From positions 1-58,112 of the forward strand of contig NZ_JAIUZY010000017.1 in the NCBI RefSeq assembly GCF_020171625.1: a DNA stretch of 58,112 bases, written 5' to 3'. The number at the start of each line of letters is the position of its first letter. The first letter of the stretch is position 1. The notes under the pieces were generated by a model. The model saw only the letters and a list, made by a program, of their open reading frames with translations, searched no databases and was not told where the DNA came from. The DNA is from Salipiger bermudensis. GTDB lineage: Bacteria > Pseudomonadota > Alphaproteobacteria > Rhodobacterales > Rhodobacteraceae. A program made the translations under genes and the position numbers. Shown here one piece after another: positions 1 through 58,112 of this stretch.

Positions 1-40
1 CGCCCTCGCAATATCTTCCCGCCATATTGCCGGTGACACG

Positions 41-77
41 AAAAGGCCTCGCCTGTTGGTGCGGCAGGTGGGGCCTT
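41..77 (-). terminator. Hairpin terminator after the TAXI-TRAP permease gene
   Basis: Arms at 43-55 and 65-77 pair over 13 positions with two wobble pairs. On the minus strand the right arm runs into TTTT, which gives a rho-independent terminator. It lies about 70 bases past the permease stop. A second perfect 9-bp hairpin (111-119 with 125-133) lies between the two and may act with it. Confidence 0.55.
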
Positions 78-146
78 CGTGGTCAGGTCTGGAGTGTTCC
101 GCTCCCCTGCGGCGCACGGCTGTCCCGTGCGCCGGTGTCTTGCTCC

Positions 147-2153
147 TCAGGACAGCGATGCCGGGACCTGACGGCGGTTCTGCCAGAAGGCGAAGACCAG
201 GATCGGCAGCGCGACCACCAGGGCCACGCCCACGAGGTCCAGATCGCTCCAGCCGGGCACGATGGTGGCCGGCAGGGCGATCAGGATCGCCGAGGAGAAC
301 AGCAGCAGCCGCAGCGGGAAGGCATAGGGCCGGCGCTCGAACAGCGGACCCACGAAGGGAACGTAGCCCTGCACGGCGCAGGCGAAAAGGGCCGTGCCCG
401 CAAAGGCAAGCGAGGTCGAGATCACGATCTGCGCCACCGTTCCCTCCAGAACCAGCGCGGGCTGGAAGGCGAAGAAGAACGGAATGAAGTAGATCACCGA
501 CCCGATCCGCATCGCCTCGAACCCGGTCTGCATCGGCGGCGTGCGCGCGATCGAGGCCGCGGCAAAGGCGCCCAAGGCCACCGGCGGGGTGATGAAGGAC
601 AGCATCCCCCAGTAGAAGATGAACATGTGCACGGCCATCGGGTTCAGCCCCACCTCGATCAGCGCCGGCGCGAGCAGGATGGCGAGGAAGATGTAGGCCG
701 CGGTCGAGGTCATGCCGACGCCGAGGATCAGGCCGGTCAGCGCGCCCATCACCAGCAGGAAGATCGCCGAGCCGTCCGCGATGCGCAGCAGGTCGTTGAC
801 CAGCGTCGCGGCGACACCCGTCATCGACAGCGCGCCCACGATCATGCCGACCGCCGCGAGGATCGCCACGAGATTGGCGAACAGCGTGCCGAGACTGTCG
901 ATGAAGGCCCCGAGCTCCCGCCAGCCCCACCGGTGCTTCTTGGACAGAAGCTGGTTCAGGAGGATCAGCAGCGGCGTGGCGTAATAGGGCGCCAGCGCCT
1001 CGCGCCGCATCACCAGCAGCATGTAGATCAGCAGGCCGAAGACGAAGATGTAGTACCAGCCCTCCTTGAAGGTCTTCCAGACCGAGGGCAGTTCCTCGGC
1101 CGGCAGGCCCTTGATGTTCTCGCGCCCGGCCATGGCATCGATCTGCACGAACAGGCCGAAGAAATAGAGCGCCGAGGGAATGATCGCCGCCAGCGCGACG
1201 GTGCCGTAGGGCACGTTCATGAAGCTGGCCATGACGAAGGCGGTCGCCCCCATCACCGGCGGCATCAGCGTGCCCCCGGTCGAGGCGCAGGTCTCGACCC
1301 CGGCGGCAAAGGTGCCGCGGATGCCGATCCGGCGCATGGCGGGGATGGTCATCACCCCGGTGGTCAGCACGTTGGTGATGACGCTGCCGCTCATCGAGCC
1401 CATCAGGCCGGACGAGAAGATCGCCACCTTGGCCGGCCCGCCGCGCACCCGGCCCAGAAGCGCGAAGGAGAGGTTCATGAAGAACGCCCCTGCCCCGGTC
1501 TGCTGCAGGGCGGCCCCGAAGACGATGAAGCCGATGATCAGGCTGGCGAAGGTCCGCAGCGGAATGCCCAGAATGCTCTCCGAGCCCATCGCATGATAGG
1601 CCGCGGTATAGGAGGGCGGCGAGGGGAAGCCCGCGATGGCCGCCGGAAGATACTCGGTATAGAGCGGATAGAGCGACATCAGCCCAACGATGATCGCCAG
1701 CGGCAGGCCGCCGGCCCGCCGTCCGGCCTCGAGCACGAGAATCCACAGGGCGAACGAGAACCACACGGCGGTCTCGGGGGGCGCCATCTCCCACCCCCGC
1801 AGGCTGATGTTCATCGCGTTGGCGAAGAAATAGGCGCACACGCCCAGCGCGGCTGCGGCAAAGCCCCAGTCGTACCAGGGGACACGGTGGTCGTTCGTGC
1901 CCCCCGACGCCGGATAGACGAGGAAACCGATGCCCAGCGACAGCGCGAGGATCGCGTAGTAGAACCGCAGGTCCACCAGCGTGTAACCGACCAGAAGCTG
2001 CAGGTTGAACGTCTGGTTCACCGCCAGCGCGAGGATGATCACCGTCGCGATGCGCACCAGCCACTTTCCGGCGCCGCCCGGCGAGCGCAGGGTGAATTCG
2101 CCAATCTCCGCCAGCTCATCCGCCGGGGTCTTGTTGGTCTCTGTCTTTTCCAT
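147..2153 (-). CDS. TRAP transporter fused permease (TAXI-type, DctQ/DctM fusion)
   Basis: This 668-residue polytopic membrane protein is the membrane part of a secondary TRAP importer driven by an ion gradient. Hydrophobic segments run from about residue 35 to the C-terminus. The glycine- and proline-rich stretches typical of DctM-like permeases are present (for example GVETCASTGGTLMPPVMGA and MTSTAAYIF). The length fits fused small and large subunits, as is usual for TAXI-family systems. The start at 2153 is chosen because GGGAGGA lies 5-6 bases upstream; an in-frame ATG 24 bases further up has no such site. It lies 43 bases downstream of the DUF6282 gene, so the two probably share a transcript. 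Its probable binding protein is encoded at 8671-9816 on the other strand. The substrate is unknown, presumably a carboxylate. Confidence 0.9.
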   Translation of the reverse strand: MEKTETNKTPADELAEIGEFTLRSPGGAGKWLVRIATVIILALAVNQTFNLQLLVGYTLVDLRFYYAILALSLGIGFLVYPASGGTNDHRVPWYDWGFAAAALGVCAYFFANAMNISLRGWEMAPPETAVWFSFALWILVLEAGRRAGGLPLAIIVGLMSLYPLYTEYLPAAIAGFPSPPSYTAAYHAMGSESILGIPLRTFASLIIGFIVFGAALQQTGAGAFFMNLSFALLGRVRGGPAKVAIFSSGLMGSMSGSVITNVLTTGVMTIPAMRRIGIRGTFAAGVETCASTGGTLMPPVMGATAFVMASFMNVPYGTVALAAIIPSALYFFGLFVQIDAMAGRENIKGLPAEELPSVWKTFKEGWYYIFVFGLLIYMLLVMRREALAPYYATPLLILLNQLLSKKHRWGWRELGAFIDSLGTLFANLVAILAAVGMIVGALSMTGVAATLVNDLLRIADGSAIFLLVMGALTGLILGVGMTSTAAYIFLAILLAPALIEVGLNPMAVHMFIFYWGMLSFITPPVALGAFAAASIARTPPMQTGFEAMRIGSVIYFIPFFFAFQPALVLEGTVAQIVISTSLAFAGTALFACAVQGYVPFVGPLFERRPYAFPLRLLLFSSAILIALPATIVPGWSDLDLVGVALVVALPILVFAFWQNRRQVPASLS

Positions 2154-2196
2154 GTTGTCCTCCCGCTGCCTCGTCATACGCTCCGGCCCCCGACCC

Positions 2197-3138
2197 TCAG
2201 GTCAGGGGGATGTCCACCAGTCGCGAGGGGTTGTCCCGCACCAGCAGCCGCACTTCGTCATCCGTGAAGCCCAGAGCGAGGCAAAGTGCAATCGCCTGAC
2301 GCATCCCCTCGACCGGCGTGGGGTTGTCCACCTGCCCCAGATCCGACCCGATCGAGCTGTGCTCGACGCCGGCGGCGCGAATGTCGGCGGCCAGATCCTC
2401 GGGTTCGAAGACGTTAAACCGGCTGTCGATATACAGGCAGGCCGACTGCTCGATCAGCGCGTTGTAGGTCTGCGCGATCTCGCGGATGTCGTCATGGGTG
2501 AAGTGCAGGCCGTACATCGGGTGGTTGACGATGAGCCGCTTGACGCCCCGCGCCTTGGCTTCCTCGAACAGCTTCCAGATTTCCCACACGTGCAGGTGGC
2601 CCGAGGACAGGATCGCGTCGAACTCGGCGATGCTGTCGAGGATTTCCTTGACCTCGTCCTTGATGTTGCCGTTGTCGTCGAGAACCGTCAGCAGCTTCGG
2701 CGCGCGCAGCTGCACGTTCGAGGCCAGCCGCGACTTGCGGAAATTGGTCCGGATGTGGTTGGCCGAATGCGCCGTCGGCATCCAGATCAGCCGGGCGCCA
2801 TGCTTGAGGATCGAATCCACCACCGCAGGGTTGAACCCGCCGGTGGAGTTGTTCAGCACGAGGCCGCCGAACATCGACACGCCGAGGTCTCCGAGCATCC
2901 GCTCCATGATCGGGATGATCGGCGACACCGAGTAGTGGTGATCCTTGAACAGGATGCCCTTCATGCCCGCTTCGGCGGCCTGCTCGACGGCCTGAAAATG
3001 GTCCACCTGCCGGTCCATGATGGAGGGGCCGGAATGGACGTGCAGGTCGACGGCGCCCTGCATGAGGGCGTCGACCCGCGTCTCGTCGATCCCTGCGATC
3101 ATCTCCCGCACCCGGGCGCGTCGTGTTTCCGTGCTCAT
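2197..3138 (-). CDS. DUF6282-type metal-dependent amidohydrolase-like protein
   Basis: A 313-residue soluble protein with an amidohydrolase-superfamily fold. The N-terminal metal-binding motif DLHVHSGPS is near residue 27, followed by FKDHHY and, later, SGHLHVWE and VNHPMYGLH, which supply further His ligands. It ends with GSDLGQ, an Asp-containing late motif of the superfamily. The reaction is not known; a hydrolase or decarboxylase acting on a small organic acid is plausible. The start at 3138 is an ATG with AAGGA about 11 bases upstream; a longer in-frame reading to 3471 would cross the operator at 3233 and is rejected. It lies upstream of the TRAP permease gene and divergent from the MaoC gene, with a palindromic putative IclR operator in between. 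Confidence 0.82.
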   Translation of the reverse strand: MSTETRRARVREMIAGIDETRVDALMQGAVDLHVHSGPSIMDRQVDHFQAVEQAAEAGMKGILFKDHHYSVSPIIPIMERMLGDLGVSMFGGLVLNNSTGGFNPAVVDSILKHGARLIWMPTAHSANHIRTNFRKSRLASNVQLRAPKLLTVLDDNGNIKDEVKEILDSIAEFDAILSSGHLHVWEIWKLFEEAKARGVKRLIVNHPMYGLHFTHDDIREIAQTYNALIEQSACLYIDSRFNVFEPEDLAADIRAAGVEHSSIGSDLGQVDNPTPVEGMRQAIALCLALGFTDDEVRLLVRDNPSRLVDIPLT

Positions 3139-3232
3139 GAGAGTTCCGTCCTTCCCTTGTGTCAGAGTCTTCGCTCGCGAAGTGCACCTTGATTGTCCTC
3201 GGGGCGGGGTCATCTCAACATGTCGCGGGGAA

Positions 3233-3251
3233 CATTCCGGCAGGCGGAATG
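3233..3251. promoter_or_regulatory. Putative IclR operator, site 1
   Basis: The palindrome ATTCCG-GCAGG-CGGAAT (3234-3250) is extended by one base on each side (C and G). It lies 95 bases upstream of the DUF6282 start and 141 bases upstream of the MaoC start, so it can serve both divergent genes. Read on the minus strand it matches the site at 8309 over 20 bases with one difference. Assignment to the IclR protein at 7485 is inferred. Confidence 0.6.
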
Positions 3252-3391
3252 CCCGGTGTGGGAGGTGTCGTCGGCCGGCAGGCCGCCGCAATGATCGGTC
3301 AGACGAGACATCCGTGGCGGCCCGGCGCGTTGGCGCCGAGGGGCGGCCGCCCCTGCCGAAGGGCAGCGCAAATGAGAGGAAAGGACGACCC

Positions 3392-3841
3392 GTGCGGCGA
3401 TATTTCGAGGACTTCAACATCGGCGAAACCTGGGAGAGCAGAGCCGTCGAGCTGACCGAGGACGACATCATCCGCTACGCGCGGGAGAACGACCCGCAAC
3501 CGATGCACACCGATCCCGAAGCGGCGGCGGCCGGGCGCTTTGGCGGCGTCATCGCCAGCGGCTGGCAGATCGCGGCCCTGTCGATGCGGCTGTTCGTTGA
3601 GGCGGGCGGCTACGGCAAGACCCCGATGGTCGGGATGGGCATCGACGAGCTGCGCTGGCGGCGTCCCGTCCGCCCCGGTGACCGGCTGAAGGTCACGCGC
3701 GAGGTCGTGTCGACCGAGCTGCACAAGACCCGCCCCGAATACGGGGTCGTGCGCACCAAGGTGACGGTCGGCAATCAGGAAGACGAGACGGTGATGACGC
3801 TGATCTCGCTGGGTCAGGTGCCCACCCGTCCGGCCGAGTAA
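3392..3841 (+). CDS. MaoC-like (hotdog) dehydratase
   Basis: This 149-residue single-hotdog protein has the hydratase-2 signature: YARENDPQPMH near residues 29-39 holds the catalytic Asp and His, followed by FGGVIASGW. Family members hydrate enoyl-CoA esters or dehydrate 3-hydroxyacyl-CoA. The start is a GTG at 3392, chosen because the conserved hotdog start (RRYFEDFNIGE) begins there and GGAAAGGA lies upstream; a nearby ATG at 3372 is out of frame. The gene is divergent from the DUF6282 gene. Its last 185 bases are duplicated directly downstream at 3890-4074. A second MaoC-type gene lies at 5770-6228, so the pathway probably has two hydration or dehydration steps. Confidence 0.85.
   Translation: MRRYFEDFNIGETWESRAVELTEDDIIRYARENDPQPMHTDPEAAAAGRFGGVIASGWQIAALSMRLFVEAGGYGKTPMVGMGIDELRWRRPVRPGDRLKVTREVVSTELHKTRPEYGVVRTKVTVGNQEDETVMTLISLGQVPTRPAE
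3657..3841 (+). repeat. Direct repeat unit A (3' end of the MaoC gene)
   Basis: This 185-base segment covers the last third of the MaoC gene and its stop codon. It recurs without gaps at 3890-4074, offset 233 bases, with 7 base differences by my count. The bases after each stop codon are also weakly alike, which suggests the original duplicated unit was about 233 bases including the 3' flank. Confidence 0.9.
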
Positions 3842-3889
3842 GAAGGCTCGACGGAGATACCAGCGCCCGGCGGCAAAGGCGTGTTGCCG

Positions 3890-4074
3890 GGCGGCGCCCC
3901 GTCCGCCCCGGCGACCGGCTGAAGGTCACGCGGGAGGTCGTGTCGACCGGGCTGCACAAGACCCGCCCCGAATACGGGGTCGTGCGCACCAAGGTGACGG
4001 TCAGCAATCAGGAAGACGAGACGGTGATGACGCTGATCCCGCTGGGCCAGGTGCCCACCCGTCCGGCCGAGTAA
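3890..4074 (+). pseudogene. Duplicated 3' fragment of the MaoC gene
   Basis: This is the second copy of the MaoC 3' end. The frame is still open to TAA at 4072-4074 and would encode about 57 residues with three amino-acid changes from the intact gene (E to G, G to S, S to P). It has no start codon of its own, no ribosome site and no catalytic motif. It is therefore a relic of a tandem duplication, or of gene conversion between two former full copies. It lies between the MaoC gene and the 3' end of the ligase gene. Confidence 0.85.
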
Positions 4075-4234
4075 CAGGTTCCGACAAACACACCGCAGCC
4101 CGACATCAATAGAGCGCTGCCGGGCGGTGCTGGGTCCGGGGTCTTTCCGCTCCCGCGGGCGATGCCTCAGGATACCAGTGCAGGCCGCAGACATGCCACG
4201 CCCTGCCCCGGCGATCCCCCAGTGGGGCGCCGTG

Positions 4235-5758
4235 TTACGCGTCCGCCGGCCAGTAGGGTTTGCGCAGTTCCGGCTTGAGGAGTTTGCCGGCATTGTTGCG
4301 CGGCAGCTCGGCGCGGATCTCGATCGCCGACAGGCGCTGCATCCGCCCGACCTGTCCGTTCGTCCAGTCGAGCAACTGCTGCACGTCCGGGCTTGTCCCC
4401 TCGCGGCAGACGACGAGGCCGAGGGGCGTCTCGCCCCACTTGGCGCTCGGGATGCCGATCACCGCGGCCTCGGCGACATCGGGATGGCCCAGCAGCTTCT
4501 CCTCGAGGTCGGAGGCGTAGATGTTGAACCCGCCCGAGATGATCATGTCCTTCTTGCGATCCAGCAGCACCAGAAAGCCGTCGTCGTCGAACATGCCGAT
4601 GTCTCCGGTCCGGTGATAGACCGTTCCGTCGGTGTCGGTCCAATAGATCGCCCGGTCCGCCTCGGCGTTGCGGAAATACCCCGACATCATCGTGACCGAG
4701 CGGCCGATGATCTCACCGCGCGCGCCCGGCGGAAGATCGCGCCCGTCCTCGTCGACGACGCGGATCTCGTTTCCCGCGGCGGGGCGCCCGACGGTGTGGG
4801 CCTTGTCCGGGAAGGCCGACAGGTCGAGGATGCAGGTGCAGCCCCCCTCGGTCAGGCCGTAGACCTCGAGGAACCGGCCCGGCCAAGTGTCGAGGATCTC
4901 GCGCTTGTCGGCGGCGGGCAAAGGCGCGCCGGTGCTCTGCTTGAGCCGGAAGCTGGACAGATCGCGCTGGGCAAAGCCGGGCACCGACAGGATGCGACGG
5001 TACTGGACGGGCACCAGCATCGTGTGGGTCACGCGCTCGCGCTCGGCCAGGTCGAGATAGCCCTCCGCGTCGAACTTGGGCATCATGATGACGCGGGAGC
5101 CGTGGAACAGCGCCGCCAGCATCGGCATCAGCGTGGTGTTGGAATAGAGCGGTGTCGCCAGCAGGAGCGTGCTCTCCGCATCCATGCCGAACAGCGCCCG
5201 CGCGGCCTGCCGCCAGCGCATCGCGTGAGAGTGCACGATCCCTTTGGCCCTGCCCGTCGTGCCCGAGCTGTAGATGATGTTGAAGGGTGCGTCCCCCGCA
5301 GGCACCATCGCGTCCTGCAGCGGCTGAGCTTGATCGGTGAACTCGGGCGCGATGCCCTCGGCGCCGATCTCCACGACCGCGCCGGGATGGCCCTCGCTCA
5401 GCAGCGAGCGGTATCCGTCCTGCACGAAGATCAGCTCCGGCTCGCAGTCGCGCAGCATGGTCATCAGCGCATCGGGATGGGCCGAGACCGGCAGCGGCAC
5501 AGCGCAGCCGCCCGCCGCCACCACCGCGAGATAGGCGACCACCAGCCCGGCATCGGCGCTGCCCAGCAGCGCGATGCGCCCCACCGGCCCGTCGCGGCCG
5601 GCGGCAATGGCCCCTGCCGTGGCAAGCACCTGTCGGCGCAGTTCGCCCCAGCTCAGCACCTGCGATCCGCAGACCAGCGCGGTGGCGTCCGGTCGGGTCA
5701 GCCCGTGCTGCAGGAGGGTTGCGAGGAGGCGGCCTTCGTCCGTGTCCGTGTGCGTCAT
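4235..5758 (-). CDS. AMP-forming acyl-CoA synthetase/ligase (class I adenylating enzyme)
   Basis: This 507-residue enzyme activates a carboxylic acid with ATP and CoA through an acyl-adenylate. The P-loop motif YSSGTTGRAKG lies near residue 160. The adenine-binding motif VYGLTEGG is near residue 298, the hinge region RTGDIGMFDDDGF near residue 380 and RKKDMIISGGFNIYASDLE just after. The C-terminal catalytic lysine is in NNAGKLLKPELR. The substrate cannot be read from the sequence. The start at 5758 has GGAGA upstream. It is the last gene of the minus-strand operon quinone oxidoreductase-MaoC-ligase, 11 bases after the MaoC gene. It likely makes the CoA ester on which the MaoC proteins act. 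Confidence 0.88.
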   Translation of the reverse strand: MTHTDTDEGRLLATLLQHGLTRPDATALVCGSQVLSWGELRRQVLATAGAIAAGRDGPVGRIALLGSADAGLVVAYLAVVAAGGCAVPLPVSAHPDALMTMLRDCEPELIFVQDGYRSLLSEGHPGAVVEIGAEGIAPEFTDQAQPLQDAMVPAGDAPFNIIYSSGTTGRAKGIVHSHAMRWRQAARALFGMDAESTLLLATPLYSNTTLMPMLAALFHGSRVIMMPKFDAEGYLDLAERERVTHTMLVPVQYRRILSVPGFAQRDLSSFRLKQSTGAPLPAADKREILDTWPGRFLEVYGLTEGGCTCILDLSAFPDKAHTVGRPAAGNEIRVVDEDGRDLPPGARGEIIGRSVTMMSGYFRNAEADRAIYWTDTDGTVYHRTGDIGMFDDDGFLVLLDRKKDMIISGGFNIYASDLEEKLLGHPDVAEAAVIGIPSAKWGETPLGLVVCREGTSPDVQQLLDWTNGQVGRMQRLSAIEIRAELPRNNAGKLLKPELRKPYWPADA

Positions 5759-5769
5759 GGCGGTCTCCG

Positions 5770-6228
5770 TCAGCCGTTCTCGAGAAGCAGGATATGCCGG
5801 GCGACGACGGCGGGCCTGTCCATCCCCTCGACCTCGATGGTCGCATCGCAGACCAGCCGCGTGCCGCGGGCATGGGGCGCGGCCTCGACCACGGTCAGCG
5901 CCAGCCGGATGCGGCTGTCGACCTGCACCGGCGCGACGAAGCGGATCTTGTCGTATCCGTAGTTCAGCCCGCGACCGCGCTTGCGGATGGCGTAGATCTC
6001 GCGCTGCAGGCGCGGCATCAGGGACACCATGTGCAGCCCGTGCGCGATGGTGCGGCCGCCCGGCATATCGCGGCTGGCCCGCTCCGGGTCTACGTGGATC
6101 CAGTGATCGTCCCCGGTCAGGCGCGCGAAGGCGCTGATCGCCTCCTGATCGATCCGCATCCAGTCCGAATGGCCGATCCGCTGGCCTGCATGGGCCGCCA
6201 TGTCGGCGGGCTGTTCAACCGTGATCAT
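5770..6228 (-). CDS. MaoC family dehydratase (R-specific enoyl-CoA hydratase-like)
   Basis: A 152-residue single-hotdog protein. The hydratase-2 motif FARLTGDDHWIHVDPERA at about residues 35-52 has the catalytic Asp/His pair, followed by GRTIAHGLHMVSL. This form resembles PhaJ-like and NodN-like proteins. It probably adds or removes water on a CoA thioester made by the ligase encoded next to it. Its ATG overlaps the stop of the quinone oxidoreductase gene by four bases (ATGA), so the two are translationally coupled. It is clearly distinct in sequence from the MaoC gene at 3392. Confidence 0.85.
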   Translation of the reverse strand: MITVEQPADMAAHAGQRIGHSDWMRIDQEAISAFARLTGDDHWIHVDPERASRDMPGGRTIAHGLHMVSLMPRLQREIYAIRKRGRGLNYGYDKIRFVAPVQVDSRIRLALTVVEAAPHARGTRLVCDATIEVEGMDRPAVVARHILLLENG

Positions 6229-7271
6229 TGCGGGATGGTCTCCTGTTGCGGGCGCGGTCGCTGTTCGGCCTGCGCGGTGTCCACCGCCAGCACGACCTTG
6301 CCGATCTGGTCATTGCGGTCGAGCACCTCATGCGCGGACCGGACGTCGTCGAAAGCGAAGACCTGATGGATGCGGGTGACGATCCGCCCGTCCTCGAGCA
6401 GCGGCCAGACCCGTTCCACCAGATCCGACGCGATCCGGCCCTTGTAGTCGGACGGTCGGGGCCGCAGCGTCGAGCCGGTCAGTGTCAGCCGCCGCCTCAC
6501 GATGGCGCGGATGTTGACCTCTGCCGTCGGCCCCTGATGGCTGGCGATGAAGACGAGGCGCCCGTCGGGTTTCAGCAGGTCGAGCTGGCGTTGGGTATAG
6601 TCCCCGGCCTGCGCATCGAGCACCACATCGACGCCCGCGCCGTCGGTGCAGCGCCGCACCTCCTCGTCCCACGGGCCCTTGTAGCTGATCGCGGCATGGG
6701 CACCGATGTCGCGGCAGACCTGCAGCTTCTCGTCGCTGCCGGCGGTCGCAAGCACCGTCGCCTTGCTGAGCTGGCGGGCCATCTGGATCCCCGCCATCCC
6801 CACGCCGGACGTGCCACCCTGAATGAGAACGGTCTCGCCCTCCGCAAGGCGGCCGAGCCAGATGAGGTTGTTCCAGGCGGTGAAATAGGCCTCGGGCAGC
6901 GAGGCCGCCTCGATGAAGCTGAACCCGAGCGGCACCGGCATACACTGGACCGCGGGCACGCAGCAGAGCTCGGCATAGCCGCCGCCGTTGACGAGGGCAC
7001 AGACCGCATCGCCGACCGCAAGGCCCTGCACGTCGGGGCCGATCTCTTCGACATAGCCCGCGACATCGAGGCCCAGGATGGGCGAGGCCTCGGGCGGCGG
7101 CGGATAGAGCCCGCGGCGCTGCTGCACGTCGGGCCGGTTGACCCCGGCAGCGACGACCCGGATCGACACCTCGCCCCGCTTGGGGCTTGGGCGTGGCCCC
7201 TCGACGATGTGCAGAACCTCCGGACCGCCCGTGCCCCGGGTTTCGACAAGCCGCATATGTTTGTTCGTCAT
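6225..7271 (-). CDS. NAD(P)H quinone oxidoreductase (PIG3/QOR-type MDR protein)
   Basis: This 348-residue medium-chain dehydrogenase/reductase lacks the zinc ligands of alcohol dehydrogenases. The GroES-like N-terminal half carries VNRPDVQQRRGLYPPP, typical of PIG3 quinone oxidoreductases. The Rossmann half has the nucleotide motif IQGGTSGVGMAGIQ near residue 147. It probably reduces a quinone or an enone/enoyl substrate with NADPH. The start at 7271 (MTNKHMRL) follows GAGG in GGGAAGAGGGACC; the long upstream reading is rejected because it would run over the promoter. It is the first gene of its operon and divergent from the IclR gene. Confidence 0.85.
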   Translation of the reverse strand: MTNKHMRLVETRGTGGPEVLHIVEGPRPSPKRGEVSIRVVAAGVNRPDVQQRRGLYPPPPEASPILGLDVAGYVEEIGPDVQGLAVGDAVCALVNGGGYAELCCVPAVQCMPVPLGFSFIEAASLPEAYFTAWNNLIWLGRLAEGETVLIQGGTSGVGMAGIQMARQLSKATVLATAGSDEKLQVCRDIGAHAAISYKGPWDEEVRRCTDGAGVDVVLDAQAGDYTQRQLDLLKPDGRLVFIASHQGPTAEVNIRAIVRRRLTLTGSTLRPRPSDYKGRIASDLVERVWPLLEDGRIVTRIHQVFAFDDVRSAHEVLDRNDQIGKVVLAVDTAQAEQRPRPQQETIPQ

Positions 7272-7438
7272 GGTCCCTCTTCCCTTCGCGGCAGCAGGAT
7301 CGACCCTGCCGCTCTCGGCGATGGCGGCACCGGGCCATGGACAGAGATCCCGCGGATCCCGGCCCCGGGCGTCCGTCATCGTCCGGCCCACGGACCCTAG
7401 AAGTCGACCTGCGCTTGGGACAAACTGCGCTCAGGACT

Positions 7439-7455
7439 ATTTCGCCCAGCGAAAT
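7439..7455. promoter_or_regulatory. Putative IclR operator, site 2 (autoregulatory)
   Basis: The palindrome ATTTCG-CCCAG-CGAAAT has the same arm length and 5-base spacer as the sites at 3233 and 8309, with one symmetric change in each arm. It ends 30 bases before the IclR start and lies 168 bases upstream of the oxidoreductase start. That is the expected place for autoregulation and for control of the divergent operon. Confidence 0.5.
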
Positions 7456-7484
7456 GCGCGGGGCGCGAAGGGGATGGGGACAGA

Positions 7485-8267
7485 ATGACGATCAGGTCGA
7501 TTGAGCGCGCCATGCGGGTGCTGCAGGAAATGAACATGCAGCCCTACACGACCGTGCGGCATCTTCATGCCCGGACCGGTCTGCCCAAACCCACGATCGT
7601 GCGGATCCTGCAGACGCTGGAACATGCCGGGTTCGTCGAGAACGATCCCCGAATCGGCGGCTACCAGCTCAGCGCGTTGGTCTCCTCCCTCAGCTCGGGC
7701 TATCACAAGGAGCCGATGGTCGTCGAAGCCGGGCGCCCCTGGGCCATCGCGGTGACGCGCAAGTACCAGTGGCCGGTCTCGATCTCGCTGCTGGACCGCG
7801 ACGCGGTCGTGGTCCGGTTCAGCACCGTGCCCGACAGTTCGGTGTCGCCCTTCCACAAGACCGTGAACATGCGCCTGCCCCTGCTGACGCGCGGCATGGG
7901 GCTGGCCTATCTCGCCTTCACGCCCGCCGAGGAGCGCGATCTGATCGTCCGGATGCTGCGCAATTCCGACGATCCGGAAGACCGGCTCGCCCAAAGTCCG
8001 GAGGCCGTGGACCGCCTGATCGCGGTCACGCGCGAACAGGGCTACGCGGTCAGGTCGCCCGACGCGCAGCCGCGCAATTCCAACACCATCGCCGTGCCGA
8101 TCTACAACGAGCACGACCGCGTGGTCGCCAGCCTCGGGCTGACCTACTTCATCTCTGCCTTTCCGTCGCTGCGCAGCGCCTGCGAGACCTACGGGCCGGT
8201 CCTGAAGGATGCCTCCCGGGAGATCTCGAAAGACCTCACGCGGCTGAACCAGACCACCTCGGGCTGA
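7485..8267 (+). CDS. IclR family transcriptional regulator
   Basis: A 260-residue regulator. The N-terminal winged HTH covers about residues 1-65, with recognition region ARTGLPKPTIVRILQTLE. The C-terminal effector-binding domain covers about residues 80-255 and includes VNMRLPLLTRGMGLAYLAF, the IclR effector-pocket region. The pattern resembles MhpR-type regulators of aromatic-acid catabolism, but the effector cannot be read. The operon on its left and the TAXI binding-protein gene on its right are both preceded by the same palindrome, so this protein probably controls the whole 0-9.8 kb regulon. The start at 7485 matches the family N-terminus (TIRSIERAMRVLQ). Confidence 0.92.
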   Translation: MTIRSIERAMRVLQEMNMQPYTTVRHLHARTGLPKPTIVRILQTLEHAGFVENDPRIGGYQLSALVSSLSSGYHKEPMVVEAGRPWAIAVTRKYQWPVSISLLDRDAVVVRFSTVPDSSVSPFHKTVNMRLPLLTRGMGLAYLAFTPAEERDLIVRMLRNSDDPEDRLAQSPEAVDRLIAVTREQGYAVRSPDAQPRNSNTIAVPIYNEHDRVVASLGLTYFISAFPSLRSACETYGPVLKDASREISKDLTRLNQTTSG

Positions 8268-8308
8268 CCGCGCGCCGCGAAGGGGTCTACGGCGACTGCC
8301 CACCGGAG

Positions 8309-8327
8309 CATTCCGCCTGTCGGAATG
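8309..8327. promoter_or_regulatory. Putative IclR operator, site 3
   Basis: The palindrome ATTCCG-CCTGT-CGGAAT with flanking C and G. It is almost identical to site 1 read on the minus strand (GCATTCCGCCTGYCGGAATG). It is the first element of the 403-base gap 8268-8670 between the IclR gene and the TAXI binding-protein gene. I see no gene in the rest of that gap, so a long 5' leader of about 340 bases is possible. Confidence 0.6.
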
Positions 8328-8670
8328 AGCGACTTTCGCTGATCGGCGATCGCCGCCCTGCCCTTAAGCTCGGGGCGACCCACCGGAGGATGGGTTCAGA
8401 CACTGCGCATGGAGGCGCGCAGGAAGCGGAGGGGTTCGGAACACACGTCCGGAATGAGACAAGGCCACGGCGACGCGCCGGGGCGTTTCGTTCACGCACT
8501 CGGTCTACCGGCCGGGATCGACGGCGCTTGCCCGGTCCACCGGGTCGGCTCGGCGACTGACGGAAAGTCCGACCCTGCGCATCCATACCGTGTCTGACCT
8601 GCTTCTCCGGCGGATCGAGGTCGGTGTCAGGTCGCGACCGCGACGTGACGCATTTCAGGGAGGAAACACA

Positions 8671-9816
8671 ATGACCGCAACACATATGCTCGGCCTTGCG
8701 GCCGCCACGCTTCTCACGGTGGTGCCCAGCTCGGCGCTGATGGCGCAGGAAGCAGAGCTTCCGAACACCCTCGCCGTCACGTCCTATGACGTGGGCGCTG
8801 CGTCCTACAACCAGGCCGTCGCGCTCGGCACGGCGCTGGGAAATGCCTATGACACCTCGCTGCGCGTGCTGCCGGCGACCTCCGACGTGGCGCGGCTGAT
8901 CCCGGTCCGGCAGGGACGTGTCCAGTTCGGCATCGTGGGCTCGGAATCGTTCAACGCGGCGGAAGGCACCGAGGCCTTCGCGGCGCCAGAGATCGGACCG
9001 CAACCGCTGCGGATGCTCATCGGCTCGAACTCCGACAACTGCTTCACCCTCGCGCTGCGGGGCGACGCGGGCATCGAGACGGTCGAGGATCTGCGCGGCA
9101 AGCGCGTGGCCATGGTCGTCGGCGCCCCTGCCCTGCAGAGCAACGTCGCGGGCTTTCTCGCCTTCGGCGGTCTCGGCTGGGAGGACGTCGAGCCGGTCGA
9201 GGTCGCAAGCTTCGGCGCCTCGTGGGAAGCCCTGATCAACGGTCAGGTCGACGCCATCACCACGATCACCACCACCAGCCTTGCCCAGCAGGCAGCGGCC
9301 TCGCCCGCCGGGCTGGACTGGCTGTCGCTGCCGGAATCCGACACCGAGGGCTGGGCGCGGCTTCAGGCGATCAAGCCGCAGTTCTCGCCGCGCCGCGGGA
9401 CGCTCGGGCCCAACCTGTCGGAAGAGAACCCCGTCGCCTGCGCCGGCTTCCCCTTCCCGGTCGTCGTCGGCTACCCCGATCAGGACGCCGATCTGGCCTA
9501 CAACCTGACCAAGGCGATCAACGAGCAGTTCGACGCCTACGTCAAGATCGAGCCTGCGATGATCGGATGGGCCCCGGATCGACAGGATTTCGAGTGGGTG
9601 CTGCCCTACCACGAAGGGGCCATCCGGTTCTGGAAGGAACAGGGGCTCTGGAGCGACGCGGCGCAGGCGAACAATGACAAGCTGCTCGCGCGGCAGGACC
9701 TCCTCGCCTCGGCCTGGGAAAAGGTGGCCGACGTGCCCGCCGGCGAAAAGACCGAGCGGTGGCTCGAGATGCGCCGCGACACCCTCGAAGAGGCGGGTCT
9801 GCCGACCTACGAATGA
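8671..9816 (+). CDS. TAXI family TRAP transporter solute-binding protein
   Basis: This 381-residue periplasmic protein has a signal peptide with probable cleavage at ALMA|QEAEL near residue 24. Sec export and a TAXI/NMT1-type fold are indicated by SYDVGAASYNQAVALG, followed by the stretch RVQFGIVGSESFNAAEG and later LRGKRVAMVVGAPALQSN. It binds the substrate and hands it to the fused permease encoded at 147-2153. The start is fixed by GGGAGGAAACACA directly before the ATG. Family members are usually nearer 320 residues, so this one is somewhat long. It stands alone on the plus strand with its own operator upstream, unlike the usual layout with binding protein and permease adjacent. Confidence 0.88.
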   Translation: MTATHMLGLAAATLLTVVPSSALMAQEAELPNTLAVTSYDVGAASYNQAVALGTALGNAYDTSLRVLPATSDVARLIPVRQGRVQFGIVGSESFNAAEGTEAFAAPEIGPQPLRMLIGSNSDNCFTLALRGDAGIETVEDLRGKRVAMVVGAPALQSNVAGFLAFGGLGWEDVEPVEVASFGASWEALINGQVDAITTITTTSLAQQAAASPAGLDWLSLPESDTEGWARLQAIKPQFSPRRGTLGPNLSEENPVACAGFPFPVVVGYPDQDADLAYNLTKAINEQFDAYVKIEPAMIGWAPDRQDFEWVLPYHEGAIRFWKEQGLWSDAAQANNDKLLARQDLLASAWEKVADVPAGEKTERWLEMRRDTLEEAGLPTYE

Positions 9817-10050
9817 GCTGAGGCCGTCAGGCCCTCTCCCTCGGCCTCCACGATCTCCGGCCCGGGGTCGTGGACTTGTCGCCGGGCCGCGGCATGACCC
9901 CGACCAGCCGCGTGTCCGGTGACAGCCGCCCCCGCCGACAGGCGTGGGGCGGTCACTGGCCAACCCCTCGCCCCCCGCCTGCGGCAATGATCGGGAACCT
10001 TCCCAGACGTGCGAAATGCCGGTATATGCACCGCTCAGGGGGAGGTTGCG

Positions 10051-11007
10051 ATGAAGCACGGCAAACCTCATATCGAGCGCGTGGTGGAGACCGCGAAGGA
10101 CCCGGGCGCTGCGGCGCGGTCCCGGCTTGCGGCCTCTTGGCGGCGGTCCTTCGATCATCACGGGCTGGACCCGGGACGGTGCGAAGGGGTGCAGCGCGTT
10201 TCCGACACCGAATTTGCCGAGCGACGCGAACGGGCCGAGAACATCCGTCGCATCGCATCCCCCAAGCTCGACCACCTGTACCAGCTTGTCGGCAGCTCCG
10301 GCTGTGGCGTGCTGCTCACCGATGTGGACGGCGTCGTGCTGGATGTGCGGGTGTCGGATGCGGACCGGTCGGTGTTCGACGCCTGGGGCCTGGCGCCGGG
10401 ATCGGACTGGTCCGAAGCCTCCGAGGGCACCAACGGCATCGGCACCTGCATCGCCGACAACCGGCGTGTGATCATTCACCGCGATCAGCATTTTCACGCG
10501 CGCAATACCAACATGAGCTGCATCGATGCGCCGGTCTTCGGGCCGGAGGGCAATCTGATCGGCGCGCTCGACGTGTCGTCCGCCCGGGCCGACCAGACCG
10601 AGGCGATCAACCGGCTGATCGCCGCACAGGTGGCCCATACCGCGCGCCAGATCGAGACCGATTGCTTCCGGGCGGCCTTTGCCGACGCGCGCATCATCGT
10701 GGCTGACGACGACGACACGGACCAGGCCATGCTGCTGGCCGTGGATCGCGATGACCTCGTCATCGGGGCGACGCGGGGCGCGCGCGTGAGCTTCGGTCTC
10801 GGCACCGCGGGGCCGGTGCGGGCCGTGCCGGCGTCGGACCTGATTGGCCGCGATGACGGACCGACCGGGTTCGAGAAGGCCGAACGTGCCACCGTGATTC
10901 GCGCCCTCTCGCGGAGCGGAGGCAACGTCTCCCAAGCGGCGCGCGATCTCGGTGTGGGGCGTGCGACGCTCTATCGGCGGATGAAACGGCTCGGCATCGG
11001 CGAATAG
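10051..11007 (+). CDS. GAF-Fis type transcriptional regulator lacking an AAA+ domain
   Basis: A 318-residue protein built like an AcoR-type activator without its centre. A GAF sensor domain covers about residues 70-205 (GSSGCGVLLTDVDGVVLDV, EGTNGIGTC). A C-terminal Fis-type HTH covers about residues 275-318 (GGNVSQAARDLGVGRATLYR). The sigma-54-interacting AAA+ ATPase (GAFTGA, Walker A) that normally lies between is absent and the linker is only about 70 residues. It therefore probably acts on ordinary promoters. The start at 10051 follows GGGGGAGGTTGCG. An inverted repeat TGTCTC-N6-GAGACA lies 11 bases after its stop, upstream of the aldehyde dehydrogenase gene, which is its likely target. 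Confidence 0.85.
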   Translation: MKHGKPHIERVVETAKDPGAAARSRLAASWRRSFDHHGLDPGRCEGVQRVSDTEFAERRERAENIRRIASPKLDHLYQLVGSSGCGVLLTDVDGVVLDVRVSDADRSVFDAWGLAPGSDWSEASEGTNGIGTCIADNRRVIIHRDQHFHARNTNMSCIDAPVFGPEGNLIGALDVSSARADQTEAINRLIAAQVAHTARQIETDCFRAAFADARIIVADDDDTDQAMLLAVDRDDLVIGATRGARVSFGLGTAGPVRAVPASDLIGRDDGPTGFEKAERATVIRALSRSGGNVSQAARDLGVGRATLYRRMKRLGIGE

Positions 11008-11018
11008 CGGGCCCCACC

Positions 11019-11036
11019 TGTCTCACTCCTGAGACA
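11019..11036. promoter_or_regulatory. Inverted repeat TGTCTC-N6-GAGACA, putative operator of the aldehyde dehydrogenase gene
   Basis: A perfect 6-bp inverted repeat with a 6-base spacer. It lies 105 bases upstream of the aldehyde dehydrogenase start and just past the GAF-Fis regulator gene. A further TGTCTC half-site lies at 11094-11099. Geometry and place fit a Fis-HTH dimer site; binding is inferred. Confidence 0.5.
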
Positions 11037-11140
11037 ACCGCCGCGCATTGGCCGGGTCCGCCCGGCAGACAGCGCCCCCTCTCATTGTCATCCTGTCTCC
11101 ATTCCCGGTGGAGGACCGGTAGATATGGAGGAGACTTACC

Positions 11141-12661
11141 ATGAATGAGATGACGCAAGTTGCCGGCGACTACACCTCGCCCTTCAAGCTTCGTTACGAC
11201 AACTTCATCGGCGGCAAATACGTCGCCCCGGTGAAAGGTCAGTATTTCGACAACGTCACACCGATCACCGGCGCCAAGGTCTGCGACATCGCCCGCTCGA
11301 CCGCCGAAGACGTGGAACTGGCCCTCGACGCCGCTCATGCCGCCAAGGATGCCTGGGGCAAGACCAGCGCCGCCGAACGCTCGAACATCCTGCTCAAGAT
11401 CGCCGACCGGATCGAGGAGAACCTCGAGCTGATCGCCACCGCCGAGACCTGGGACAACGGCAAGCCGATCCGCGAGACCACCGCCGCCGACATCCCGCTT
11501 GCCGTCGATCACTTCCGCTATTTCGCCGGGGTCCTGCGGGCGCAGGAAGGCAGCATGTCGGAGATCGACAACGACACCGTCGCCTATCACTTCCACGAAC
11601 CGCTCGGCGTGGTCGGTCAGATCATCCCGTGGAACTTCTCGATCCTGATGGCGGCATGGAAGCTCGCCCCTGCCCTGGCCGCCGGCAACTGCATCGTGCT
11701 GAAGCCCGCCGAACAGACGCCCGCGGCGATCATGGTCCTGATGGAGTGCATTGCCGATCTTCTGCCCGATGGTGTGCTCAACATCGTCAACGGCATGGGC
11801 GCAGAGGTCGGCGGTCCGCTGGCGGAAAGCTCGCGCATCGCCAAGATCGCCTTCACCGGCTCGACCGAGACCGGGCGCATCATCATGAAGGCCGCCACCA
11901 AGAACCTGATCCCGGTGACGCTGGAACTGGGCGGCAAATCCCCCAACATCTTCTTCTCCGACGTGATGGCTGCGGATGATGCGTATCTCGACAAGGCCGT
12001 CGAAGGCTTCGTCCTGTTCGCCTTCAACCAGGGTGAAGTCTGCACCTGCCCGTCGCGTGCGCTGATCCAGGAAGACATCTACGAGGAGTTCATCGCCCGC
12101 TGCATCAAGCGCGTCGAAGCCATCGTTCAGGGCGACCCGCGCGACATCAACACCATGGTCGGCGCGCAGGCCTCGGCGGAGCAGCAGGCGAAGATCAAAT
12201 CCTACCTGACCATCGGGGTCGAGGAAGGCGCCGAGGTTCTGACCGGCGGCTCCGAAGCGCGCTTCGACGGCGACATCTCCGGCGGCTACTACATCCAGCC
12301 GACGATCCTGAAGGGCCACAACAAGATGCGGGTCTTCCAGGAGGAAATCTTCGGACCGGTCGTGTCGGTCACGACCTTCAAGGACGAGGAAGAGGCGCTC
12401 GCGATTGCCAATGACACGATGTATGGCCTTGGCGCCGGTGTCTGGACCCGTGACGGCACCCGCGCCTACCGCTTCGGCCGCGAGATCGAGGCGGGCCGCG
12501 TCTGGGTGAACAACTACCACGCCTACCCGGCCCACGCGGCCTTTGGCGGCTACAAGCAGTCGGGCATCGGACGCGAGAACCACAAGATGATGCTCGATCA
12601 CTACCAGCAAACCAAGAACATGCTGGTCAGCTACAACCCCAACAAACTCGGGTTCTTCTGA
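11141..12661 (+). CDS. NAD-dependent aldehyde dehydrogenase (ExaC/AcoD family)
   Basis: A 506-residue enzyme that oxidises an aldehyde to the acid with NAD. Catalytic residues are visible: Glu262 in LELGGKS, Cys301 in FNQGEVCTC and the NAD-binding Asn in PWNFS. Overall similarity is to ExaC/AcoD-type acetaldehyde dehydrogenases of alcohol and acetoin metabolism. GGAGGAG lies upstream of the start at 11141. Its partners are the GAF-Fis regulator upstream and formaldehyde dehydrogenase downstream, so it may detoxify or oxidise short aldehydes formed from alcohols or other carbon sources. It is also the only aldehyde dehydrogenase in the window that could finish the pentonate pathway at 31-34 kb, but nothing links it to that operon. 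Confidence 0.92.
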
Positions 12662-12679
12662 TCCGGCATCCCTAGGCAA

Positions 12680-12705
12680 GTGTCGGCGGCCCCGGTGGCC
12701 GACAC
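12680..12705 (+). terminator. Hairpin after the aldehyde dehydrogenase gene
   Basis: Arms GTGTCGGC and GCCGACAC form a perfect 8-bp stem with a 10-base loop, 18 bases past the stop codon. There is no clear T-run after it, so termination strength is uncertain. Confidence 0.4.
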
Positions 12706-13290
12706 GTGCGTGTCCTCCCCCCTGAGGCACCCAAGTCCCGGAGGCGTCGATATCGACGTCTCCGGGCACTCGTCGTTTTCGTTGTCGCTTTCCCGCAGGT
12801 CCGGGCTCGGAGCGAAATCCAGCGGCGCCGATCGATATCGCTCGTCACGATCCGTTCGTTTCTGACGTGCGCCAAACCCGACGGACATCCGGCAGGCCGC
12901 TCTCGGCAAGACGGGCATAGGCCAGCCTTCGCAGTAGGAAAACGGACGGGCCATACCCGCTAAATGCCGGCGTCCGCTCCGTCCCGCCAAGCGGACTGTG
13001 GAGAACGGCGCAGCGACACCGTCCCTCTTCTCCAGACGAAGCCTTCGCCCCCTGCGGCAAGCCTCGCCAAGCGCTGACCACTTCCCCTGCTCCCGACACA
13101 AGACAGGCCGCCCCGGGCCGCGCGCTCGGACCAAACGGAAAATCGTCCTGTCGCTGGTGCGCGTGGCGATGTCGCTTCCCGCCATGTGATCCGCCCCGGC
13201 GCAGATATCGTCCTCCGGATGAGGCCCTGCATCCCTTGGTATGCCGACATGCGGTGCCTCGCCTGTGCAAGATCTATGGAGGAGACGCAC
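12706..13290. other. Gap of about 585 bases without a convincing gene
   Basis: Between the hairpin after the aldehyde dehydrogenase gene and fdhA there are only short overlapping open frames on both strands with no ribosome sites and no family motifs. The sequence is GC-rich with many CG-rich short palindromes. It may be decayed coding sequence, as the open frames on the minus strand are long for random DNA. The last part must hold the fdhA promoter. Confidence 0.5.
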
Positions 13291-14472
13291 ATGAGCAATA
13301 TCGGTGTGGTTTACACTGGCCCGGGATCCGTCGAGGTTCAGAAGATCGACGATCCGAAACTCCAGGCCCCGGACGGGCGCAAGCTGGAGCACGCAGTCAT
13401 CCTCAAGGTCATTTCGACCAATATCTGTGGCTCCGACCAGCACATGGTGCGCGGTCGCACCACCGCCGAGCCGGGCCTCGTGCTGGGCCATGAAATCACC
13501 GGCGAGGTGATCGAGACCGGCTCAGACGTGGAGATGCTGGAGGTCGGGGATGTCGTCTCCGTGCCCTTCAATGTGGCCTGCGGCCGCTGCCGGTGCTGCC
13601 GCGAGGGCGACACGGGCGTGTGCCTGACGGTGAACCCCGAGCGCGCCGGCGGCGCCTATGGCTATGTCGACATGGGCGGCTGGATCGGCGGTCAGGCCCG
13701 CTATGTCACCGTGCCCTATGCCGACTTCAACCTGCTGAAGTTCCCGGACCGGGATCAGGCGATGGCCAAGATCCGCGACCTGACCATGCTGTCGGACATT
13801 CTGCCCACCGGGTTTCACGGCGCGCTGCAGGCCGGCGTCGGCGTGGGCTCCGTGGTCTATGTCGCGGGCGCGGGCCCCGTCGGGCTGGCTGCGGCGGCCT
13901 CGGCGCGCATCCTCGGCGCCGCGGTGGTGATGATCGGCGACTTCAACAAGGAGCGTCTCGACCATGCCGCCAAGGTCGGCTTCACCCCGGTCGACCTCTC
14001 CAAGGGCGACAACCTGCCCGAGATGATCGCCGAGATCACCGGCTCGCCCGAGGTCGATGCGGCGATCGACGCGGTGGGCTTCGAGGCGCGCGGCCATTCG
14101 GGCGGAGAGCAACCGGCCATCGTTCTGAACCAGATGATGGAGATCACCCGCGTGGCGGGCGGCATCGGCATTCCCGGTCTCTACGTGACCGAGGATCCCG
14201 GCGCGGAGGACGATGCGGCGAAACACGGCAACCTGTCGATGCGGTTCGGCCTCGGCTGGGCCAAGGCGCAGAGCTTCCATACCGGTCAGACGCCGGTGCT
14301 GAAGTACAACCGCCAGCTCATGCAGGCGATCCTGCACGACCGACTGCCGATCGCGGACATCGTCAACGCGACGATCATCCCGCTGGATCAGGCGGCCGAA
14401 GGCTACAAGAGCTTCGACAGCGGCGTTGCGAAGAAGTTCGTGCTCGACCCGCACGGGATGCTTGCGTCCTGA
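13291..14472 (+). CDS. fdhA: Glutathione-independent formaldehyde dehydrogenase
   Basis: This 393-residue zinc MDR enzyme closely resembles Pseudomonas putida formaldehyde dehydrogenase as I recall that sequence. It oxidises formaldehyde (and alcohols) with tightly bound NAD. The catalytic zinc region is STNICGSDQHMVRGRT, with GHE nearby. The structural zinc ligands are in CGRCRCCREGDTGVC. The Rossmann motif is VAGAGPVGLAAA and the late motif is SFHTGQTPV. The start at 13291 follows GGAGGAGACGCAC. A strong terminator follows at 14484. Together with the upstream aldehyde dehydrogenase this forms an aldehyde-oxidation module. Confidence 0.95.
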   Translation: MSNIGVVYTGPGSVEVQKIDDPKLQAPDGRKLEHAVILKVISTNICGSDQHMVRGRTTAEPGLVLGHEITGEVIETGSDVEMLEVGDVVSVPFNVACGRCRCCREGDTGVCLTVNPERAGGAYGYVDMGGWIGGQARYVTVPYADFNLLKFPDRDQAMAKIRDLTMLSDILPTGFHGALQAGVGVGSVVYVAGAGPVGLAAAASARILGAAVVMIGDFNKERLDHAAKVGFTPVDLSKGDNLPEMIAEITGSPEVDAAIDAVGFEARGHSGGEQPAIVLNQMMEITRVAGGIGIPGLYVTEDPGAEDDAAKHGNLSMRFGLGWAKAQSFHTGQTPVLKYNRQLMQAILHDRLPIADIVNATIIPLDQAAEGYKSFDSGVAKKFVLDPHGMLAS

Positions 14473-14483
14473 TCAAACGACAG

Positions 14484-14518
14484 CCGCCGCCCCCTTTCCG
14501 GGGCGGCGGTTCGCCTTT
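14484..14518 (+). terminator. Rho-independent terminator of fdhA
   Basis: Arms CCGCCGCCCC (14484-14493) and GGGGCGGCGG (14500-14509) form a perfect 10-bp stem with loop CTTTCC, followed by TTCGCCTTT. It lies 12 bases past the fdhA stop codon. Confidence 0.75.
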
Positions 14519-14632
14519 GGTCGGCCCGTGGGGCCGGCAGACGCTTTGTTTGGATGCCCATCGTCGGCAATCGTCGCAGCCGGTTCGCACCCTGCCCCGC
14601 ACCCCGGGTTGTGACGCCCAAGGCGCGAGCGC

Positions 14633-15091
14633 TCACCGCGACACCGCTGGCCACTGCACCACGACCGCGCCCAGAAGCACCAGCGCCGTCCCGGCCAGCC
14701 GCGTCGCGTCCACCGGCCGCGCCGCCAGCCCGACACCGCCCGTCCAGTCGATCAGCAGCGCCCCGACCACCTGCCCCGCGATCACGGCGATCATGAAGCT
14801 CGCCGCCCCCAGCTTCGGCATCAGAAGAAGCGCGGCGGTCACGTAGACCACGCCGGCCACACCGCCGATCCAGATCCATTTCGGTTGCCCCGCTAGGCCC
14901 CCAAGGGTCGGCAGCGGCACGCGCAGGATGAGCAGGACGGGCAGGATGCACAGCGCACTCATCGCGAGCGACGTGAGCGTCGCCCAGAGTGGATGACCAA
15001 GCGCGCGCCCGAGCGCCGCATTGGCGCCGCCCTGAAAGGGCACGGCGGCTCCGGCGAGGGCGGCGATGATGACGAGGGGAAGAAACGGCAT
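14633..15091 (-). CDS. DMT family transporter, YdcZ/DUF606 type
   Basis: A 152-residue inner-membrane protein with five hydrophobic segments. The N-terminus (ALAGAAVPFQGGANAALGRALG) and the mid-segment WIWIGGVAGVVYVTAALLL match the YdcZ/DUF606 half-size drug/metabolite transporters, which work as dimers. The transported compound is unknown. The start at 15091 has AAAGGA upstream. It is divergent from a LysR gene 85 bases away, which is the classic layout for regulation of this gene by that protein. Confidence 0.85.
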   Translation of the reverse strand: MPFLPLVIIAALAGAAVPFQGGANAALGRALGHPLWATLTSLAMSALCILPVLLILRVPLPTLGGLAGQPKWIWIGGVAGVVYVTAALLLMPKLGAASFMIAVIAGQVVGALLIDWTGGVGLAARPVDATRLAGTALVLLGAVVVQWPAVSR

Positions 15092-15176
15092 GACAGGATC
15101 CTTTCGGTTTTTCCCTTCCTGTGGCCCATCGCGCGGCGCATTTGAAATTCGACTTCATCGCCGTAATATGCACGTC

Positions 15177-16085
15177 ATGAATAATTTGCGTGCCATCGAC
15201 CTCAACCTGCTCGTTGTGCTCGACGCGCTTCTGGCCGAGCGGCATCTGTCGCGGGCCGCCGAGCGGCTAAACATGAGCCAGCCCGCGGTGAGCCATGCGC
15301 TCGCGCGGCTGCGGATCCTGCTCGACGATCCCCTGTTCCACCGCCGCAGGCGCGAGATGGAGCCGACCTTGCGGGCGCTCGAGCTGTCGACCCCGCTGGC
15401 CGAGGCGCTGGCGCAGATCCGCACCGTGCTGGCGCCCGAGGGGTTCGATCCGCACGAACGACATGTCTTCCGCCTCGCCATGTCCGACTTCGGCACCGCG
15501 CTGCTGCTTCCGGAGCTGATGCGGCGCCTGCGCGCGGAGGCGCCCGGCATCGACCTCGTGGTCACGCAGAAAAGCCGCGAAGGCATGAGCAGCGCGGTGG
15601 CCGATGGCGAGATCGACATGGCCTTCGGCGTCTTCCCCGATCTGTCCTCCCGCTGCGTGGCAGAGACCCTGTTCGAGGACGACTATGCCTGTCTCCTTGA
15701 CCCATCGGCCCAGCCGCAGCCCTATGACGGCCTGACCGAAGAGCGCTACTGGGCCGCGCCCCATGTCCTCGCGGCGGTTCATGGCGAGGCGGCGACCGAG
15801 CTCGATCTGCATCTGCGCGCTCATCGCAGGCATCGCCGCATCGCCTTGGTCCTGCCGCACTGGACCGTGGCGCCGCAGGTCGTTCGCGGCACCGACCTGA
15901 TCCTGACCGTGGCACGGCGGTGCCTGCAGAACACCGGCGCCGGTCTGGAGGTGACGGCGGCGCCCGTCGCGACGCCCACGATCCGCTTCGTCGCGATCTT
16001 TGCGAAACGCCGGCGCACGGATCCGGCGCTGCGCTGGCTGATCGAGCAGGTCCGGCAGGTCATCGCGATGCGCCCGTCGCCCTGA
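15177..16085 (+). CDS. LysR family transcriptional regulator (NodD/SyrM-like branch)
   Basis: A 302-residue regulator. The N-terminal winged HTH spans about residues 5-62 (LNLLVVLDALLAERHLSRAA, then MSQPAVSHALARLR). A substrate-binding-protein-like effector domain follows from about residue 90. The start is ambiguous between ATGs at 15168 and 15177; the family usually begins a few residues before DLNLL, which favours 15177, but no strong ribosome site is seen for either. It probably regulates the divergent DMT transporter gene. Confidence 0.9.
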   Translation: MNNLRAIDLNLLVVLDALLAERHLSRAAERLNMSQPAVSHALARLRILLDDPLFHRRRREMEPTLRALELSTPLAEALAQIRTVLAPEGFDPHERHVFRLAMSDFGTALLLPELMRRLRAEAPGIDLVVTQKSREGMSSAVADGEIDMAFGVFPDLSSRCVAETLFEDDYACLLDPSAQPQPYDGLTEERYWAAPHVLAAVHGEAATELDLHLRAHRRHRRIALVLPHWTVAPQVVRGTDLILTVARRCLQNTGAGLEVTAAPVATPTIRFVAIFAKRRRTDPALRWLIEQVRQVIAMRPSP

Positions 16086-16222
16086 TCGGACGCGCGCCGG
16101 TGCAGGCTGAGGGGTATCGGTCAGCCAGCCGGTCGCTTTCGCCCACGACCGCGCAGCGACCTTCCGCTCCGAGGGCCGGTGACCTCTTCACGGCACGGAT
16201 GCCGCGGTGATATGGCCGCGTC

Positions 16223-17029
16223 ATGCAGCGCAACCGCTATCACCATCTGGGCTGGTTCCACGGCATCGAGCTGTTCGAGGCCGCATTCAGCACCCAGACC
16301 TTCGCCCGCCACGCGCATGAGGGCTTTGCCATCGGTGCGATCGCCGAGGGCGCGGGCGGCTATCTGTGCCGCGGCGAGCGCATGGTGCTGCCCGCCGGCT
16401 CGCTATCCTTGATGAACCCCGAAGAGCCCCATACCGGCCACGCCTCCGCCGGTCGGGTGCGGTACAACATGCTCTACGCCTCCGAGGCGGCGGTGCGGGC
16501 GGTTCTGGGTCTGCGGGACCTGCGTGGCTTTGCCGAGATCGCCCCGCAGGATCGCGGCCTGACGCTGACCAAGGCGCTCGAGCGGCTGGCCCGGAGCCTC
16601 AACCAGCCCAGCGCAACCGACCGCCGACTGATGGCCGAGGAGGCCGTGCACGAGGTGCTGGCGCAGGCCTTCGCCCAGTACGGCCGCGCGGAGTTGCGCC
16701 AGCCGGGCCGCGAGCCCACCGCCATTCGCAACCTGCTGGACCAGATCGAGGCCGGTGTAGCTGCGGGCGATACGCTGAGCCTCTCGGATCTGGCGGGCGA
16801 AGTCGGGCTGAACCCCTCCTACCTGATCCGGAGCACCACCCGTGCCACCGGCCTCACGCCGCACGGGCATGTGCTGCGCAGCCGCGTGGATCTCGCGCGG
16901 CGCCTGTTGCTGGACGGCACCCCCGCCGCCGAGGCTGCCGTCGCGGCCGGATTCTGCGATCAGCCGCATCTGATCCGGCAGTTTCGCCGCCATTACGGTG
17001 TGACGCCCGGCGCCCTGATCCGGCACTGA
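16223..17029 (+). CDS. AraC family regulator with N-terminal cupin-type sensor
   Basis: A 268-residue regulator. The N-terminal AraC-binding cupin domain (about 1-150) shows FARHAHEGFAIGAI and MNPEEPHTGH. The C-terminal double HTH (about 170-268) shows LSDLAGEVGLNPSYLIR and ends with FCDQPHLIRQFRRHYGVTP, the usual second-helix motif. The DUF2000 gene starts 65 bases downstream, in line with AraC/DUF2000 pairs. The ribosome site is weak; the start is placed by family alignment. Confidence 0.88.
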   Translation: MQRNRYHHLGWFHGIELFEAAFSTQTFARHAHEGFAIGAIAEGAGGYLCRGERMVLPAGSLSLMNPEEPHTGHASAGRVRYNMLYASEAAVRAVLGLRDLRGFAEIAPQDRGLTLTKALERLARSLNQPSATDRRLMAEEAVHEVLAQAFAQYGRAELRQPGREPTAIRNLLDQIEAGVAAGDTLSLSDLAGEVGLNPSYLIRSTTRATGLTPHGHVLRSRVDLARRLLLDGTPAAEAAVAAGFCDQPHLIRQFRRHYGVTPGALIRH

Positions 17030-17093
17030 GGTCAATTTCGTCCAATCCCGCCGACACGCGGCATGGCATGGCAGGGGCCGAAAGGAACCTGTT

Positions 17094-17495
17094 ATGTCTC
17101 TGAAACCCGTCATCATTCTCGATGAAACCCTGCCGACCGGCCTGAAGACCAATTTCGCCGCCATTCTCGGAATGAGCCTTGGGCGATTGCGCCCGGATCT
17201 GATCGGCGCCGACACCCCCACGCAGGACGGTGAGGTGCTCGCGGGCATCACGACCGTCGCCCTACCCGTCCTTGGCGCCCCCGCGACCGAGCTTCCGGCG
17301 CTCTTCGCCGCGGCTGCCGACCTTCCGCTGCGGCTGGCCTACATGCGCGCGGCCTTCGAGGCGCGGGACTATGCCGATTATACCGCCCGCATCGCCGCCG
17401 CGCCGCTGGCCGGCCACGCGCCACAGGCGATCTTGCTGGCCGGGCCGCGAAAGGCGGTCGACCGACTGTGCGGCAGCCTGCCTCTATTGCGCTGA
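17094..17495 (+). CDS. DUF2000 family protein
   Basis: A 133-residue soluble protein whose pattern fits DUF2000: an N-terminal VIILDETLPTGLKTNFAAI, then a central GITTVALPVLGAP and the late motif GPRKAVDRL. The function is unknown; the fold is related to peptidyl-tRNA hydrolase 2 according to what is known of the family. The start has AAAGGA 8 bases upstream. It probably forms a unit with the AraC gene just before it. Confidence 0.78.
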   Translation: MSLKPVIILDETLPTGLKTNFAAILGMSLGRLRPDLIGADTPTQDGEVLAGITTVALPVLGAPATELPALFAAAADLPLRLAYMRAAFEARDYADYTARIAAAPLAGHAPQAILLAGPRKAVDRLCGSLPLLR

Positions 17496-17599
17496 TGCGG
17501 TCGGGGGAAACGCGGCTGGCCAGGGTCGGCATAAGCCTATAATTTGCCTACGCATTCGTGCGATGTGGCATTCGCAAGCTCGGGCAAGGAACCGGTGAG

Positions 17600-18019
17600 A
17601 TGAAAGAGACCCTGAAAGCGCTGAAACTCCGCTACCCTTCGGCGCAGACGTTCAAGTTTGGCGACGGTCCCGCTTTGTCCAGCGCATTGGTGTCCCTCGT
17701 GCAGCGTGGAAAGAAGGTGGCGACCTGCAGCGCGCTGCGGGACTTCGACAACGGAGAGCCCGCCCCCGAGATCGGCAGGCGCGATATCTGTCTCAACTGG
17801 GACGACACGCCGGCGCTGGTGATCGAGACCGTCGAGCTGATCCAGTGCCGGTTCGATGAGGTGACCGAGGAGATGGCGCTCGCAGAAGGCGAGGATGACA
17901 GTCTCGAGGAGTGGCGCGCGGGGCATCGCGGCTATTTCGAGAGGAATGGCGGGTTCGCCCCGAACATGCAGATCGTCTGGGAGCGGTTCGTCCTCGTCGA
18001 GGACCTTGCGCCGGAGTGA
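17600..18019 (+). CDS. ASCH domain protein
   Basis: A 139-residue protein with the ASCH fold, a PUA-like beta-barrel thought to bind RNA or modified nucleotides. Features visible are the N-terminal MKETLKALKLRYPSAQTFKFGD, the basic turn LVQRGKKVATCSAL and the C-terminal EGEDDSLEEWRAGHRGYF, typical of the YqfB-like ASCH group. The start at 17600 has AAGGA 9 bases upstream and excludes a 14-residue longer reading without a ribosome site. The function is not assigned. Confidence 0.8.
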   Translation: MKETLKALKLRYPSAQTFKFGDGPALSSALVSLVQRGKKVATCSALRDFDNGEPAPEIGRRDICLNWDDTPALVIETVELIQCRFDEVTEEMALAEGEDDSLEEWRAGHRGYFERNGGFAPNMQIVWERFVLVEDLAPE

Positions 18020-18351
18020 TCCTCCGCCTGACGGCCTTTCCGGGATAAGCACCCGGCGGCTGGAACTGCCCCGGCGGCGTCATGCGCGAGGCGGCGTTAC
18101 GAACATCGAAGGACCGCTCTGACCCCCGGTACGGCTATCCGAACACCGCGCGCGAAAAGGCGACCTCGCCACGGTGACAAATGAGGGGCGGCGCGCGACC
18201 GCCGCTACCTCCGCCCCAGCACCGCCTGGGGAAAGGCAGCATCGCGCCTGTGACACATGCGGCGGGCGCGCCCCTGACGGCTCACCCCGCCTCGCCCAGA
18301 AAGCGTCGAGGGGCGTCTCTCCAAGCGATAGACGGCAGCTCAGTCGCAGCG
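18020..18351. other. 332-base gap between convergent genes, no gene seen
   Basis: It lies between the ASCH gene on the plus strand and the end of kdpE on the minus strand. I see no start site, RNA gene or clear T-tailed hairpin; the open frames here are short and overlap the genes. Confidence 0.5.
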
Positions 18352-19062
18352 TCAGCCAGACGCCGCGCTGCCGCCCGGCGCACTCGGCTCGCACAGGCGG
18401 TACCCCACCCCCGGCTCGTTCAGGATCAGCGTCGGGAGCGAGGGGTCGTCCTCGAGCTTCTTGCGCAGCGATCTGACGGTGACCCTCAGATATTCGACGT
18501 TGTCGGTGTGCGCCGGCCCCCAGACCGCGCGCAGGAGATGCGTGTGGGTCAGCACCTTGCCCGGATGAGCGGCCAGTTCCGCCAGCAGCGAGAACTCCTT
18601 GGGGGTGAGCTTCATCTCGGCCCCGCTTTTGCGCACGCTGTGCGCGTCGAGATCGATCTCGACCGGGCCGACCCCGACCCGCCGCCGCACACCGGCGCTG
18701 CGATCGGCGCGGCGCAGGCAGGAGCGTATGCGCGCCAGAAGCTCTTCGCTGTCGAAAGGCTTGGTGACGTAGTCGTCGGCCCCAAGGTCGAGCGCCGCGA
18801 CCTTCTCGCTCGAGCCCTCGCGGGCGGTGAGCACGATGATCGCCACCCCCTTGTCGCGGAACGGACCGATCAGTTCGAGACCGTCGCGGTCGGGCAGGCC
18901 GAGGTCGAGCAGCACGAGCCGCGGCGTCGCGCGGGCAAGCGCCTGAAGCGCCGCCGCGGCGCTCGCGGCCTCCTCGGTCACATAGCCGCTGCGCTCGGTC
19001 GACACGCGAAGCAGCCTGCGGATCGGCATCTCGTCGTCGACGATCAGGATATGGTGGCTCAC
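18352..19062 (-). CDS. kdpE: KdpE response regulator
   Basis: A 236-residue OmpR-family regulator of potassium-pump genes. The receiver domain (about 1-120) shows DDE at 9-11, phospho-acceptor Asp53 in LVLLDLGLPD and the Lys in VTKPFD. The C-terminal winged helix (about 130-228) includes LTPKEFSLLAELAAHPGKV and ends with GVGYRLCE. The start is a GTG whose bases overlap the kdpD stop (GTGA), so it is coupled to kdpD. A longer ATG reading up to 19293 lies inside kdpD and is rejected. Confidence 0.93.
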   Translation of the reverse strand: MSHHILIVDDEMPIRRLLRVSTERSGYVTEEAASAAAALQALARATPRLVLLDLGLPDRDGLELIGPFRDKGVAIIVLTAREGSSEKVAALDLGADDYVTKPFDSEELLARIRSCLRRADRSAGVRRRVGVGPVEIDLDAHSVRKSGAEMKLTPKEFSLLAELAAHPGKVLTHTHLLRAVWGPAHTDNVEYLRVTVRSLRKKLEDDPSLPTLILNEPGVGYRLCEPSAPGGSAASG

Positions 19063-21713
19063 GCAATGTCCTCCATCGAGACCTGAACGATCGTTTCGGG
19101 CGGCATCCGGATGGTGAACCGCGAGCCGCCGCGCTGTCGCCGCGCGGCCTCGACGGTGAACCCCATCGCCTGACAGAACCCCTTGACGATGGCGAGGCCA
19201 AGCCCCGAGCCGCCGGTGCGGTCCGAGCTCTCGCCGCGTGCGAACCGGTCGAAGATGCGCTGCTCGCTGCCCGGCGGGATGCCGGGGCCGCAATCGAGCA
19301 CGTCGATCACCGGACCGCGCCGGCCCATGCGCGCGACCACCTCGATCGGCTGGTCGTCCGGCGCGTATCTCAACGCGTTGTCGACGAGGTTCAGGATGGC
19401 GTGGTGCAGCAACACGGCGTCGGCCCGCACGAGCGGGAGGGTCGGGTCGATCGATGTCTCGAGCCGGCGCCCGTCCAGCGCCGAAGCGAGGTCCGCGATG
19501 GCCGAGGTGATCGCGTCGGTCAGGTCGATGGGCTGCAGATCGGGCGTGACCGCGCCCTCCTCGATCCGGGTCAGGTCGAGCAGGTCCGAGAGGAACCGGT
19601 TCAGCCGACGCGCCTCGCTGCGCACCGTCTCGACCAGCTCGGCATCCTCGCCACTGGCCGACAGCGCCGCGGCGGCGGCTGTCACGCCGGTCAGCGGCGT
19701 CCTGAGATCGTGGCTGAGCGAGGCCAGAAGCGCGGCGCGCAGGCTGTCGCGCTGGCGCACCACCTCCATCTCGCGCATGTCGGTCTCGAGCTTGAGCCGC
19801 TCATGCGCGAGCGCGGCCTGATCGATCAGGCTCTCCGCGAGCGCCGCCCGCTCCGTCGGGACGGCGACGCGCCCGGACGGGCTGCGCAGCCCGAGCACCG
19901 CCAGCGTGCCGAGCGCGGTCTTGAGCGGGCGGAACTGCCAGTCGCTCGCGGTCAGCGTGTTGGTGCCGCGCCCCGCGGCCTCGCCATGCTCGAAGGCCCA
20001 CTCGGCAGCCGCCCTGTCCACCGGGCTGAGCTCGGGCCGCGTCTGTCCCGAGGCGGTGATCTTCACGCCCTCGCCCGACCCGTGCAGGATCATCGTCTGC
20101 ACGGCGAGAATGGAGCGGACCTCGTCGCAGACGATCTGCGCCGTCTCGGAGGTGTCGGACGCGGCCCCGAGGCGTGTTGCGAACCGGGCGAGCGCTGCGT
20201 TCTCGCGCGCGCTGCGCATCGCGAAGGCCGCTGCCGCCCGCGCCTGCGCGGCGAGCTGGCCGGTGATGATCGCGACGATCACCAGCAGGATCGCCGTAAT
20301 GAGGTTCGCGGGGCCGTAGATGATGAAGGTGTAGACGCGCTGCAGAAAGAAGAAGTTGTAGGCGATGCCGGCGGCGATGCCCGCCACAAGCCCCGAGCGG
20401 AAGCCGAAGAAGCTCGCGCTTGCGATCACCGGCACGAGGTAGAGCATGTCGATCGGGCCACGACCGACCCAGCCTTCTGCGACGAAGAGCGCGAGGGTCG
20501 TGGCCGCCACCGCTCCGAGCGCCACGATATCCCCTGTGAACGGGGCTCTGGGCAGGTAGCGCCGCCAATCATCGGCCCGACACTCCGCCGCCAGCGGCAC
20601 GACATGCACGGCGACGCCGTTGGTCCTGTCGATCAGGGCTTTCACGATCGACCGGCGGACCGGAAAAATGCCCCGACCGGCGTGGCGCGAACTTCCGATC
20701 ACAAGCTGCGTCGCCCGCGTCTCGCGGCACTGCGCGATGACGGCTTCGGCGACGGAGGTCGCGGGCACCGACTGCAGCGCGGCGTCGAGCGACGAGGCCA
20801 GGGCCAGCGTGCGCGCGAGCCGGGTCTTCTCCGCATCGCTGAGCCGGGCGGCCGACGGCGTCTCGACGTAAAGCGCGATCAACGGCGCCCGCAGCGCGTC
20901 CGCGAGCCGCTTCGCGGCCCGGACCACCTGCTCGCCGCCTGCCGCCTCGGAGATTGCCACCAGCACCCGCTGCCCGCCGCCATAGCCGTCCCGGCCGGTG
21001 ACCCCCTGATGTTCCTTGATCCGGGCATCGACATATTGCGCGGCGTGGCGCAGCGCGAGTTCGCGCAGCGCCAGCAGGTTGCCCTTGGAAAAGAAGTGGT
21101 CGAGCGCCTGCGCCGCCTGCTCGGGAACGTAGACCTTGCCCGCCTCGAGCCGGACGATCAGATCCTCGGGCGGCAGGTCGATCAGCTCGATCTCGGCGTG
21201 CTCGAAGACCTTGTCGGGCACCGTTTCGCGCACGCGGACATGGGTGAAGGACCCCACCACGTCGTTCAGGCTCTCGACATGCTGGATGTTCACCGTGGTC
21301 ATCACGTCGATGCCGGCGGCGAGCAGTTCCTCGATGTCCTGCCAGCGCTTGGGGTGGCGGCTGCCGGGCGCGTTGGTGTGGGCAAGCTCGTCGACCAGCG
21401 CGATCTCCGGGCGCCGCTCGAGGACGGCGTCGATGTCCATCTCGGTCAGCATCTGCCCCTTGTAGAGCAGCCCCCTGCGGGGAATCACCGGAAGCGACGC
21501 GACGCAGGCTTCGGTCTCCTTGCGCCCGTGGGTCTCGACGATCCCGATGACCACGTCGCGCCCCGCCGCGCGCTTTTCGGCGCCTTCGAGCAGCATCTCG
21601 TAGGTTTTCCCGACGCCGGGTGCGGCGCCGAGAAAGATCTTCAGCGTGCCACGCCCCTCCCGTTCCGCTTCGCGGAGGAGAGCATCCGGGGAGGGGCGCG
21701 TTTCTTCTGTCAT
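19059..21713 (-). CDS. kdpD: KdpD osmosensitive potassium sensor histidine kinase
   Basis: An 884-residue inner-membrane kinase, close to the 894 of E. coli. The order is KdpD N-terminal domain with Walker A GAAPGVGKT (near residue 30) and Walker B IALVDELAHTN, a USP-like domain (about 250-370), four membrane segments of DUF4118 (about 400-500), a GAF region, HisKA with SLSHDLRTPLTG (about 660) and HATPase with GSGLGLAIVKGFC. It phosphorylates KdpE when potassium is low. It starts 9 bases after the kdpC stop, inside the same operon. Confidence 0.95.
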   Translation of the reverse strand: MTEETRPSPDALLREAEREGRGTLKIFLGAAPGVGKTYEMLLEGAEKRAAGRDVVIGIVETHGRKETEACVASLPVIPRRGLLYKGQMLTEMDIDAVLERRPEIALVDELAHTNAPGSRHPKRWQDIEELLAAGIDVMTTVNIQHVESLNDVVGSFTHVRVRETVPDKVFEHAEIELIDLPPEDLIVRLEAGKVYVPEQAAQALDHFFSKGNLLALRELALRHAAQYVDARIKEHQGVTGRDGYGGGQRVLVAISEAAGGEQVVRAAKRLADALRAPLIALYVETPSAARLSDAEKTRLARTLALASSLDAALQSVPATSVAEAVIAQCRETRATQLVIGSSRHAGRGIFPVRRSIVKALIDRTNGVAVHVVPLAAECRADDWRRYLPRAPFTGDIVALGAVAATTLALFVAEGWVGRGPIDMLYLVPVIASASFFGFRSGLVAGIAAGIAYNFFFLQRVYTFIIYGPANLITAILLVIVAIITGQLAAQARAAAAFAMRSARENAALARFATRLGAASDTSETAQIVCDEVRSILAVQTMILHGSGEGVKITASGQTRPELSPVDRAAAEWAFEHGEAAGRGTNTLTASDWQFRPLKTALGTLAVLGLRSPSGRVAVPTERAALAESLIDQAALAHERLKLETDMREMEVVRQRDSLRAALLASLSHDLRTPLTGVTAAAAALSASGEDAELVETVRSEARRLNRFLSDLLDLTRIEEGAVTPDLQPIDLTDAITSAIADLASALDGRRLETSIDPTLPLVRADAVLLHHAILNLVDNALRYAPDDQPIEVVARMGRRGPVIDVLDCGPGIPPGSEQRIFDRFARGESSDRTGGSGLGLAIVKGFCQAMGFTVEAARRQRGGSRFTIRMPPETIVQVSMEDIA

Positions 21714-21722
21714 GTGAACAGC

Positions 21723-22301
21723 TTATTCCGAGACCGGCGGCGCCGCCAGTTCCGTGTCGAGCGCGAGATTGAGCTCGAGCACGTTGACGATGCGGCCTTT
21801 GGTGAAGACGCCTCCGGGCGCATAAGCCATGGCCCGGACGAGGGAGGTGACCGCCGAAATCTCGACCCCGCGGGCTTCGGCCACCCGCTCCGCCTGGAAA
21901 AGCGCGCCTTCGAGCGAGATGTGCGGGTCGAGCCCAGCGCCGGAGGCGGTGACGAGGTCCGCCGGGATCGGTCTCTCCGGGGTGGCGCCGCCATGGGCGG
22001 CGATCAGGGCCGTGGCGCGTTCGGTCAGCTCCGGGTTCGCCGGCGAGAGGTTCGAGCCGCCGGCGCCCGCGGCGTCGTAGGCCACCGCCGAGGGCCGCGG
22101 CCAGAAATCCTCGGGCGCCGTGAACGCCTGGGCGATCAGACGGCTGCCGACGATCTCGCCTGCCGCGTTAGTCACGAGGGAGCCGTTGGCGGTGGCCGGG
22201 GTCACGGCCTGCGCGACCCCGAGGACGAGGGCGGTGTAGCCCGCCACGCAGAGGGCCATGGTCGCGGCAGCGACGCGCAGGCCGGAAATCACGTCTGACA
22301 T
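21723..22301 (-). CDS. kdpC: KdpC subunit of the potassium-transporting ATPase
   Basis: A 192-residue membrane-anchored periplasmic subunit with one N-terminal membrane segment (about 10-32). Diagnostic motifs are GSRLIAQAF, FWPRPSA, SNLSPANPEL, and later ASGAGLDPHISLEGA. The start at 22301 is preferred over the ATG six bases upstream because AGGAG then has an 8-base spacing. It assembles with KdpA, KdpB and KdpF. Confidence 0.93.
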   Translation of the reverse strand: MSDVISGLRVAAATMALCVAGYTALVLGVAQAVTPATANGSLVTNAAGEIVGSRLIAQAFTAPEDFWPRPSAVAYDAAGAGGSNLSPANPELTERATALIAAHGGATPERPIPADLVTASGAGLDPHISLEGALFQAERVAEARGVEISAVTSLVRAMAYAPGGVFTKGRIVNVLELNLALDTELAAPPVSE

Positions 22302-22325
22302 GTGCATGTCTCCTGTGTCATCCGC

Positions 22326-23987
22326 TCAAGGCAGCGAGAAATGTTCGGCAAGCGGCCCGAGCGCCGCCGCCGGGAGGAAGGTGAGCGCGCCGAAGATCAC
22401 GACGGTCAGCCCCAGCATGGTGCCGAAGGTGGCGTCCTCCACCCCGAGCGTGCCGGCGCTCTCGGTCGCGCGCGTCTTGGCCATGAGGCTGCCGACGATG
22501 GCGAAGGGTAGGATGATCGGCAGGTAGCGCCCGAGCAGCATCACGAGGCCGGTGGCGATGTTCCAGGGCCCCGACCCGTCGCCAAGCCCCTCGAACCCCG
22601 AGCCGTTGTTGGCCGCCGCCGAGGAGAACTCGTAGAGGATCTCGGAAAAACCATGCGCGCCGGGGTCCTGCACCGTCGTCTGTCCGAGCGGCGTCGCAGC
22701 GAAGAGCGCGGTGCCGCCGAGGATCAGCACGGCGTGGGCAAAGAGCGCAAGCACGGCGAAGCGCACCTCCTTGGCCTCGATCCTGTGGCCGAGATACTCG
22801 GGCGTGCGCCCGACCATCATGCCCGCCACGAACACCGCCACGACGATGTAGAGGAACATGTTGATCATGCCGACGCCGGCACCGCCGAAGGTGGCGTTGA
22901 GCCACATGCCTGCCATCGGCATCAGGCCGGTGAGCGGGTTGAAGCTGTCGTGCATCGCACCGACCGAGCCGTTCGAGGTCGACGTGGTCAGCACCGCCCA
23001 GAGCGGGCCTGTCGTGGCGCCGAGGCGCAGCTCCTTGCCCTCGAGGTTGCCGGTCGCGTCCGACACCGGCAGCTCGGCGAAGGCGGCGGTGGGGGCGCTC
23101 TCGAAGGCGATGGCCCCTGCCAGCTTCACAATGAGAAAAGCCGCCATCACCGCAAAGATCACCGCGGCGTGCTTCGTCCGCCCGACGATCCGGCCGAACA
23201 TCCACACGCAGGCCATCGGGATCAGGATCACCGCACTCATTTCAACGATGTTGGTCCAGAAACTGGGGTTCTCGAGCGGGTGGGTCGAATTGGGTCCGAA
23301 GAAACCGCCGCCGTTGGTCCCGAGCTGCTTGATGGTCACGAAGGCTGCGACCGGCCCCCGCGCGATGGTCTGCATCGCTCCATCGAGCGTCGTCGCCTCG
23401 GCGGCCCCCTGCAACGTCATCGGCACGCCGCCGAGCACCAGCAGGAGCGCCCCTACCACTGCCAGCGGCAGCAGGACGAGGACGCTCGCCCGCTGGACGT
23501 CGACGAGGAAGTTGCCGAAGGCCGGCCGCCCCGCGATCCCGCGCGCCAGAGCCGCCAGCGCGGCGATGCCGGTCGCGGCGGAGACGAACTGCAGCCACAT
23601 CAGCCCCGCGAGCTGGCTGAGGTAGCTCATCGAGGCCTCGCCGGAGTAGTGCTGCAGGTTGGTGTTCGTGGTGAAGGACGCGGCCGTGTTGAACACCAGC
23701 GTCGGGTCGAGCGCGCCCTGCCCGTCGGGATTGAGCGGCAGCCACTGCTGCATTGCAAGGATCGCGAAGGTCCCGGTGAACATGATCACGTTGAACACGA
23801 GCAGCGTGACCAGATAGCGCTTCCAGTCCTGCTCGGCGGAACTCCCGCCGAGCGTCCGGAACAGCCCGGTCCAGCGCATGGCCTGTCCCGGCGCGGGGTC
23901 CATCGCCCATTTCATGTAGGCGCCGAGCGGCAGGGACAGCAGGGCCGTGCCGCCGACGATGAGGAGAATGACAGAGACGTGGTCCAT
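22326..23987 (-). CDS. kdpA: KdpA potassium-binding channel subunit
   Basis: A 553-residue polytopic protein, the usual size. Selectivity-filter and pore motifs are present: FTTNTNLQHYSG (about residue 110), GTNGGGFFGPNSTHP (about 225), SNGSVGAMHDSFNP (about 340) and the last one near NNGSGFEG (about 460). It binds and conducts potassium across the inner membrane. Its ribosome site AAGGA lies inside the end of the small ORF at 23992-24072, five bases upstream of kdpA, which implies translational coupling. It follows kdpB here rather than preceding it. Confidence 0.96.
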   Translation of the reverse strand: MDHVSVILLIVGGTALLSLPLGAYMKWAMDPAPGQAMRWTGLFRTLGGSSAEQDWKRYLVTLLVFNVIMFTGTFAILAMQQWLPLNPDGQGALDPTLVFNTAASFTTNTNLQHYSGEASMSYLSQLAGLMWLQFVSAATGIAALAALARGIAGRPAFGNFLVDVQRASVLVLLPLAVVGALLLVLGGVPMTLQGAAEATTLDGAMQTIARGPVAAFVTIKQLGTNGGGFFGPNSTHPLENPSFWTNIVEMSAVILIPMACVWMFGRIVGRTKHAAVIFAVMAAFLIVKLAGAIAFESAPTAAFAELPVSDATGNLEGKELRLGATTGPLWAVLTTSTSNGSVGAMHDSFNPLTGLMPMAGMWLNATFGGAGVGMINMFLYIVVAVFVAGMMVGRTPEYLGHRIEAKEVRFAVLALFAHAVLILGGTALFAATPLGQTTVQDPGAHGFSEILYEFSSAAANNGSGFEGLGDGSGPWNIATGLVMLLGRYLPIILPFAIVGSLMAKTRATESAGTLGVEDATFGTMLGLTVVIFGALTFLPAAALGPLAEHFSLP

Positions 23988-23991
23988 GGCG

Positions 23992-24072
23992 TCAGTCCTT
24001 GAAAGCCCGTGTCACTGCGCCGATCAGGGCGGCGAACACGAGGATCCCGAGTGCGTAGGTGAGAAAGATCAT
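23992..24072 (-). CDS. 26-residue single-pass membrane peptide between kdpB and kdpA
   Basis: A tiny ORF with ATG at 24072, AGGAG 8 bases upstream and a stop only four bases before kdpA. The peptide starts MIFLTYALGILVFAAL and ends AVTRAFKD, so it is one hydrophobic helix with a short charged C-terminal tail. It lies where kdpF lies in E. coli, directly before kdpA, yet a better KdpF match is encoded at 26108-26197. It could be a second KdpF-like stabilising peptide, or a leader that couples kdpA translation. It is too short for most gene finders. Confidence 0.65.
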   Translation of the reverse strand: MIFLTYALGILVFAALIGAVTRAFKD

Positions 24073-24085
24073 CCGAGGTCTCCTG

Positions 24086-26098
<2,013 letters not shown>

Positions 26099-26107
26099 GA
26101 TGCGCCC

Positions 26108-26197
26108 TCAGAACCGCTCGGGCCGCATCAGCACGGCCAGCAGATAGACGAGAAGCGCCATGGCGACGAGGCCGCCGAGGACGAGTTCGAAGCCCAT
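26108..26197 (-). CDS. kdpF: KdpF small stabilising subunit
   Basis: A 29-residue single-helix peptide beginning MGFELVLGGLVAMALL and ending LMRPERF. The C-terminal RPERF tail is typical of KdpF proteins. GGAGGG lies upstream of the ATG at 26197. KdpF sits at the KdpA-KdpB interface and stabilises the complex in other bacteria. It is the first gene of the operon, nine bases before kdpB, with a T-rich putative KdpE site 84 bases upstream. Confidence 0.85.
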   Translation of the reverse strand: MGFELVLGGLVAMALLVYLLAVLMRPERF

Positions 26198-26280
26198 GTC
26201 TTGGACCCTCCAGAGACAGAATTGTCCCGCTGTATCTGGATCCGGAGCCCGTAATGGCGCCATGCGGAACTCGGCGTCTT

Positions 26281-26299
26281 GGCATTAGAAACGCATAAA
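26281..26299 (-). promoter_or_regulatory. Candidate KdpE box upstream of kdpF
   Basis: On the minus strand TTTATGCGTTTCTAATGCC agrees at 13 of 19 positions with the E. coli KdpE site as I recall it (TTTATACTTTTTTTACACC). It is also an AT-rich island in GC-rich surroundings and stands about 84 bases before the kdpF start, a fitting distance. Similarity to a remembered site only. Confidence 0.35.
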
Positions 26300-26514
26300 G
26301 ACGGACGGCGCGCCGGCGCGAGGCCCGCTCAATACCGGGCGCGTCAGGAGAGCGGAGACGCGCGGTCGCAGATGGCCCGCCTCCCACTTGCGGCGAGTGT
26401 CATCACGAGCGGGACCCTTCTGTCAGGCGCGCTCAACGCCCTCGTCAAAGCCCAGACGGCTCGGGCGACAAATGAGGCGGAGGCGGCTGAGTACCCGCAA
26501 CGACAACGGAGGCA

Positions 26515-26528
26515 ATTTGTCATACCAA
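26515..26528. promoter_or_regulatory. Putative GntR operator, copy 1
   Basis: ATTTGTCATACCAA. The core TTGTCATACCAA has the partial dyad TTG-N2-AT-N2-CAA and resembles FCD-type GntR sites (TNGTNNNACNA). A near copy is at 26675. The cognate regulator is probably the GntR protein encoded at 29742. Confidence 0.5.
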
Positions 26529-26674
26529 GAAGGACAGCGACACGGAGTTTCGTCCGTAAAATCGCACCTATTCACGCTCCACCTGCAGAATTCCTCCAAT
26601 TAGTCCAATAAGAAGCACAGATTCCGCAACGCCCCCGAAAAGTGAATGTTGATCTTTAACGCATCCTATGCGCT

Positions 26675-26688
26675 ATTTGTCCAACCAA
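26675..26688. promoter_or_regulatory. Putative GntR operator, copy 2
   Basis: ATTTGTCCAACCAA, identical to the copy at 26515 except for two central bases, in the same orientation and 160 bases away. It lies 69 bases before the dctP-like start, near where the promoter should be. The spacing would allow looping repression between the two sites. Confidence 0.5.
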
Positions 26689-26756
26689 AGAGGCCGAAGC
26701 GCCTCTCCCGGTTCTCTGGAGGAGATGGACCGGGCATCGTTCCTAGGGAGGACAAC

Positions 26757-27782
26757 ATGACTTTTGCAAAGCGGCTTTCCGCGCTGGCGGCGCTGACCGT
26801 TTCGGCCATCAGCCTCGCCGGAGCGGCCATGGCGGCCGATTACAACTGGACGTTCCAGACCTCTGAAACGGCAGGCGAACCGGGCTACGTGAACAAGCAG
26901 AAATGGGCGGACGAGGTCGGCAAGCTGTCCGGCGGTCGGATCGAGATCGAGATCCTGCCGATCGGCTCGGTCGTCCCGCACACCGATACGCTAGACGCCG
27001 TCGGCGCGGGCATCCTGCAGGGGCACCTGACCGACCCCAGCTACTTCTCGGGCAAGGATCCGGCCTTTGCGATGATGGGCAACCTCGTCGGTGCGTGGAG
27101 CGATCCGTTCGAGTTCCTCGGCTTCATGGAAAGCGGCGGCGGCAACGAGCTCTATGCCGAGCTGGTCGAACCCTATGGCGTCAAGTTCATCGGCGCCGCG
27201 GCAACAGAGCCCGAGGCCTTCGTCTCACGCGTTCCGATCCGCACGGTGGAGGACTTGAAGGGCGTCAAGCTGCGGGCGCCCGAAGGCATGGTTTACGAGA
27301 TCTTCTCGAAGGCCGGCGCGGCCCCGGTGTCGCTGCCCGGCTCCGAGATCTTCTCGGCGCTCGACAAGGGCGTGGTGGACGCGGCGGACAACACCGTCTT
27401 CGCCACCAACCAGTCGCTCGGGATGAACGACATCGCGAACTACCCGCTCTACCCCGGCTTCCACTCCCTGCCGATGATCGACGTGTCGATGAACAAGTCG
27501 GTCTGGGACGAGCTGCCCGAGGACCTGCAGGAGATCCTCACCGCTTCGGTCAAGCAGTTCAGCTTCAACCACATCTTCTCGGTGCGCGAGCTCGATGCCG
27601 CCGCGGTGAAGGAGGCGAAGGAAAACCCGGATATCGAGATCATCAACTGGTCCGGAGACGAGCGTGCGAAGTTCCGTCGCATCGCGCAGCAGGAATGGCA
27701 GAACTGGGCGCCCAAGACCGAGATGACCCAGCGCTATTACGACGCGGTCATCGCCTATCTGCAGGGCCGCAACCTGCTCTGA
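26757..27782 (+). CDS. TRAP transporter solute-binding protein (DctP family)
   Basis: A 341-residue periplasmic binding protein. The signal peptide ends around GAAMA|ADYNW (residue 22). DctP-family landmarks are FQTSETAGEPGYVNKQ, LDAVGAGILQG, the substrate-carboxylate arginine region LKGVKLRAPEG and the hinge SALDKGVVDAADNT. The start at 26757 has AGGGAGGACAAC directly before it. The context (FAH enzyme, IlvD dehydratase, GntR) suggests a sugar acid as substrate. A 12-bp hairpin follows before dctQ, which would keep binding protein in excess. Confidence 0.92.
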   Translation: MTFAKRLSALAALTVSAISLAGAAMAADYNWTFQTSETAGEPGYVNKQKWADEVGKLSGGRIEIEILPIGSVVPHTDTLDAVGAGILQGHLTDPSYFSGKDPAFAMMGNLVGAWSDPFEFLGFMESGGGNELYAELVEPYGVKFIGAAATEPEAFVSRVPIRTVEDLKGVKLRAPEGMVYEIFSKAGAAPVSLPGSEIFSALDKGVVDAADNTVFATNQSLGMNDIANYPLYPGFHSLPMIDVSMNKSVWDELPEDLQEILTASVKQFSFNHIFSVRELDAAAVKEAKENPDIEIINWSGDERAKFRRIAQQEWQNWAPKTEMTQRYYDAVIAYLQGRNLL

Positions 27783-27801
27783 GCCCCCACATCCGAACCC
27801 A

Positions 27802-27832
27802 CTGCGCCCGGCGGATCCGTCGCCGGGCGCAG
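27802..27832 (+). terminator. Intra-operon hairpin between dctP-like and dctQ-like genes
   Basis: Arms CTGCGCCCGGCG (27802-27813) and CGCCGGGCGCAG (27821-27832) are a perfect 12-bp stem with a 7-base loop. There is no T-run, so it more likely protects the upstream mRNA or attenuates than ends transcription fully. Confidence 0.6.
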
Positions 27833-27859
27833 CACTGACAGGCAGCGGGAGAGCCGAAA

Positions 27860-28432
27860 ATGGCCGATGAGCGCGACATCATAAACGAGACCGAGCAGGA
27901 CGACGCCGAAATCCGCACGGGACTGGACCGGGCCATCACGACCTCCTCGAAGGTGCTCGCCTGGGCCATCTTCGCGGCGTTCCTCATCACCGTGATCGAA
28001 GTGATCGCCCGCTACGCCTTCGACAGCCCGACCTTCTGGGCGCACGAGACCACCACCTTCCTGATCGCCGCCGTCTTCCTGATCGGTGGCCCGGTCGCCC
28101 TCGCACGTGACAAGCACATCCGGGTGAGGATGATCTACGACGCGGTCGCCCCCCGCAAGCGGCGGGTTCTGGACATCGTCAACTCCGTGATCGCGCTCGT
28201 GTTCTTCGCAGGCCTCGCCTACGCGAGCTGGGTGATGGTCGGGAAGTCGTGGTTCACCCCCGCCGGCGCGCTGCATCTCGAGGGCACCGGCACGTCGTGG
28301 AACCCGCCGACGCCGGCCCTGCTGAAGCTGCTGGTGCTGATCTGCGTGGTGACGATGTTCGTGCAGACGGTGGGCCATCTGATCGGCGCGATCCGCCGCG
28401 ACACCTCCTCGACACCGGGCGGAGGGGAATGA
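27860..28432 (+). CDS. TRAP transporter small permease (DctQ family)
   Basis: A 190-residue membrane protein with four hydrophobic segments after a 30-residue charged N-terminus. The FWAHETTTFLIAAVFLIGGPVAL stretch with its following HIRV motif (residues 55-92) is the DctQ signature. GGGAGAG lies upstream of the ATG. Its stop overlaps the start of the large permease gene (ATGA). Confidence 0.9.
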   Translation: MADERDIINETEQDDAEIRTGLDRAITTSSKVLAWAIFAAFLITVIEVIARYAFDSPTFWAHETTTFLIAAVFLIGGPVALARDKHIRVRMIYDAVAPRKRRVLDIVNSVIALVFFAGLAYASWVMVGKSWFTPAGALHLEGTGTSWNPPTPALLKLLVLICVVTMFVQTVGHLIGAIRRDTSSTPGGGE

Positions 28433-29745
28433 GCATGGATCTCAGCGCACTCGGCATCGAGGCCGGCTCCTATCTCCTCGTCATCGCGATCTTCGTCCTG
28501 CTGCTGACCGGCCAGCCGCTCGCATGGGTCACGGGGCTCGTGGCACTGGTCTTCACCTTCGGCTGGTTCGGCCCGATGGCCTTGCCGCTGGTGACGGCCC
28601 GCATCTTCGGCTTCATTACCGAATACTCGCTCGTCGCGATCCCGATGTTCATCCTGATGGCCGCGCTGCTCGACCGCTCAGGCATCGCCCGCTCGCTGTT
28701 CAACGGGATGCGCATCCTCGCCGGACGGCTGCCCGGCGGCGTGGCCGTGCAGACCCTGATCGTGGCGATCCTGATGGCCGCGATGTCGGGCGTGATCGGC
28801 GGCGAAATCGTCCTGCTCGGCATCCTCGCGCTGCCCCAGATGCTGCGGCTCGGCTATGACCGCAACCTCTCCATCGGGGTGGTCTGCGCCGGCGGGTCCC
28901 TGGGCACCATGATGCCGCCCTCGATCGTGCTGATCATCTACGGGCTGGTGGCCAACACCTCGATCGCCGACCTGTTCGTCGCGGCGATCACCCCGGCCCT
29001 GCTGCTTCTGGGCTTCTACGTGGCCTACGTCCTGTTCCTCTGCTGGAGGAACCCCGATCTCGGCCCGCCGATGTCGCGCGAAGACGCGGCGCAGGAGTCG
29101 CTTTTCTCGGCCCTTCGTTCGCTCGCGGCCCCGCTCTTCATCGTCTTCGTGGTGTTGGGGTCGATCTATGGCGGCATCGCCTCGATCACCGAGGCCGCGG
29201 CGATGGGCGTGTCGGCGGTGATGATCATCGCCCTGATGCGGCGCGAGCTGACGGCGAAGATTATTCAGGACAGTCTCGTGCACACGCTCGAGACCTGCGG
29301 CATGATCATCTGGATCGGCATCGCCGCGGCGGTGCTGGTCGGGGTCTACAACCTGATGGGCGGCAACCGCTTCGTCGCGCAGGCCATCCTCGGGATCGAC
29401 GCCGCGCCGGTGGTCATCATCATGGTGATGATGCTGATCCTGCTGGTGCTGGGCATGTTCCTCGACTGGATCGGCATCGCCCTGCTCACCCTGCCGATCT
29501 TCGTACCCATCGTGGTGCAGCTTGGCTACGACCCGATCTGGTTCGGCATCCTCTTCGCGGTGAACATGCAGGTCTCGTACCTGACGCCGCCCTTCGGCCC
29601 AGCCGCATTCTATCTCAAGAGCGTGGCGCCGAAGGAGATCACGCTCAAGCACATCTACACCGCGCTTCTGCCCTTTATCGCGCTGCAACTGGTGGTGCTG
29701 GCAACGATCCTGTTCTTTCCGCCCATCGCAACGTGGTTGATATGA
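28429..29745 (+). CDS. TRAP transporter large permease (DctM family)
   Basis: A 438-residue permease with about 12 hydrophobic segments. DctM landmarks include FTEYSLVAIPMFILMA-like EYSLVAIPMFILM, the glycine-rich GGSLGTMMPPS and MQVSYLTPPFGPAAF near the end. The start at 28429 overlaps dctQ by four bases with GGAGGGG upstream; an ATG two codons later is possible. It carries the transported acid inward with sodium or protons. The GntR gene overlaps its end. Confidence 0.93.
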   Translation: MSMDLSALGIEAGSYLLVIAIFVLLLTGQPLAWVTGLVALVFTFGWFGPMALPLVTARIFGFITEYSLVAIPMFILMAALLDRSGIARSLFNGMRILAGRLPGGVAVQTLIVAILMAAMSGVIGGEIVLLGILALPQMLRLGYDRNLSIGVVCAGGSLGTMMPPSIVLIIYGLVANTSIADLFVAAITPALLLLGFYVAYVLFLCWRNPDLGPPMSREDAAQESLFSALRSLAAPLFIVFVVLGSIYGGIASITEAAAMGVSAVMIIALMRRELTAKIIQDSLVHTLETCGMIIWIGIAAAVLVGVYNLMGGNRFVAQAILGIDAAPVVIIMVMMLILLVLGMFLDWIGIALLTLPIFVPIVVQLGYDPIWFGILFAVNMQVSYLTPPFGPAAFYLKSVAPKEITLKHIYTALLPFIALQLVVLATILFFPPIATWLI

Positions 29746-30497
29746 GGACATTGGCGGAACCACATGAGGCGAAACAGTTGGACGACACTTTCGACATACC
29801 CGGACAGGGATCGGCGGTAGATCAGGTCGTGGCCCAGATCCGGGAGCTGATCGACACCGACGGGCTGACGGTCGGCGACAAGCTCCCGACCGAGCGCGAG
29901 CTCTGCGACCGCTTCGCCACCAGCCGCAACACGGTGCGCGAGGCGATGCGGATGCTGAAGGCCTACGGCATCGTCGACGTGCGCCCCAAGGTCGGCGCGA
30001 CGATCATCGACGAACGGATGAACCGTGCGCTCGACATTTTCTCGTTCAACGTGGCCGAGATCTCGCGCCGGACCTTCGACGACATCCAGGGCTTCCGCGA
30101 GCTGATCGAGATCGGCACGGCGCTGGCGATCTTCGACGCGGTCACGCCGGAGGTCCTTGCAAAGCTGCGGGAGATCAACCGGCAGATGGTGCAGGCCCGC
30201 AGCGTCGTCGAGGCGTCGGAGTTCGATTACCAGTTCCATATCGAGCTGATCTCGCTGACCGGCAACCGGTCGATCCTCGACGTTTACGGCATCATGAAGC
30301 CGGTGATCCTGCGGATCATGCAGCGCGGCAAGACGCGCCGCATCATCGAGGGCGAAACCTACCGGGAACACGAAGGCATCCTGCACGCGATCGAGGAGGC
30401 GGACCACCTTGCCTACCAGTACCTCATGCGGACGCATCTCCGGAGAGGTCTCGCGACCTTTACCGAAGAGGCCCCCGCCCCGGACGGCAAGACCTGA
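29742..30497 (+). CDS. GntR family regulator, FCD subfamily
   Basis: A 251-residue regulator. The N-terminal winged HTH (about 20-90) has LPTERELCDRFATSRNTVREAMR. The all-helical FCD effector domain (about 100-235) carries the metal-ligand pattern, for example FDYQFHIELISLTGN and REHEGILHAIEEAD. It probably senses the sugar acid or a breakdown product. The ATG at 29742 overlaps the dctM stop (ATGA); a GTG nine bases upstream is an alternative. Its likely operators are the two copies at 26515 and 26675, which would make it autoregulated through the operon promoter. Confidence 0.92.
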   Translation: MRTLAEPHEAKQLDDTFDIPGQGSAVDQVVAQIRELIDTDGLTVGDKLPTERELCDRFATSRNTVREAMRMLKAYGIVDVRPKVGATIIDERMNRALDIFSFNVAEISRRTFDDIQGFRELIEIGTALAIFDAVTPEVLAKLREINRQMVQARSVVEASEFDYQFHIELISLTGNRSILDVYGIMKPVILRIMQRGKTRRIIEGETYREHEGILHAIEEADHLAYQYLMRTHLRRGLATFTEEAPAPDGKT

Positions 30498-30573
30498 CGC
30501 ACCACCACCACGGGGCGCGCGCCGGAGGAGAGCCGGCCGGACATCGGAGATCCAGATTTTCTGGGAGGAGAAC

Positions 30574-30963
30574 ATGACCCTGAAGACGTTGCTCGCGACA
30601 GCGACCTCCCCGGGCAGCAGCGCGCTACACGCCGGCCCAGAGGTCGTGTCGAGCCCCGGCGCCGCGCCCGAGCGCTTTCCTTCGTGGGACGAGGGCCAGC
30701 GTGACATGGGCCAGCGACGGGGCGGGGTCATCTTCTCCGGGCTGAGGGCCATGGGCGACGACGGCGCCACGCTGCGCGGCCCTGGCGGCACCTCGGACGA
30801 CCGGGAACTCGCTCAGGCACGGTCCCGGGCACCGTGCTGATCGTGCTGCGCAATTCCGTGCGGTCGATCACGCAGACGCCCAAGGCGCTGTGGTGGATCA
30901 TGACGGCACGGCCCTCATCGGACTGTTGCTGAATTACGGACGCGGAAGAAAGGTCACGGAATG
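30574..30963 (+). pseudogene. Remnant of a deleted ABC sugar transporter operon
   Basis: The left end has a good ribosome site (GGGAGGAGAAC) and an ATG at 30574 starting MTLKTLLATATSPGS, which looks like the start of an exported binding protein but collapses at once. Near 30785 the bases give GGTS, and from about 30820 another frame reads GTVPGTVLIVLRNSV, which fits the C-terminal part of RbsC/XylH-type ABC sugar permeases. A last frame reads LIGLLLNYGRGRKVTE and stops with TGA overlapping the next gene's ATG (ATGA), as an operon partner would. At least one frameshift is needed to join the pieces. I read this as the two ends of a lost transporter operon. Confidence 0.5.
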
Positions 30964-32136
30964 ACACAGAACACGCCACTCGCGCTGAGCGCGCACGACA
31001 TCCTGCCCGAGGGCGACGGTGCCCTCCTCGTCGGTCGGGTCTGGTCGAAGACGGCGAGCGGCCCCTGCCCCGTGCTGGTGCGCGCAGGCGAGGTGCTGGA
31101 CCTCAGCCACATCGCCCCGACCATGGCCGACCTGCTGGAGATCGACGATCTTGCCGAGGCTCTTCAGGAGGGCGGCCCCTCTCTCGGCCCGCTCGACAGC
31201 TTCCTCGATCGGGGCGACGGCACTGGAACCGCGGGGCGGCTGCTGGCCCCCTGCGACCTGCAGGCGGTCAAGGCGGCGGGCGTGACCTTTGCAGGCTCGA
31301 TGATCGAACGGGTGATCGAGGAGCGCGCCAAGGGTGACCCGGCCCAGGCCGACGCGATCCGCACCGAGCTGGCCGACCTTCTCGGCGGCAACCTGCGCGG
31401 GCTGGTCCCGGGATCGGACAAGGCAGCGGAGGTGAAGGCGCATCTCAAGAAGGCCGGTCTCTGGTCGCAATATCTCGAGGTTGGCATCGGCCCCGATGCC
31501 GAGATCTTCACCAAGGCGCAGCCGATGTCGGCCGTGGGCTGCGGCGCCGAGATCGGCGTGCATCCCGGCTCGCACTGGAACAACCCCGAGCCCGAGGTGG
31601 TGCTGGCGATCGACTCGCGCGGCGAGATCCGCGGCGCGACGCTCGGCAACGATGTGAATCTGCGCGATTTCGAGGGCCGCTCCGCCCTGCTGCTCGGCAA
31701 GGCCAAGGACAACAACGCCGCCGCCGCCATCGGTCCCTTCATCCGGCTCTTCGACGGTGGGTTCGGTCTGGACGATCTGGGCAGCCTGCGGGTCGGCCTC
31801 GAGATCACCGGCGACGACGGCTTCACGCTGTCGGACCACTCCGACATGAGCCAGATCTCCCGCCAGCCCGCCGATCTCGCGGCGCAGCTGCTGAATGCGA
31901 CACACCAGTACCCAGACGGCGCGATGCTCTACCTCGGCACGATGTTCGCGCCCACCAAGAACCGGGGAGACGCAGGCATGGGCTTCACGCACAAGACGGA
32001 CGACGTGGTCTCGGTCTCCTCGCCCCAGCTCGGCCGCCTGATCAACCGGGTCCGCCCGTGCGATGCCGTCGCGCCCTGGACCTTCGGCACGCGCGCCTTG
32101 ATGGGCAATCTCGCGGCACGGGGGATCCTGCAATGA
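30961..32136 (+). CDS. Fumarylacetoacetate hydrolase family enzyme (XylX-like 2-keto-3-deoxy-pentonate dehydratase candidate)
   Basis: A 391-residue FAH-family protein, longer than plain 2-hydroxyhepta-2,4-dienedioate isomerases and near the size of Caulobacter XylX. The metal-binding region shows VGIGPDAEIFTKAQPMS and NPEPEVVLAIDSRGEI, with the acidic ligand set of the family, then GNDVNLRDFEGRSALLLGKA. XylX-type enzymes dehydrate 2-keto-3-deoxy-xylonate or -arabinonate to alpha-ketoglutarate semialdehyde. That role is inferred from the coupled IlvD/Edd dehydratase and the TRAP importer. Its stop overlaps the next start (ATGA). Confidence 0.8.
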   Translation: MTQNTPLALSAHDILPEGDGALLVGRVWSKTASGPCPVLVRAGEVLDLSHIAPTMADLLEIDDLAEALQEGGPSLGPLDSFLDRGDGTGTAGRLLAPCDLQAVKAAGVTFAGSMIERVIEERAKGDPAQADAIRTELADLLGGNLRGLVPGSDKAAEVKAHLKKAGLWSQYLEVGIGPDAEIFTKAQPMSAVGCGAEIGVHPGSHWNNPEPEVVLAIDSRGEIRGATLGNDVNLRDFEGRSALLLGKAKDNNAAAAIGPFIRLFDGGFGLDDLGSLRVGLEITGDDGFTLSDHSDMSQISRQPADLAAQLLNATHQYPDGAMLYLGTMFAPTKNRGDAGMGFTHKTDDVVSVSSPQLGRLINRVRPCDAVAPWTFGTRALMGNLAARGILQ

Positions 32137-33902
32137 CCAAACGCCGCCTGCGGAGCCAGGACTGGTTCGACAATCCCGACCACGCCGATATGACAGCGCT
32201 CTATCTCGAGCGCTTCATGAACAGCGGGCTCACCCCCGAGGAGCTCTCCGAGGGCCGGCCGATCATCGGCATCGCGCAATCGGGCAGCGATCTCTCGCCG
32301 TGCAACCGCCACCATATCGAACTGGCCAAGCGGGTGCGCGACGGCATCCGCGATGCCGGCGGCATTCCCATCGAGTTTCCCACCCATCCGATCTTCGAGA
32401 ACTGCCGCCGCCCCACGGCGGCGCTCGACCGCAACCTCGCCTATCTCGGGCTGGTCGAGCTTCTGCACGGCTATCCCATCGACGGCGTCGTGCTGACCAC
32501 CGGCTGCGACAAGACCACCCCCGCGGCGATCATGGCCGCGGCCACGGTCGATATCCCCGCCATCGTCCTCTCTGGCGGGGCGATGCTCGATTCCGTGCAT
32601 GAAGGGCGGCTGGCGGGCTCCGGCACGGTGATCTGGCAATCCCGGCGGCGCTACGCCGCGGGAGAGATCGACCGCGCGGAGTTTCTGGAGGCCGCGCTCG
32701 ACTCCGCGCCCTCCATCGGACACTGCAACACGATGGGCACGGCATCGACGTTGAATGCCCTCGCCGAGGCCATGGGCCTGTCGCTCACCGGGTGCGCCTC
32801 CATCCCGGCCGCCTACCGCGAGCGCGGCCAGATGGCCTATCGCACCGGCAAGCGCGCCGTCGAACTGGTGGACGAGGACCTGCGCCCCTCGCAGATCCTC
32901 ACCCGCGAGGCGATGCTGAACGCGGTGCGGGTGAACGCGGCCATCGGGGGCTCGACCAACGCGCAGCCCCACCTCGCCGCCATCGCCGATGCTGCAGGCG
33001 TGGAGCTTGACCCGGATGACTGGCAGACCTACGGCTACGATATCCCCCTGCTCGCCGACGTGCAGCCCGCCGGACGATTCCTGTCGGAGCGTTTCCACCG
33101 CGCGGGCGGCGTGCCTGCGATCATGTGGGAGCTTATGCAGGCCGGCGAACTTCAGACCGACTGCAGGACCGTCACGGGAGGGACCATCGGCGAGAACCTC
33201 GCGGGCCGCGAGGCGAAGGACCGCGACGTCATCCGCCCCTATGGTTCGCCGTTGATGGAGCGTGCGGGCTTCCGTGTCCTTGCCGGCAACCTTTTCGACT
33301 TCGCGATCATGAAGACCTCGGTGATTTCGGAAGACTTCCGGCGGCGGTTCCTGTCGGACCCGGGCCACGAGAACTGCTTCGAGGGCCGCGCAGTGGTGTT
33401 CGATGGGTCCGAGGACTACCACGCCCGGATCAACGACCCGGCGCTCGACATCGACGAACGCTCGATCCTCGTGATCCGCGGCGCCGGTCCGCTCGGCTGG
33501 CCCGGCTCTGCGGAGGTGGTGAACATGCAGCCGCCCGACCGGTTGATCCGGGCGGGCATCACCAGCCTGCCGACCATCGGCGACGGGCGTCAGTCGGGCA
33601 CCGCGGACAGCCCCTCGATCGTGCACGCCTCGCCGGAAAGCGCCGAGGGCGGCGGCCTCGCGTGGCTGCGCAGCGGCGACACGATCCGGATCGACCTCAA
33701 CACCGGGCGCTGCGACATGATGGTCGACGAGGACGAGATCGCCCGGCGCCGGCGCGAGACGCCCCCGGCCATCCCCAGCGAGCAGACACCGTGGCAGAAG
33801 ATCTACCGGCGCGAGACGACGCAGCTCAGCGAAGGGGCGGTGATGCGCTCGGCCAAGGGCTTCCACCGCATCGCCACGAAGCCGCCCCGGCACAATCATT
33901 GA
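32133..33902 (+). CDS. IlvD/Edd family dehydratase (pentonate/sugar-acid dehydratase)
   Basis: A 589-residue iron-sulfur dehydratase. The three cluster cysteines expected of the family are visible: Cys57 in SPCNRH, Cys124 in TTGCDKTTPA and Cys196 in IGHCNTMG. The C-terminal half has the conserved GRQSGTADSPSIVH. The length and motifs fit the L-arabinonate/D-xylonate dehydratase branch rather than dihydroxyacid dehydratase. It would convert a pentonate (or hexonate) to the 2-keto-3-deoxy acid that the FAH enzyme encoded just before then uses. It overlaps the upstream gene by four bases. Confidence 0.88.
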   Translation: MTKRRLRSQDWFDNPDHADMTALYLERFMNSGLTPEELSEGRPIIGIAQSGSDLSPCNRHHIELAKRVRDGIRDAGGIPIEFPTHPIFENCRRPTAALDRNLAYLGLVELLHGYPIDGVVLTTGCDKTTPAAIMAAATVDIPAIVLSGGAMLDSVHEGRLAGSGTVIWQSRRRYAAGEIDRAEFLEAALDSAPSIGHCNTMGTASTLNALAEAMGLSLTGCASIPAAYRERGQMAYRTGKRAVELVDEDLRPSQILTREAMLNAVRVNAAIGGSTNAQPHLAAIADAAGVELDPDDWQTYGYDIPLLADVQPAGRFLSERFHRAGGVPAIMWELMQAGELQTDCRTVTGGTIGENLAGREAKDRDVIRPYGSPLMERAGFRVLAGNLFDFAIMKTSVISEDFRRRFLSDPGHENCFEGRAVVFDGSEDYHARINDPALDIDERSILVIRGAGPLGWPGSAEVVNMQPPDRLIRAGITSLPTIGDGRQSGTADSPSIVHASPESAEGGGLAWLRSGDTIRIDLNTGRCDMMVDEDEIARRRRETPPAIPSEQTPWQKIYRRETTQLSEGAVMRSAKGFHRIATKPPRHNH

Positions 33903-34090
33903 GATGCGGTCAGGTACCGAGTGACCCGCTCTGAGAAGGGCGGCTCCGACGGGTGAGCCGGAGGCAGCATCGCGGGCAAGGAGACGCACGCGCGCGCCTT
34001 TCTGGTGGGTCGCGGCGGCTCGCGACAGGGGAACGGCCATCTGCGCGGGTCGGAGCGCGCTCCGCGGCGACGCCGTGGAGCGCTGCGATC

Positions 34091-35131
34091 CTACAGTTTC
34101 AGAGCGACCGGGACGATGAGGATCAAGGCAAAAATCCGCACGAGGTGATGCACGGCCACGTAGGCCGGGTCTAACCCCAGAGACAGGCCAATCGCGGCCA
34201 TGGCCTCGACCCCGCCGGGCGCATAGGCAATCCAGATCTGGCTGAAGGAGAGCGCCGTAAGCTCGACCGCGATCAGGGCGAAGACGAGCGAAACAATGAG
34301 AGCCGTCGCCACCGTGGACAGGCCAGCAAGAAAGTAGCTCCGGATTTGACCGAGGGTCACGCGGCTCATCCGCGATCCCAGCACCGCACCGGTGAGGGCA
34401 AAGGCGATGAAAATGACCCATGGCGGTGTCGCCCCCTGCACGAGCCCTCCAGCGTGGGCGGCGGCGCTGACAGCCATGCCCGAGAGCAAGCTCGCCGCGG
34501 GCAGGCCCAGCCGGCTCCCGATCAGTCCCAGCAGCACAGCGGCGGCCAGCAAGCTGACGAGCGCCAGAAGGTCCATGTTGGCCGGGGTCAGCGCCGAAGC
34601 GACCTCCGACGTGTCAAACGCCACGGCCAGTGGGGGAACGAGGATGACCAGCGCGAGAAGACGCATCAGCTGGAGAAACATCACCGCTGTCGCGTCCCCG
34701 GTGCCTTCTGCGGCAATCGCCACGGCGTTTGACATGGTGCCGGGCGAACTGGCCAGCGTTGCCGTCTGCGCGTCCAGCCCGAAGATCCGGGTCAGGAGGA
34801 GTCGTCCGGTGAGGACCGTGACCACCAGCGACAGGATGAGGATCGACAGGCTGATGCCCCATGTGCTGATCTGGCCAAAGACGTCTTCGGTCACGCTTGA
34901 TCCGAGCGACACGCCAATCGTCGCAAAGGCAAGGTCGCGCAGCCCGTTCGGCAGGCCGACCTTGAGGCCAAGGGCAGAGACACCGGCGACGGCAAGGGTG
35001 CTGCCGATCAACGCCCCTGCCGGAATGCCCGCGAGGGCGGCCAAGGCCGCCCCCGCAAGTCCTGCCAGAATGGTCGGCAGGTAGGATTTCAGATCGAGCA
35101 ACACGTCGTCAGATCGCTTTCGAATTGCCAT
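34091..35131 (-). CDS. AbrB family transporter (COG3180, duplicated AbrB membrane domain)
   Basis: A 346-residue polytopic membrane protein with two repeated halves of about five segments each. Family landmarks are LPNGLRDLAFATIGVSLGSSV and ASSPGTMSNAVAIAAEGTGD in the first half, and AYAPGGVEAMAAIGLSLGLDP in the second. These proteins are often mislabelled as ammonia monooxygenases. The physiological substrate is unknown. It overlaps the tctA stop by 23 bases if the ATG at 35131 is used, so it appears to be the last gene of the tct operon, an unusual partner. Confidence 0.82.
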   Translation of the reverse strand: MAIRKRSDDVLLDLKSYLPTILAGLAGAALAALAGIPAGALIGSTLAVAGVSALGLKVGLPNGLRDLAFATIGVSLGSSVTEDVFGQISTWGISLSILILSLVVTVLTGRLLLTRIFGLDAQTATLASSPGTMSNAVAIAAEGTGDATAVMFLQLMRLLALVILVPPLAVAFDTSEVASALTPANMDLLALVSLLAAAVLLGLIGSRLGLPAASLLSGMAVSAAAHAGGLVQGATPPWVIFIAFALTGAVLGSRMSRVTLGQIRSYFLAGLSTVATALIVSLVFALIAVELTALSFSQIWIAYAPGGVEAMAAIGLSLGLDPAYVAVHHLVRIFALILIVPVALKL

Positions 35132-36629
35132 CGCCTTCCATTTTGCGCGCCCGCCGGGACAGCCAGATCGGGGCAATCACCACCAGAAGCGCGAGGACAT
35201 AAAGCACGATGCTCTTGTAGTCCGCGACCAGGATCGACCAGTCCCCGCCCGAGATCGACAGCGCCCGGCGCAGGTTGTTCTCGAACAGGCTGCCAAGCAC
35301 GAAGCCAAGGATGACCGGCGCCAGCGAGAAGTCGAGCTTTCGCAGGAACCAGCCGAACACGCCAAGGCCGGTGATCAGAAGCAGGTCAAAGGGGTTGCCC
35401 ACGATGGTGTAGATGCCGATGAAGGCGAGGATGGCGATCAGCGGTGTCAGGTAATGCTGCGGGATCGTCAACATCCGCGCAAACAGCCCCACGAGCGGCA
35501 GGTTGATGACCAGCAGTGCCACGTTGCCGATATACATCGAGGCGATCAGACCCCATGCGACCTCGGGACGCTGCACGAACATCATCGGACCGGGTTGAAT
35601 GTTGAACATCAACAGCGCGCCAAGCAGGATGGCCGTGGTGCCGGACCCCGGAATGCCGAGGGTCAGCATCGGCACCATCGCACCGCCGGCGGCCGCGTTG
35701 TTGGCGGCTTCGGGCGCTGCCAGCCCGCGCACATCGCCGGTGCCGAAGGTCTTGTCGGTGTCCGAAATCCTCTTCTCGGTGCCATAGGCGACGGCAGAGG
35801 CCACGGAGGCGCCGGTGCCGGGCAGGATGCCGATGAAGAAGCCGATGACCGAGGCCCGCACGATGGTCCACTTGCATTTCGCCAGATCGGCCATGCGCAC
35901 GAAGCTCTTGTCCACCGGAAGGGCCTTGAGCTTGCCCGAAACCTGATGCTCGACGAGTGTCAGCAACTCGGCCATGCCGAACAGCCCCACCACCACGATC
36001 AGGAAGTCGATCCCCGCCAGAATGTCCGGCAGTCCGAACGTATAGCGCGGCACGCCGGTATTGGCATCGATCCCGATGGTCGCCAGCATCAGGCCAATGG
36101 TGGCCCCGAGCAGCGTCTTGACCGTGCTTTTGCCGACCAGAGAGGCCAGCGAGGCGAAGGCAAAGACCATCAGTGCCACATAGTCGGCGGGCGAGAATGT
36201 TACCGCGAAGGACGCCAGGGTCGGCGCGAACAGCGACATCAGGATCACCGCGAAGGTGCCGCCGATGAACGAGGCGATGGCAGACAGCGCGAGAGCACGC
36301 CCAGCCAGCCCGGCACGGGCCATTGGATTGCCGTCAAGCGTGGTCATCACCGCGCCCGCATCGCCCGGAACATTGAGCAGGATCGAGGAGATCCGCCCGC
36401 CGTACTCCGCGCCATAGTAGATGCCGGCCAGCAGGATCAGCGCCGATTCAGGACCGAACCCCAGCCCGTAGGCGATGGGCAGCAGGATGGCCACGCCGTT
36501 GATCGGACCAAGCCCCGGAAGGGCGCCAATCAGGGTGCCGGCGAAACAGCCCGCAAGAACGAGAAAGAGGTTGAACGGGTCGAGCGCCACGCCAAAGCCC
36601 GTGGCAAGGCCGGTAAGAACGGTTTCCAT
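35109..36629 (-). CDS. tctA: TctA large permease of the tripartite tricarboxylate transporter
   Basis: A 506-residue permease with about 12 membrane segments. The duplicated TctA glycine motifs are visible: FAGTLIGALPGLGPINGVAILLP (start of the first half, near residue 30) and FFIGILPGTGASVASAVAYG (second half, near 260). GIPGSGTTAILLGALL lies between them in function. Its ATG overlaps the tctB stop (TGATG). It moves the substrate delivered by TctC across the inner membrane. Confidence 0.95.
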   Translation of the reverse strand: METVLTGLATGFGVALDPFNLFLVLAGCFAGTLIGALPGLGPINGVAILLPIAYGLGFGPESALILLAGIYYGAEYGGRISSILLNVPGDAGAVMTTLDGNPMARAGLAGRALALSAIASFIGGTFAVILMSLFAPTLASFAVTFSPADYVALMVFAFASLASLVGKSTVKTLLGATIGLMLATIGIDANTGVPRYTFGLPDILAGIDFLIVVVGLFGMAELLTLVEHQVSGKLKALPVDKSFVRMADLAKCKWTIVRASVIGFFIGILPGTGASVASAVAYGTEKRISDTDKTFGTGDVRGLAAPEAANNAAAGGAMVPMLTLGIPGSGTTAILLGALLMFNIQPGPMMFVQRPEVAWGLIASMYIGNVALLVINLPLVGLFARMLTIPQHYLTPLIAILAFIGIYTIVGNPFDLLLITGLGVFGWFLRKLDFSLAPVILGFVLGSLFENNLRRALSISGGDWSILVADYKSIVLYVLALLVVIAPIWLSRRARKMEGDGNSKAI

Positions 36630-37096
36630 CAGGAGCTTTCCTCTTGAAACGTGTCGACGATCGCCTCGTAGAGCTCACCGTCGGGCAGGTTGAGCTCGAG
36701 CAGCGTGGCGCAGAGCAGATAGCCCAGCACCCCGGCGGCGACGCCGAAGAGCGCCGAGCGCCAGATGCCCGCTCCCAGCATCGCGCAGAGCGTGGTGCCA
36801 AAGAGGATCGTGGCAAGGATGAAGCCGAGCGGCTCGTAGAGTTCGGAATAGGCAACCAGCATGATCACCGTGGCGCCCAGACGAAACCAGGTCTGACGGG
36901 TGACGCCCATCTCTTCGGTGTCGGGTTTCCACAGGATCACCAGCAGGCAGGCAATCGCGACAAGCGACAGGATGCGCGGCCAGCTTTCGGGGCCAAGCGG
37001 GTCATACTGGAAGGGCGCGCTGATGGCGGTGAACGCGATGACCGCATAGGCAAGCGTTACGACCAGCAGGACCCCGGCAAAAATTCGGTCGACCAT
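36629..37096 (-). CDS. tctB: TctB small permease of the tripartite tricarboxylate transporter
   Basis: A 155-residue membrane protein with four hydrophobic segments, the TctB size and layout. The segment FQYDPLGPESWPRILSL near residue 30 is the common TctB motif after the first helix. It overlaps tctA by one or two bases and is separated from tctC by a 10-bp hairpin, so it is likely made at a lower level than TctC. Confidence 0.9.
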   Translation of the reverse strand: MVDRIFAGVLLVVTLAYAVIAFTAISAPFQYDPLGPESWPRILSLVAIACLLVILWKPDTEEMGVTRQTWFRLGATVIMLVAYSELYEPLGFILATILFGTTLCAMLGAGIWRSALFGVAAGVLGYLLCATLLELNLPDGELYEAIVDTFQEESS

Positions 37097-37138
37097 TGTG
37101 GCCTCCTCAACGTCTGGGGCGTGGCATGAAGAAAGACG

Positions 37139-37165
37139 GCCCGCACCGATGATAGGTGCGGGCCG
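37139..37165 (-). terminator. Hairpin between tctC and tctB
   Basis: Arms GGCCCGCACC and GGTGCGGGCC are a perfect 10-bp stem with a 7-base loop. On the minus strand it is followed by GTCTTTCTTC. It stands 16 bases past the tctC stop and 43 bases before tctB, so it is a leaky terminator or mRNA-stabilising hairpin that favours the binding protein. Confidence 0.65.
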
Positions 37166-37180
37166 TAGCAGGAGTGGCGA

Positions 37181-38152
37181 TCAGTTGATCAGCCCGGCCT
37201 CTTTGGCGATGGTGCGAAGGTTCTCGACCCGCTCTTCGATGGAGCTCTGAAGGGCTTCACCGGCAAGGTTCATCGGCAGCAGGCCACGCTCTTTCTGGAT
37301 CGCGGCGAACTCCGGCGTTGCATAGGCGGCCTCGAAGGCATCGACCCACTTCTGGTAGTCTTCGTCGGACACCTCGCCGCCCATGTAGAAGCCGCGCAGG
37401 ATGGTCCATTCCACGTCGAAGCCTTGTTCGATCGCGGTCGGGATCTCGGCAAACGGGGCCTCCAGACGGTCGGGCGACATCACGGCGAGGATGCGCATCT
37501 GGCCGGATTCAATGTGCGGCACCATTTCACCCACATCGCCCATGTAGACCTCGATCGAACCGCCCAGCAGGGCCGCAATCGCATCGCCGCCACCATCGAA
37601 CGCGACATAGCGCATGTCCATCGGCTTTGCTCCGGCTTCGCGCAGCAAGAGCGCGCCCTTCATCCAGTCCTGCGAGCCGACGGAACCGCCCGCGCCCACG
37701 ACGACCGAAGCGGGATCGGCGGAAAAGTCGCTCATCAGCTGCGACAGATCGGTATAGTCGCTGTCGGCACGCACCACCACGGCACCGAAATCGGCGCCAG
37801 CAGTGCCGACCCAGCGGACGTCCTTCTCGGTGAAGGCGCCGTATTTGCCGGTGACGATGTTCAGCAGCGAGCCCGTCGAGAACGCGACGATGGCGGAGCC
37901 GTCATCGGTGCGGGTCGAATTGAAGAGGTTGTAGGCCACTGCCCCGATGCCGCCGGGCATGAAGGTGACCTGAACCGGCGCATCGATATGCGGGTCGAGA
38001 CCGGTCTGCGCCACACGGCAAGTCAGATCGAAGCCACCACCGGGGTTTGCCGGGGCCACGCATTCGGGATTGTCGATCTGGACCTGCGCGGATGCGGATG
38101 CCGCAAAACCGGCGGCCACGATGATGGCCGCGCCAAAGCGAGTGAATTTCAT
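37181..38152 (-). CDS. tctC: TctC periplasmic tricarboxylate-binding protein
   Basis: A 323-residue binding protein with signal peptide ending at ASASA|QVQID (residue 22). Residues 25-48 contain ECVAPANPGGGFDLTC, close to the citrate-binding Salmonella TctC pattern, so citrate or a similar tricarboxylate is a better guess here than for most TctC relatives. The start at 38152 follows AGGGAGGAACACCA. The gene is divergent from the tctD-like regulator. Four 11-bp-spaced repeats lie 65-110 bases upstream of its start. Confidence 0.93.
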   Translation of the reverse strand: MKFTRFGAAIIVAAGFAASASAQVQIDNPECVAPANPGGGFDLTCRVAQTGLDPHIDAPVQVTFMPGGIGAVAYNLFNSTRTDDGSAIVAFSTGSLLNIVTGKYGAFTEKDVRWVGTAGADFGAVVVRADSDYTDLSQLMSDFSADPASVVVGAGGSVGSQDWMKGALLLREAGAKPMDMRYVAFDGGGDAIAALLGGSIEVYMGDVGEMVPHIESGQMRILAVMSPDRLEAPFAEIPTAIEQGFDVEWTILRGFYMGGEVSDEDYQKWVDAFEAAYATPEFAAIQKERGLLPMNLAGEALQSSIEERVENLRTIAKEAGLIN

Positions 38153-38216
38153 TGGTGTTCCTCCCTGAACAATGTCTCCGGGTCCCCCCGGGGTCAGACA
38201 TCTATAGAGAGGCTTG

Positions 38217-38260
38217 CTGATCCAACCCTGACGCGAAGCTGACAGGACGCTGACCTGAGG
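38217..38260. promoter_or_regulatory. Four direct repeats CTGAY at exact 11-base spacing
   Basis: CTGAT at 38217 and CTGAC at 38228, 38239 and 38250 are spaced exactly one helical turn apart between the divergent tctC and tctD-like genes. OmpR-family regulators bind such tandem direct repeats. The site probably binds the TctD-like protein encoded next to it and activates tctCBA. Confidence 0.6.
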
Positions 38261-38315
38261 TGTGGCGCCGTTTCTCCATCTTCCCGGCTCATTGCCGCTC
38301 TGATATCTGTGGGCA

Positions 38316-38990
38316 ATGCGCATTCTTCTGGTGGAAGATAATGACGAACTGGCCGAGACGATCGTGGATCGTCTTCGGGCCGAGGGACATTCCGTTGATC
38401 GCGAAAGCGACGGCAACGAAGCCAACGAGCTGCTGCGCCACATCAATTTCGATATCATTCTGCTGGACGTGAACCTGCCCGGACGCAGCGGCTATGACGT
38501 GCTGCGCTCGCTTCGGGCGCGGTCCGACCAGACCCCCGTGATCATCCTCACGGCGCGCAGCCAGATCGACGACCGCGTGCTCGGCCTCGATGCGGGCGCG
38601 GATGACTACATGATCAAGCCGGTTGATTTCCGTGAATTGTCCGCCCGCTGCCGCGTTCTGGCACGGCGGCGTTCGGGCAGCGCCAGCAACCTTTTTACCG
38701 TCGGTGCCTTCAGTTTCGACCGCGCCGCCAAACTCGCGAAGATCAACGGTCAGGACGCGCAACTGCGCGCGCGGGAAGTGCAGTTGCTGGAGATCATGAT
38801 CGACAACCTTGGCCGTATGCTGACCAAGGAAGAAGTGGCCGACCGCCTCTATACCTTCGAAGAAACGCCGAGCATGAACGCCGTCGAGCAGCTCGTGACG
38901 CGGCTGCGGAAAAAGCTGGAGGGCACCCATCTGGTGATCAAGACCGCGCGGGGTCTGGGCTATATGGCCTATGTCTCGGACGATGACTGA
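38316..38990 (+). CDS. tctD: TctD-like response regulator (OmpR family)
   Basis: A 224-residue regulator. The receiver domain shows VEDND near the start, phospho-acceptor Asp51 in IILLDVNLPG and the Lys in DYMIKPVD. The C-terminal winged helix (about 125-220) ends with IKTARGLGYMAYV. It is paired with the histidine kinase gene that overlaps its end, and it is divergent from tctC, as in known tctDE-tctCBA loci. Its binding site is likely the CTGAY repeat block just upstream. Confidence 0.92.
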   Translation: MRILLVEDNDELAETIVDRLRAEGHSVDRESDGNEANELLRHINFDIILLDVNLPGRSGYDVLRSLRARSDQTPVIILTARSQIDDRVLGLDAGADDYMIKPVDFRELSARCRVLARRRSGSASNLFTVGAFSFDRAAKLAKINGQDAQLRAREVQLLEIMIDNLGRMLTKEEVADRLYTFEETPSMNAVEQLVTRLRKKLEGTHLVIKTARGLGYMAYVSDDD

Positions 38991-41388
38991 ACGGCCCGGC
39001 CATTCGCTGCAACGACGACTGCTGTTCAGCATGGCTGCGGGGTTCGCGATCCTGCTCATCCTGATCTCGATCCTGCTCTGGACCTATGCCCGCTCGGCGG
39101 CGAACCGGACGCACGACCTCCTGCTCGCGGGCGCAGCGCTGTCGATCCTGGAACGGGTCTCGATCGGACCAGACGGACCGACGGTGGACATGCCCTATTC
39201 GGCATTGGAAATCCTTTCATTGAACCCTGTCGACCGCGTTCAGTACCGGGTGTTCGTCCCCGGAAAGGCGGACATCACCGGCAACGAAGACCTCCCCTTT
39301 CCGACGAATGACGAATTGTCCGCCGAGCCTGTGTTCTACGATTCCGATTACCAAGGCGCCGCGTTTCGCTTCGTCATGCAGGGCAGACGTCTGAATGCCC
39401 CGACGGGGGCGGAATGGGTGGCGGTGAAGGTTGGACAGACGGTCGAGGAGCGCGCCTCGCAACAATGGTCCTTCTTTCTCAGCGGCCTGATCGGGCTGGG
39501 GGCGCTGTCTCTGATCGGGCTCGGCTTCGTTTGGGTCGCAATCCGCACGTCACTGTCCCCCCTGCGGCAGATCGCGGGCGACCTGAGGCTGCGCGCCCCG
39601 AATGATCTCTCACCGGTCGAAGGCGCACCGCCGCGCGAAATTCGCGGGCTTTTCGACGCGATCAACGGTTTCATCACCCGGCTCGATCAGAGCCGCTCCC
39701 TCACCGAGACCTTTATCGCCGACGTTGCCCATCAGACCCGCACCTCGCTTTCCGCGCTGCAAGGACACCTGGCGCTGGCGGTCGATGCCGAGGATTTCGA
39801 CGCGATGCGCGCCCGGGTCGACAGGGCTGACAGACAGGCCGCGCGCACGGTGCGGCTGACCAACCAGCTCTTGGCAAATGCGATGGTGATCCACCGATCG
39901 GACCAGGCCAGTATGCACCCGGTGGCGCTGCGGGCGCTGGTCCGGGACACCCTCGCCGAAAGTCTCAAGGACAGCCGGATGCGCAAGATCGCCCTGTCCT
40001 TCGAGGACGAAGGCATCGCGCCGGGACGGGACGTGATCCACGGCGATGCCTTGTCGATCCGCGAGGCGCTGCGCAATCTGATCGAGAACGCCGTGCGACA
40101 TGGCCCTACGGACAACACCGTGACGATCACGCTGGACGAGGCCGACGAACAGGTGCGCCTGAGTGTCGATGACGCCGGACCGGGTATTGCCGACGAGGAC
40201 TTGGCGCAGGCCACCGAGCGTTTCACATCCCTGTCGACCAAGACCAGAGGGTCGGGTCTCGGCCTGTCCATCGTCAAAGCGGTCGCCGAGGGCCACGACG
40301 CGGAGCTGCGCCTCGGGCGGTCGTCGCTTGGCGGGTTGAACGTCACGCTGATTTTCAGGCGCCTCGCGGTGGCCCTCCTGCTGATCCTTGGGCTGGGTTT
40401 CACCGGGCCAGAGGCCCAGGCGCAGACCCTGCGCATCTACAGCGCCACCGACACCCCGGCCATGCAGCCTCTGATCGACGCTTTCATTGCCACCACCCCC
40501 GGCGCCACGGTCGAGTATGTCGAATTTCAAACCATCGACCTCTACGAGAGAATACTCGACAGCACGCCCGAAGAGATGCCGGATGTCGTGATATCCTCGG
40601 CGATGGACCTGCAAGTGGATCTTGTGAACCGCGGCCTCGCGCAACGGGTTTTCCTCCCGGCAGACGCCATGCCGCCGGAATGGGGCACATGGCGCTCGGA
40701 ACTCTTTGGCTTCACCTTCGAGCCGGCCGCCGTGGTCTATGACAGGCGGGCGATTTCGGCGAGCGAGCTCCCCGCAAACCATCGCGATCTCGCAACGTTC
40801 GTGCGCGCCAATGAAAGCCGTCTGAGAGGGCGGATCGGCAGCTACGATCTGCGAGCGTCGGGCGTGGGATATCTCTATGCCTCACAAGACAGCCTGCAAG
40901 GGCCACAGGCGCAACGATTGATCGAGGTTCTCGGGCGCGCCGGTCTGCGCATCTATTGCTGCACGTCGCGAATGGTGGACGCGGTGGCGAGAGGCGAGTT
41001 GGCGTTTGCGGTGAATACGATCGGGTCCTATGCCAGCAGCCTCATCGCGGACATGCCGCAGCTCGGTCTGCATTTCTTCGAGGACTACAATCTCGTGATG
41101 ACACGCACGGCATTTGTTCCGGCCGCATCGAGGCAGCCGGAGCTTGCAGCAAGCTTTGTCACCTATCTTCTCTCCGAAACGGGGCAAAGCGCCATCGCGG
41201 AGCAGACGCCGCTCATTCCGATCCGGCCCAGCGCCCCAGCCCATAAGGAAATCGAGCGAATGATCGCGGAGAAGCGCGGCACCTTCCTCCCGATAAAGCT
41301 GACGCCAGCTTTGCTGACGTTTCTGGATGTTTTGAAGAAGAGGGACTTTCTCTCTGTCTGGGACACGTCCCTTGCACGGCTACCCTGA
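38971..41388 (+). CDS. TctE-like histidine kinase fused in frame to a periplasmic solute-binding domain
   Basis: An 805-residue protein. Residues about 17-39 and 168-191 are membrane segments around a short periplasmic sensor; a HAMP-like linker follows. HisKA has His254 in DVAHQTRTSL. The ATPase part has LRNLIENAVRHG, DDAGPGI (about 401) and GSGLGLSIV (about 427). A normal TctE would end near residue 463. Here the frame runs on through a third hydrophobic segment (464-478, ending GPEAQAQT like a signal-peptide end) into about 320 residues of an ABC-type binding protein (LRIYSATDTPAMQPLIDAF, GLAQRVFLPADA, FTFEPAAVVYDRR). The topology would place that domain in the periplasm. An ATG at 38983 is an equally good start. 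An internal start making a separate binding protein is not excluded; the only candidates are GTG/TTG codons without a clear ribosome site. Confidence 0.85.
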   Translation: MSRTMTERPGHSLQRRLLFSMAAGFAILLILISILLWTYARSAANRTHDLLLAGAALSILERVSIGPDGPTVDMPYSALEILSLNPVDRVQYRVFVPGKADITGNEDLPFPTNDELSAEPVFYDSDYQGAAFRFVMQGRRLNAPTGAEWVAVKVGQTVEERASQQWSFFLSGLIGLGALSLIGLGFVWVAIRTSLSPLRQIAGDLRLRAPNDLSPVEGAPPREIRGLFDAINGFITRLDQSRSLTETFIADVAHQTRTSLSALQGHLALAVDAEDFDAMRARVDRADRQAARTVRLTNQLLANAMVIHRSDQASMHPVALRALVRDTLAESLKDSRMRKIALSFEDEGIAPGRDVIHGDALSIREALRNLIENAVRHGPTDNTVTITLDEADEQVRLSVDDAGPGIADEDLAQATERFTSLSTKTRGSGLGLSIVKAVAEGHDAELRLGRSSLGGLNVTLIFRRLAVALLLILGLGFTGPEAQAQTLRIYSATDTPAMQPLIDAFIATTPGATVEYVEFQTIDLYERILDSTPEEMPDVVISSAMDLQVDLVNRGLAQRVFLPADAMPPEWGTWRSELFGFTFEPAAVVYDRRAISASELPANHRDLATFVRANESRLRGRIGSYDLRASGVGYLYASQDSLQGPQAQRLIEVLGRAGLRIYCCTSRMVDAVARGELAFAVNTIGSYASSLIADMPQLGLHFFEDYNLVMTRTAFVPAASRQPELAASFVTYLLSETGQSAIAEQTPLIPIRPSAPAHKEIERMIAEKRGTFLPIKLTPALLTFLDVLKKRDFLSVWDTSLARLP

Positions 41389-41428
41389 TCGTCGGACGCT
41401 AGGGCTGCGCCAGCGCGAACCCGTTGCA

Positions 41429-41461
41429 GCCCATAGCTGCGCGTGACGCGCAGCTATGGGC
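41429..41461. terminator. Perfect 15-bp inverted repeat, bidirectional terminator candidate
   Basis: Arms GCCCATAGCTGCGCG and CGCGCAGCTATGGGC are perfectly complementary over 15 bases with loop TGA. It lies 40 bases past the kinase stop and before a convergent gene, the place for a shared terminator. No T-run follows on either strand. Confidence 0.55.
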
Positions 41462-41731
41462 CCCAGACTTGGCGGTGGTTTTGCCAGTGCCGGCTCTGAG
41501 CTGCCTCAGGACCTCTCCGAGCCGCCGGACGACCGCCAACCACATGGCCTGAAGGCAGACTTCAATCGGTCAGGTCAGCTCGAAGATCAGACACGGCGAC
41601 AGACAGGGCGCCGGACCAAACCGGCGGATCGGTCGCAATCAGCCCTGCCCCCCGTTCCTGCCCCCGTTTCGAACGCCATCCAAAAACGACCGTCGCGTTG
41701 GGTCGATCGACGGCGCGTCTTCAGGCGCCCC
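41462..41731. other. Non-coding stretch before the convergent oxidoreductase gene
   Basis: Together with the hairpin this makes 343 bases between convergent genes. I see no motif-bearing frame, RNA gene or further hairpin with a T-run. Confidence 0.45.
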
Positions 41732-42844
41732 TCACCCCCATGGCGTCACGAGGTACTTCTCGCCGGTCTTCATCTGGCTAAAGTCGCTGACCGCCTCGCG
41801 GGTGAGCATCTCTTCGAGAGTGACCCGTGTCTTGTAGTGGCTGGCAAAGGTCGTGGTCAGGTTGTCGCGCACCCGCGCGCGCATGCGGGCGACCGTCTCG
41901 CTGCCGGCAGATTGCAGGAACGGGAACAGCAGCCAGCCCGACAGGGTCCAGCCGAACCCGTAGGCGGGCGTCAGCACCGTCTCGTTGGTGTCGAGGCGGC
42001 CGTAGATGTACATCCGCTTGGGCTGGTTCGAGCCGTAGCGCGAGTATTCGTCCATGCGGCTGACCGCGACCTGCTCCATCGCGCGGAAGGCCGTGTCGAC
42101 CGACTTGCCCCCGCCGATCGGGTCGAAGCCGCAGAAGGCCCCGGTGTCGTCGATCGCCTTGGTGAGCTGCGCCATGAAGTCGTCGTCGGCGGAGTTCACG
42201 ACGTGGGTCGACCCGATGTCGCGCAGCAGTTCGGCCTGATCGGCTTTCCGCACGATGTTCACCAGCCCCATGCCGTCCTCGAGGCAGATGCGCGTCAGCA
42301 TCTGCCCGAGGTTCGAGGCCCCGACCGTGTGCAGGATCGACTCCTGCCCCTCGCGCTTGGCCGTCTCCACGAACCCGAGCGCGGTCATCGGATTGACGAA
42401 GGCGCTGGCGCCCTCCTCCGCCGAGTGCTCCCCCAGCGGCAGGCACATGGCGGCGTCGGCAAGGCAATACTGGCTGTAGGCATTGCCCGGCACGCAGGAA
42501 ACGCGCTGACCGATCAGCGCCTGCGCGGCCGGGTCGTCGCCGGCGGCAATGACCGTGCCCGCCCCTTCGTTCCCGGCAGGCAGCTTCAGCCCGTGCCGCG
42601 CTTTCGAGCCGGCATTGGCAGGCTCGGGCACCTTCGCCACGAACTTGCCCGGCGTGAACTCCGCCGTCTCGATATCCGCGGCGCCCACGAGGATGGCGAG
42701 GTCGGAGGGGTTGATCGGCGCGGCCTCCATCTTCACCAGCACTTGGGCGCCGGTAGGATCGGGGGTGGTGACCTCCTCGAGCGCAACGGTCAGCGTGCCA
42801 TCGGGGTCGAGTGTCGTGAAAAGCTGTTGGCCGGTGGTGGACAT
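41732..42844 (-). CDS. Zinc-binding-dehydrogenase-like MDR oxidoreductase
   Basis: A 370-residue medium-chain reductase. The GroES-like half shows VKMEAAPINPSDLAILVG and KLPAGNEGAGTVIAAG. The catalytic zinc cysteines of alcohol dehydrogenases are not seen, so it is closer to quinone oxidoreductase or enoyl reductase types. The Rossmann part has a degenerate glycine motif (TVGASNLGQML, near residue 170) and FCGFDPIGGGKSVD. The start at 42844 follows GGGAGAATACCC. The substrate is unknown. It stands alone between two non-coding regions. Confidence 0.8.
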   Translation of the reverse strand: MSTTGQQLFTTLDPDGTLTVALEEVTTPDPTGAQVLVKMEAAPINPSDLAILVGAADIETAEFTPGKFVAKVPEPANAGSKARHGLKLPAGNEGAGTVIAAGDDPAAQALIGQRVSCVPGNAYSQYCLADAAMCLPLGEHSAEEGASAFVNPMTALGFVETAKREGQESILHTVGASNLGQMLTRICLEDGMGLVNIVRKADQAELLRDIGSTHVVNSADDDFMAQLTKAIDDTGAFCGFDPIGGGKSVDTAFRAMEQVAVSRMDEYSRYGSNQPKRMYIYGRLDTNETVLTPAYGFGWTLSGWLLFPFLQSAGSETVARMRARVRDNLTTTFASHYKTRVTLEEMLTREAVSDFSQMKTGEKYLVTPWG

Positions 42845-43266
42845 GGGTATTCTCCCGCATTTGGTCGTCAGGTGAGGCGCCACCCGCGCGATGGTAGGGG
42901 GGGGCGGCGGCTTTCTCTGCCAAATAGGACGAAGAGCGCCTGCGGCGACCGTCGCCGAAATCTCGCCCAGATCAACTGCCCGCGAGGAAGGCGGAAGCGT
43001 GCTTCTGAATCAATCGCATCCCCCCTTCCAAAGGTGAGGCGCGCTCGAAATGCTCTCAGAACATCAAGACGCGGCGCCCGGGGTGTGGCACCGCTCTCAA
43101 GCGCAAGCGGCGCGCCAGCCGCCTCGGACACGCCAGTCTTTAAGACGCGGGTCCAGGGCTTCTGACGCATCTCCTTTTGCAATCGGACACCGGAGCGCGC
43201 TGCCTGCCTCGAGAAACAGGCAAACGCCCAAAGGTGCGCCGGGGCGCTCTTCCGGAGGACAGCATA
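42845..43266. other. Non-coding stretch, possible decayed DNA
   Basis: This is the first part of a 742-base gene-free gap (42845-43586). It has overlapping open frames without ribosome sites or motifs. Next to it is a LysE-like remnant, so the whole gap may be decayed coding sequence. Confidence 0.4.
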
Positions 43267-43443
43267 CAGCCCCCAATAGCACTCGAAGCCATCGCAATCC
43301 TGATCTATGCGACGGTCGGGCGCTTTGCGGTGGCCTTCGCTTCAACGAAGCTCCATTGGTTTCAGCGCGCATCCGGAAGCGGTATGATTGTCTTTGGGCT
43401 GCTTCTTCTTTTGAGCCACCAACCCGGTCGAGCTGCAGCCTAG
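43267..43443 (+). pseudogene. C-terminal remnant of a LysE/RhtB family exporter
   Basis: About 55 codons up to a TAG at 43441-43443. The predicted peptide has a hydrophobic stretch ALEAIAILIYATVGRFAVAF, then a short loop with a WFQRASGSGMIVFGLLLLL segment. The loop-RxSG-GFG-type ending is that of LysE family amino-acid exporters (about 205 residues when complete). The first three quarters of the gene are missing and no ribosome site exists. Confidence 0.5.
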
Positions 43444-43586
43444 CGCTTGATCTACGTCTGTTGACCACTCGGAACCGCCAATCGCGGCGCGTCTGAGTGG
43501 CAGCACAGCGGGACGACGCGGATATTGTAGACGGCGACGCGCACCGCCATTGCGCTCTCGGGTGTGAATAGGAACAGCGATCTGAC

Positions 43587-44129
43587 ATGCCAAGACTATA
43601 TCTGATAGGAGCATCCTGCTCGGGCGTCTCGACGCTCGGGGCCACGCTGTCGGCGCGCCTGCGCGTGCCGCTGCTGGATGTCGACGGCTTCTACTGGCTG
43701 CCGACAGATCCCCCATTCACGACGAAGCGCCCACCGGAAGATCGGGTCCGCCTGATCCAGGAGAGGCAATCCCGGACCGACGGCTGGGTTCTGTCAGGCT
43801 CCTTCATCGGCTGGGGGGATCGCCTGATCGAGCATGTCGAGATCATCGCCTTTCTGTATACTCCGACGACGATACGGATGCGCCGTCTGGAGCACCGGGA
43901 GGCACAAAGACATGGTGATCGGATCCTGCCGGGTGGCGACATGCATGAAGGCCATCTGGCATTTCGTGACTGGGCCTCTCGCTACGATGATCCGTCGTTC
44001 ACAGGGCGCAATCTCGCGCAGCATGAGCGCTGGCTTGAAGCGCAAACCGCTCCGGTTCTAAGGCTTGACGGCACACAGCCTGCTGACGTGCTCGCCGATA
44101 CGGTCACGACCGCGCTGGACCGGCTCTGA
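43587..44129 (+). CDS. P-loop kinase-like protein (adenylate-kinase-related)
   Basis: A 180-residue soluble protein. The N-terminal beta strand and phosphate loop read LYLIGASCSGVSTLGATL; the glycine frame of Walker A is present but the usual lysine is replaced by valine. The next motif, LLDVDGFYWLPTDPP, and WVLSGSFIGWGDRL fit the small adenylate-kinase-like or topology-modulation ATPase group, where G-A-S-G-x-G-x-[ST]-T loops without lysine occur. The substrate is unknown. The ribosome site is weak (AGGA, 12-13 bases up). Confidence 0.75.
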   Translation: MPRLYLIGASCSGVSTLGATLSARLRVPLLDVDGFYWLPTDPPFTTKRPPEDRVRLIQERQSRTDGWVLSGSFIGWGDRLIEHVEIIAFLYTPTTIRMRRLEHREAQRHGDRILPGGDMHEGHLAFRDWASRYDDPSFTGRNLAQHERWLEAQTAPVLRLDGTQPADVLADTVTTALDRL

Positions 44130-44201
44130 GGGGCCAAGACGCGCGCGATCCCGACCGTCGCGCAGGTGGGCTGGCAGGGAATGGCCCTGCCAGCCCTAGT
44201 C

Positions 44202-44654
44202 TCAGGCCTTGATCCGGAGGGAGGCATTCGGGAACGGGAAGCCAAAATCATCGACCGCGCGCCGGGACACCTCCTGAAATCCGAGCCTCCTGTAGAAGCG
44301 GACGGCTTGCTCATTCGCGGTATAGACCTCGAGGGACAGTTCGCCCTTCCGGGCCAGGGCGTCGGCGATAAGCCTGCGCCCGATCCCGTGGCCTTGCCAG
44401 CCCGGCGCGATGAAGATCCCGCCGATGAAACAGTCCAAAAGGCTGATGAAGCCAACAGCGTCTCCGTCAAGGCAAGCCACGGAGGTCTCCGCCTCTGGCA
44501 GATACGTCTCCTCGATCAGCCTGCGCTGTTCCGTCAGCCTTGTTTCACCGATGAAGGGGTGCGCCTTCAGCGAGGCGGCGAACCATATGGTCGACAGTCT
44601 TTCCAGATCCGTTGCCGCGTCGAAGGGCCGGATCACCACATTTGCGTTCTTCAT
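44202..44654 (-). CDS. GNAT family N-acetyltransferase
   Basis: A 150-residue acetyltransferase that would move an acetyl group from acetyl-CoA to an amine. The acetyl-CoA loop is IFIAPGWQGHGIGRRLI (Q-x-x-G-x-G) and the late motif is EVYTANEQAVRFYRRLGF. The start at 44654 (MKNANVV) has GGAG 5 bases upstream; a longer reading from 44678 has none. The substrate is unknown. It converges on the P-loop gene, 72 bases away. Confidence 0.87.
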   Translation of the reverse strand: MKNANVVIRPFDAATDLERLSTIWFAASLKAHPFIGETRLTEQRRLIEETYLPEAETSVACLDGDAVGFISLLDCFIGGIFIAPGWQGHGIGRRLIADALARKGELSLEVYTANEQAVRFYRRLGFQEVSRRAVDDFGFPFPNASLRIKA

Positions 44655-44902
44655 GAGAACTCCAAAGAAATCATGCAAAAAGGGTCGGCATCCGCGTGCC
44701 GAGCGATGCCGCTAGATGCGGGTCAATCCAAGCCTCTGTGCATAAATCTCCGTCTGTGACGGGATGAGAGTAAGCCGCAGTGCCACCAGCTTCAATGACG
44801 ATTGAGGGCTCGAACCGGACATCCGCTGCGCTTCGACCGAGGGGTCGCAGACCGCAGCGAACGGTCGAACAGCTCCAGTCCAGTAAACGCCGGGAGGCTT
44901 GA

Positions 44903-45103
44903 ATGACCGCCAAAACATCAGAGCGAACTACCTGCGTCGATGGCGGAAGGATCGAAGTCATGGACGACCACAACAGCATGACATGCGACACCTTGCTCCT
45001 CGCCCGAGAGGCCACGCATCGCATGGTGGTAGACGGGCTGCGCAGGATCGAAATGTTCCAGAACGGCAAGGACTATCGCATCATGGTCCGCGCACGCTGC
45101 TGA
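44903..45103 (+). CDS. Small hypothetical protein, 66 residues
   Basis: A short ORF with GGGAGG five bases before the ATG, which supports translation. The peptide is mixed and soluble, with MTCDTLLLAREATHRMVVDG in the middle and a basic C-terminal end IMVRARC. I do not recognise the family; a link to hemin-uptake HemP-like peptides was considered but the motif is lacking. It stands between the GNAT gene (other strand) and the sulfatase gene, 178 bases upstream of the latter. Confidence 0.45.
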   Translation: MTAKTSERTTCVDGGRIEVMDDHNSMTCDTLLLAREATHRMVVDGLRRIEMFQNGKDYRIMVRARC

Positions 45104-45280
45104 TTCAGAAATCCCCGCCGGCCTTTCCCTTGCAGCGCATTTCCAATGTTCTTGGATGGACTTCGGCGGACGATGCCAAAAATTCCCCTTATAAGATTGG
45201 CCCGAGCGACACACGCCAAAATTGTGCTACCCTCGGGACACAAGTTTGATTCCAAGCAATTAAAGAATTGGAGAGAAGTG

Positions 45281-46867
45281 ATGTCTCGATCATATCTTCT
45301 GGCGATTCCGCTGGCGGTTCTGGGCCTTGCGGGCCCGGTCGTCGCGCAGGACCAGCCCGAGAAACCCAATATCCTGGTGATCTGGGGCGATGACATTGGC
45401 TGGTCGAACCTGTCGTCCTACGGCATGGGCACCATGGGCTACACCACGCCCAATATCGACCGGATCGCCATGGAGGGCATCCGCTTTACCGATCACTACG
45501 CGCAGCCGAGCTGCACCGCAGGCCGCGCCGCATTCATCACCGGGCAATACCCGATCCGGTCGGGCATGACGACGGTGGGTCAGCCGGGCTCGGCCCTTGG
45601 CCTGCAGGCCGCCTCGCCCACGCTCGCAGAAGAGCTCAAGCAGATCGGCTACCGCACCGGGCATTTCGGCAAGAACCACCTTGGTGACCGCAACGAGCAC
45701 CTGCCGACGGTACATGGCTTCGACGAGTTCTTCGGCAACCTTTACCACCTCAACACCCAGGAAGAGGCCGAGCAGCGCGACTACCAGCGTTTCGGTGAGG
45801 CGTTCTCGGGCTCTCTGGAGGAGTATGAAGCCCAGTTCGGCACGCGCGGTGTGATCCACTCCTTCGCGTCCGAAACCGACGATCCTACCGAGCAGCCGCG
45901 CTTCGGCAAGGTCGGCATGCAGACCATCGAGGACACCGGCCCGCTCACCCAAGAGCGGATGAAGATGTTCGACGAGGAAGAGGTGCTGCCGCTGGCGATC
46001 GACTTCATGTCCGCGGCCAAGGAAGCGGGTGAGCCCTTCTTCGTCTGGCTCAACACCAGCCGGATGCACCTTTACACACGGCTCAACGACGAATGGCGCT
46101 ATGCCGCCGAGGAATACACCTCGGAGGCCGACCTCTACGGCTCGGGAATGCTGCAACACGACCACGACATCGGCATGGTCCTCGATTGGCTCGACGAGCA
46201 GGGCCTCGCCGACAACACCATCGTCTGGTACTCGACCGACAACGGGCCCGAGCACAATTCCTGGCCACATGGTGGCACAACGCCGTTCCGCGGCGAGAAG
46301 ATGACCACCTACGAGGGCGGCGTGCGCGTGCCGTCGATGATCCGCTGGCCCGGGCATCTGCCCGAGGGTGAGATCCGCAACGGCATCCAGGGCCACCAGG
46401 ACATGTTCACCTCGCTGGCTGCCGCCGCCGGGATCGAGGACGTGGCTGCCGAGGTCATGGAAGAGAAGCAGCAGTATATCGACGGGGTGAACAATCTGCC
46501 GTACTGGATGGGCGAAGAGGAGGCCTCGCGCCGCACGCACATCTTCCACTACTACGAGAGCAAGCTGACCGCTGTCCGCATGGGTCCGTGGAAGTTCCAC
46601 TTCTCCACCAAGGAGGACTATTACGACAGCCTGCAGGCGCGCACCGCGCCGCTGGTGTTCAACATCCGCATGGACCCCTTCGAGAGCTACAGCAGCACCG
46701 ACGCCTACGGTCACCTGATGCAGAAGGTGTCCTGGATGATGCAGCCGATGAGCGTGCTCATGGGCCAGCACCTGCAGACGCTTGCGGAATACCCGCCGGT
46801 GCAGGGTGGGGCGTCCTTCGACATGTCAAACGTCGTGGCGGATTTCCTCGACAGCGCGATGCAGTAA
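45281..46867 (+). CDS. Arylsulfatase (sulfatase family, periplasmic)
   Basis: A 528-residue secreted hydrolase with a signal peptide (cleavage about PVVA|QDQPE, residue 22). The metal ligands Asp37 and Asp38 lie in WGDDIGWSN. The formylglycine site is Cys78 in [14 protein letters not shown], so it is a Cys-type sulfatase that needs post-translational oxidation. The second ligand set is in [15 protein letters not shown]. The start at 45281 has GGAGAG upstream. It would release sulfate from an aryl or other ester in the periplasm. No formylglycine-generating enzyme gene lies in this window. A terminator follows. Confidence 0.92.
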
Positions 46868-46874
46868 GGCGCCC

Positions 46875-46903
46875 GACGCAGCCCATAGACCATGGGCTGC
46901 GTC
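46875..46903 (+). terminator. Rho-independent-like terminator of the arylsulfatase gene
   Basis: Arms GACGCAGCCCAT (46875-46886) and ATGGGCTGCGTC (46892-46903) form a perfect 12-bp stem with a 5-base loop, followed by CCATCTTCTTCC. It lies 8 bases past the stop. Confidence 0.7.
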
Positions 46904-47313
46904 CCATCTTCTTCCGACGGGTGACACTCGCCAATGGCGCCGCGAGTGTCGCAAAAGGGCTCGGTTCCGTCATTTGTCGATGCAGAACAACCCTCAATCT
47001 TGGCCCGCCCTGATTGTCGGCTTCCATCTTGGCTGTGTGATCGCATGGCCAGCGCAGCGAAGGCCTTTCGTTCTGGCCCTAGCTGTGATGCAGCACCTGG
47101 CGCGATGGTCCGACCGGTGCTGCCTGAAGACCAGCGCCAACGCGATGGTGCAGACTTCCAGCGTCGCTCTGGGAAAGGTGATGGAGCGGCCCCGGCAGAC
47201 CCGGCATCGCTAGCCACTCCACCGGCGCTGTCGGCTACGCAAGCGCGTGATCTCGCGCCGCGCATGCCCCGACGCTCACCAAGTGTCGGAGCGAACGCCA
47301 CGCCTGAGAGACG
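46904..47313. other. 410-base stretch without a recognised gene
   Basis: Between the sulfatase terminator and the end of the beta-lactamase gene. It is less GC-rich than its surroundings and has short open frames on both strands without ribosome sites or known motifs. It may hold decayed sequence. Confidence 0.45.
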
Positions 47314-48195
47314 TCACTCGCGAATGACAGCGGCCACCGCCCGGCCCAGATCCTTCAGCGCGTCGTTGCGGAGCTCGAAGGCCGCGTCCGTATCCGAGAT
47401 GAACATCGTCGCGATCCAAGGCGCCTCGCCGTCAGGCTGGATCACCGCGACGAGGTTGCGCGTGTGGCTTCCGCTGCCCGACTTGTCGAGGATCAGCCAG
47501 TCGTCCTCGGCCTCGGCGCGCAGCAATGCGCCGGTCACGCCGCCATGACGCATCCACTCCGCCAGCTGCCCGCGCGCCTCCGGAGACAGCGCATCGCCCA
47601 GCAGCAGCACCCGCAGCGTGTCGGACATGGCGGCCGGGCTGGTGGTGTCCCGTTCGTCTCCCGGGGCGAAGTCGTTCAGCTTGGGCTCGATGCGGTCAAC
47701 GCGACTGGTAATATCGCCGACGCTGCGGAAGAACTGCGTCACCGCCTCCGGCCCGCCGAGATGCCCGATCAGGAGGTTCGCCGCCACGTTGTCGCTTTGG
47801 TCGATCGCCGCGCGGCACAGCGCGTCGAGGGTCATGCTGCCACCGACCCGCGTCTCTGTGACCGGCGCATAGGGCACGAGGTCGGCCTCGCGCACCGGCA
47901 GCGCATCGGAGAGCGACAGCGTGCCCGCGTCCCACCGCGCCAGGATGGCGCCGCAGACCGGCACCTTGACCGTGCTGTTCATGAGGAAACGCTCGTCCTC
48001 GCGGTGCGACCAGGACCACCCCGAGCCAGTCTCCACAAGCGAGACGCCGACGCGGGCGCCGAGCTGCTCCTCGATCCGCGCGACGGTGTTTGAGAGCGCC
48101 TCGACAGGCGTTTCGGCGAGGGAGGCCGTGGCCATGAACAGGCCGAGAGTGAGCCCTGTCGCGACACGCGACAGGACGAAAGCGGGGAACCGCAT
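47314..48195 (-). CDS. bla: Class A beta-lactamase
   Basis: A 293-residue serine beta-lactamase with a signal peptide (about 28 residues). It hydrolyses beta-lactam rings in the periplasm. All class A landmarks are present: catalytic Ser74 in STVK (74-77), SDN at 134-136, the general-base Glu170 in RIEPKLND and KSG at 238-240 (in place of the more common KTG). It is divergent from an AmpR-like LysR gene with a LysR-type dyad between them, so it is likely inducible. The exact subgroup cannot be told by eye. Confidence 0.93.
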   Translation of the reverse strand: MRFPAFVLSRVATGLTLGLFMATASLAETPVEALSNTVARIEEQLGARVGVSLVETGSGWSWSHREDERFLMNSTVKVPVCGAILARWDAGTLSLSDALPVREADLVPYAPVTETRVGGSMTLDALCRAAIDQSDNVAANLLIGHLGGPEAVTQFFRSVGDITSRVDRIEPKLNDFAPGDERDTTSPAAMSDTLRVLLLGDALSPEARGQLAEWMRHGGVTGALLRAEAEDDWLILDKSGSGSHTRNLVAVIQPDGEAPWIATMFISDTDAAFELRNDALKDLGRAVAAVIRE

Positions 48196-48239
48196 GGGAC
48201 CATTCCTTTCAGGATCTGCGCCAGTGGCGCTGGGGATGC

Positions 48240-48255
48240 GACATCACATGATGTC
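48240..48255. promoter_or_regulatory. Inverted repeat GACATCA-CA-TGATGTC in the bla promoter region
   Basis: Perfect 7-bp arms with a 2-base spacer, 45 bases upstream of the beta-lactamase start. It may be a second regulator site or overlap the bla promoter. Confidence 0.35.
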
Positions 48256-48276
48256 ATGCGGACTGTATATTTCGGC

Positions 48277-48293
48277 TTGATATAAGCCATCAA
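48277..48293. promoter_or_regulatory. LysR-type box between bla and the AmpR-like gene
   Basis: TTGAT-N7-ATCAA, a perfect dyad with the T-N11-A form of LysR sites. It is 82 bases upstream of the bla start and 41 bases upstream of the regulator start, as in known ampR-bla intergenic regions. Confidence 0.55.
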
Positions 48294-48333
48294 ACGACAA
48301 ATCTTATGGCCAGCCATTAACTGAAGTATTGCC

Positions 48334-49203
48334 ATGGACCGCCCCGACCTGCCGCTCAATGCCCTGCGCGTGTTCGAAGTCGCCATGCGCCAGGGCAGCT
48401 TTACCAAGGCGGCGATCGAACTGCGCGTCACCCAGGCTGCCGTCAGCCACCAGATCGCGCGGCTCGAGGACCTGCTTGGCGCGACCCTGTTCCTGAGAAC
48501 CTCGCAGGGGCTGGTGCCGACCGACGAGGGCCGCCTGCTCTTCCCCGTGCTCGAGCATGGCTTCGACGCGATGGCGCGGGTGCTCGACCGTCTCGGCGGG
48601 CGGCGCGACATCGAGGTGCTGAAGGTCGGCGTCAACACGACCTTCGCGATGGGCTGGCTGATGCCGCGGCTCGAGGCGTTCCGGCAGGCCCATCCCGAGA
48701 TCGACCTCAGGATCTCGACCAACAACAACCGCGTGGAGATCCTGCGCGAAGGGCTCGACATGGCGATCCGCTTCGGCACCGGAGGCTGGACCGGACACGA
48801 GGCGATCCCGCTGGCAGACGCACCGATGGCGCCACTCTGCGCGCCGCGCCTCGCGTCACGTCTCCTGCATCCTTCGGACCTCGGGCAGGTCACGCTCCTG
48901 CGCAGCTACCGAAGCGCCGAATGGCCGGGCTGGTTCGAGGCCGCGGGCGTGCCCTGCCCGCCCGTCACCGGGCCGGTCTTCGACAGCTCGATCGCACTGG
49001 CGGAACTGGCCGCCTCGGGCGCAGGCGTGGCGCTGCTGCCGATCTCGATGTTCGAGAGCTACATCGCCCAAGGTCGCTTGGCACAGCCGTTCGGGGTCGC
49101 CGTTTCGGTCGGACGTTACTACCTTGCCTGGCCGTCCGACCGCCCATCCACGCCAGCGATGAGCACGTTCTCCCGTTGGCTGACCGGCCAGAGCGCCGAG
49201 TAG
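48334..49203 (+). CDS. LysR family regulator, AmpR/GcvA-like
   Basis: A 289-residue regulator. The N-terminal winged HTH has LNALRVFEVAMRQGSFTKAA and VTQAAVSHQIARLEDLLG, which is the AmpR/GcvA group pattern. The effector domain (about 90-285) begins LKVGVNTTFAMGWLMPRL, close to AmpR. It is divergent from the class A beta-lactamase gene and probably induces it in response to cell-wall muropeptides. The ribosome site is poor; the start follows the family N-terminus (MDRPDLPLNALRVFE). Confidence 0.9.
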   Translation: MDRPDLPLNALRVFEVAMRQGSFTKAAIELRVTQAAVSHQIARLEDLLGATLFLRTSQGLVPTDEGRLLFPVLEHGFDAMARVLDRLGGRRDIEVLKVGVNTTFAMGWLMPRLEAFRQAHPEIDLRISTNNNRVEILREGLDMAIRFGTGGWTGHEAIPLADAPMAPLCAPRLASRLLHPSDLGQVTLLRSYRSAEWPGWFEAAGVPCPPVTGPVFDSSIALAELAASGAGVALLPISMFESYIAQGRLAQPFGVAVSVGRYYLAWPSDRPSTPAMSTFSRWLTGQSAE

Positions 49204-49563
49204 CCAGCCAAGTCGTGTCAGCTCAGACCCGCCGGGCGCACGAGGGGCTGCTTCCGTCTGATTGTCACACGATGAATGCGAGGTCTTGGGTGGTTTGGCT
49301 CCAACACCGATCAACCCTCCGCTGGGCGGGTGTCTGCGCCGTATGAATATGGGTTTCGCAGTCAGCTACGTGACGTGCGCGGAGGCGGCAGCCGCAGACC
49401 CGCGCGAGAGGCCTTGCCGAGCGCCTCGGGCAACGTCCTGCCGGCCCGTCGGGAGATGGCCGGCTTGTGGGCACCGGCGGAGCGTTATAAGCTCCGCCTC
49501 CAGCCACGCAGCCTGCGAAGCGATCTTCTGTCGAGCGACATCAGGTGTGGTCTCTTGGGCTTC
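49204..49563. other. 360-base gap with a perfect hairpin, upstream of the AraC gene
   Basis: It holds GGCGGAGC-N7-GCTCCGCC at 49476-49498, a perfect 8-bp inverted repeat whose loop (GTTATAA) is AT-rich. This could be an operator over a -10 region of the AraC gene or a terminator. A long frame open from 49276 runs into the AraC gene but has no ribosome site. Confidence 0.45.
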
Positions 49564-50451
49564 ATGCATTCAATGATCTGCCGGACCGACGGCATCTCGC
49601 GCACGGCGCCGGTTCGCTGGCGGTCGTTCGAGCGCATGTGCGCGGTTCATTGGGAGGCCCGCGCGACATCAGGCGCCACGGGCTACTACCGCGCCCCGGA
49701 TCCGCGCGTAATGCTGTTTTTCAATGACGTTTCGGGCATCATCCGTTTGGCAGAGCAAAGCGAGATCGACCCGGCGGCATGGCGCCCGATGCTGAGGGCG
49801 CTCTACGTTCCCGCTGGCGTTCCGATGTGGACAAGCTTCAACGCGGCGCACAGTTTTTCCCATCTGGATCTGCACCTCGACGGGCGCTGGCTGCTTGACC
49901 GGCTGTCGCCGCTGCTGGGCCATGACGTGGCCGCTGAGGCGCTGCAGCGGCAAGCCGAGGTTCAGGATGTGGGGCCTCTGGCGGCACTGGCGCAGGCGCT
50001 GGCGGGCGAGATCGGTTCGCCCTCCCGCGCGCCCGCCTTCGCCGAAAGCCTTGCGGTTGCGCTTGTCACGGGGCTGGTGGCCCCGGCTGTCGATGCAGAG
50101 GAGGAGACGGGCCGTCAGGGCGGACTGACGCCTTGGCAGATGCGCCGCCTGCGCGCCTTCCTTGAAAGGCGTGGCGGCAAGGCGAGCAATGCCGAGCTGG
50201 CGCAGGAGGTCGGGCTTTCGGAAGGCTGGTTCAGCCACGCGTTCAAACGCACCACCGGCAAGACCCCGCTGCAATGGCAGCAGGAACAGCGCATTTCTGC
50301 GGTGAAGGAATGCCTCATGCGAGAGGATCTGACGATTGCGGAGATTGCCGCGCGCTTCGACTTCGCCGATCAGGGCCACCTGACCCGCGTGTTCCGGCGC
50401 CACGCCGGGACGACGCCGTCCGCGTGGCGGCGCGAGGCCCTGGCCCGGTAA
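49564..50451 (+). CDS. AraC family regulator (PchR-like, siderophore receptor control)
   Basis: About 295 residues if started at 49564. The N-terminal sensor region includes PRVMLFFNDVSGIIRLAE and MWTSFNAAHSFSHLDLHLDG, a pattern I associate with regulators next to TonB receptors. The C-terminal double HTH has NAELAQEVGLSEGWFSHAFK and ends with FADQGHLTRVFRRHAGTTP. The start is uncertain: no good ribosome site is seen, and ATGs at 49573 or 49639 are possible. It stands next to a TonB receptor gene (convergent) and probably senses the ferric siderophore. Confidence 0.82.
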   Translation: MHSMICRTDGISRTAPVRWRSFERMCAVHWEARATSGATGYYRAPDPRVMLFFNDVSGIIRLAEQSEIDPAAWRPMLRALYVPAGVPMWTSFNAAHSFSHLDLHLDGRWLLDRLSPLLGHDVAAEALQRQAEVQDVGPLAALAQALAGEIGSPSRAPAFAESLAVALVTGLVAPAVDAEEETGRQGGLTPWQMRRLRAFLERRGGKASNAELAQEVGLSEGWFSHAFKRTTGKTPLQWQQEQRISAVKECLMREDLTIAEIAARFDFADQGHLTRVFRRHAGTTPSAWRREALAR

Positions 50452-50512
50452 ACCCCGCTTTCGTGGTCGTCGATCACGAGGCAGTCTGGCAGGCATAGCC
50501 CTGCCGAACCGT

Positions 50513-50543
50513 AAGGCCCGCACGCAGCTGGCAGACGGGCCTT
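50513..50543. terminator. Bidirectional terminator between the AraC and TonB receptor genes
   Basis: Arms AAGGCCCG and CGGGCCTT (8 bp, perfect) flank a 15-base loop. It lies between two convergent genes, 62 and 16 bases from their stops. Runs of T are short (CTTGCTCTCTTG on the plus side). Confidence 0.5.
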
Positions 50544-50558
50544 GCTCTCTTGAGGACC

Positions 50559-52670
50559 TTACCAGCTATGGCGCAGGGTCAGGGAAATCTCGCGACCGGC
50601 ATTGTAGTAATCGGTCGAAAAGCCGCCCTGGGCGATGTGCTTTTCATCGAACAGGTTGCTCACGTTCAGCTGCATCTCGGTGCCTTCCGCGATTTCGTAG
50701 CCGATGGCGGCATCCCAGATCCACGCCGAGTCCGTCTTCGAGCTATTGGCATCCGAGCGCCAGTATTCGCCGGTGTAGCGCGTACCCAGCCCAAGGCTCA
50801 GATCCCCGAAGGACCCCTGCCCCGGCACCAGATAGTCGACCCAGACAGATCCGGAACGCTTCGGCGTCGAGGCCAGCTCGTTGCCGTCGTTGTCGCCGAG
50901 GTTCGACTCGACGATCTCGGACTCGATGTAGCTGTACGCGGCGGTCATCGACAGGCGCTCGGTGATCTCGGCCTTGGCTTCGAGGTCGATCCCCTGCACA
51001 CGCGACTCGCCCCGCACTTCCTGCAGCAGTGTGTCGGCGTTGGTGATCGTCTCGTTGTATTTGCTCAGGTCGTAGATCGACGCCGAAAGCAGCCCTCGGA
51101 AGCCCTCGGGGCGGTATTTCACACCCAGCTCGTATTGCTCGCCACGTTCGGGCTCGACCCCGAGCCCGGCAGGCACGACGGACTCGGCGTAGGAGCCGAA
51201 GACCGAGAGGTTCGGCGTGATTTTGTAGGTCAGCCCAAGGCGCATGGTGTCTTCCATGCTCTCGCCGGATGTCGTCACACCGCTCAGATGGTCGCGCACC
51301 TCCTGATCGATCCAGTCGCGACGCAGACCGGCCTGCAGAATGAACTGGTCGCGGGTGAACTCCTGCTGAAGATAGACCGACTTGACCTTGGTGTTGGTGG
51401 TGGTCTCCTGATAGGGATCGGTGCTGTCCAGATCCAGCCCGCCGGTATAGACCGGATCTTCCCAGTCGATATCCGCGGCCCGAGTATACCACAGGGTGTT
51501 GTGACGATGGTTGTCGCGGTATTCCACGCCGCCCATTGTCCGGCTCGACACGGTGCCGAAGCTTGTCTCGTACATCAGGTGCGCATCACCCACGAAATTG
51601 GCGAAGTCGGCGTCATTGGCGAAGTAGTAGCGCGATACGGTGGTGTCGGGCAGCGAGGTCACATCGCCCAGAAAGACGTAGCCAAACCCGCCCGTGCCTT
51701 CGGCAAAGCGCAGCGACGCGCCGAGCTCCAACCCGCCTCCGAAATCATGCTCGGCCTTCAGGGTGAGCGTATCGCGGTCGGTGTCGAGATAGTTGAAGTC
51801 CGGCTCACCGAGGAACAGATCGCGGTCGAAATCGTCGCCCGTCGCGGGATAGCCCGAGGAGTTCGGGTAGCCGTCTCGATAGAGGTGATCGTAGACCAGG
51901 CTGACCGTGGTACGGTCGGTCGGGCGCCAGGAAAGCCCGCCCATGAGGAAGCTCTCGTCATCATTGGAGTCGTCCGTCTCGGCGGCGCTGTCCTGGATCT
52001 TGCCGGTCAGCCGCCACGAGAAATCGCTGTTCTGCGCGAAGGTGTCGCCCAGGTCGAAGCCAAGCTCCCTGTGCTCGAAGCTGCCCACCGCGCCGTAGAT
52101 TTCGCGCAGACGCTCGCCTGTCGGGGTCTTGGTGATGAAGTTCACCGCGCCGCCGGGATCGGCAAGGCCGAAGGCGGTCGAATTGGCCCCTTTCAGAACC
52201 TCCACGCGATCAAAGGCATAGACCTCTTCGCGAATGCCACCGAACGCATCGCCGATCAGCATGCCATCGCGATAGGTGGTGGCGTCGTAGGCCCGGATCT
52301 TGAAGAAGTCGTAACGGTCATCCCGGCCATAGAAATCGGTCGACACGCCGGCGGTATATTGCAGCACCTGCTCGGTGCTGGTGGCGCCGCGCCGCTCGAT
52401 TTCTTTCGAGGTGATCACCGACACGCTGGCCGAGCTGTCCAAAACATCGCTCGGCAGGCCGCTGCCGCTCGAGATCTGGTCGGCCACGATGGTCTCGTCG
52501 TCGTCGCTGCCGTCGCTGGCGGTTTCGAGGAAGATCGTTCCGAGCGAGACACTCTCCTGCGCATGGGCCGGCAGCGACAGAAGCGCGATGGAGGCGCAGC
52601 CGGTCAGAAGGATGGAAAGGCGCGATGGCGCGGCGATAGGTGCGGTCACGGTGATGCGTGCTCCCTGCAT
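50559..52670 (-). CDS. TonB-dependent siderophore receptor
   Basis: A 703-residue outer-membrane receptor. The signal peptide ends about LPAHA|QESVS. The plug domain (about 60-170) reads SASVSVITSKEIERRGATST, then DGMLIGDAFGG and GANSTAFGLADPGGAVNFIT, the siderophore-receptor plug pattern. A 22-strand barrel follows and ends in an aromatic residue (LRHSW), an outer-membrane assembly signal. The start is uncertain: ATG at 52670 lacks a ribosome site, and a GTG at 52649 has GGGAG about 11 bases upstream. A long upstream reading to 54014 is rejected as it crosses the next gene. It is divergent from the binding-protein gene. Confidence 0.92.
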   Translation of the reverse strand: MQGARITVTAPIAAPSRLSILLTGCASIALLSLPAHAQESVSLGTIFLETASDGSDDDETIVADQISSGSGLPSDVLDSSASVSVITSKEIERRGATSTEQVLQYTAGVSTDFYGRDDRYDFFKIRAYDATTYRDGMLIGDAFGGIREEVYAFDRVEVLKGANSTAFGLADPGGAVNFITKTPTGERLREIYGAVGSFEHRELGFDLGDTFAQNSDFSWRLTGKIQDSAAETDDSNDDESFLMGGLSWRPTDRTTVSLVYDHLYRDGYPNSSGYPATGDDFDRDLFLGEPDFNYLDTDRDTLTLKAEHDFGGGLELGASLRFAEGTGGFGYVFLGDVTSLPDTTVSRYYFANDADFANFVGDAHLMYETSFGTVSSRTMGGVEYRDNHRHNTLWYTRAADIDWEDPVYTGGLDLDSTDPYQETTTNTKVKSVYLQQEFTRDQFILQAGLRRDWIDQEVRDHLSGVTTSGESMEDTMRLGLTYKITPNLSVFGSYAESVVPAGLGVEPERGEQYELGVKYRPEGFRGLLSASIYDLSKYNETITNADTLLQEVRGESRVQGIDLEAKAEITERLSMTAAYSYIESEIVESNLGDNDGNELASTPKRSGSVWVDYLVPGQGSFGDLSLGLGTRYTGEYWRSDANSSKTDSAWIWDAAIGYEIAEGTEMQLNVSNLFDEKHIAQGGFSTDYYNAGREISLTLRHSW

Positions 52671-52844
52671 GACATGAGGCCGGGCAAGGCCCGGCGTGTT
52701 GGCTTTCCGGCAAGGGCGGATGGCTCGCGAAAGGGATCGCCACCGCGTGTCGGACCGCAAAAGGACCCGACTGGCGCGCGGCGGCGACGCCCTTGTCCCG
52801 GGGCGCTTAGCAACAGGCGGCTTTCTGCGTCTTGAACAATTCTG

Positions 52845-52873
52845 CGGTTTTTGTCTATTCCTGATGAAAACCG
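52845..52873. promoter_or_regulatory. Inverted repeat CGGTTTT-N15-AAAACCG in the divergent siderophore promoter
   Basis: Perfect 7-bp arms in an AT-rich island between the TonB receptor and binding-protein genes. A possible -35 (TTGAAC at 52833) precedes it in the plus direction. It is a candidate site for the AraC regulator or an iron regulator; which one cannot be told. Confidence 0.4.
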
Positions 52874-52967
52874 TCAGAACATGACGCCCCTGCCCCCGCA
52901 CCCCCGGTTGACCGCCCCGGCGCGGCGCGCTTAGGCCCCTTGCAGACCCAACAATGAAGGAAACAGC

Positions 52968-53948
52968 ATGTTCACACGCCGCTATGCCTTGACGCTTGCG
53001 CTTGGCGCGCTGCTTGCCCCTGCCGCGCGGGCACAGGGCGGCTATCCGATCCGGATCGAACACGCGCTTGGCACGACGGTCATCGAGCGCCCTCCCGAGC
53101 GGGTCGCGACGGTGAACTGGTCCAACCACGAGGTGCCTCTGGCGCTCGGCGTGGTGCCGGTCGGCATGGCGGCCGCGAATTTCGGCGATGACGACGGCGA
53201 CGGGCTGCTGCCGTGGGTTTCGGCGCGGCTCGACGCACTCGGTGGCCCGCGCCCCGTGCTCTTCGACGAGGGTGACGGCATCGACTTCGAGGCCGTGGCG
53301 TCGACACGGCCGGATGTGATCCTTGCGGCGCATTCGGGGCTTTCGGCGGACGACTTCGCCATCCTCAGCCAGATCGCGCCCACCGTCGCCTTCCCGCACC
53401 TGCCCTGGACCACCGGCTGGCGCGAGAACATCCGCATGAACAGCGCCGGGATGGGCATGGAGGCCGAAGGCGAGGCATTGATCGCAGATCTCGAGACGCA
53501 GATCGCCCGCGAGGTCAGCAAGTATCCGGTCCTCAAGGGAAAACGGGCGATCTTCGTCACCCATCTCGACCCGACTGATCTCAGCCGGGTTCCGTTCTAC
53601 ACCGACAACGACACCCGCGTTGCCTTTCTGAAGGATCTGGGGCTGCAATCGCCCCGCATTGTCACCGAGCTTTCGCAGTCCGGGCGCTTTGCCGGCGAGG
53701 TCAGCGCCGAACAGATCGACCTGCTCGACGATGTGGACATCGTGATCACCTATGGGACCGACGCGCTGCTGGGCCAGCTGGAAAGCTACGTGCTGACGGA
53801 GCGGATGCCCGCGATCGCGCGCGGCTCGGTGGTTTTGCTGCGCAACGATCCGCTGGGCACGGCGGCGCACCCGACGCCGCTTGGCATTCCCTATGTGCTT
53901 GAAGACTACGTCGCGCTGTTGGCCGAGGCGGCGGCAAAGGCCTCCTGA
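52968..53948 (+). CDS. Iron-siderophore ABC transporter substrate-binding protein
   Basis: A 326-residue periplasmic protein of the FepB/FhuD type. The signal peptide ends around ARA|QGGYP (residue 23) without a lipobox Cys, so it is soluble. The opening IEHALGTTVIERPPERVATV and later DFEAVASTRPDVILAAHSGL follow the family pattern. AAGGAAACAGC precedes the ATG. It receives the ferric siderophore after the TonB receptor and hands it to the two permeases encoded downstream. Its stop overlaps the next start (TGATG). Confidence 0.9.
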   Translation: MFTRRYALTLALGALLAPAARAQGGYPIRIEHALGTTVIERPPERVATVNWSNHEVPLALGVVPVGMAAANFGDDDGDGLLPWVSARLDALGGPRPVLFDEGDGIDFEAVASTRPDVILAAHSGLSADDFAILSQIAPTVAFPHLPWTTGWRENIRMNSAGMGMEAEGEALIADLETQIAREVSKYPVLKGKRAIFVTHLDPTDLSRVPFYTDNDTRVAFLKDLGLQSPRIVTELSQSGRFAGEVSAEQIDLLDDVDIVITYGTDALLGQLESYVLTERMPAIARGSVVLLRNDPLGTAAHPTPLGIPYVLEDYVALLAEAAAKAS

Positions 53949-54919
53949 TGCGCCTGCTGGGTCTGCTGTTGCTGCTGGCGCTGGCCGGGCTGCTGTCGCT
54001 TGGGGTCGGGGCACGCCTGACCGGGCTGGACGATCTGCGCGCCCTGACCGGCACCGTCGAGACGATGGGGCAGGCAGCGGTGGCCAGCCGCATTCCGCGC
54101 AGCGCGCTGGCGGCGCTGGCGGGCGCAGCGCTGGGGCTGGCGGGTGCGGTGATGCAAGGTCTGACCCGCAATCCGCTGGCCGATCCGGGGATCCTGGGCG
54201 TCAATGCCGGCGCGGCGCTGGCGGTCGTGGTGGCGCTGGCGACGATCGGCATGGACAGTGCGCAGGGCTATATCGTCGCGTCGATCCTTGGCGCCTCCGT
54301 GTCCGCAGTGGCGGTCTGGATCATCGCCTCGCTGGGCGCGGGCGGGGCGACGCCGCTCAAGCTGGCTCTGGCAGGCGCGGCCCTCTCGGCGGCGCTGGCC
54401 TCTCTGACGACAGCGGTGGTGCTGCCGCGCGGTGACATCGCGGGATTGGTGCAAAGCTGGCTGGTGGGCGGCGTCGGCGGTGCCACGTGGGATCGCATCA
54501 CCCCGGTTCTGCCCTTTCTCGGCGCAGGGGCGCTTCTGGCGCTGGCCTCGGCGCAGAATCTCAACCTGCTGGCGCTTGGCGAGGACACGGCGACAAGCCT
54601 TGGCACGACGGTCTGGAAGGCGCGTAGCATCGCCGCGCTCGGGGCGGTGACGCTCTGCGGCGGGGCAACCGCTGTCTGCGGACCGATCGGCTTTGTCGGG
54701 CTCGTGGTGCCGCACCTAGCGCGGCTGGTCTTCGGCGTCGACTACCGGCGCATCCTGCCCGCCTCGATGCTCATGGGCGCGGCGCTCCTGCTGCTGGCGG
54801 ATGTCGCGGGGCGGGTGGTGGCGCGCCCCGGCGAGCTGGATGTGGGCATCGTCACCGCCTTTGTCGGCGCGCCCGTGTTCATCTGGATCGTGCGCCGCCG
54901 CCGGGTGGCCGCGCTATGA
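53948..54919 (+). CDS. FecCD family siderophore permease (first subunit)
   Basis: A 323-residue permease with about nine or ten membrane segments. Landmarks are RIPRSALAALAGAALGLAGA (start of the core), MQGLTRNPLADPGILGVNAG and the late GPIGFVGLVVPHLARLVFG that contacts the ATPase. It is the FepD/FhuB-half type partner of the next gene. It overlaps its neighbours at both ends. Confidence 0.93.
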   Translation: MRLLGLLLLLALAGLLSLGVGARLTGLDDLRALTGTVETMGQAAVASRIPRSALAALAGAALGLAGAVMQGLTRNPLADPGILGVNAGAALAVVVALATIGMDSAQGYIVASILGASVSAVAVWIIASLGAGGATPLKLALAGAALSAALASLTTAVVLPRGDIAGLVQSWLVGGVGGATWDRITPVLPFLGAGALLALASAQNLNLLALGEDTATSLGTTVWKARSIAALGAVTLCGGATAVCGPIGFVGLVVPHLARLVFGVDYRRILPASMLMGAALLLLADVAGRVVARPGELDVGIVTAFVGAPVFIWIVRRRRVAAL

Positions 54920-55923
54920 GCCTCGCCGCGATCCGTCTGCGCAGTCGCCGCGCCCGCCGCCTCCGCGTTGGCCTGCTGACGCTACTGGGGCTTGCGCTTG
55001 CGCTGCTGACCCTGAGCGTCGGGCAGAGCGTGACGCCCCTGCCCCGCGTGTTTGCCGCGCTCACCGGAGCGGCGCAGGATTTCACCGTCTCGGTGCTGCG
55101 CCTGCCGCGGGCGGTGCTCGGGGCGCTGGCGGGGGCCTGCTTCGGGATGGGCGGCGTAGCCTTTCAGACCCTGCTGCGCAATCCGCTTGCCAGCCCCGAC
55201 ATCATCGGCATCAGCTCCGGCGCCTCGGCGGCGGCGGTCTTCTGCATCGTGATGCTGGGCATGTCTGGCGCCGCAGTCTCGCTCGTTGCCGTCCTCGCGG
55301 GGCTGGGCGTGGCCCTGCTCATCTACGCGCTGGCGTGGCGTGGGGGCGTTGCGGGGGCAAGGCTGATCCTCGTCGGGATCGGCGTCTCGGCCATGCTGCA
55401 GAGCGTTGTGGCCTATCTGCTGACGCAGGCGCCGAGCTGGTCCCTGCAGGAGGCGCTGCGCTGGATGACGGGATCTCTCAACGGGGCGCAGCTTGGCGCA
55501 GCCCTGCCGCTGGCCATCGCCCTGCTGATCTGCGGCGGGGCGCTGCTGCTGGTCCAGCGCGACCTCGAAGCGCTGCGCATGGGCGACGACATGGCCGCAG
55601 GGCTTGGCGTGCGGACGGGCGTCACGCGGCTTGTCACGGTCTGCGCGGCTGTGGCGCTTGTCGCCTTCGCCACGGCGGCCGCGGGGCCGGTGGCCTTTGT
55701 CGCCTTCCTCTCCGGCCCCATCGCCGCGCGGTTGCTGCGCCGGGACGGCGGCCTGCTGATCCCCGCCGCGCTGACCGGGGCCGCGCTGGTGCTGGTGGCG
55801 GATTTCGCCGGGCAGGTGCTGTTGCCCGCACGCTACCCCGTGGGCATCGTCACAGGCGTGCTTGGCGCGCCTTACCTTCTTCTGCTCATCATCCGCGACA
55901 ACCGCGCCGGAGGCTCTCTTTGA
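54916..55923 (+). CDS. FecCD family siderophore permease (second subunit)
   Basis: A 335-residue permease, the FepG-like partner of the previous one. It shows RLPRAVLGALAGACFGMGG, TLLRNPLASPDIIGISSGAS and, near the end, GPVAFVAFLSGPIAARLL. The start overlaps the previous stop (ATGA). The pair forms the channel of the type II ABC importer. Confidence 0.93.
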   Translation: MSLAAIRLRSRRARRLRVGLLTLLGLALALLTLSVGQSVTPLPRVFAALTGAAQDFTVSVLRLPRAVLGALAGACFGMGGVAFQTLLRNPLASPDIIGISSGASAAAVFCIVMLGMSGAAVSLVAVLAGLGVALLIYALAWRGGVAGARLILVGIGVSAMLQSVVAYLLTQAPSWSLQEALRWMTGSLNGAQLGAALPLAIALLICGGALLLVQRDLEALRMGDDMAAGLGVRTGVTRLVTVCAAVALVAFATAAAGPVAFVAFLSGPIAARLLRRDGGLLIPAALTGAALVLVADFAGQVLLPARYPVGIVTGVLGAPYLLLLIIRDNRAGGSL

Positions 55924-56729
55924 CCAAATCCCTTCAAGCCCAAGGACTTACCGTAGGGTACGGCGAGGCCGCCGTGCTCGACGGGCTGAGCCTGTCGCTC
56001 CCGCAAGGGCGGATCACCGCCATCGTTGGCGCCAATGCCTGCGGCAAATCCACCCTGCTTCGCGCCCTGTCGCGCCTGCTCCCCCCACGCGCCGGCAAGG
56101 TGCTGCTAGACGGCGATGACATTCACCGCCTGCCCCCGCGCCTGCTGGCGCAACGGCTCGGGCTGCTGCCGCAAAGCCCCATTGCGCCGGAAGGCATCAC
56201 CGTTCTGGAGCTGGTCTCGCGCGGGCGGCATCCGCATCAAGGGATGTTCGGGCGCTGGACGCCGCAGGATCAGGCCGCCGTGACAGAGGCGCTGGTGATG
56301 ACAGCCACGACCGCGCTGGCGGAGCGGATGGTCGAGGACCTCTCGGGTGGCCAGCGCCAGCGGGTCTGGATCGCGATGGCGCTGGCGCAGCGAACCGACA
56401 TCCTGCTGCTCGACGAGCCGACGACCTTTCTCGACATCAACCACCAGATCGAGGTGCTCGACCTGCTGACCGACCTTAACCGCAAGAGGCAGACGAGCGT
56501 CATCATGGTGCTGCACGATCTCAATCTCGCGGCCCGCTACGCCGACCGTCTGATCGCGGTGGCCTCGGGGCGCATCCACGCCGCCGGTCCGCCTCAGGAG
56601 ATACTCACCGAGGACATGCTGCAAGCGGTGTTCGGGCTCACGGCCCGCGTGGTGCCCGATCCGGTGACAGGCAAGCCGATGATGATCCCCGTGGGGCGCC
56701 ACGGCCATACCCCCGCCAGAGGAGACTGA
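55920..56729 (+). CDS. Siderophore ABC transporter ATP-binding protein
   Basis: A 269-residue ATPase of the FepC/FhuC type. Walker A reads GANACGKST (about residues 35-43), the signature LSGGQRQR and Walker B ILLLDEPTTFLD. The start is a TTG at 55920 that overlaps the previous stop (TTGA), with GGAGG six bases upstream; a longer reading beginning at 54801 runs out of frame through the permease genes and is rejected. It powers uptake through the two permeases. Confidence 0.92.
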   Translation: MTKSLQAQGLTVGYGEAAVLDGLSLSLPQGRITAIVGANACGKSTLLRALSRLLPPRAGKVLLDGDDIHRLPPRLLAQRLGLLPQSPIAPEGITVLELVSRGRHPHQGMFGRWTPQDQAAVTEALVMTATTALAERMVEDLSGGQRQRVWIAMALAQRTDILLLDEPTTFLDINHQIEVLDLLTDLNRKRQTSVIMVLHDLNLAARYADRLIAVASGRIHAAGPPQEILTEDMLQAVFGLTARVVPDPVTGKPMMIPVGRHGHTPARGD

Positions 56730-56730
56730 C

Positions 56731-57732
56731 ATGACCCGACAGGACACCGCCCGTCTGCCCGGCGTCGCTCTGGATGCGCTGCGCCGCGCGATCCTTGACC
56801 AAGCCGAAGAGCACGGGCTGACCCTGCGGTCCGACGATCCCTGCGCGCTGCGTCTGGGCACGGTCTACGGCGAGATGGCCTTCGCTGCCGATCCCGAGGG
56901 CTGTATCATCACCCTGAGCGCCGAGCGCGAGGATCACCTCCAGACCCTGCGCGACAGCGTGATCTACCATGCCGCCGCCTTCGCCCCGGAGGCCGCACAG
57001 GCGCTGCGCTGGCAGGACCGTGAACGAAGCGGCCTGCCCGCCAACGCCCGGCTGATGCGGGTCGAGCGCGTCGAGCCGCTCGACTGCGGCTTTCTGCGCG
57101 TGACGCTGGCGGGCGACGTCTCGCGCTTTGGCGCGGCTGCGATCCATTTCCGCCTCGGGCTGCCGCCTCAGGGCCGCACGCCTGTCTGGCCCACGGTCGG
57201 CAGCAATGGCGCGACGCTCTGGCCCAAGGGCGAGGACGCGCTTCACCTGCCGGTCTACACCGCCCGTTCCGCTACCGGTGGCAGGCTGGTGTTCGATATC
57301 TTCCGCCATGAGGGCGGTCGGACCACCACATGGGCCGAAACGGTCTCGCCCGGCACCGAGGTGCTGATTGCAGGCCCCGGCGGCGGCGGTTGCCTCATCG
57401 AAGGGCGCATCCTCGCACATATCGACGATACCGCCTTTCCCGCCATGGCCCGGATCCTCGAAGCCTGCCCCGGGTTGACCGGCGAGGTCCATCTCTACCC
57501 CTCCAATGAGGCCACCGCGCGCTATCCGTTTCCCGCCCATCGCGGGGTGAGGCTGAGGCGGCACATGCGGGCCGGCGCAAGGCTTGGCGCGGATGCCTGC
57601 GCCGCGCTCGATACGGGCAGTTTTCCGTGGCTGGCAGGCGAGCGCCGCCATGCGGACAGGCTGCGCAAGGCATGGAAGGCGGCCGGGGGCGCGGCGAAGC
57701 AGGCCTATATCGCGGCCTACTGGCAGGCCTGA
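56731..57732 (+). CDS. Siderophore-interacting protein with N-terminal DUF2218 domain
   Basis: A 333-residue protein. Residues about 10-90 fit DUF2218 (EDHLQTLRDSVIYHAAAFA). Residues about 100-330 fit the FAD-binding siderophore-interacting (SIP/ViuB) fold: the start of the flavin domain shows FLRVTLAGDVSRF and a later FDIFRHEGG; the NADPH-like half shows IAGPGGGG and HLYPSNEA. It probably reduces ferric siderophore in the cytoplasm. AGAGGAGACTGAC precedes the ATG, two bases after the ATPase stop, so it closes the operon. Confidence 0.88.
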   Translation: MTRQDTARLPGVALDALRRAILDQAEEHGLTLRSDDPCALRLGTVYGEMAFAADPEGCIITLSAEREDHLQTLRDSVIYHAAAFAPEAAQALRWQDRERSGLPANARLMRVERVEPLDCGFLRVTLAGDVSRFGAAAIHFRLGLPPQGRTPVWPTVGSNGATLWPKGEDALHLPVYTARSATGGRLVFDIFRHEGGRTTTWAETVSPGTEVLIAGPGGGGCLIEGRILAHIDDTAFPAMARILEACPGLTGEVHLYPSNEATARYPFPAHRGVRLRRHMRAGARLGADACAALDTGSFPWLAGERRHADRLRKAWKAAGGAAKQAYIAAYWQA

Positions 57733-57857
57733 GCGAAACGCGCCCGCCGCGATCAGCGCGCGTCCCGCTCCTGCATCTGAAGCCATCGTCGAGCTGAACC
57801 CCGATCTCCCGGCCCGCCCGTACCGCTGCATTCCGGGAGAAGGGCTGCTCGAAGGTC

Positions 57858-57893
57858 GCCGTCCGACGTCAGCGGCACGTGCCGCCGGACGGC
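57858..57893 (+). terminator. Long hairpin after the siderophore operon
   Basis: Outer arms GCCGTCCG and CGGACGGC are perfect and enclose a second perfect palindrome (GCGGCACGTGCCGC). It ends right at the IS boundary at 57894, so insertion may have removed a following T-run, or this may be a preferred target. Confidence 0.5.
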
Positions 57894-58112
57894 TGAATAG
57901 CCCCGCGTTTCTTAGACGCCTTCGTATCTCAGTTTTTGCTGCCGCTCGAAGTCGACCGGCGACAGCATTCCGTTTCGGGCGTGTTTGCGCTTTGGGTTGT
58001 AGAACATCTCGATGTAGTCGAACACATCCTGCCTGGCCTCTTCGCGTGTTCGGTAGGTCCGTCGCCTGACCCGCTCTCGCTTCAGCAGGTTGAAGAAGCT
58101 CTCGGGCGAGAC
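57894..58112 (-). mobile_element. IS3-family insertion sequence, end fragment (cut by the window)
   Basis: The boundary is placed at TGAATAGCCCCGCGTTTC (57894), which resembles IS3-group terminal inverted repeats starting TGAAC-GCCCCG as I recall them. The transposase reading frame ends 18 bases inside this end. The other end lies beyond the window. Confidence 0.7.
57912..58112 (-). CDS. IS3-family transposase OrfB, C-terminal part (partial)
   Basis: The last 66 codons of an integrase-type transposase, open to the window edge. It has ESFFNLLKRERVRRRTYRT, with the last catalytic Glu of the DDE set expected at ES, then DYIEMFYNPKRKHARNG and SPVDFE, all standard for IS3-family OrfB ends. It is likely a functional end, as the frame is intact to its TAA at 57912-57914. 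Confidence 0.88.
   Translation of the reverse strand, partial: VSPESFFNLLKRERVRRRTYRTREEARQDVFDYIEMFYNPKRKHARNGMLSPVDFERQQKLRYEGV

Follow-up and report, generated by a model that had tools for sequence, protein, structure and literature searches.

Solute-binding proteins (SBPs) are often paired with sensor kinases on the strength of neighbouring genes, and such partnerships remain guesses. The window, which is the whole stretch of DNA analysed (58,112 nucleotides of a Salipiger bermudensis contig, NZ_JAIUZY010000017.1), carries a TctE-like sensor kinase and an SBP joined in frame. Where SBP and kinase share a gene, as they do in at least two lineages, the partners are named outright. The question raised by this locus is what becomes of the two halves, that is, whether they stay together as one receptor, are started separately by the ribosome, are parted after synthesis, or are joined by mere accident.

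Architecture of the fusion gene

The earlier note on this DNA had described one frame joining a complete kinase (His254 and the N, D and G boxes) to a binding protein, and both parts of that description hold. The frame 38971-41388 on the forward strand runs through 805 codons without a stop, and the Pfam matches to 2CSK_N, HisKA, HATPase_c and SBP_bac_11 (the last at residues 487-744) all score above their curated cut-offs. His254, encoded at 39730-39732, lies inside HisKA. A further ATG, at 38983, overlaps the stop codon of the response regulator and is the start of the database protein P0003 (801 aa), so that the P0003 number plus 4 gives the window residue number. Across 40 fusions H250, N365/N369, D397/G399/G401 and G423/G425/G427 (P0003 numbers) are invariant. 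Judged by its domains and its intact H, N, D and G box residues, the kinase half is a TctE-like (2CSK_N) sensor histidine kinase. The three best hydrophobic 19-mers of the frame start at residues 18, 173 and 458, and the third hydrophobic segment would put the SBP in the periplasm. The features of the locus are collected in Table 1.

Table 1. Coordinates of the fusion gene, its parts and its neighbours in the window
Feature	Position	Strand	Residues	Basis or remark
TctA	35109..36629	-		Pfam
TctB	36629..37096	-		Pfam
Opposite-strand gene beside tctB/tctA	37181..38155	-		Pfam
OmpR-type response regulator (TctD-like)	38316..38990	+		overlaps kinase start
Fusion ORF, TctE-like sensor kinase and SBP in frame	38971..41388	+	805 aa	801 aa from ATG 38983
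TM1, best 19-mer	39022..39078	+	18-36	hydropathy, AlphaFold2
2CSK_N periplasmic sensor domain	39049..39459	+	27-163	Pfam
TM2, best 19-mer	39487..39543	+	173-191	hydropathy, AlphaFold2
HisKA	39709..39873	+	247-301	Pfam
HATPase_c	40042..40356	+	358-462	Pfam
Inner signal-peptide-like segment	40357..40422	+	R463-A484	R464, short hydrophobic core, A482-Q483-A484
SBP, MctA/FbpA-like	40423..41385	+	Q485-P805	Pfam, sequence/structure comparison

Recurrence and distribution

A match covering both halves is found in 7 of 20 genomes of the genus and in 5 of 394 genomes of the family sample, while the class sample holds a fusion match in 2 of 385 genomes, plus one split pair (two candidates were scored per genome in the family and class searches). 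These counts imply a patchy distribution. When the SBP part was searched against fusion-length proteins only, 156 proteins came up at E<=1e-20; among the best 120 of these, the window's own protein aside, the other 119 listed are 48-86% identical. About 8000 candidates were scored in each protein search. A scan of named genomes with the 40-fusion alignment found 80 loci. Of 92 loci submitted to classification 91 were classified (L145 was not adjacent), 48 as fused and 43 as not fused, the latter including L097 and L105, which are actually fusions whose SBP frame is broken. With eight duplicates taken out, the 48 come down to 40 distinct fused loci, including the damaged L128. The fusion is also present on three plasmid records, one of which (L003) is already among the 40 loci. 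For example, the pTPRO1 record (a Salipiger profundus plasmid whose title says complete) annotates it as a single CDS that likewise overlaps the regulator by 8 bases, and labels the entire product 'extracellular solute-binding protein'. The earlier note had called for a database search for recurrence and had named a sequencing error hiding a stop codon or frameshift as an alternative; this candidate was rejected as very unlikely, since the fusion recurs across genus and family, in 40 distinct loci and on plasmid records.

The window copy is 91% identical in the kinase and 81% in the SBP to that of Sulfitobacter delicatus (L072), against 58-60% to five and 43% to the sixth of the six other fusions of its own genus. 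This closer identity to the copy of another genus suggests that the fusion of the window was acquired by horizontal transfer.

Several copies are damaged. The frame is broken at a near-identical place of the SBP in L097 (near residue 562) and L105 (near 555, both P0003 numbers), either through sequence error or through genuine decay. L128 has frame breaks and a deletion that removes the joint, G002:C39 (L008) shows large losses including the phospho-acceptor region, and G366:C1 (L048) is a lone fragment.

Split relatives and origin of the fusion

The split relatives encode the SBP in the next gene after the kinase, and the two genes overlap by 4 bases in 26 of 41 pairs, a count that depends on the SBP start chosen by script. 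In a 91-row tree of concatenated kinase and SBP, 38 fused rows (lineage A) group together as a clade free of split rows (SH-aLRT 98), within which identities fall to about 40%; the Skermanella fusion lies outside it. For this tree 15 split pairs were added and 15 loci were dropped, namely the same records L002 and L004-L007, the duplicates L043-L045 and L137, the partial SBPs L111, L131 and L138, and the damaged L097, L105 and L128. A protein search with the Skermanella fusion gave 229 proteins, and the named ones among the best 120 are mostly of Azospirillum, with Skermanella and a few others. A 105-row tree, in which both lineages were thinned and the Skermanella protein stands twice (L107, P0123), requires two changes of state. 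It supports the lineage A clade at 99 and the second fusion lineage (B) at 88, hence the second is less firm. In these trees, both quick searches without bootstrap and with the root not inferred, the fusion appears to have arisen separately at least two times; it is taken as the derived state because split pairs are spread wider. The comparisons support a fusion that is recurrent and has been kept through deep divergence.

The patchy occurrence (5 of 394 family genomes) would also be in keeping with an accident without function, such as a lost stop codon, a sequencing error or a decaying gene, and so would the damaged copies (L097 and L105, whose frame is broken once, L128 with frame breaks and a deletion, the G002 copy with its large losses, and the fragment G366). 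Yet an accident would hardly leave 38 fused rows in one clade with SH-aLRT 98 and identities to about 40% (the damaged copies lie outside the tree), kinase box residues invariant in 40 fusions, or plasmid records with the fusion, one of them titled complete. Such an origin is therefore highly improbable.

Some of the split relatives deserve mention in their own right. Unfused pairs of a TctE-like kinase and an SBP occur in the same genus (L040 of G019:C6, L033 of G018:C1), 33-37% identical to the halves of the fusion. In Jiella, Fulvimarina, Hoeflea and relatives (L114, L116, L124-L127, L129, L131, L133, L134, L136 and L148) the split SBPs have, by eye, an apparently uncleaved N-terminal anchor, in Jiella and others without a usable A-x-A. 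The split SBP of Acuticoccus (L139) has, likewise by eye, a lipobox-like end.

The joint between the two halves

Behind the kinase end GGLNVTLIF (454-462), the joint consists of two Arg, about 13 hydrophobic residues, a Gly/Pro stretch and A-Q-A before Q-T, followed by the first SBP strand. The features of a signal peptidase I substrate are thus present, i.e., a basic n-region, a short hydrophobic core and A-x-A at -3/-1; the earlier note had missed this signal-peptide-like joint with its A-x-A before Q. Among the 24 positions of the joint only R464 and A484 reach 90% conservation in the 40 fusions (as R460 in 37/40 and A480 in 36/40, P0003 numbers), and the hydrophobic core drifts. In a larger set (A2) of 117 of 120 proteins, from which P0047, P0049 and P0095 were left out, R460 is kept in 104/115 and A480 in 94/117. 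The mean frequency of the top residue is 0.45 in the joint versus 0.73 in TM1 and 0.79 in TM2, and the median uncharged stretch is 17 residues versus 22 and 28, respectively. Between the window and Sulfitobacter delicatus amino acids have changed at 12 of 32 codons of the joint, 7 of 42 at the kinase end and 13 of 60 at the SBP start, so that per codon the joint has changed most, with the frame unbroken. The AlphaFold2 model made with the same 117 fusions (mean pLDDT 84.5, pTM 0.66) gives long helices for TM1 and TM2 but no helix for residues 462-479, which have pLDDT <50 and are the sole long stretch of low confidence. A joint that is short, fast-evolving, ended by A-x-A and non-helical in the model matches what a cleavable signal peptide should look like.

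The motif was also counted with a loose site score (threshold 3.5). In lineage A (115 of 120 proteins >770 aa) the score is reached by 114/115 joints, 72/115 TM1 exits and 24/115 TM2 exits. In lineage B (116 of 120 proteins of >=740 aa) the corresponding values are 107/116, 97/116 and 25/116, and as TM1 scores there nearly equal those of the joint, lineage B gives little support for cleavage. P0122 has no cleavage site by motif score. A shuffle test in the loose form, which ignores relatedness, gave 108 of 118 proteins (P0007 and P0094 were lost from 120) versus a shuffled mean of 87.1 and a maximum of 101. A-x-A as sole proof of cleavage was rejected as too weak, TM1 exits scoring high too. 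The motif count being weak, reliance is placed on the position-wise conservation in lineage A.

The hydropathy of the best 19-mer of the window joint, 2.10 versus 2.32 for TM2, is that of a segment which could remain in the membrane. This is how the earlier note had read it, with the third segment as a lasting helix, and the SBP staying on the kinase C-terminus in the periplasm. A tethered SBP would fold back onto the sensor domain. Ser/Thr kinases of the PknB kind have the same order of cytoplasmic domain, helix and periplasmic C-terminal sensor. Membrane retention of the SBP seems favoured in places, as in the apparently anchored split SBPs of Jiella and others and in the lipobox-like L139; 26 of 41 split SBPs reach the site score of 3.5 and 15 fall below it, and some split relatives apparently have an uncut anchor, so a tethered SBP would be workable. 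In lineage B the joint sites are no better than their own TM1 control. A tether would also resemble CadC, for which the available text describes a cytoplasmic domain, a helix and a C-terminal periplasmic sensor (PMC9214523). Against it, the joint is short, fast-evolving and non-helical in AlphaFold2, with the -1 Ala kept. If anchoring mattered, A-x-A should decay, as it seemingly has in the Jiella group, but in lineage A it is kept. Of the earlier reading, the third hydrophobic segment and the periplasmic place of the SBP stand, whereas a lasting anchor is doubtful, and a tethered receptor is regarded as the chief alternative but a distinctly less probable outcome. A cut is preferred mainly because lineage A has retained the -1 Ala.

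Alternatively, a second ribosome start within the gene would yield a separately made SBP that has a signal peptide of its own, either in addition to the fusion or in its place. The earlier note had named such a start near 40340-40380 as a result that would refute it, and an in-frame TTG (40336) and GTG (40369) do lie near the joint of the window; it is here that the SBP of the split relatives begins, and a codon of the type ATG, GTG or TTG occurs between GGL and the last basic residue in 26 of 37 fused loci. However, 11 of the 37 have no candidate codon, ATG occurs in 6, a Shine-Dalgarno-like motif stands upstream in 4, and no position is shared by more than 13 loci. Neither the TTG nor the GTG of the window has a spaced Shine-Dalgarno, and a start at the GTG would lose the basic residues. 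No conserved internal start is found among the 37 distinct fused loci examined, a set that leaves out L002, L004-L007 and L128, the identical L078, L091 and L103, and L107 and L117 (no GGL). Internal initiation is thus improbable.

In two loci, L106 (Alloyangia pacifica, SRRDALL) and L117 (Maritimibacter, ARRQLL), the inner signal looks like a twin-arginine signal, and their SBP might use another export route.

Neighbouring genes and the binding-protein half

The opposite strand of the window carries tctC, tctB and tctA (Pfam). An adjoining OmpR-type regulator and opposite-strand tctCBA, which mark a TctD/TctE system with tctCBA, are both found here. The best of 101 families for the regulator is NF012023 (TctD equivalog) at 181.1 bits, where the curated cut-off of 337 is not reached; the regulator would work like TctD, though it is not filed as a TctD equivalog. 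A response regulator is present at 39/39 fusion-type loci and opposite-strand tct genes at 33/39 (the damaged L097, L105 and L128 included). The other six (L098-L100, L106, L107 and L117) have no tct gene in the stretch read, hence the target operon differs between loci.

The SBP half shares its fold and 29-32% identity with MctA (7f6e series), which is presumably a Thermus protein, and with 3c9h of Agrobacterium. Out of six positions mutated in MctA structures (S26, D28, S79, S164, T199 and Y221) five are identical in the window, as D494, S543, S630, T665 and Y687, and Ser26 is replaced by A492. No TctC match (PF03401) occurs in the fused SBP at E<=0.01; SBP_bac_11, 8, 1 and 6 match instead. 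By sequence and fold the SBP half is thus classed as MctA-like. Because five of six MctA positions are identical and tct genes stand at 33/39 loci, its ligand is probably a metal-citrate-like acid. A vicinal Cys pair at residues 663-664, which is Ser-Ser in MctA, is common to 51/67 fused and 33/38 split rows.

Proposed mechanism

The reading preferred here, with a probability of roughly 0.57, is that one polyprotein is made and that signal peptidase I cuts it after A484, freeing the SBP beside the kinase. One gene would give one polypeptide, whose kinase half would insert through TM1 and TM2 and fold its catalytic part in the cytoplasm. R463-A484 would then start a second translocation, carrying the C-terminal SBP into the periplasm, where the putative cut would leave kinase and dedicated SBP side by side at a fixed 1:1 ratio; the used signal would remain on the kinase as a short membrane tail at its C-terminus. 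The freed SBP would catch a metal-citrate-like carboxylic acid and, by analogy with BctC/BctE, the loaded SBP may dock on the 2CSK_N periplasmic domain. The kinase would phosphorylate the regulator encoded directly before it, which would in turn switch on the opposite-strand tctCBA uptake operon as its likely target. The chances are about even for the broader view of a two-component sensor as a polyprotein, with a selected internal signal peptidase I site, a gene-determined ratio and the used signal as third membrane segment, joined at least two times and lasting in lineage A to about 40% identity. If the cut is true, this would be a bacterial signalling polyprotein, and the SBP:kinase ratio a testable design rule. 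If the chain is uncut, the kinase would be sensing through its C-terminus.

Comparison with known systems

Histidine kinases of the BvgS type have N-terminal periplasmic sensor domains resembling binding proteins, which are permanently tethered. The fusion is like them in having a binding-protein fold and a kinase in one gene; unlike theirs, its SBP is C-terminal, behind the kinase and the signal-peptide-like segment. The fbcH gene of Bradyrhizobium encodes a cytochrome b/c1 polyprotein, a membrane protein with an exported partner, which is split at an internal signal peptide. It serves a respiratory complex and not signalling.

TctDE and BctDE with tctCBA (bctCBA) share with the fusion locus the 2CSK_N kinase, the OmpR-type regulator and the opposite-strand tripartite tricarboxylate transporter. 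In them the SBP that signals belongs to the transporter and has a gene to itself, whereas here a second SBP of another family lies in the kinase gene and tctC is kept besides. BctC of Bordetella, once loaded with citrate, acts on the kinase BctE, according to the available text of two reports (PMC9602780, PMC5812351), and BctC is thus an example of a loaded SBP able to act on a 2CSK_N-type kinase (PMC5812351). Unlike the fused SBP, MctA, in which Ser26 stands for the Ala found here, and 3c9h were deposited as stand-alone SBPs of ABC transporters. SBP-activated kinases with a neighbouring SBP gene share their layout, as far as genes alone go, with Jiella, Thalassospira, Cohaesibacter, Marinobacterium and others; such split relatives have two genes with two starts, and the fusion is one gene.

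The available part of an Azospirillum survey tabulates classic kinases with an SBP_bac_1 input domain, one in 3/4 strains (PMC4618731). They are probably members of the second fusion lineage; that part of the survey lists the SBP as an input domain and discusses no position, signal site or origin (PMC4618731). Apart from this domain count, the literature searched, with subscription papers mostly outside the search, gave no paper describing the fusion and nothing on bacterial signal-peptidase polyproteins, and the word MctA was absent among the matches listed. The conserved inner signal and its consequence are the part for which no description was found in that literature. The architecture is already visible in database domain lists, and since the three plasmid records say 'extracellular solute-binding protein', the kinase is hidden from searches by name.
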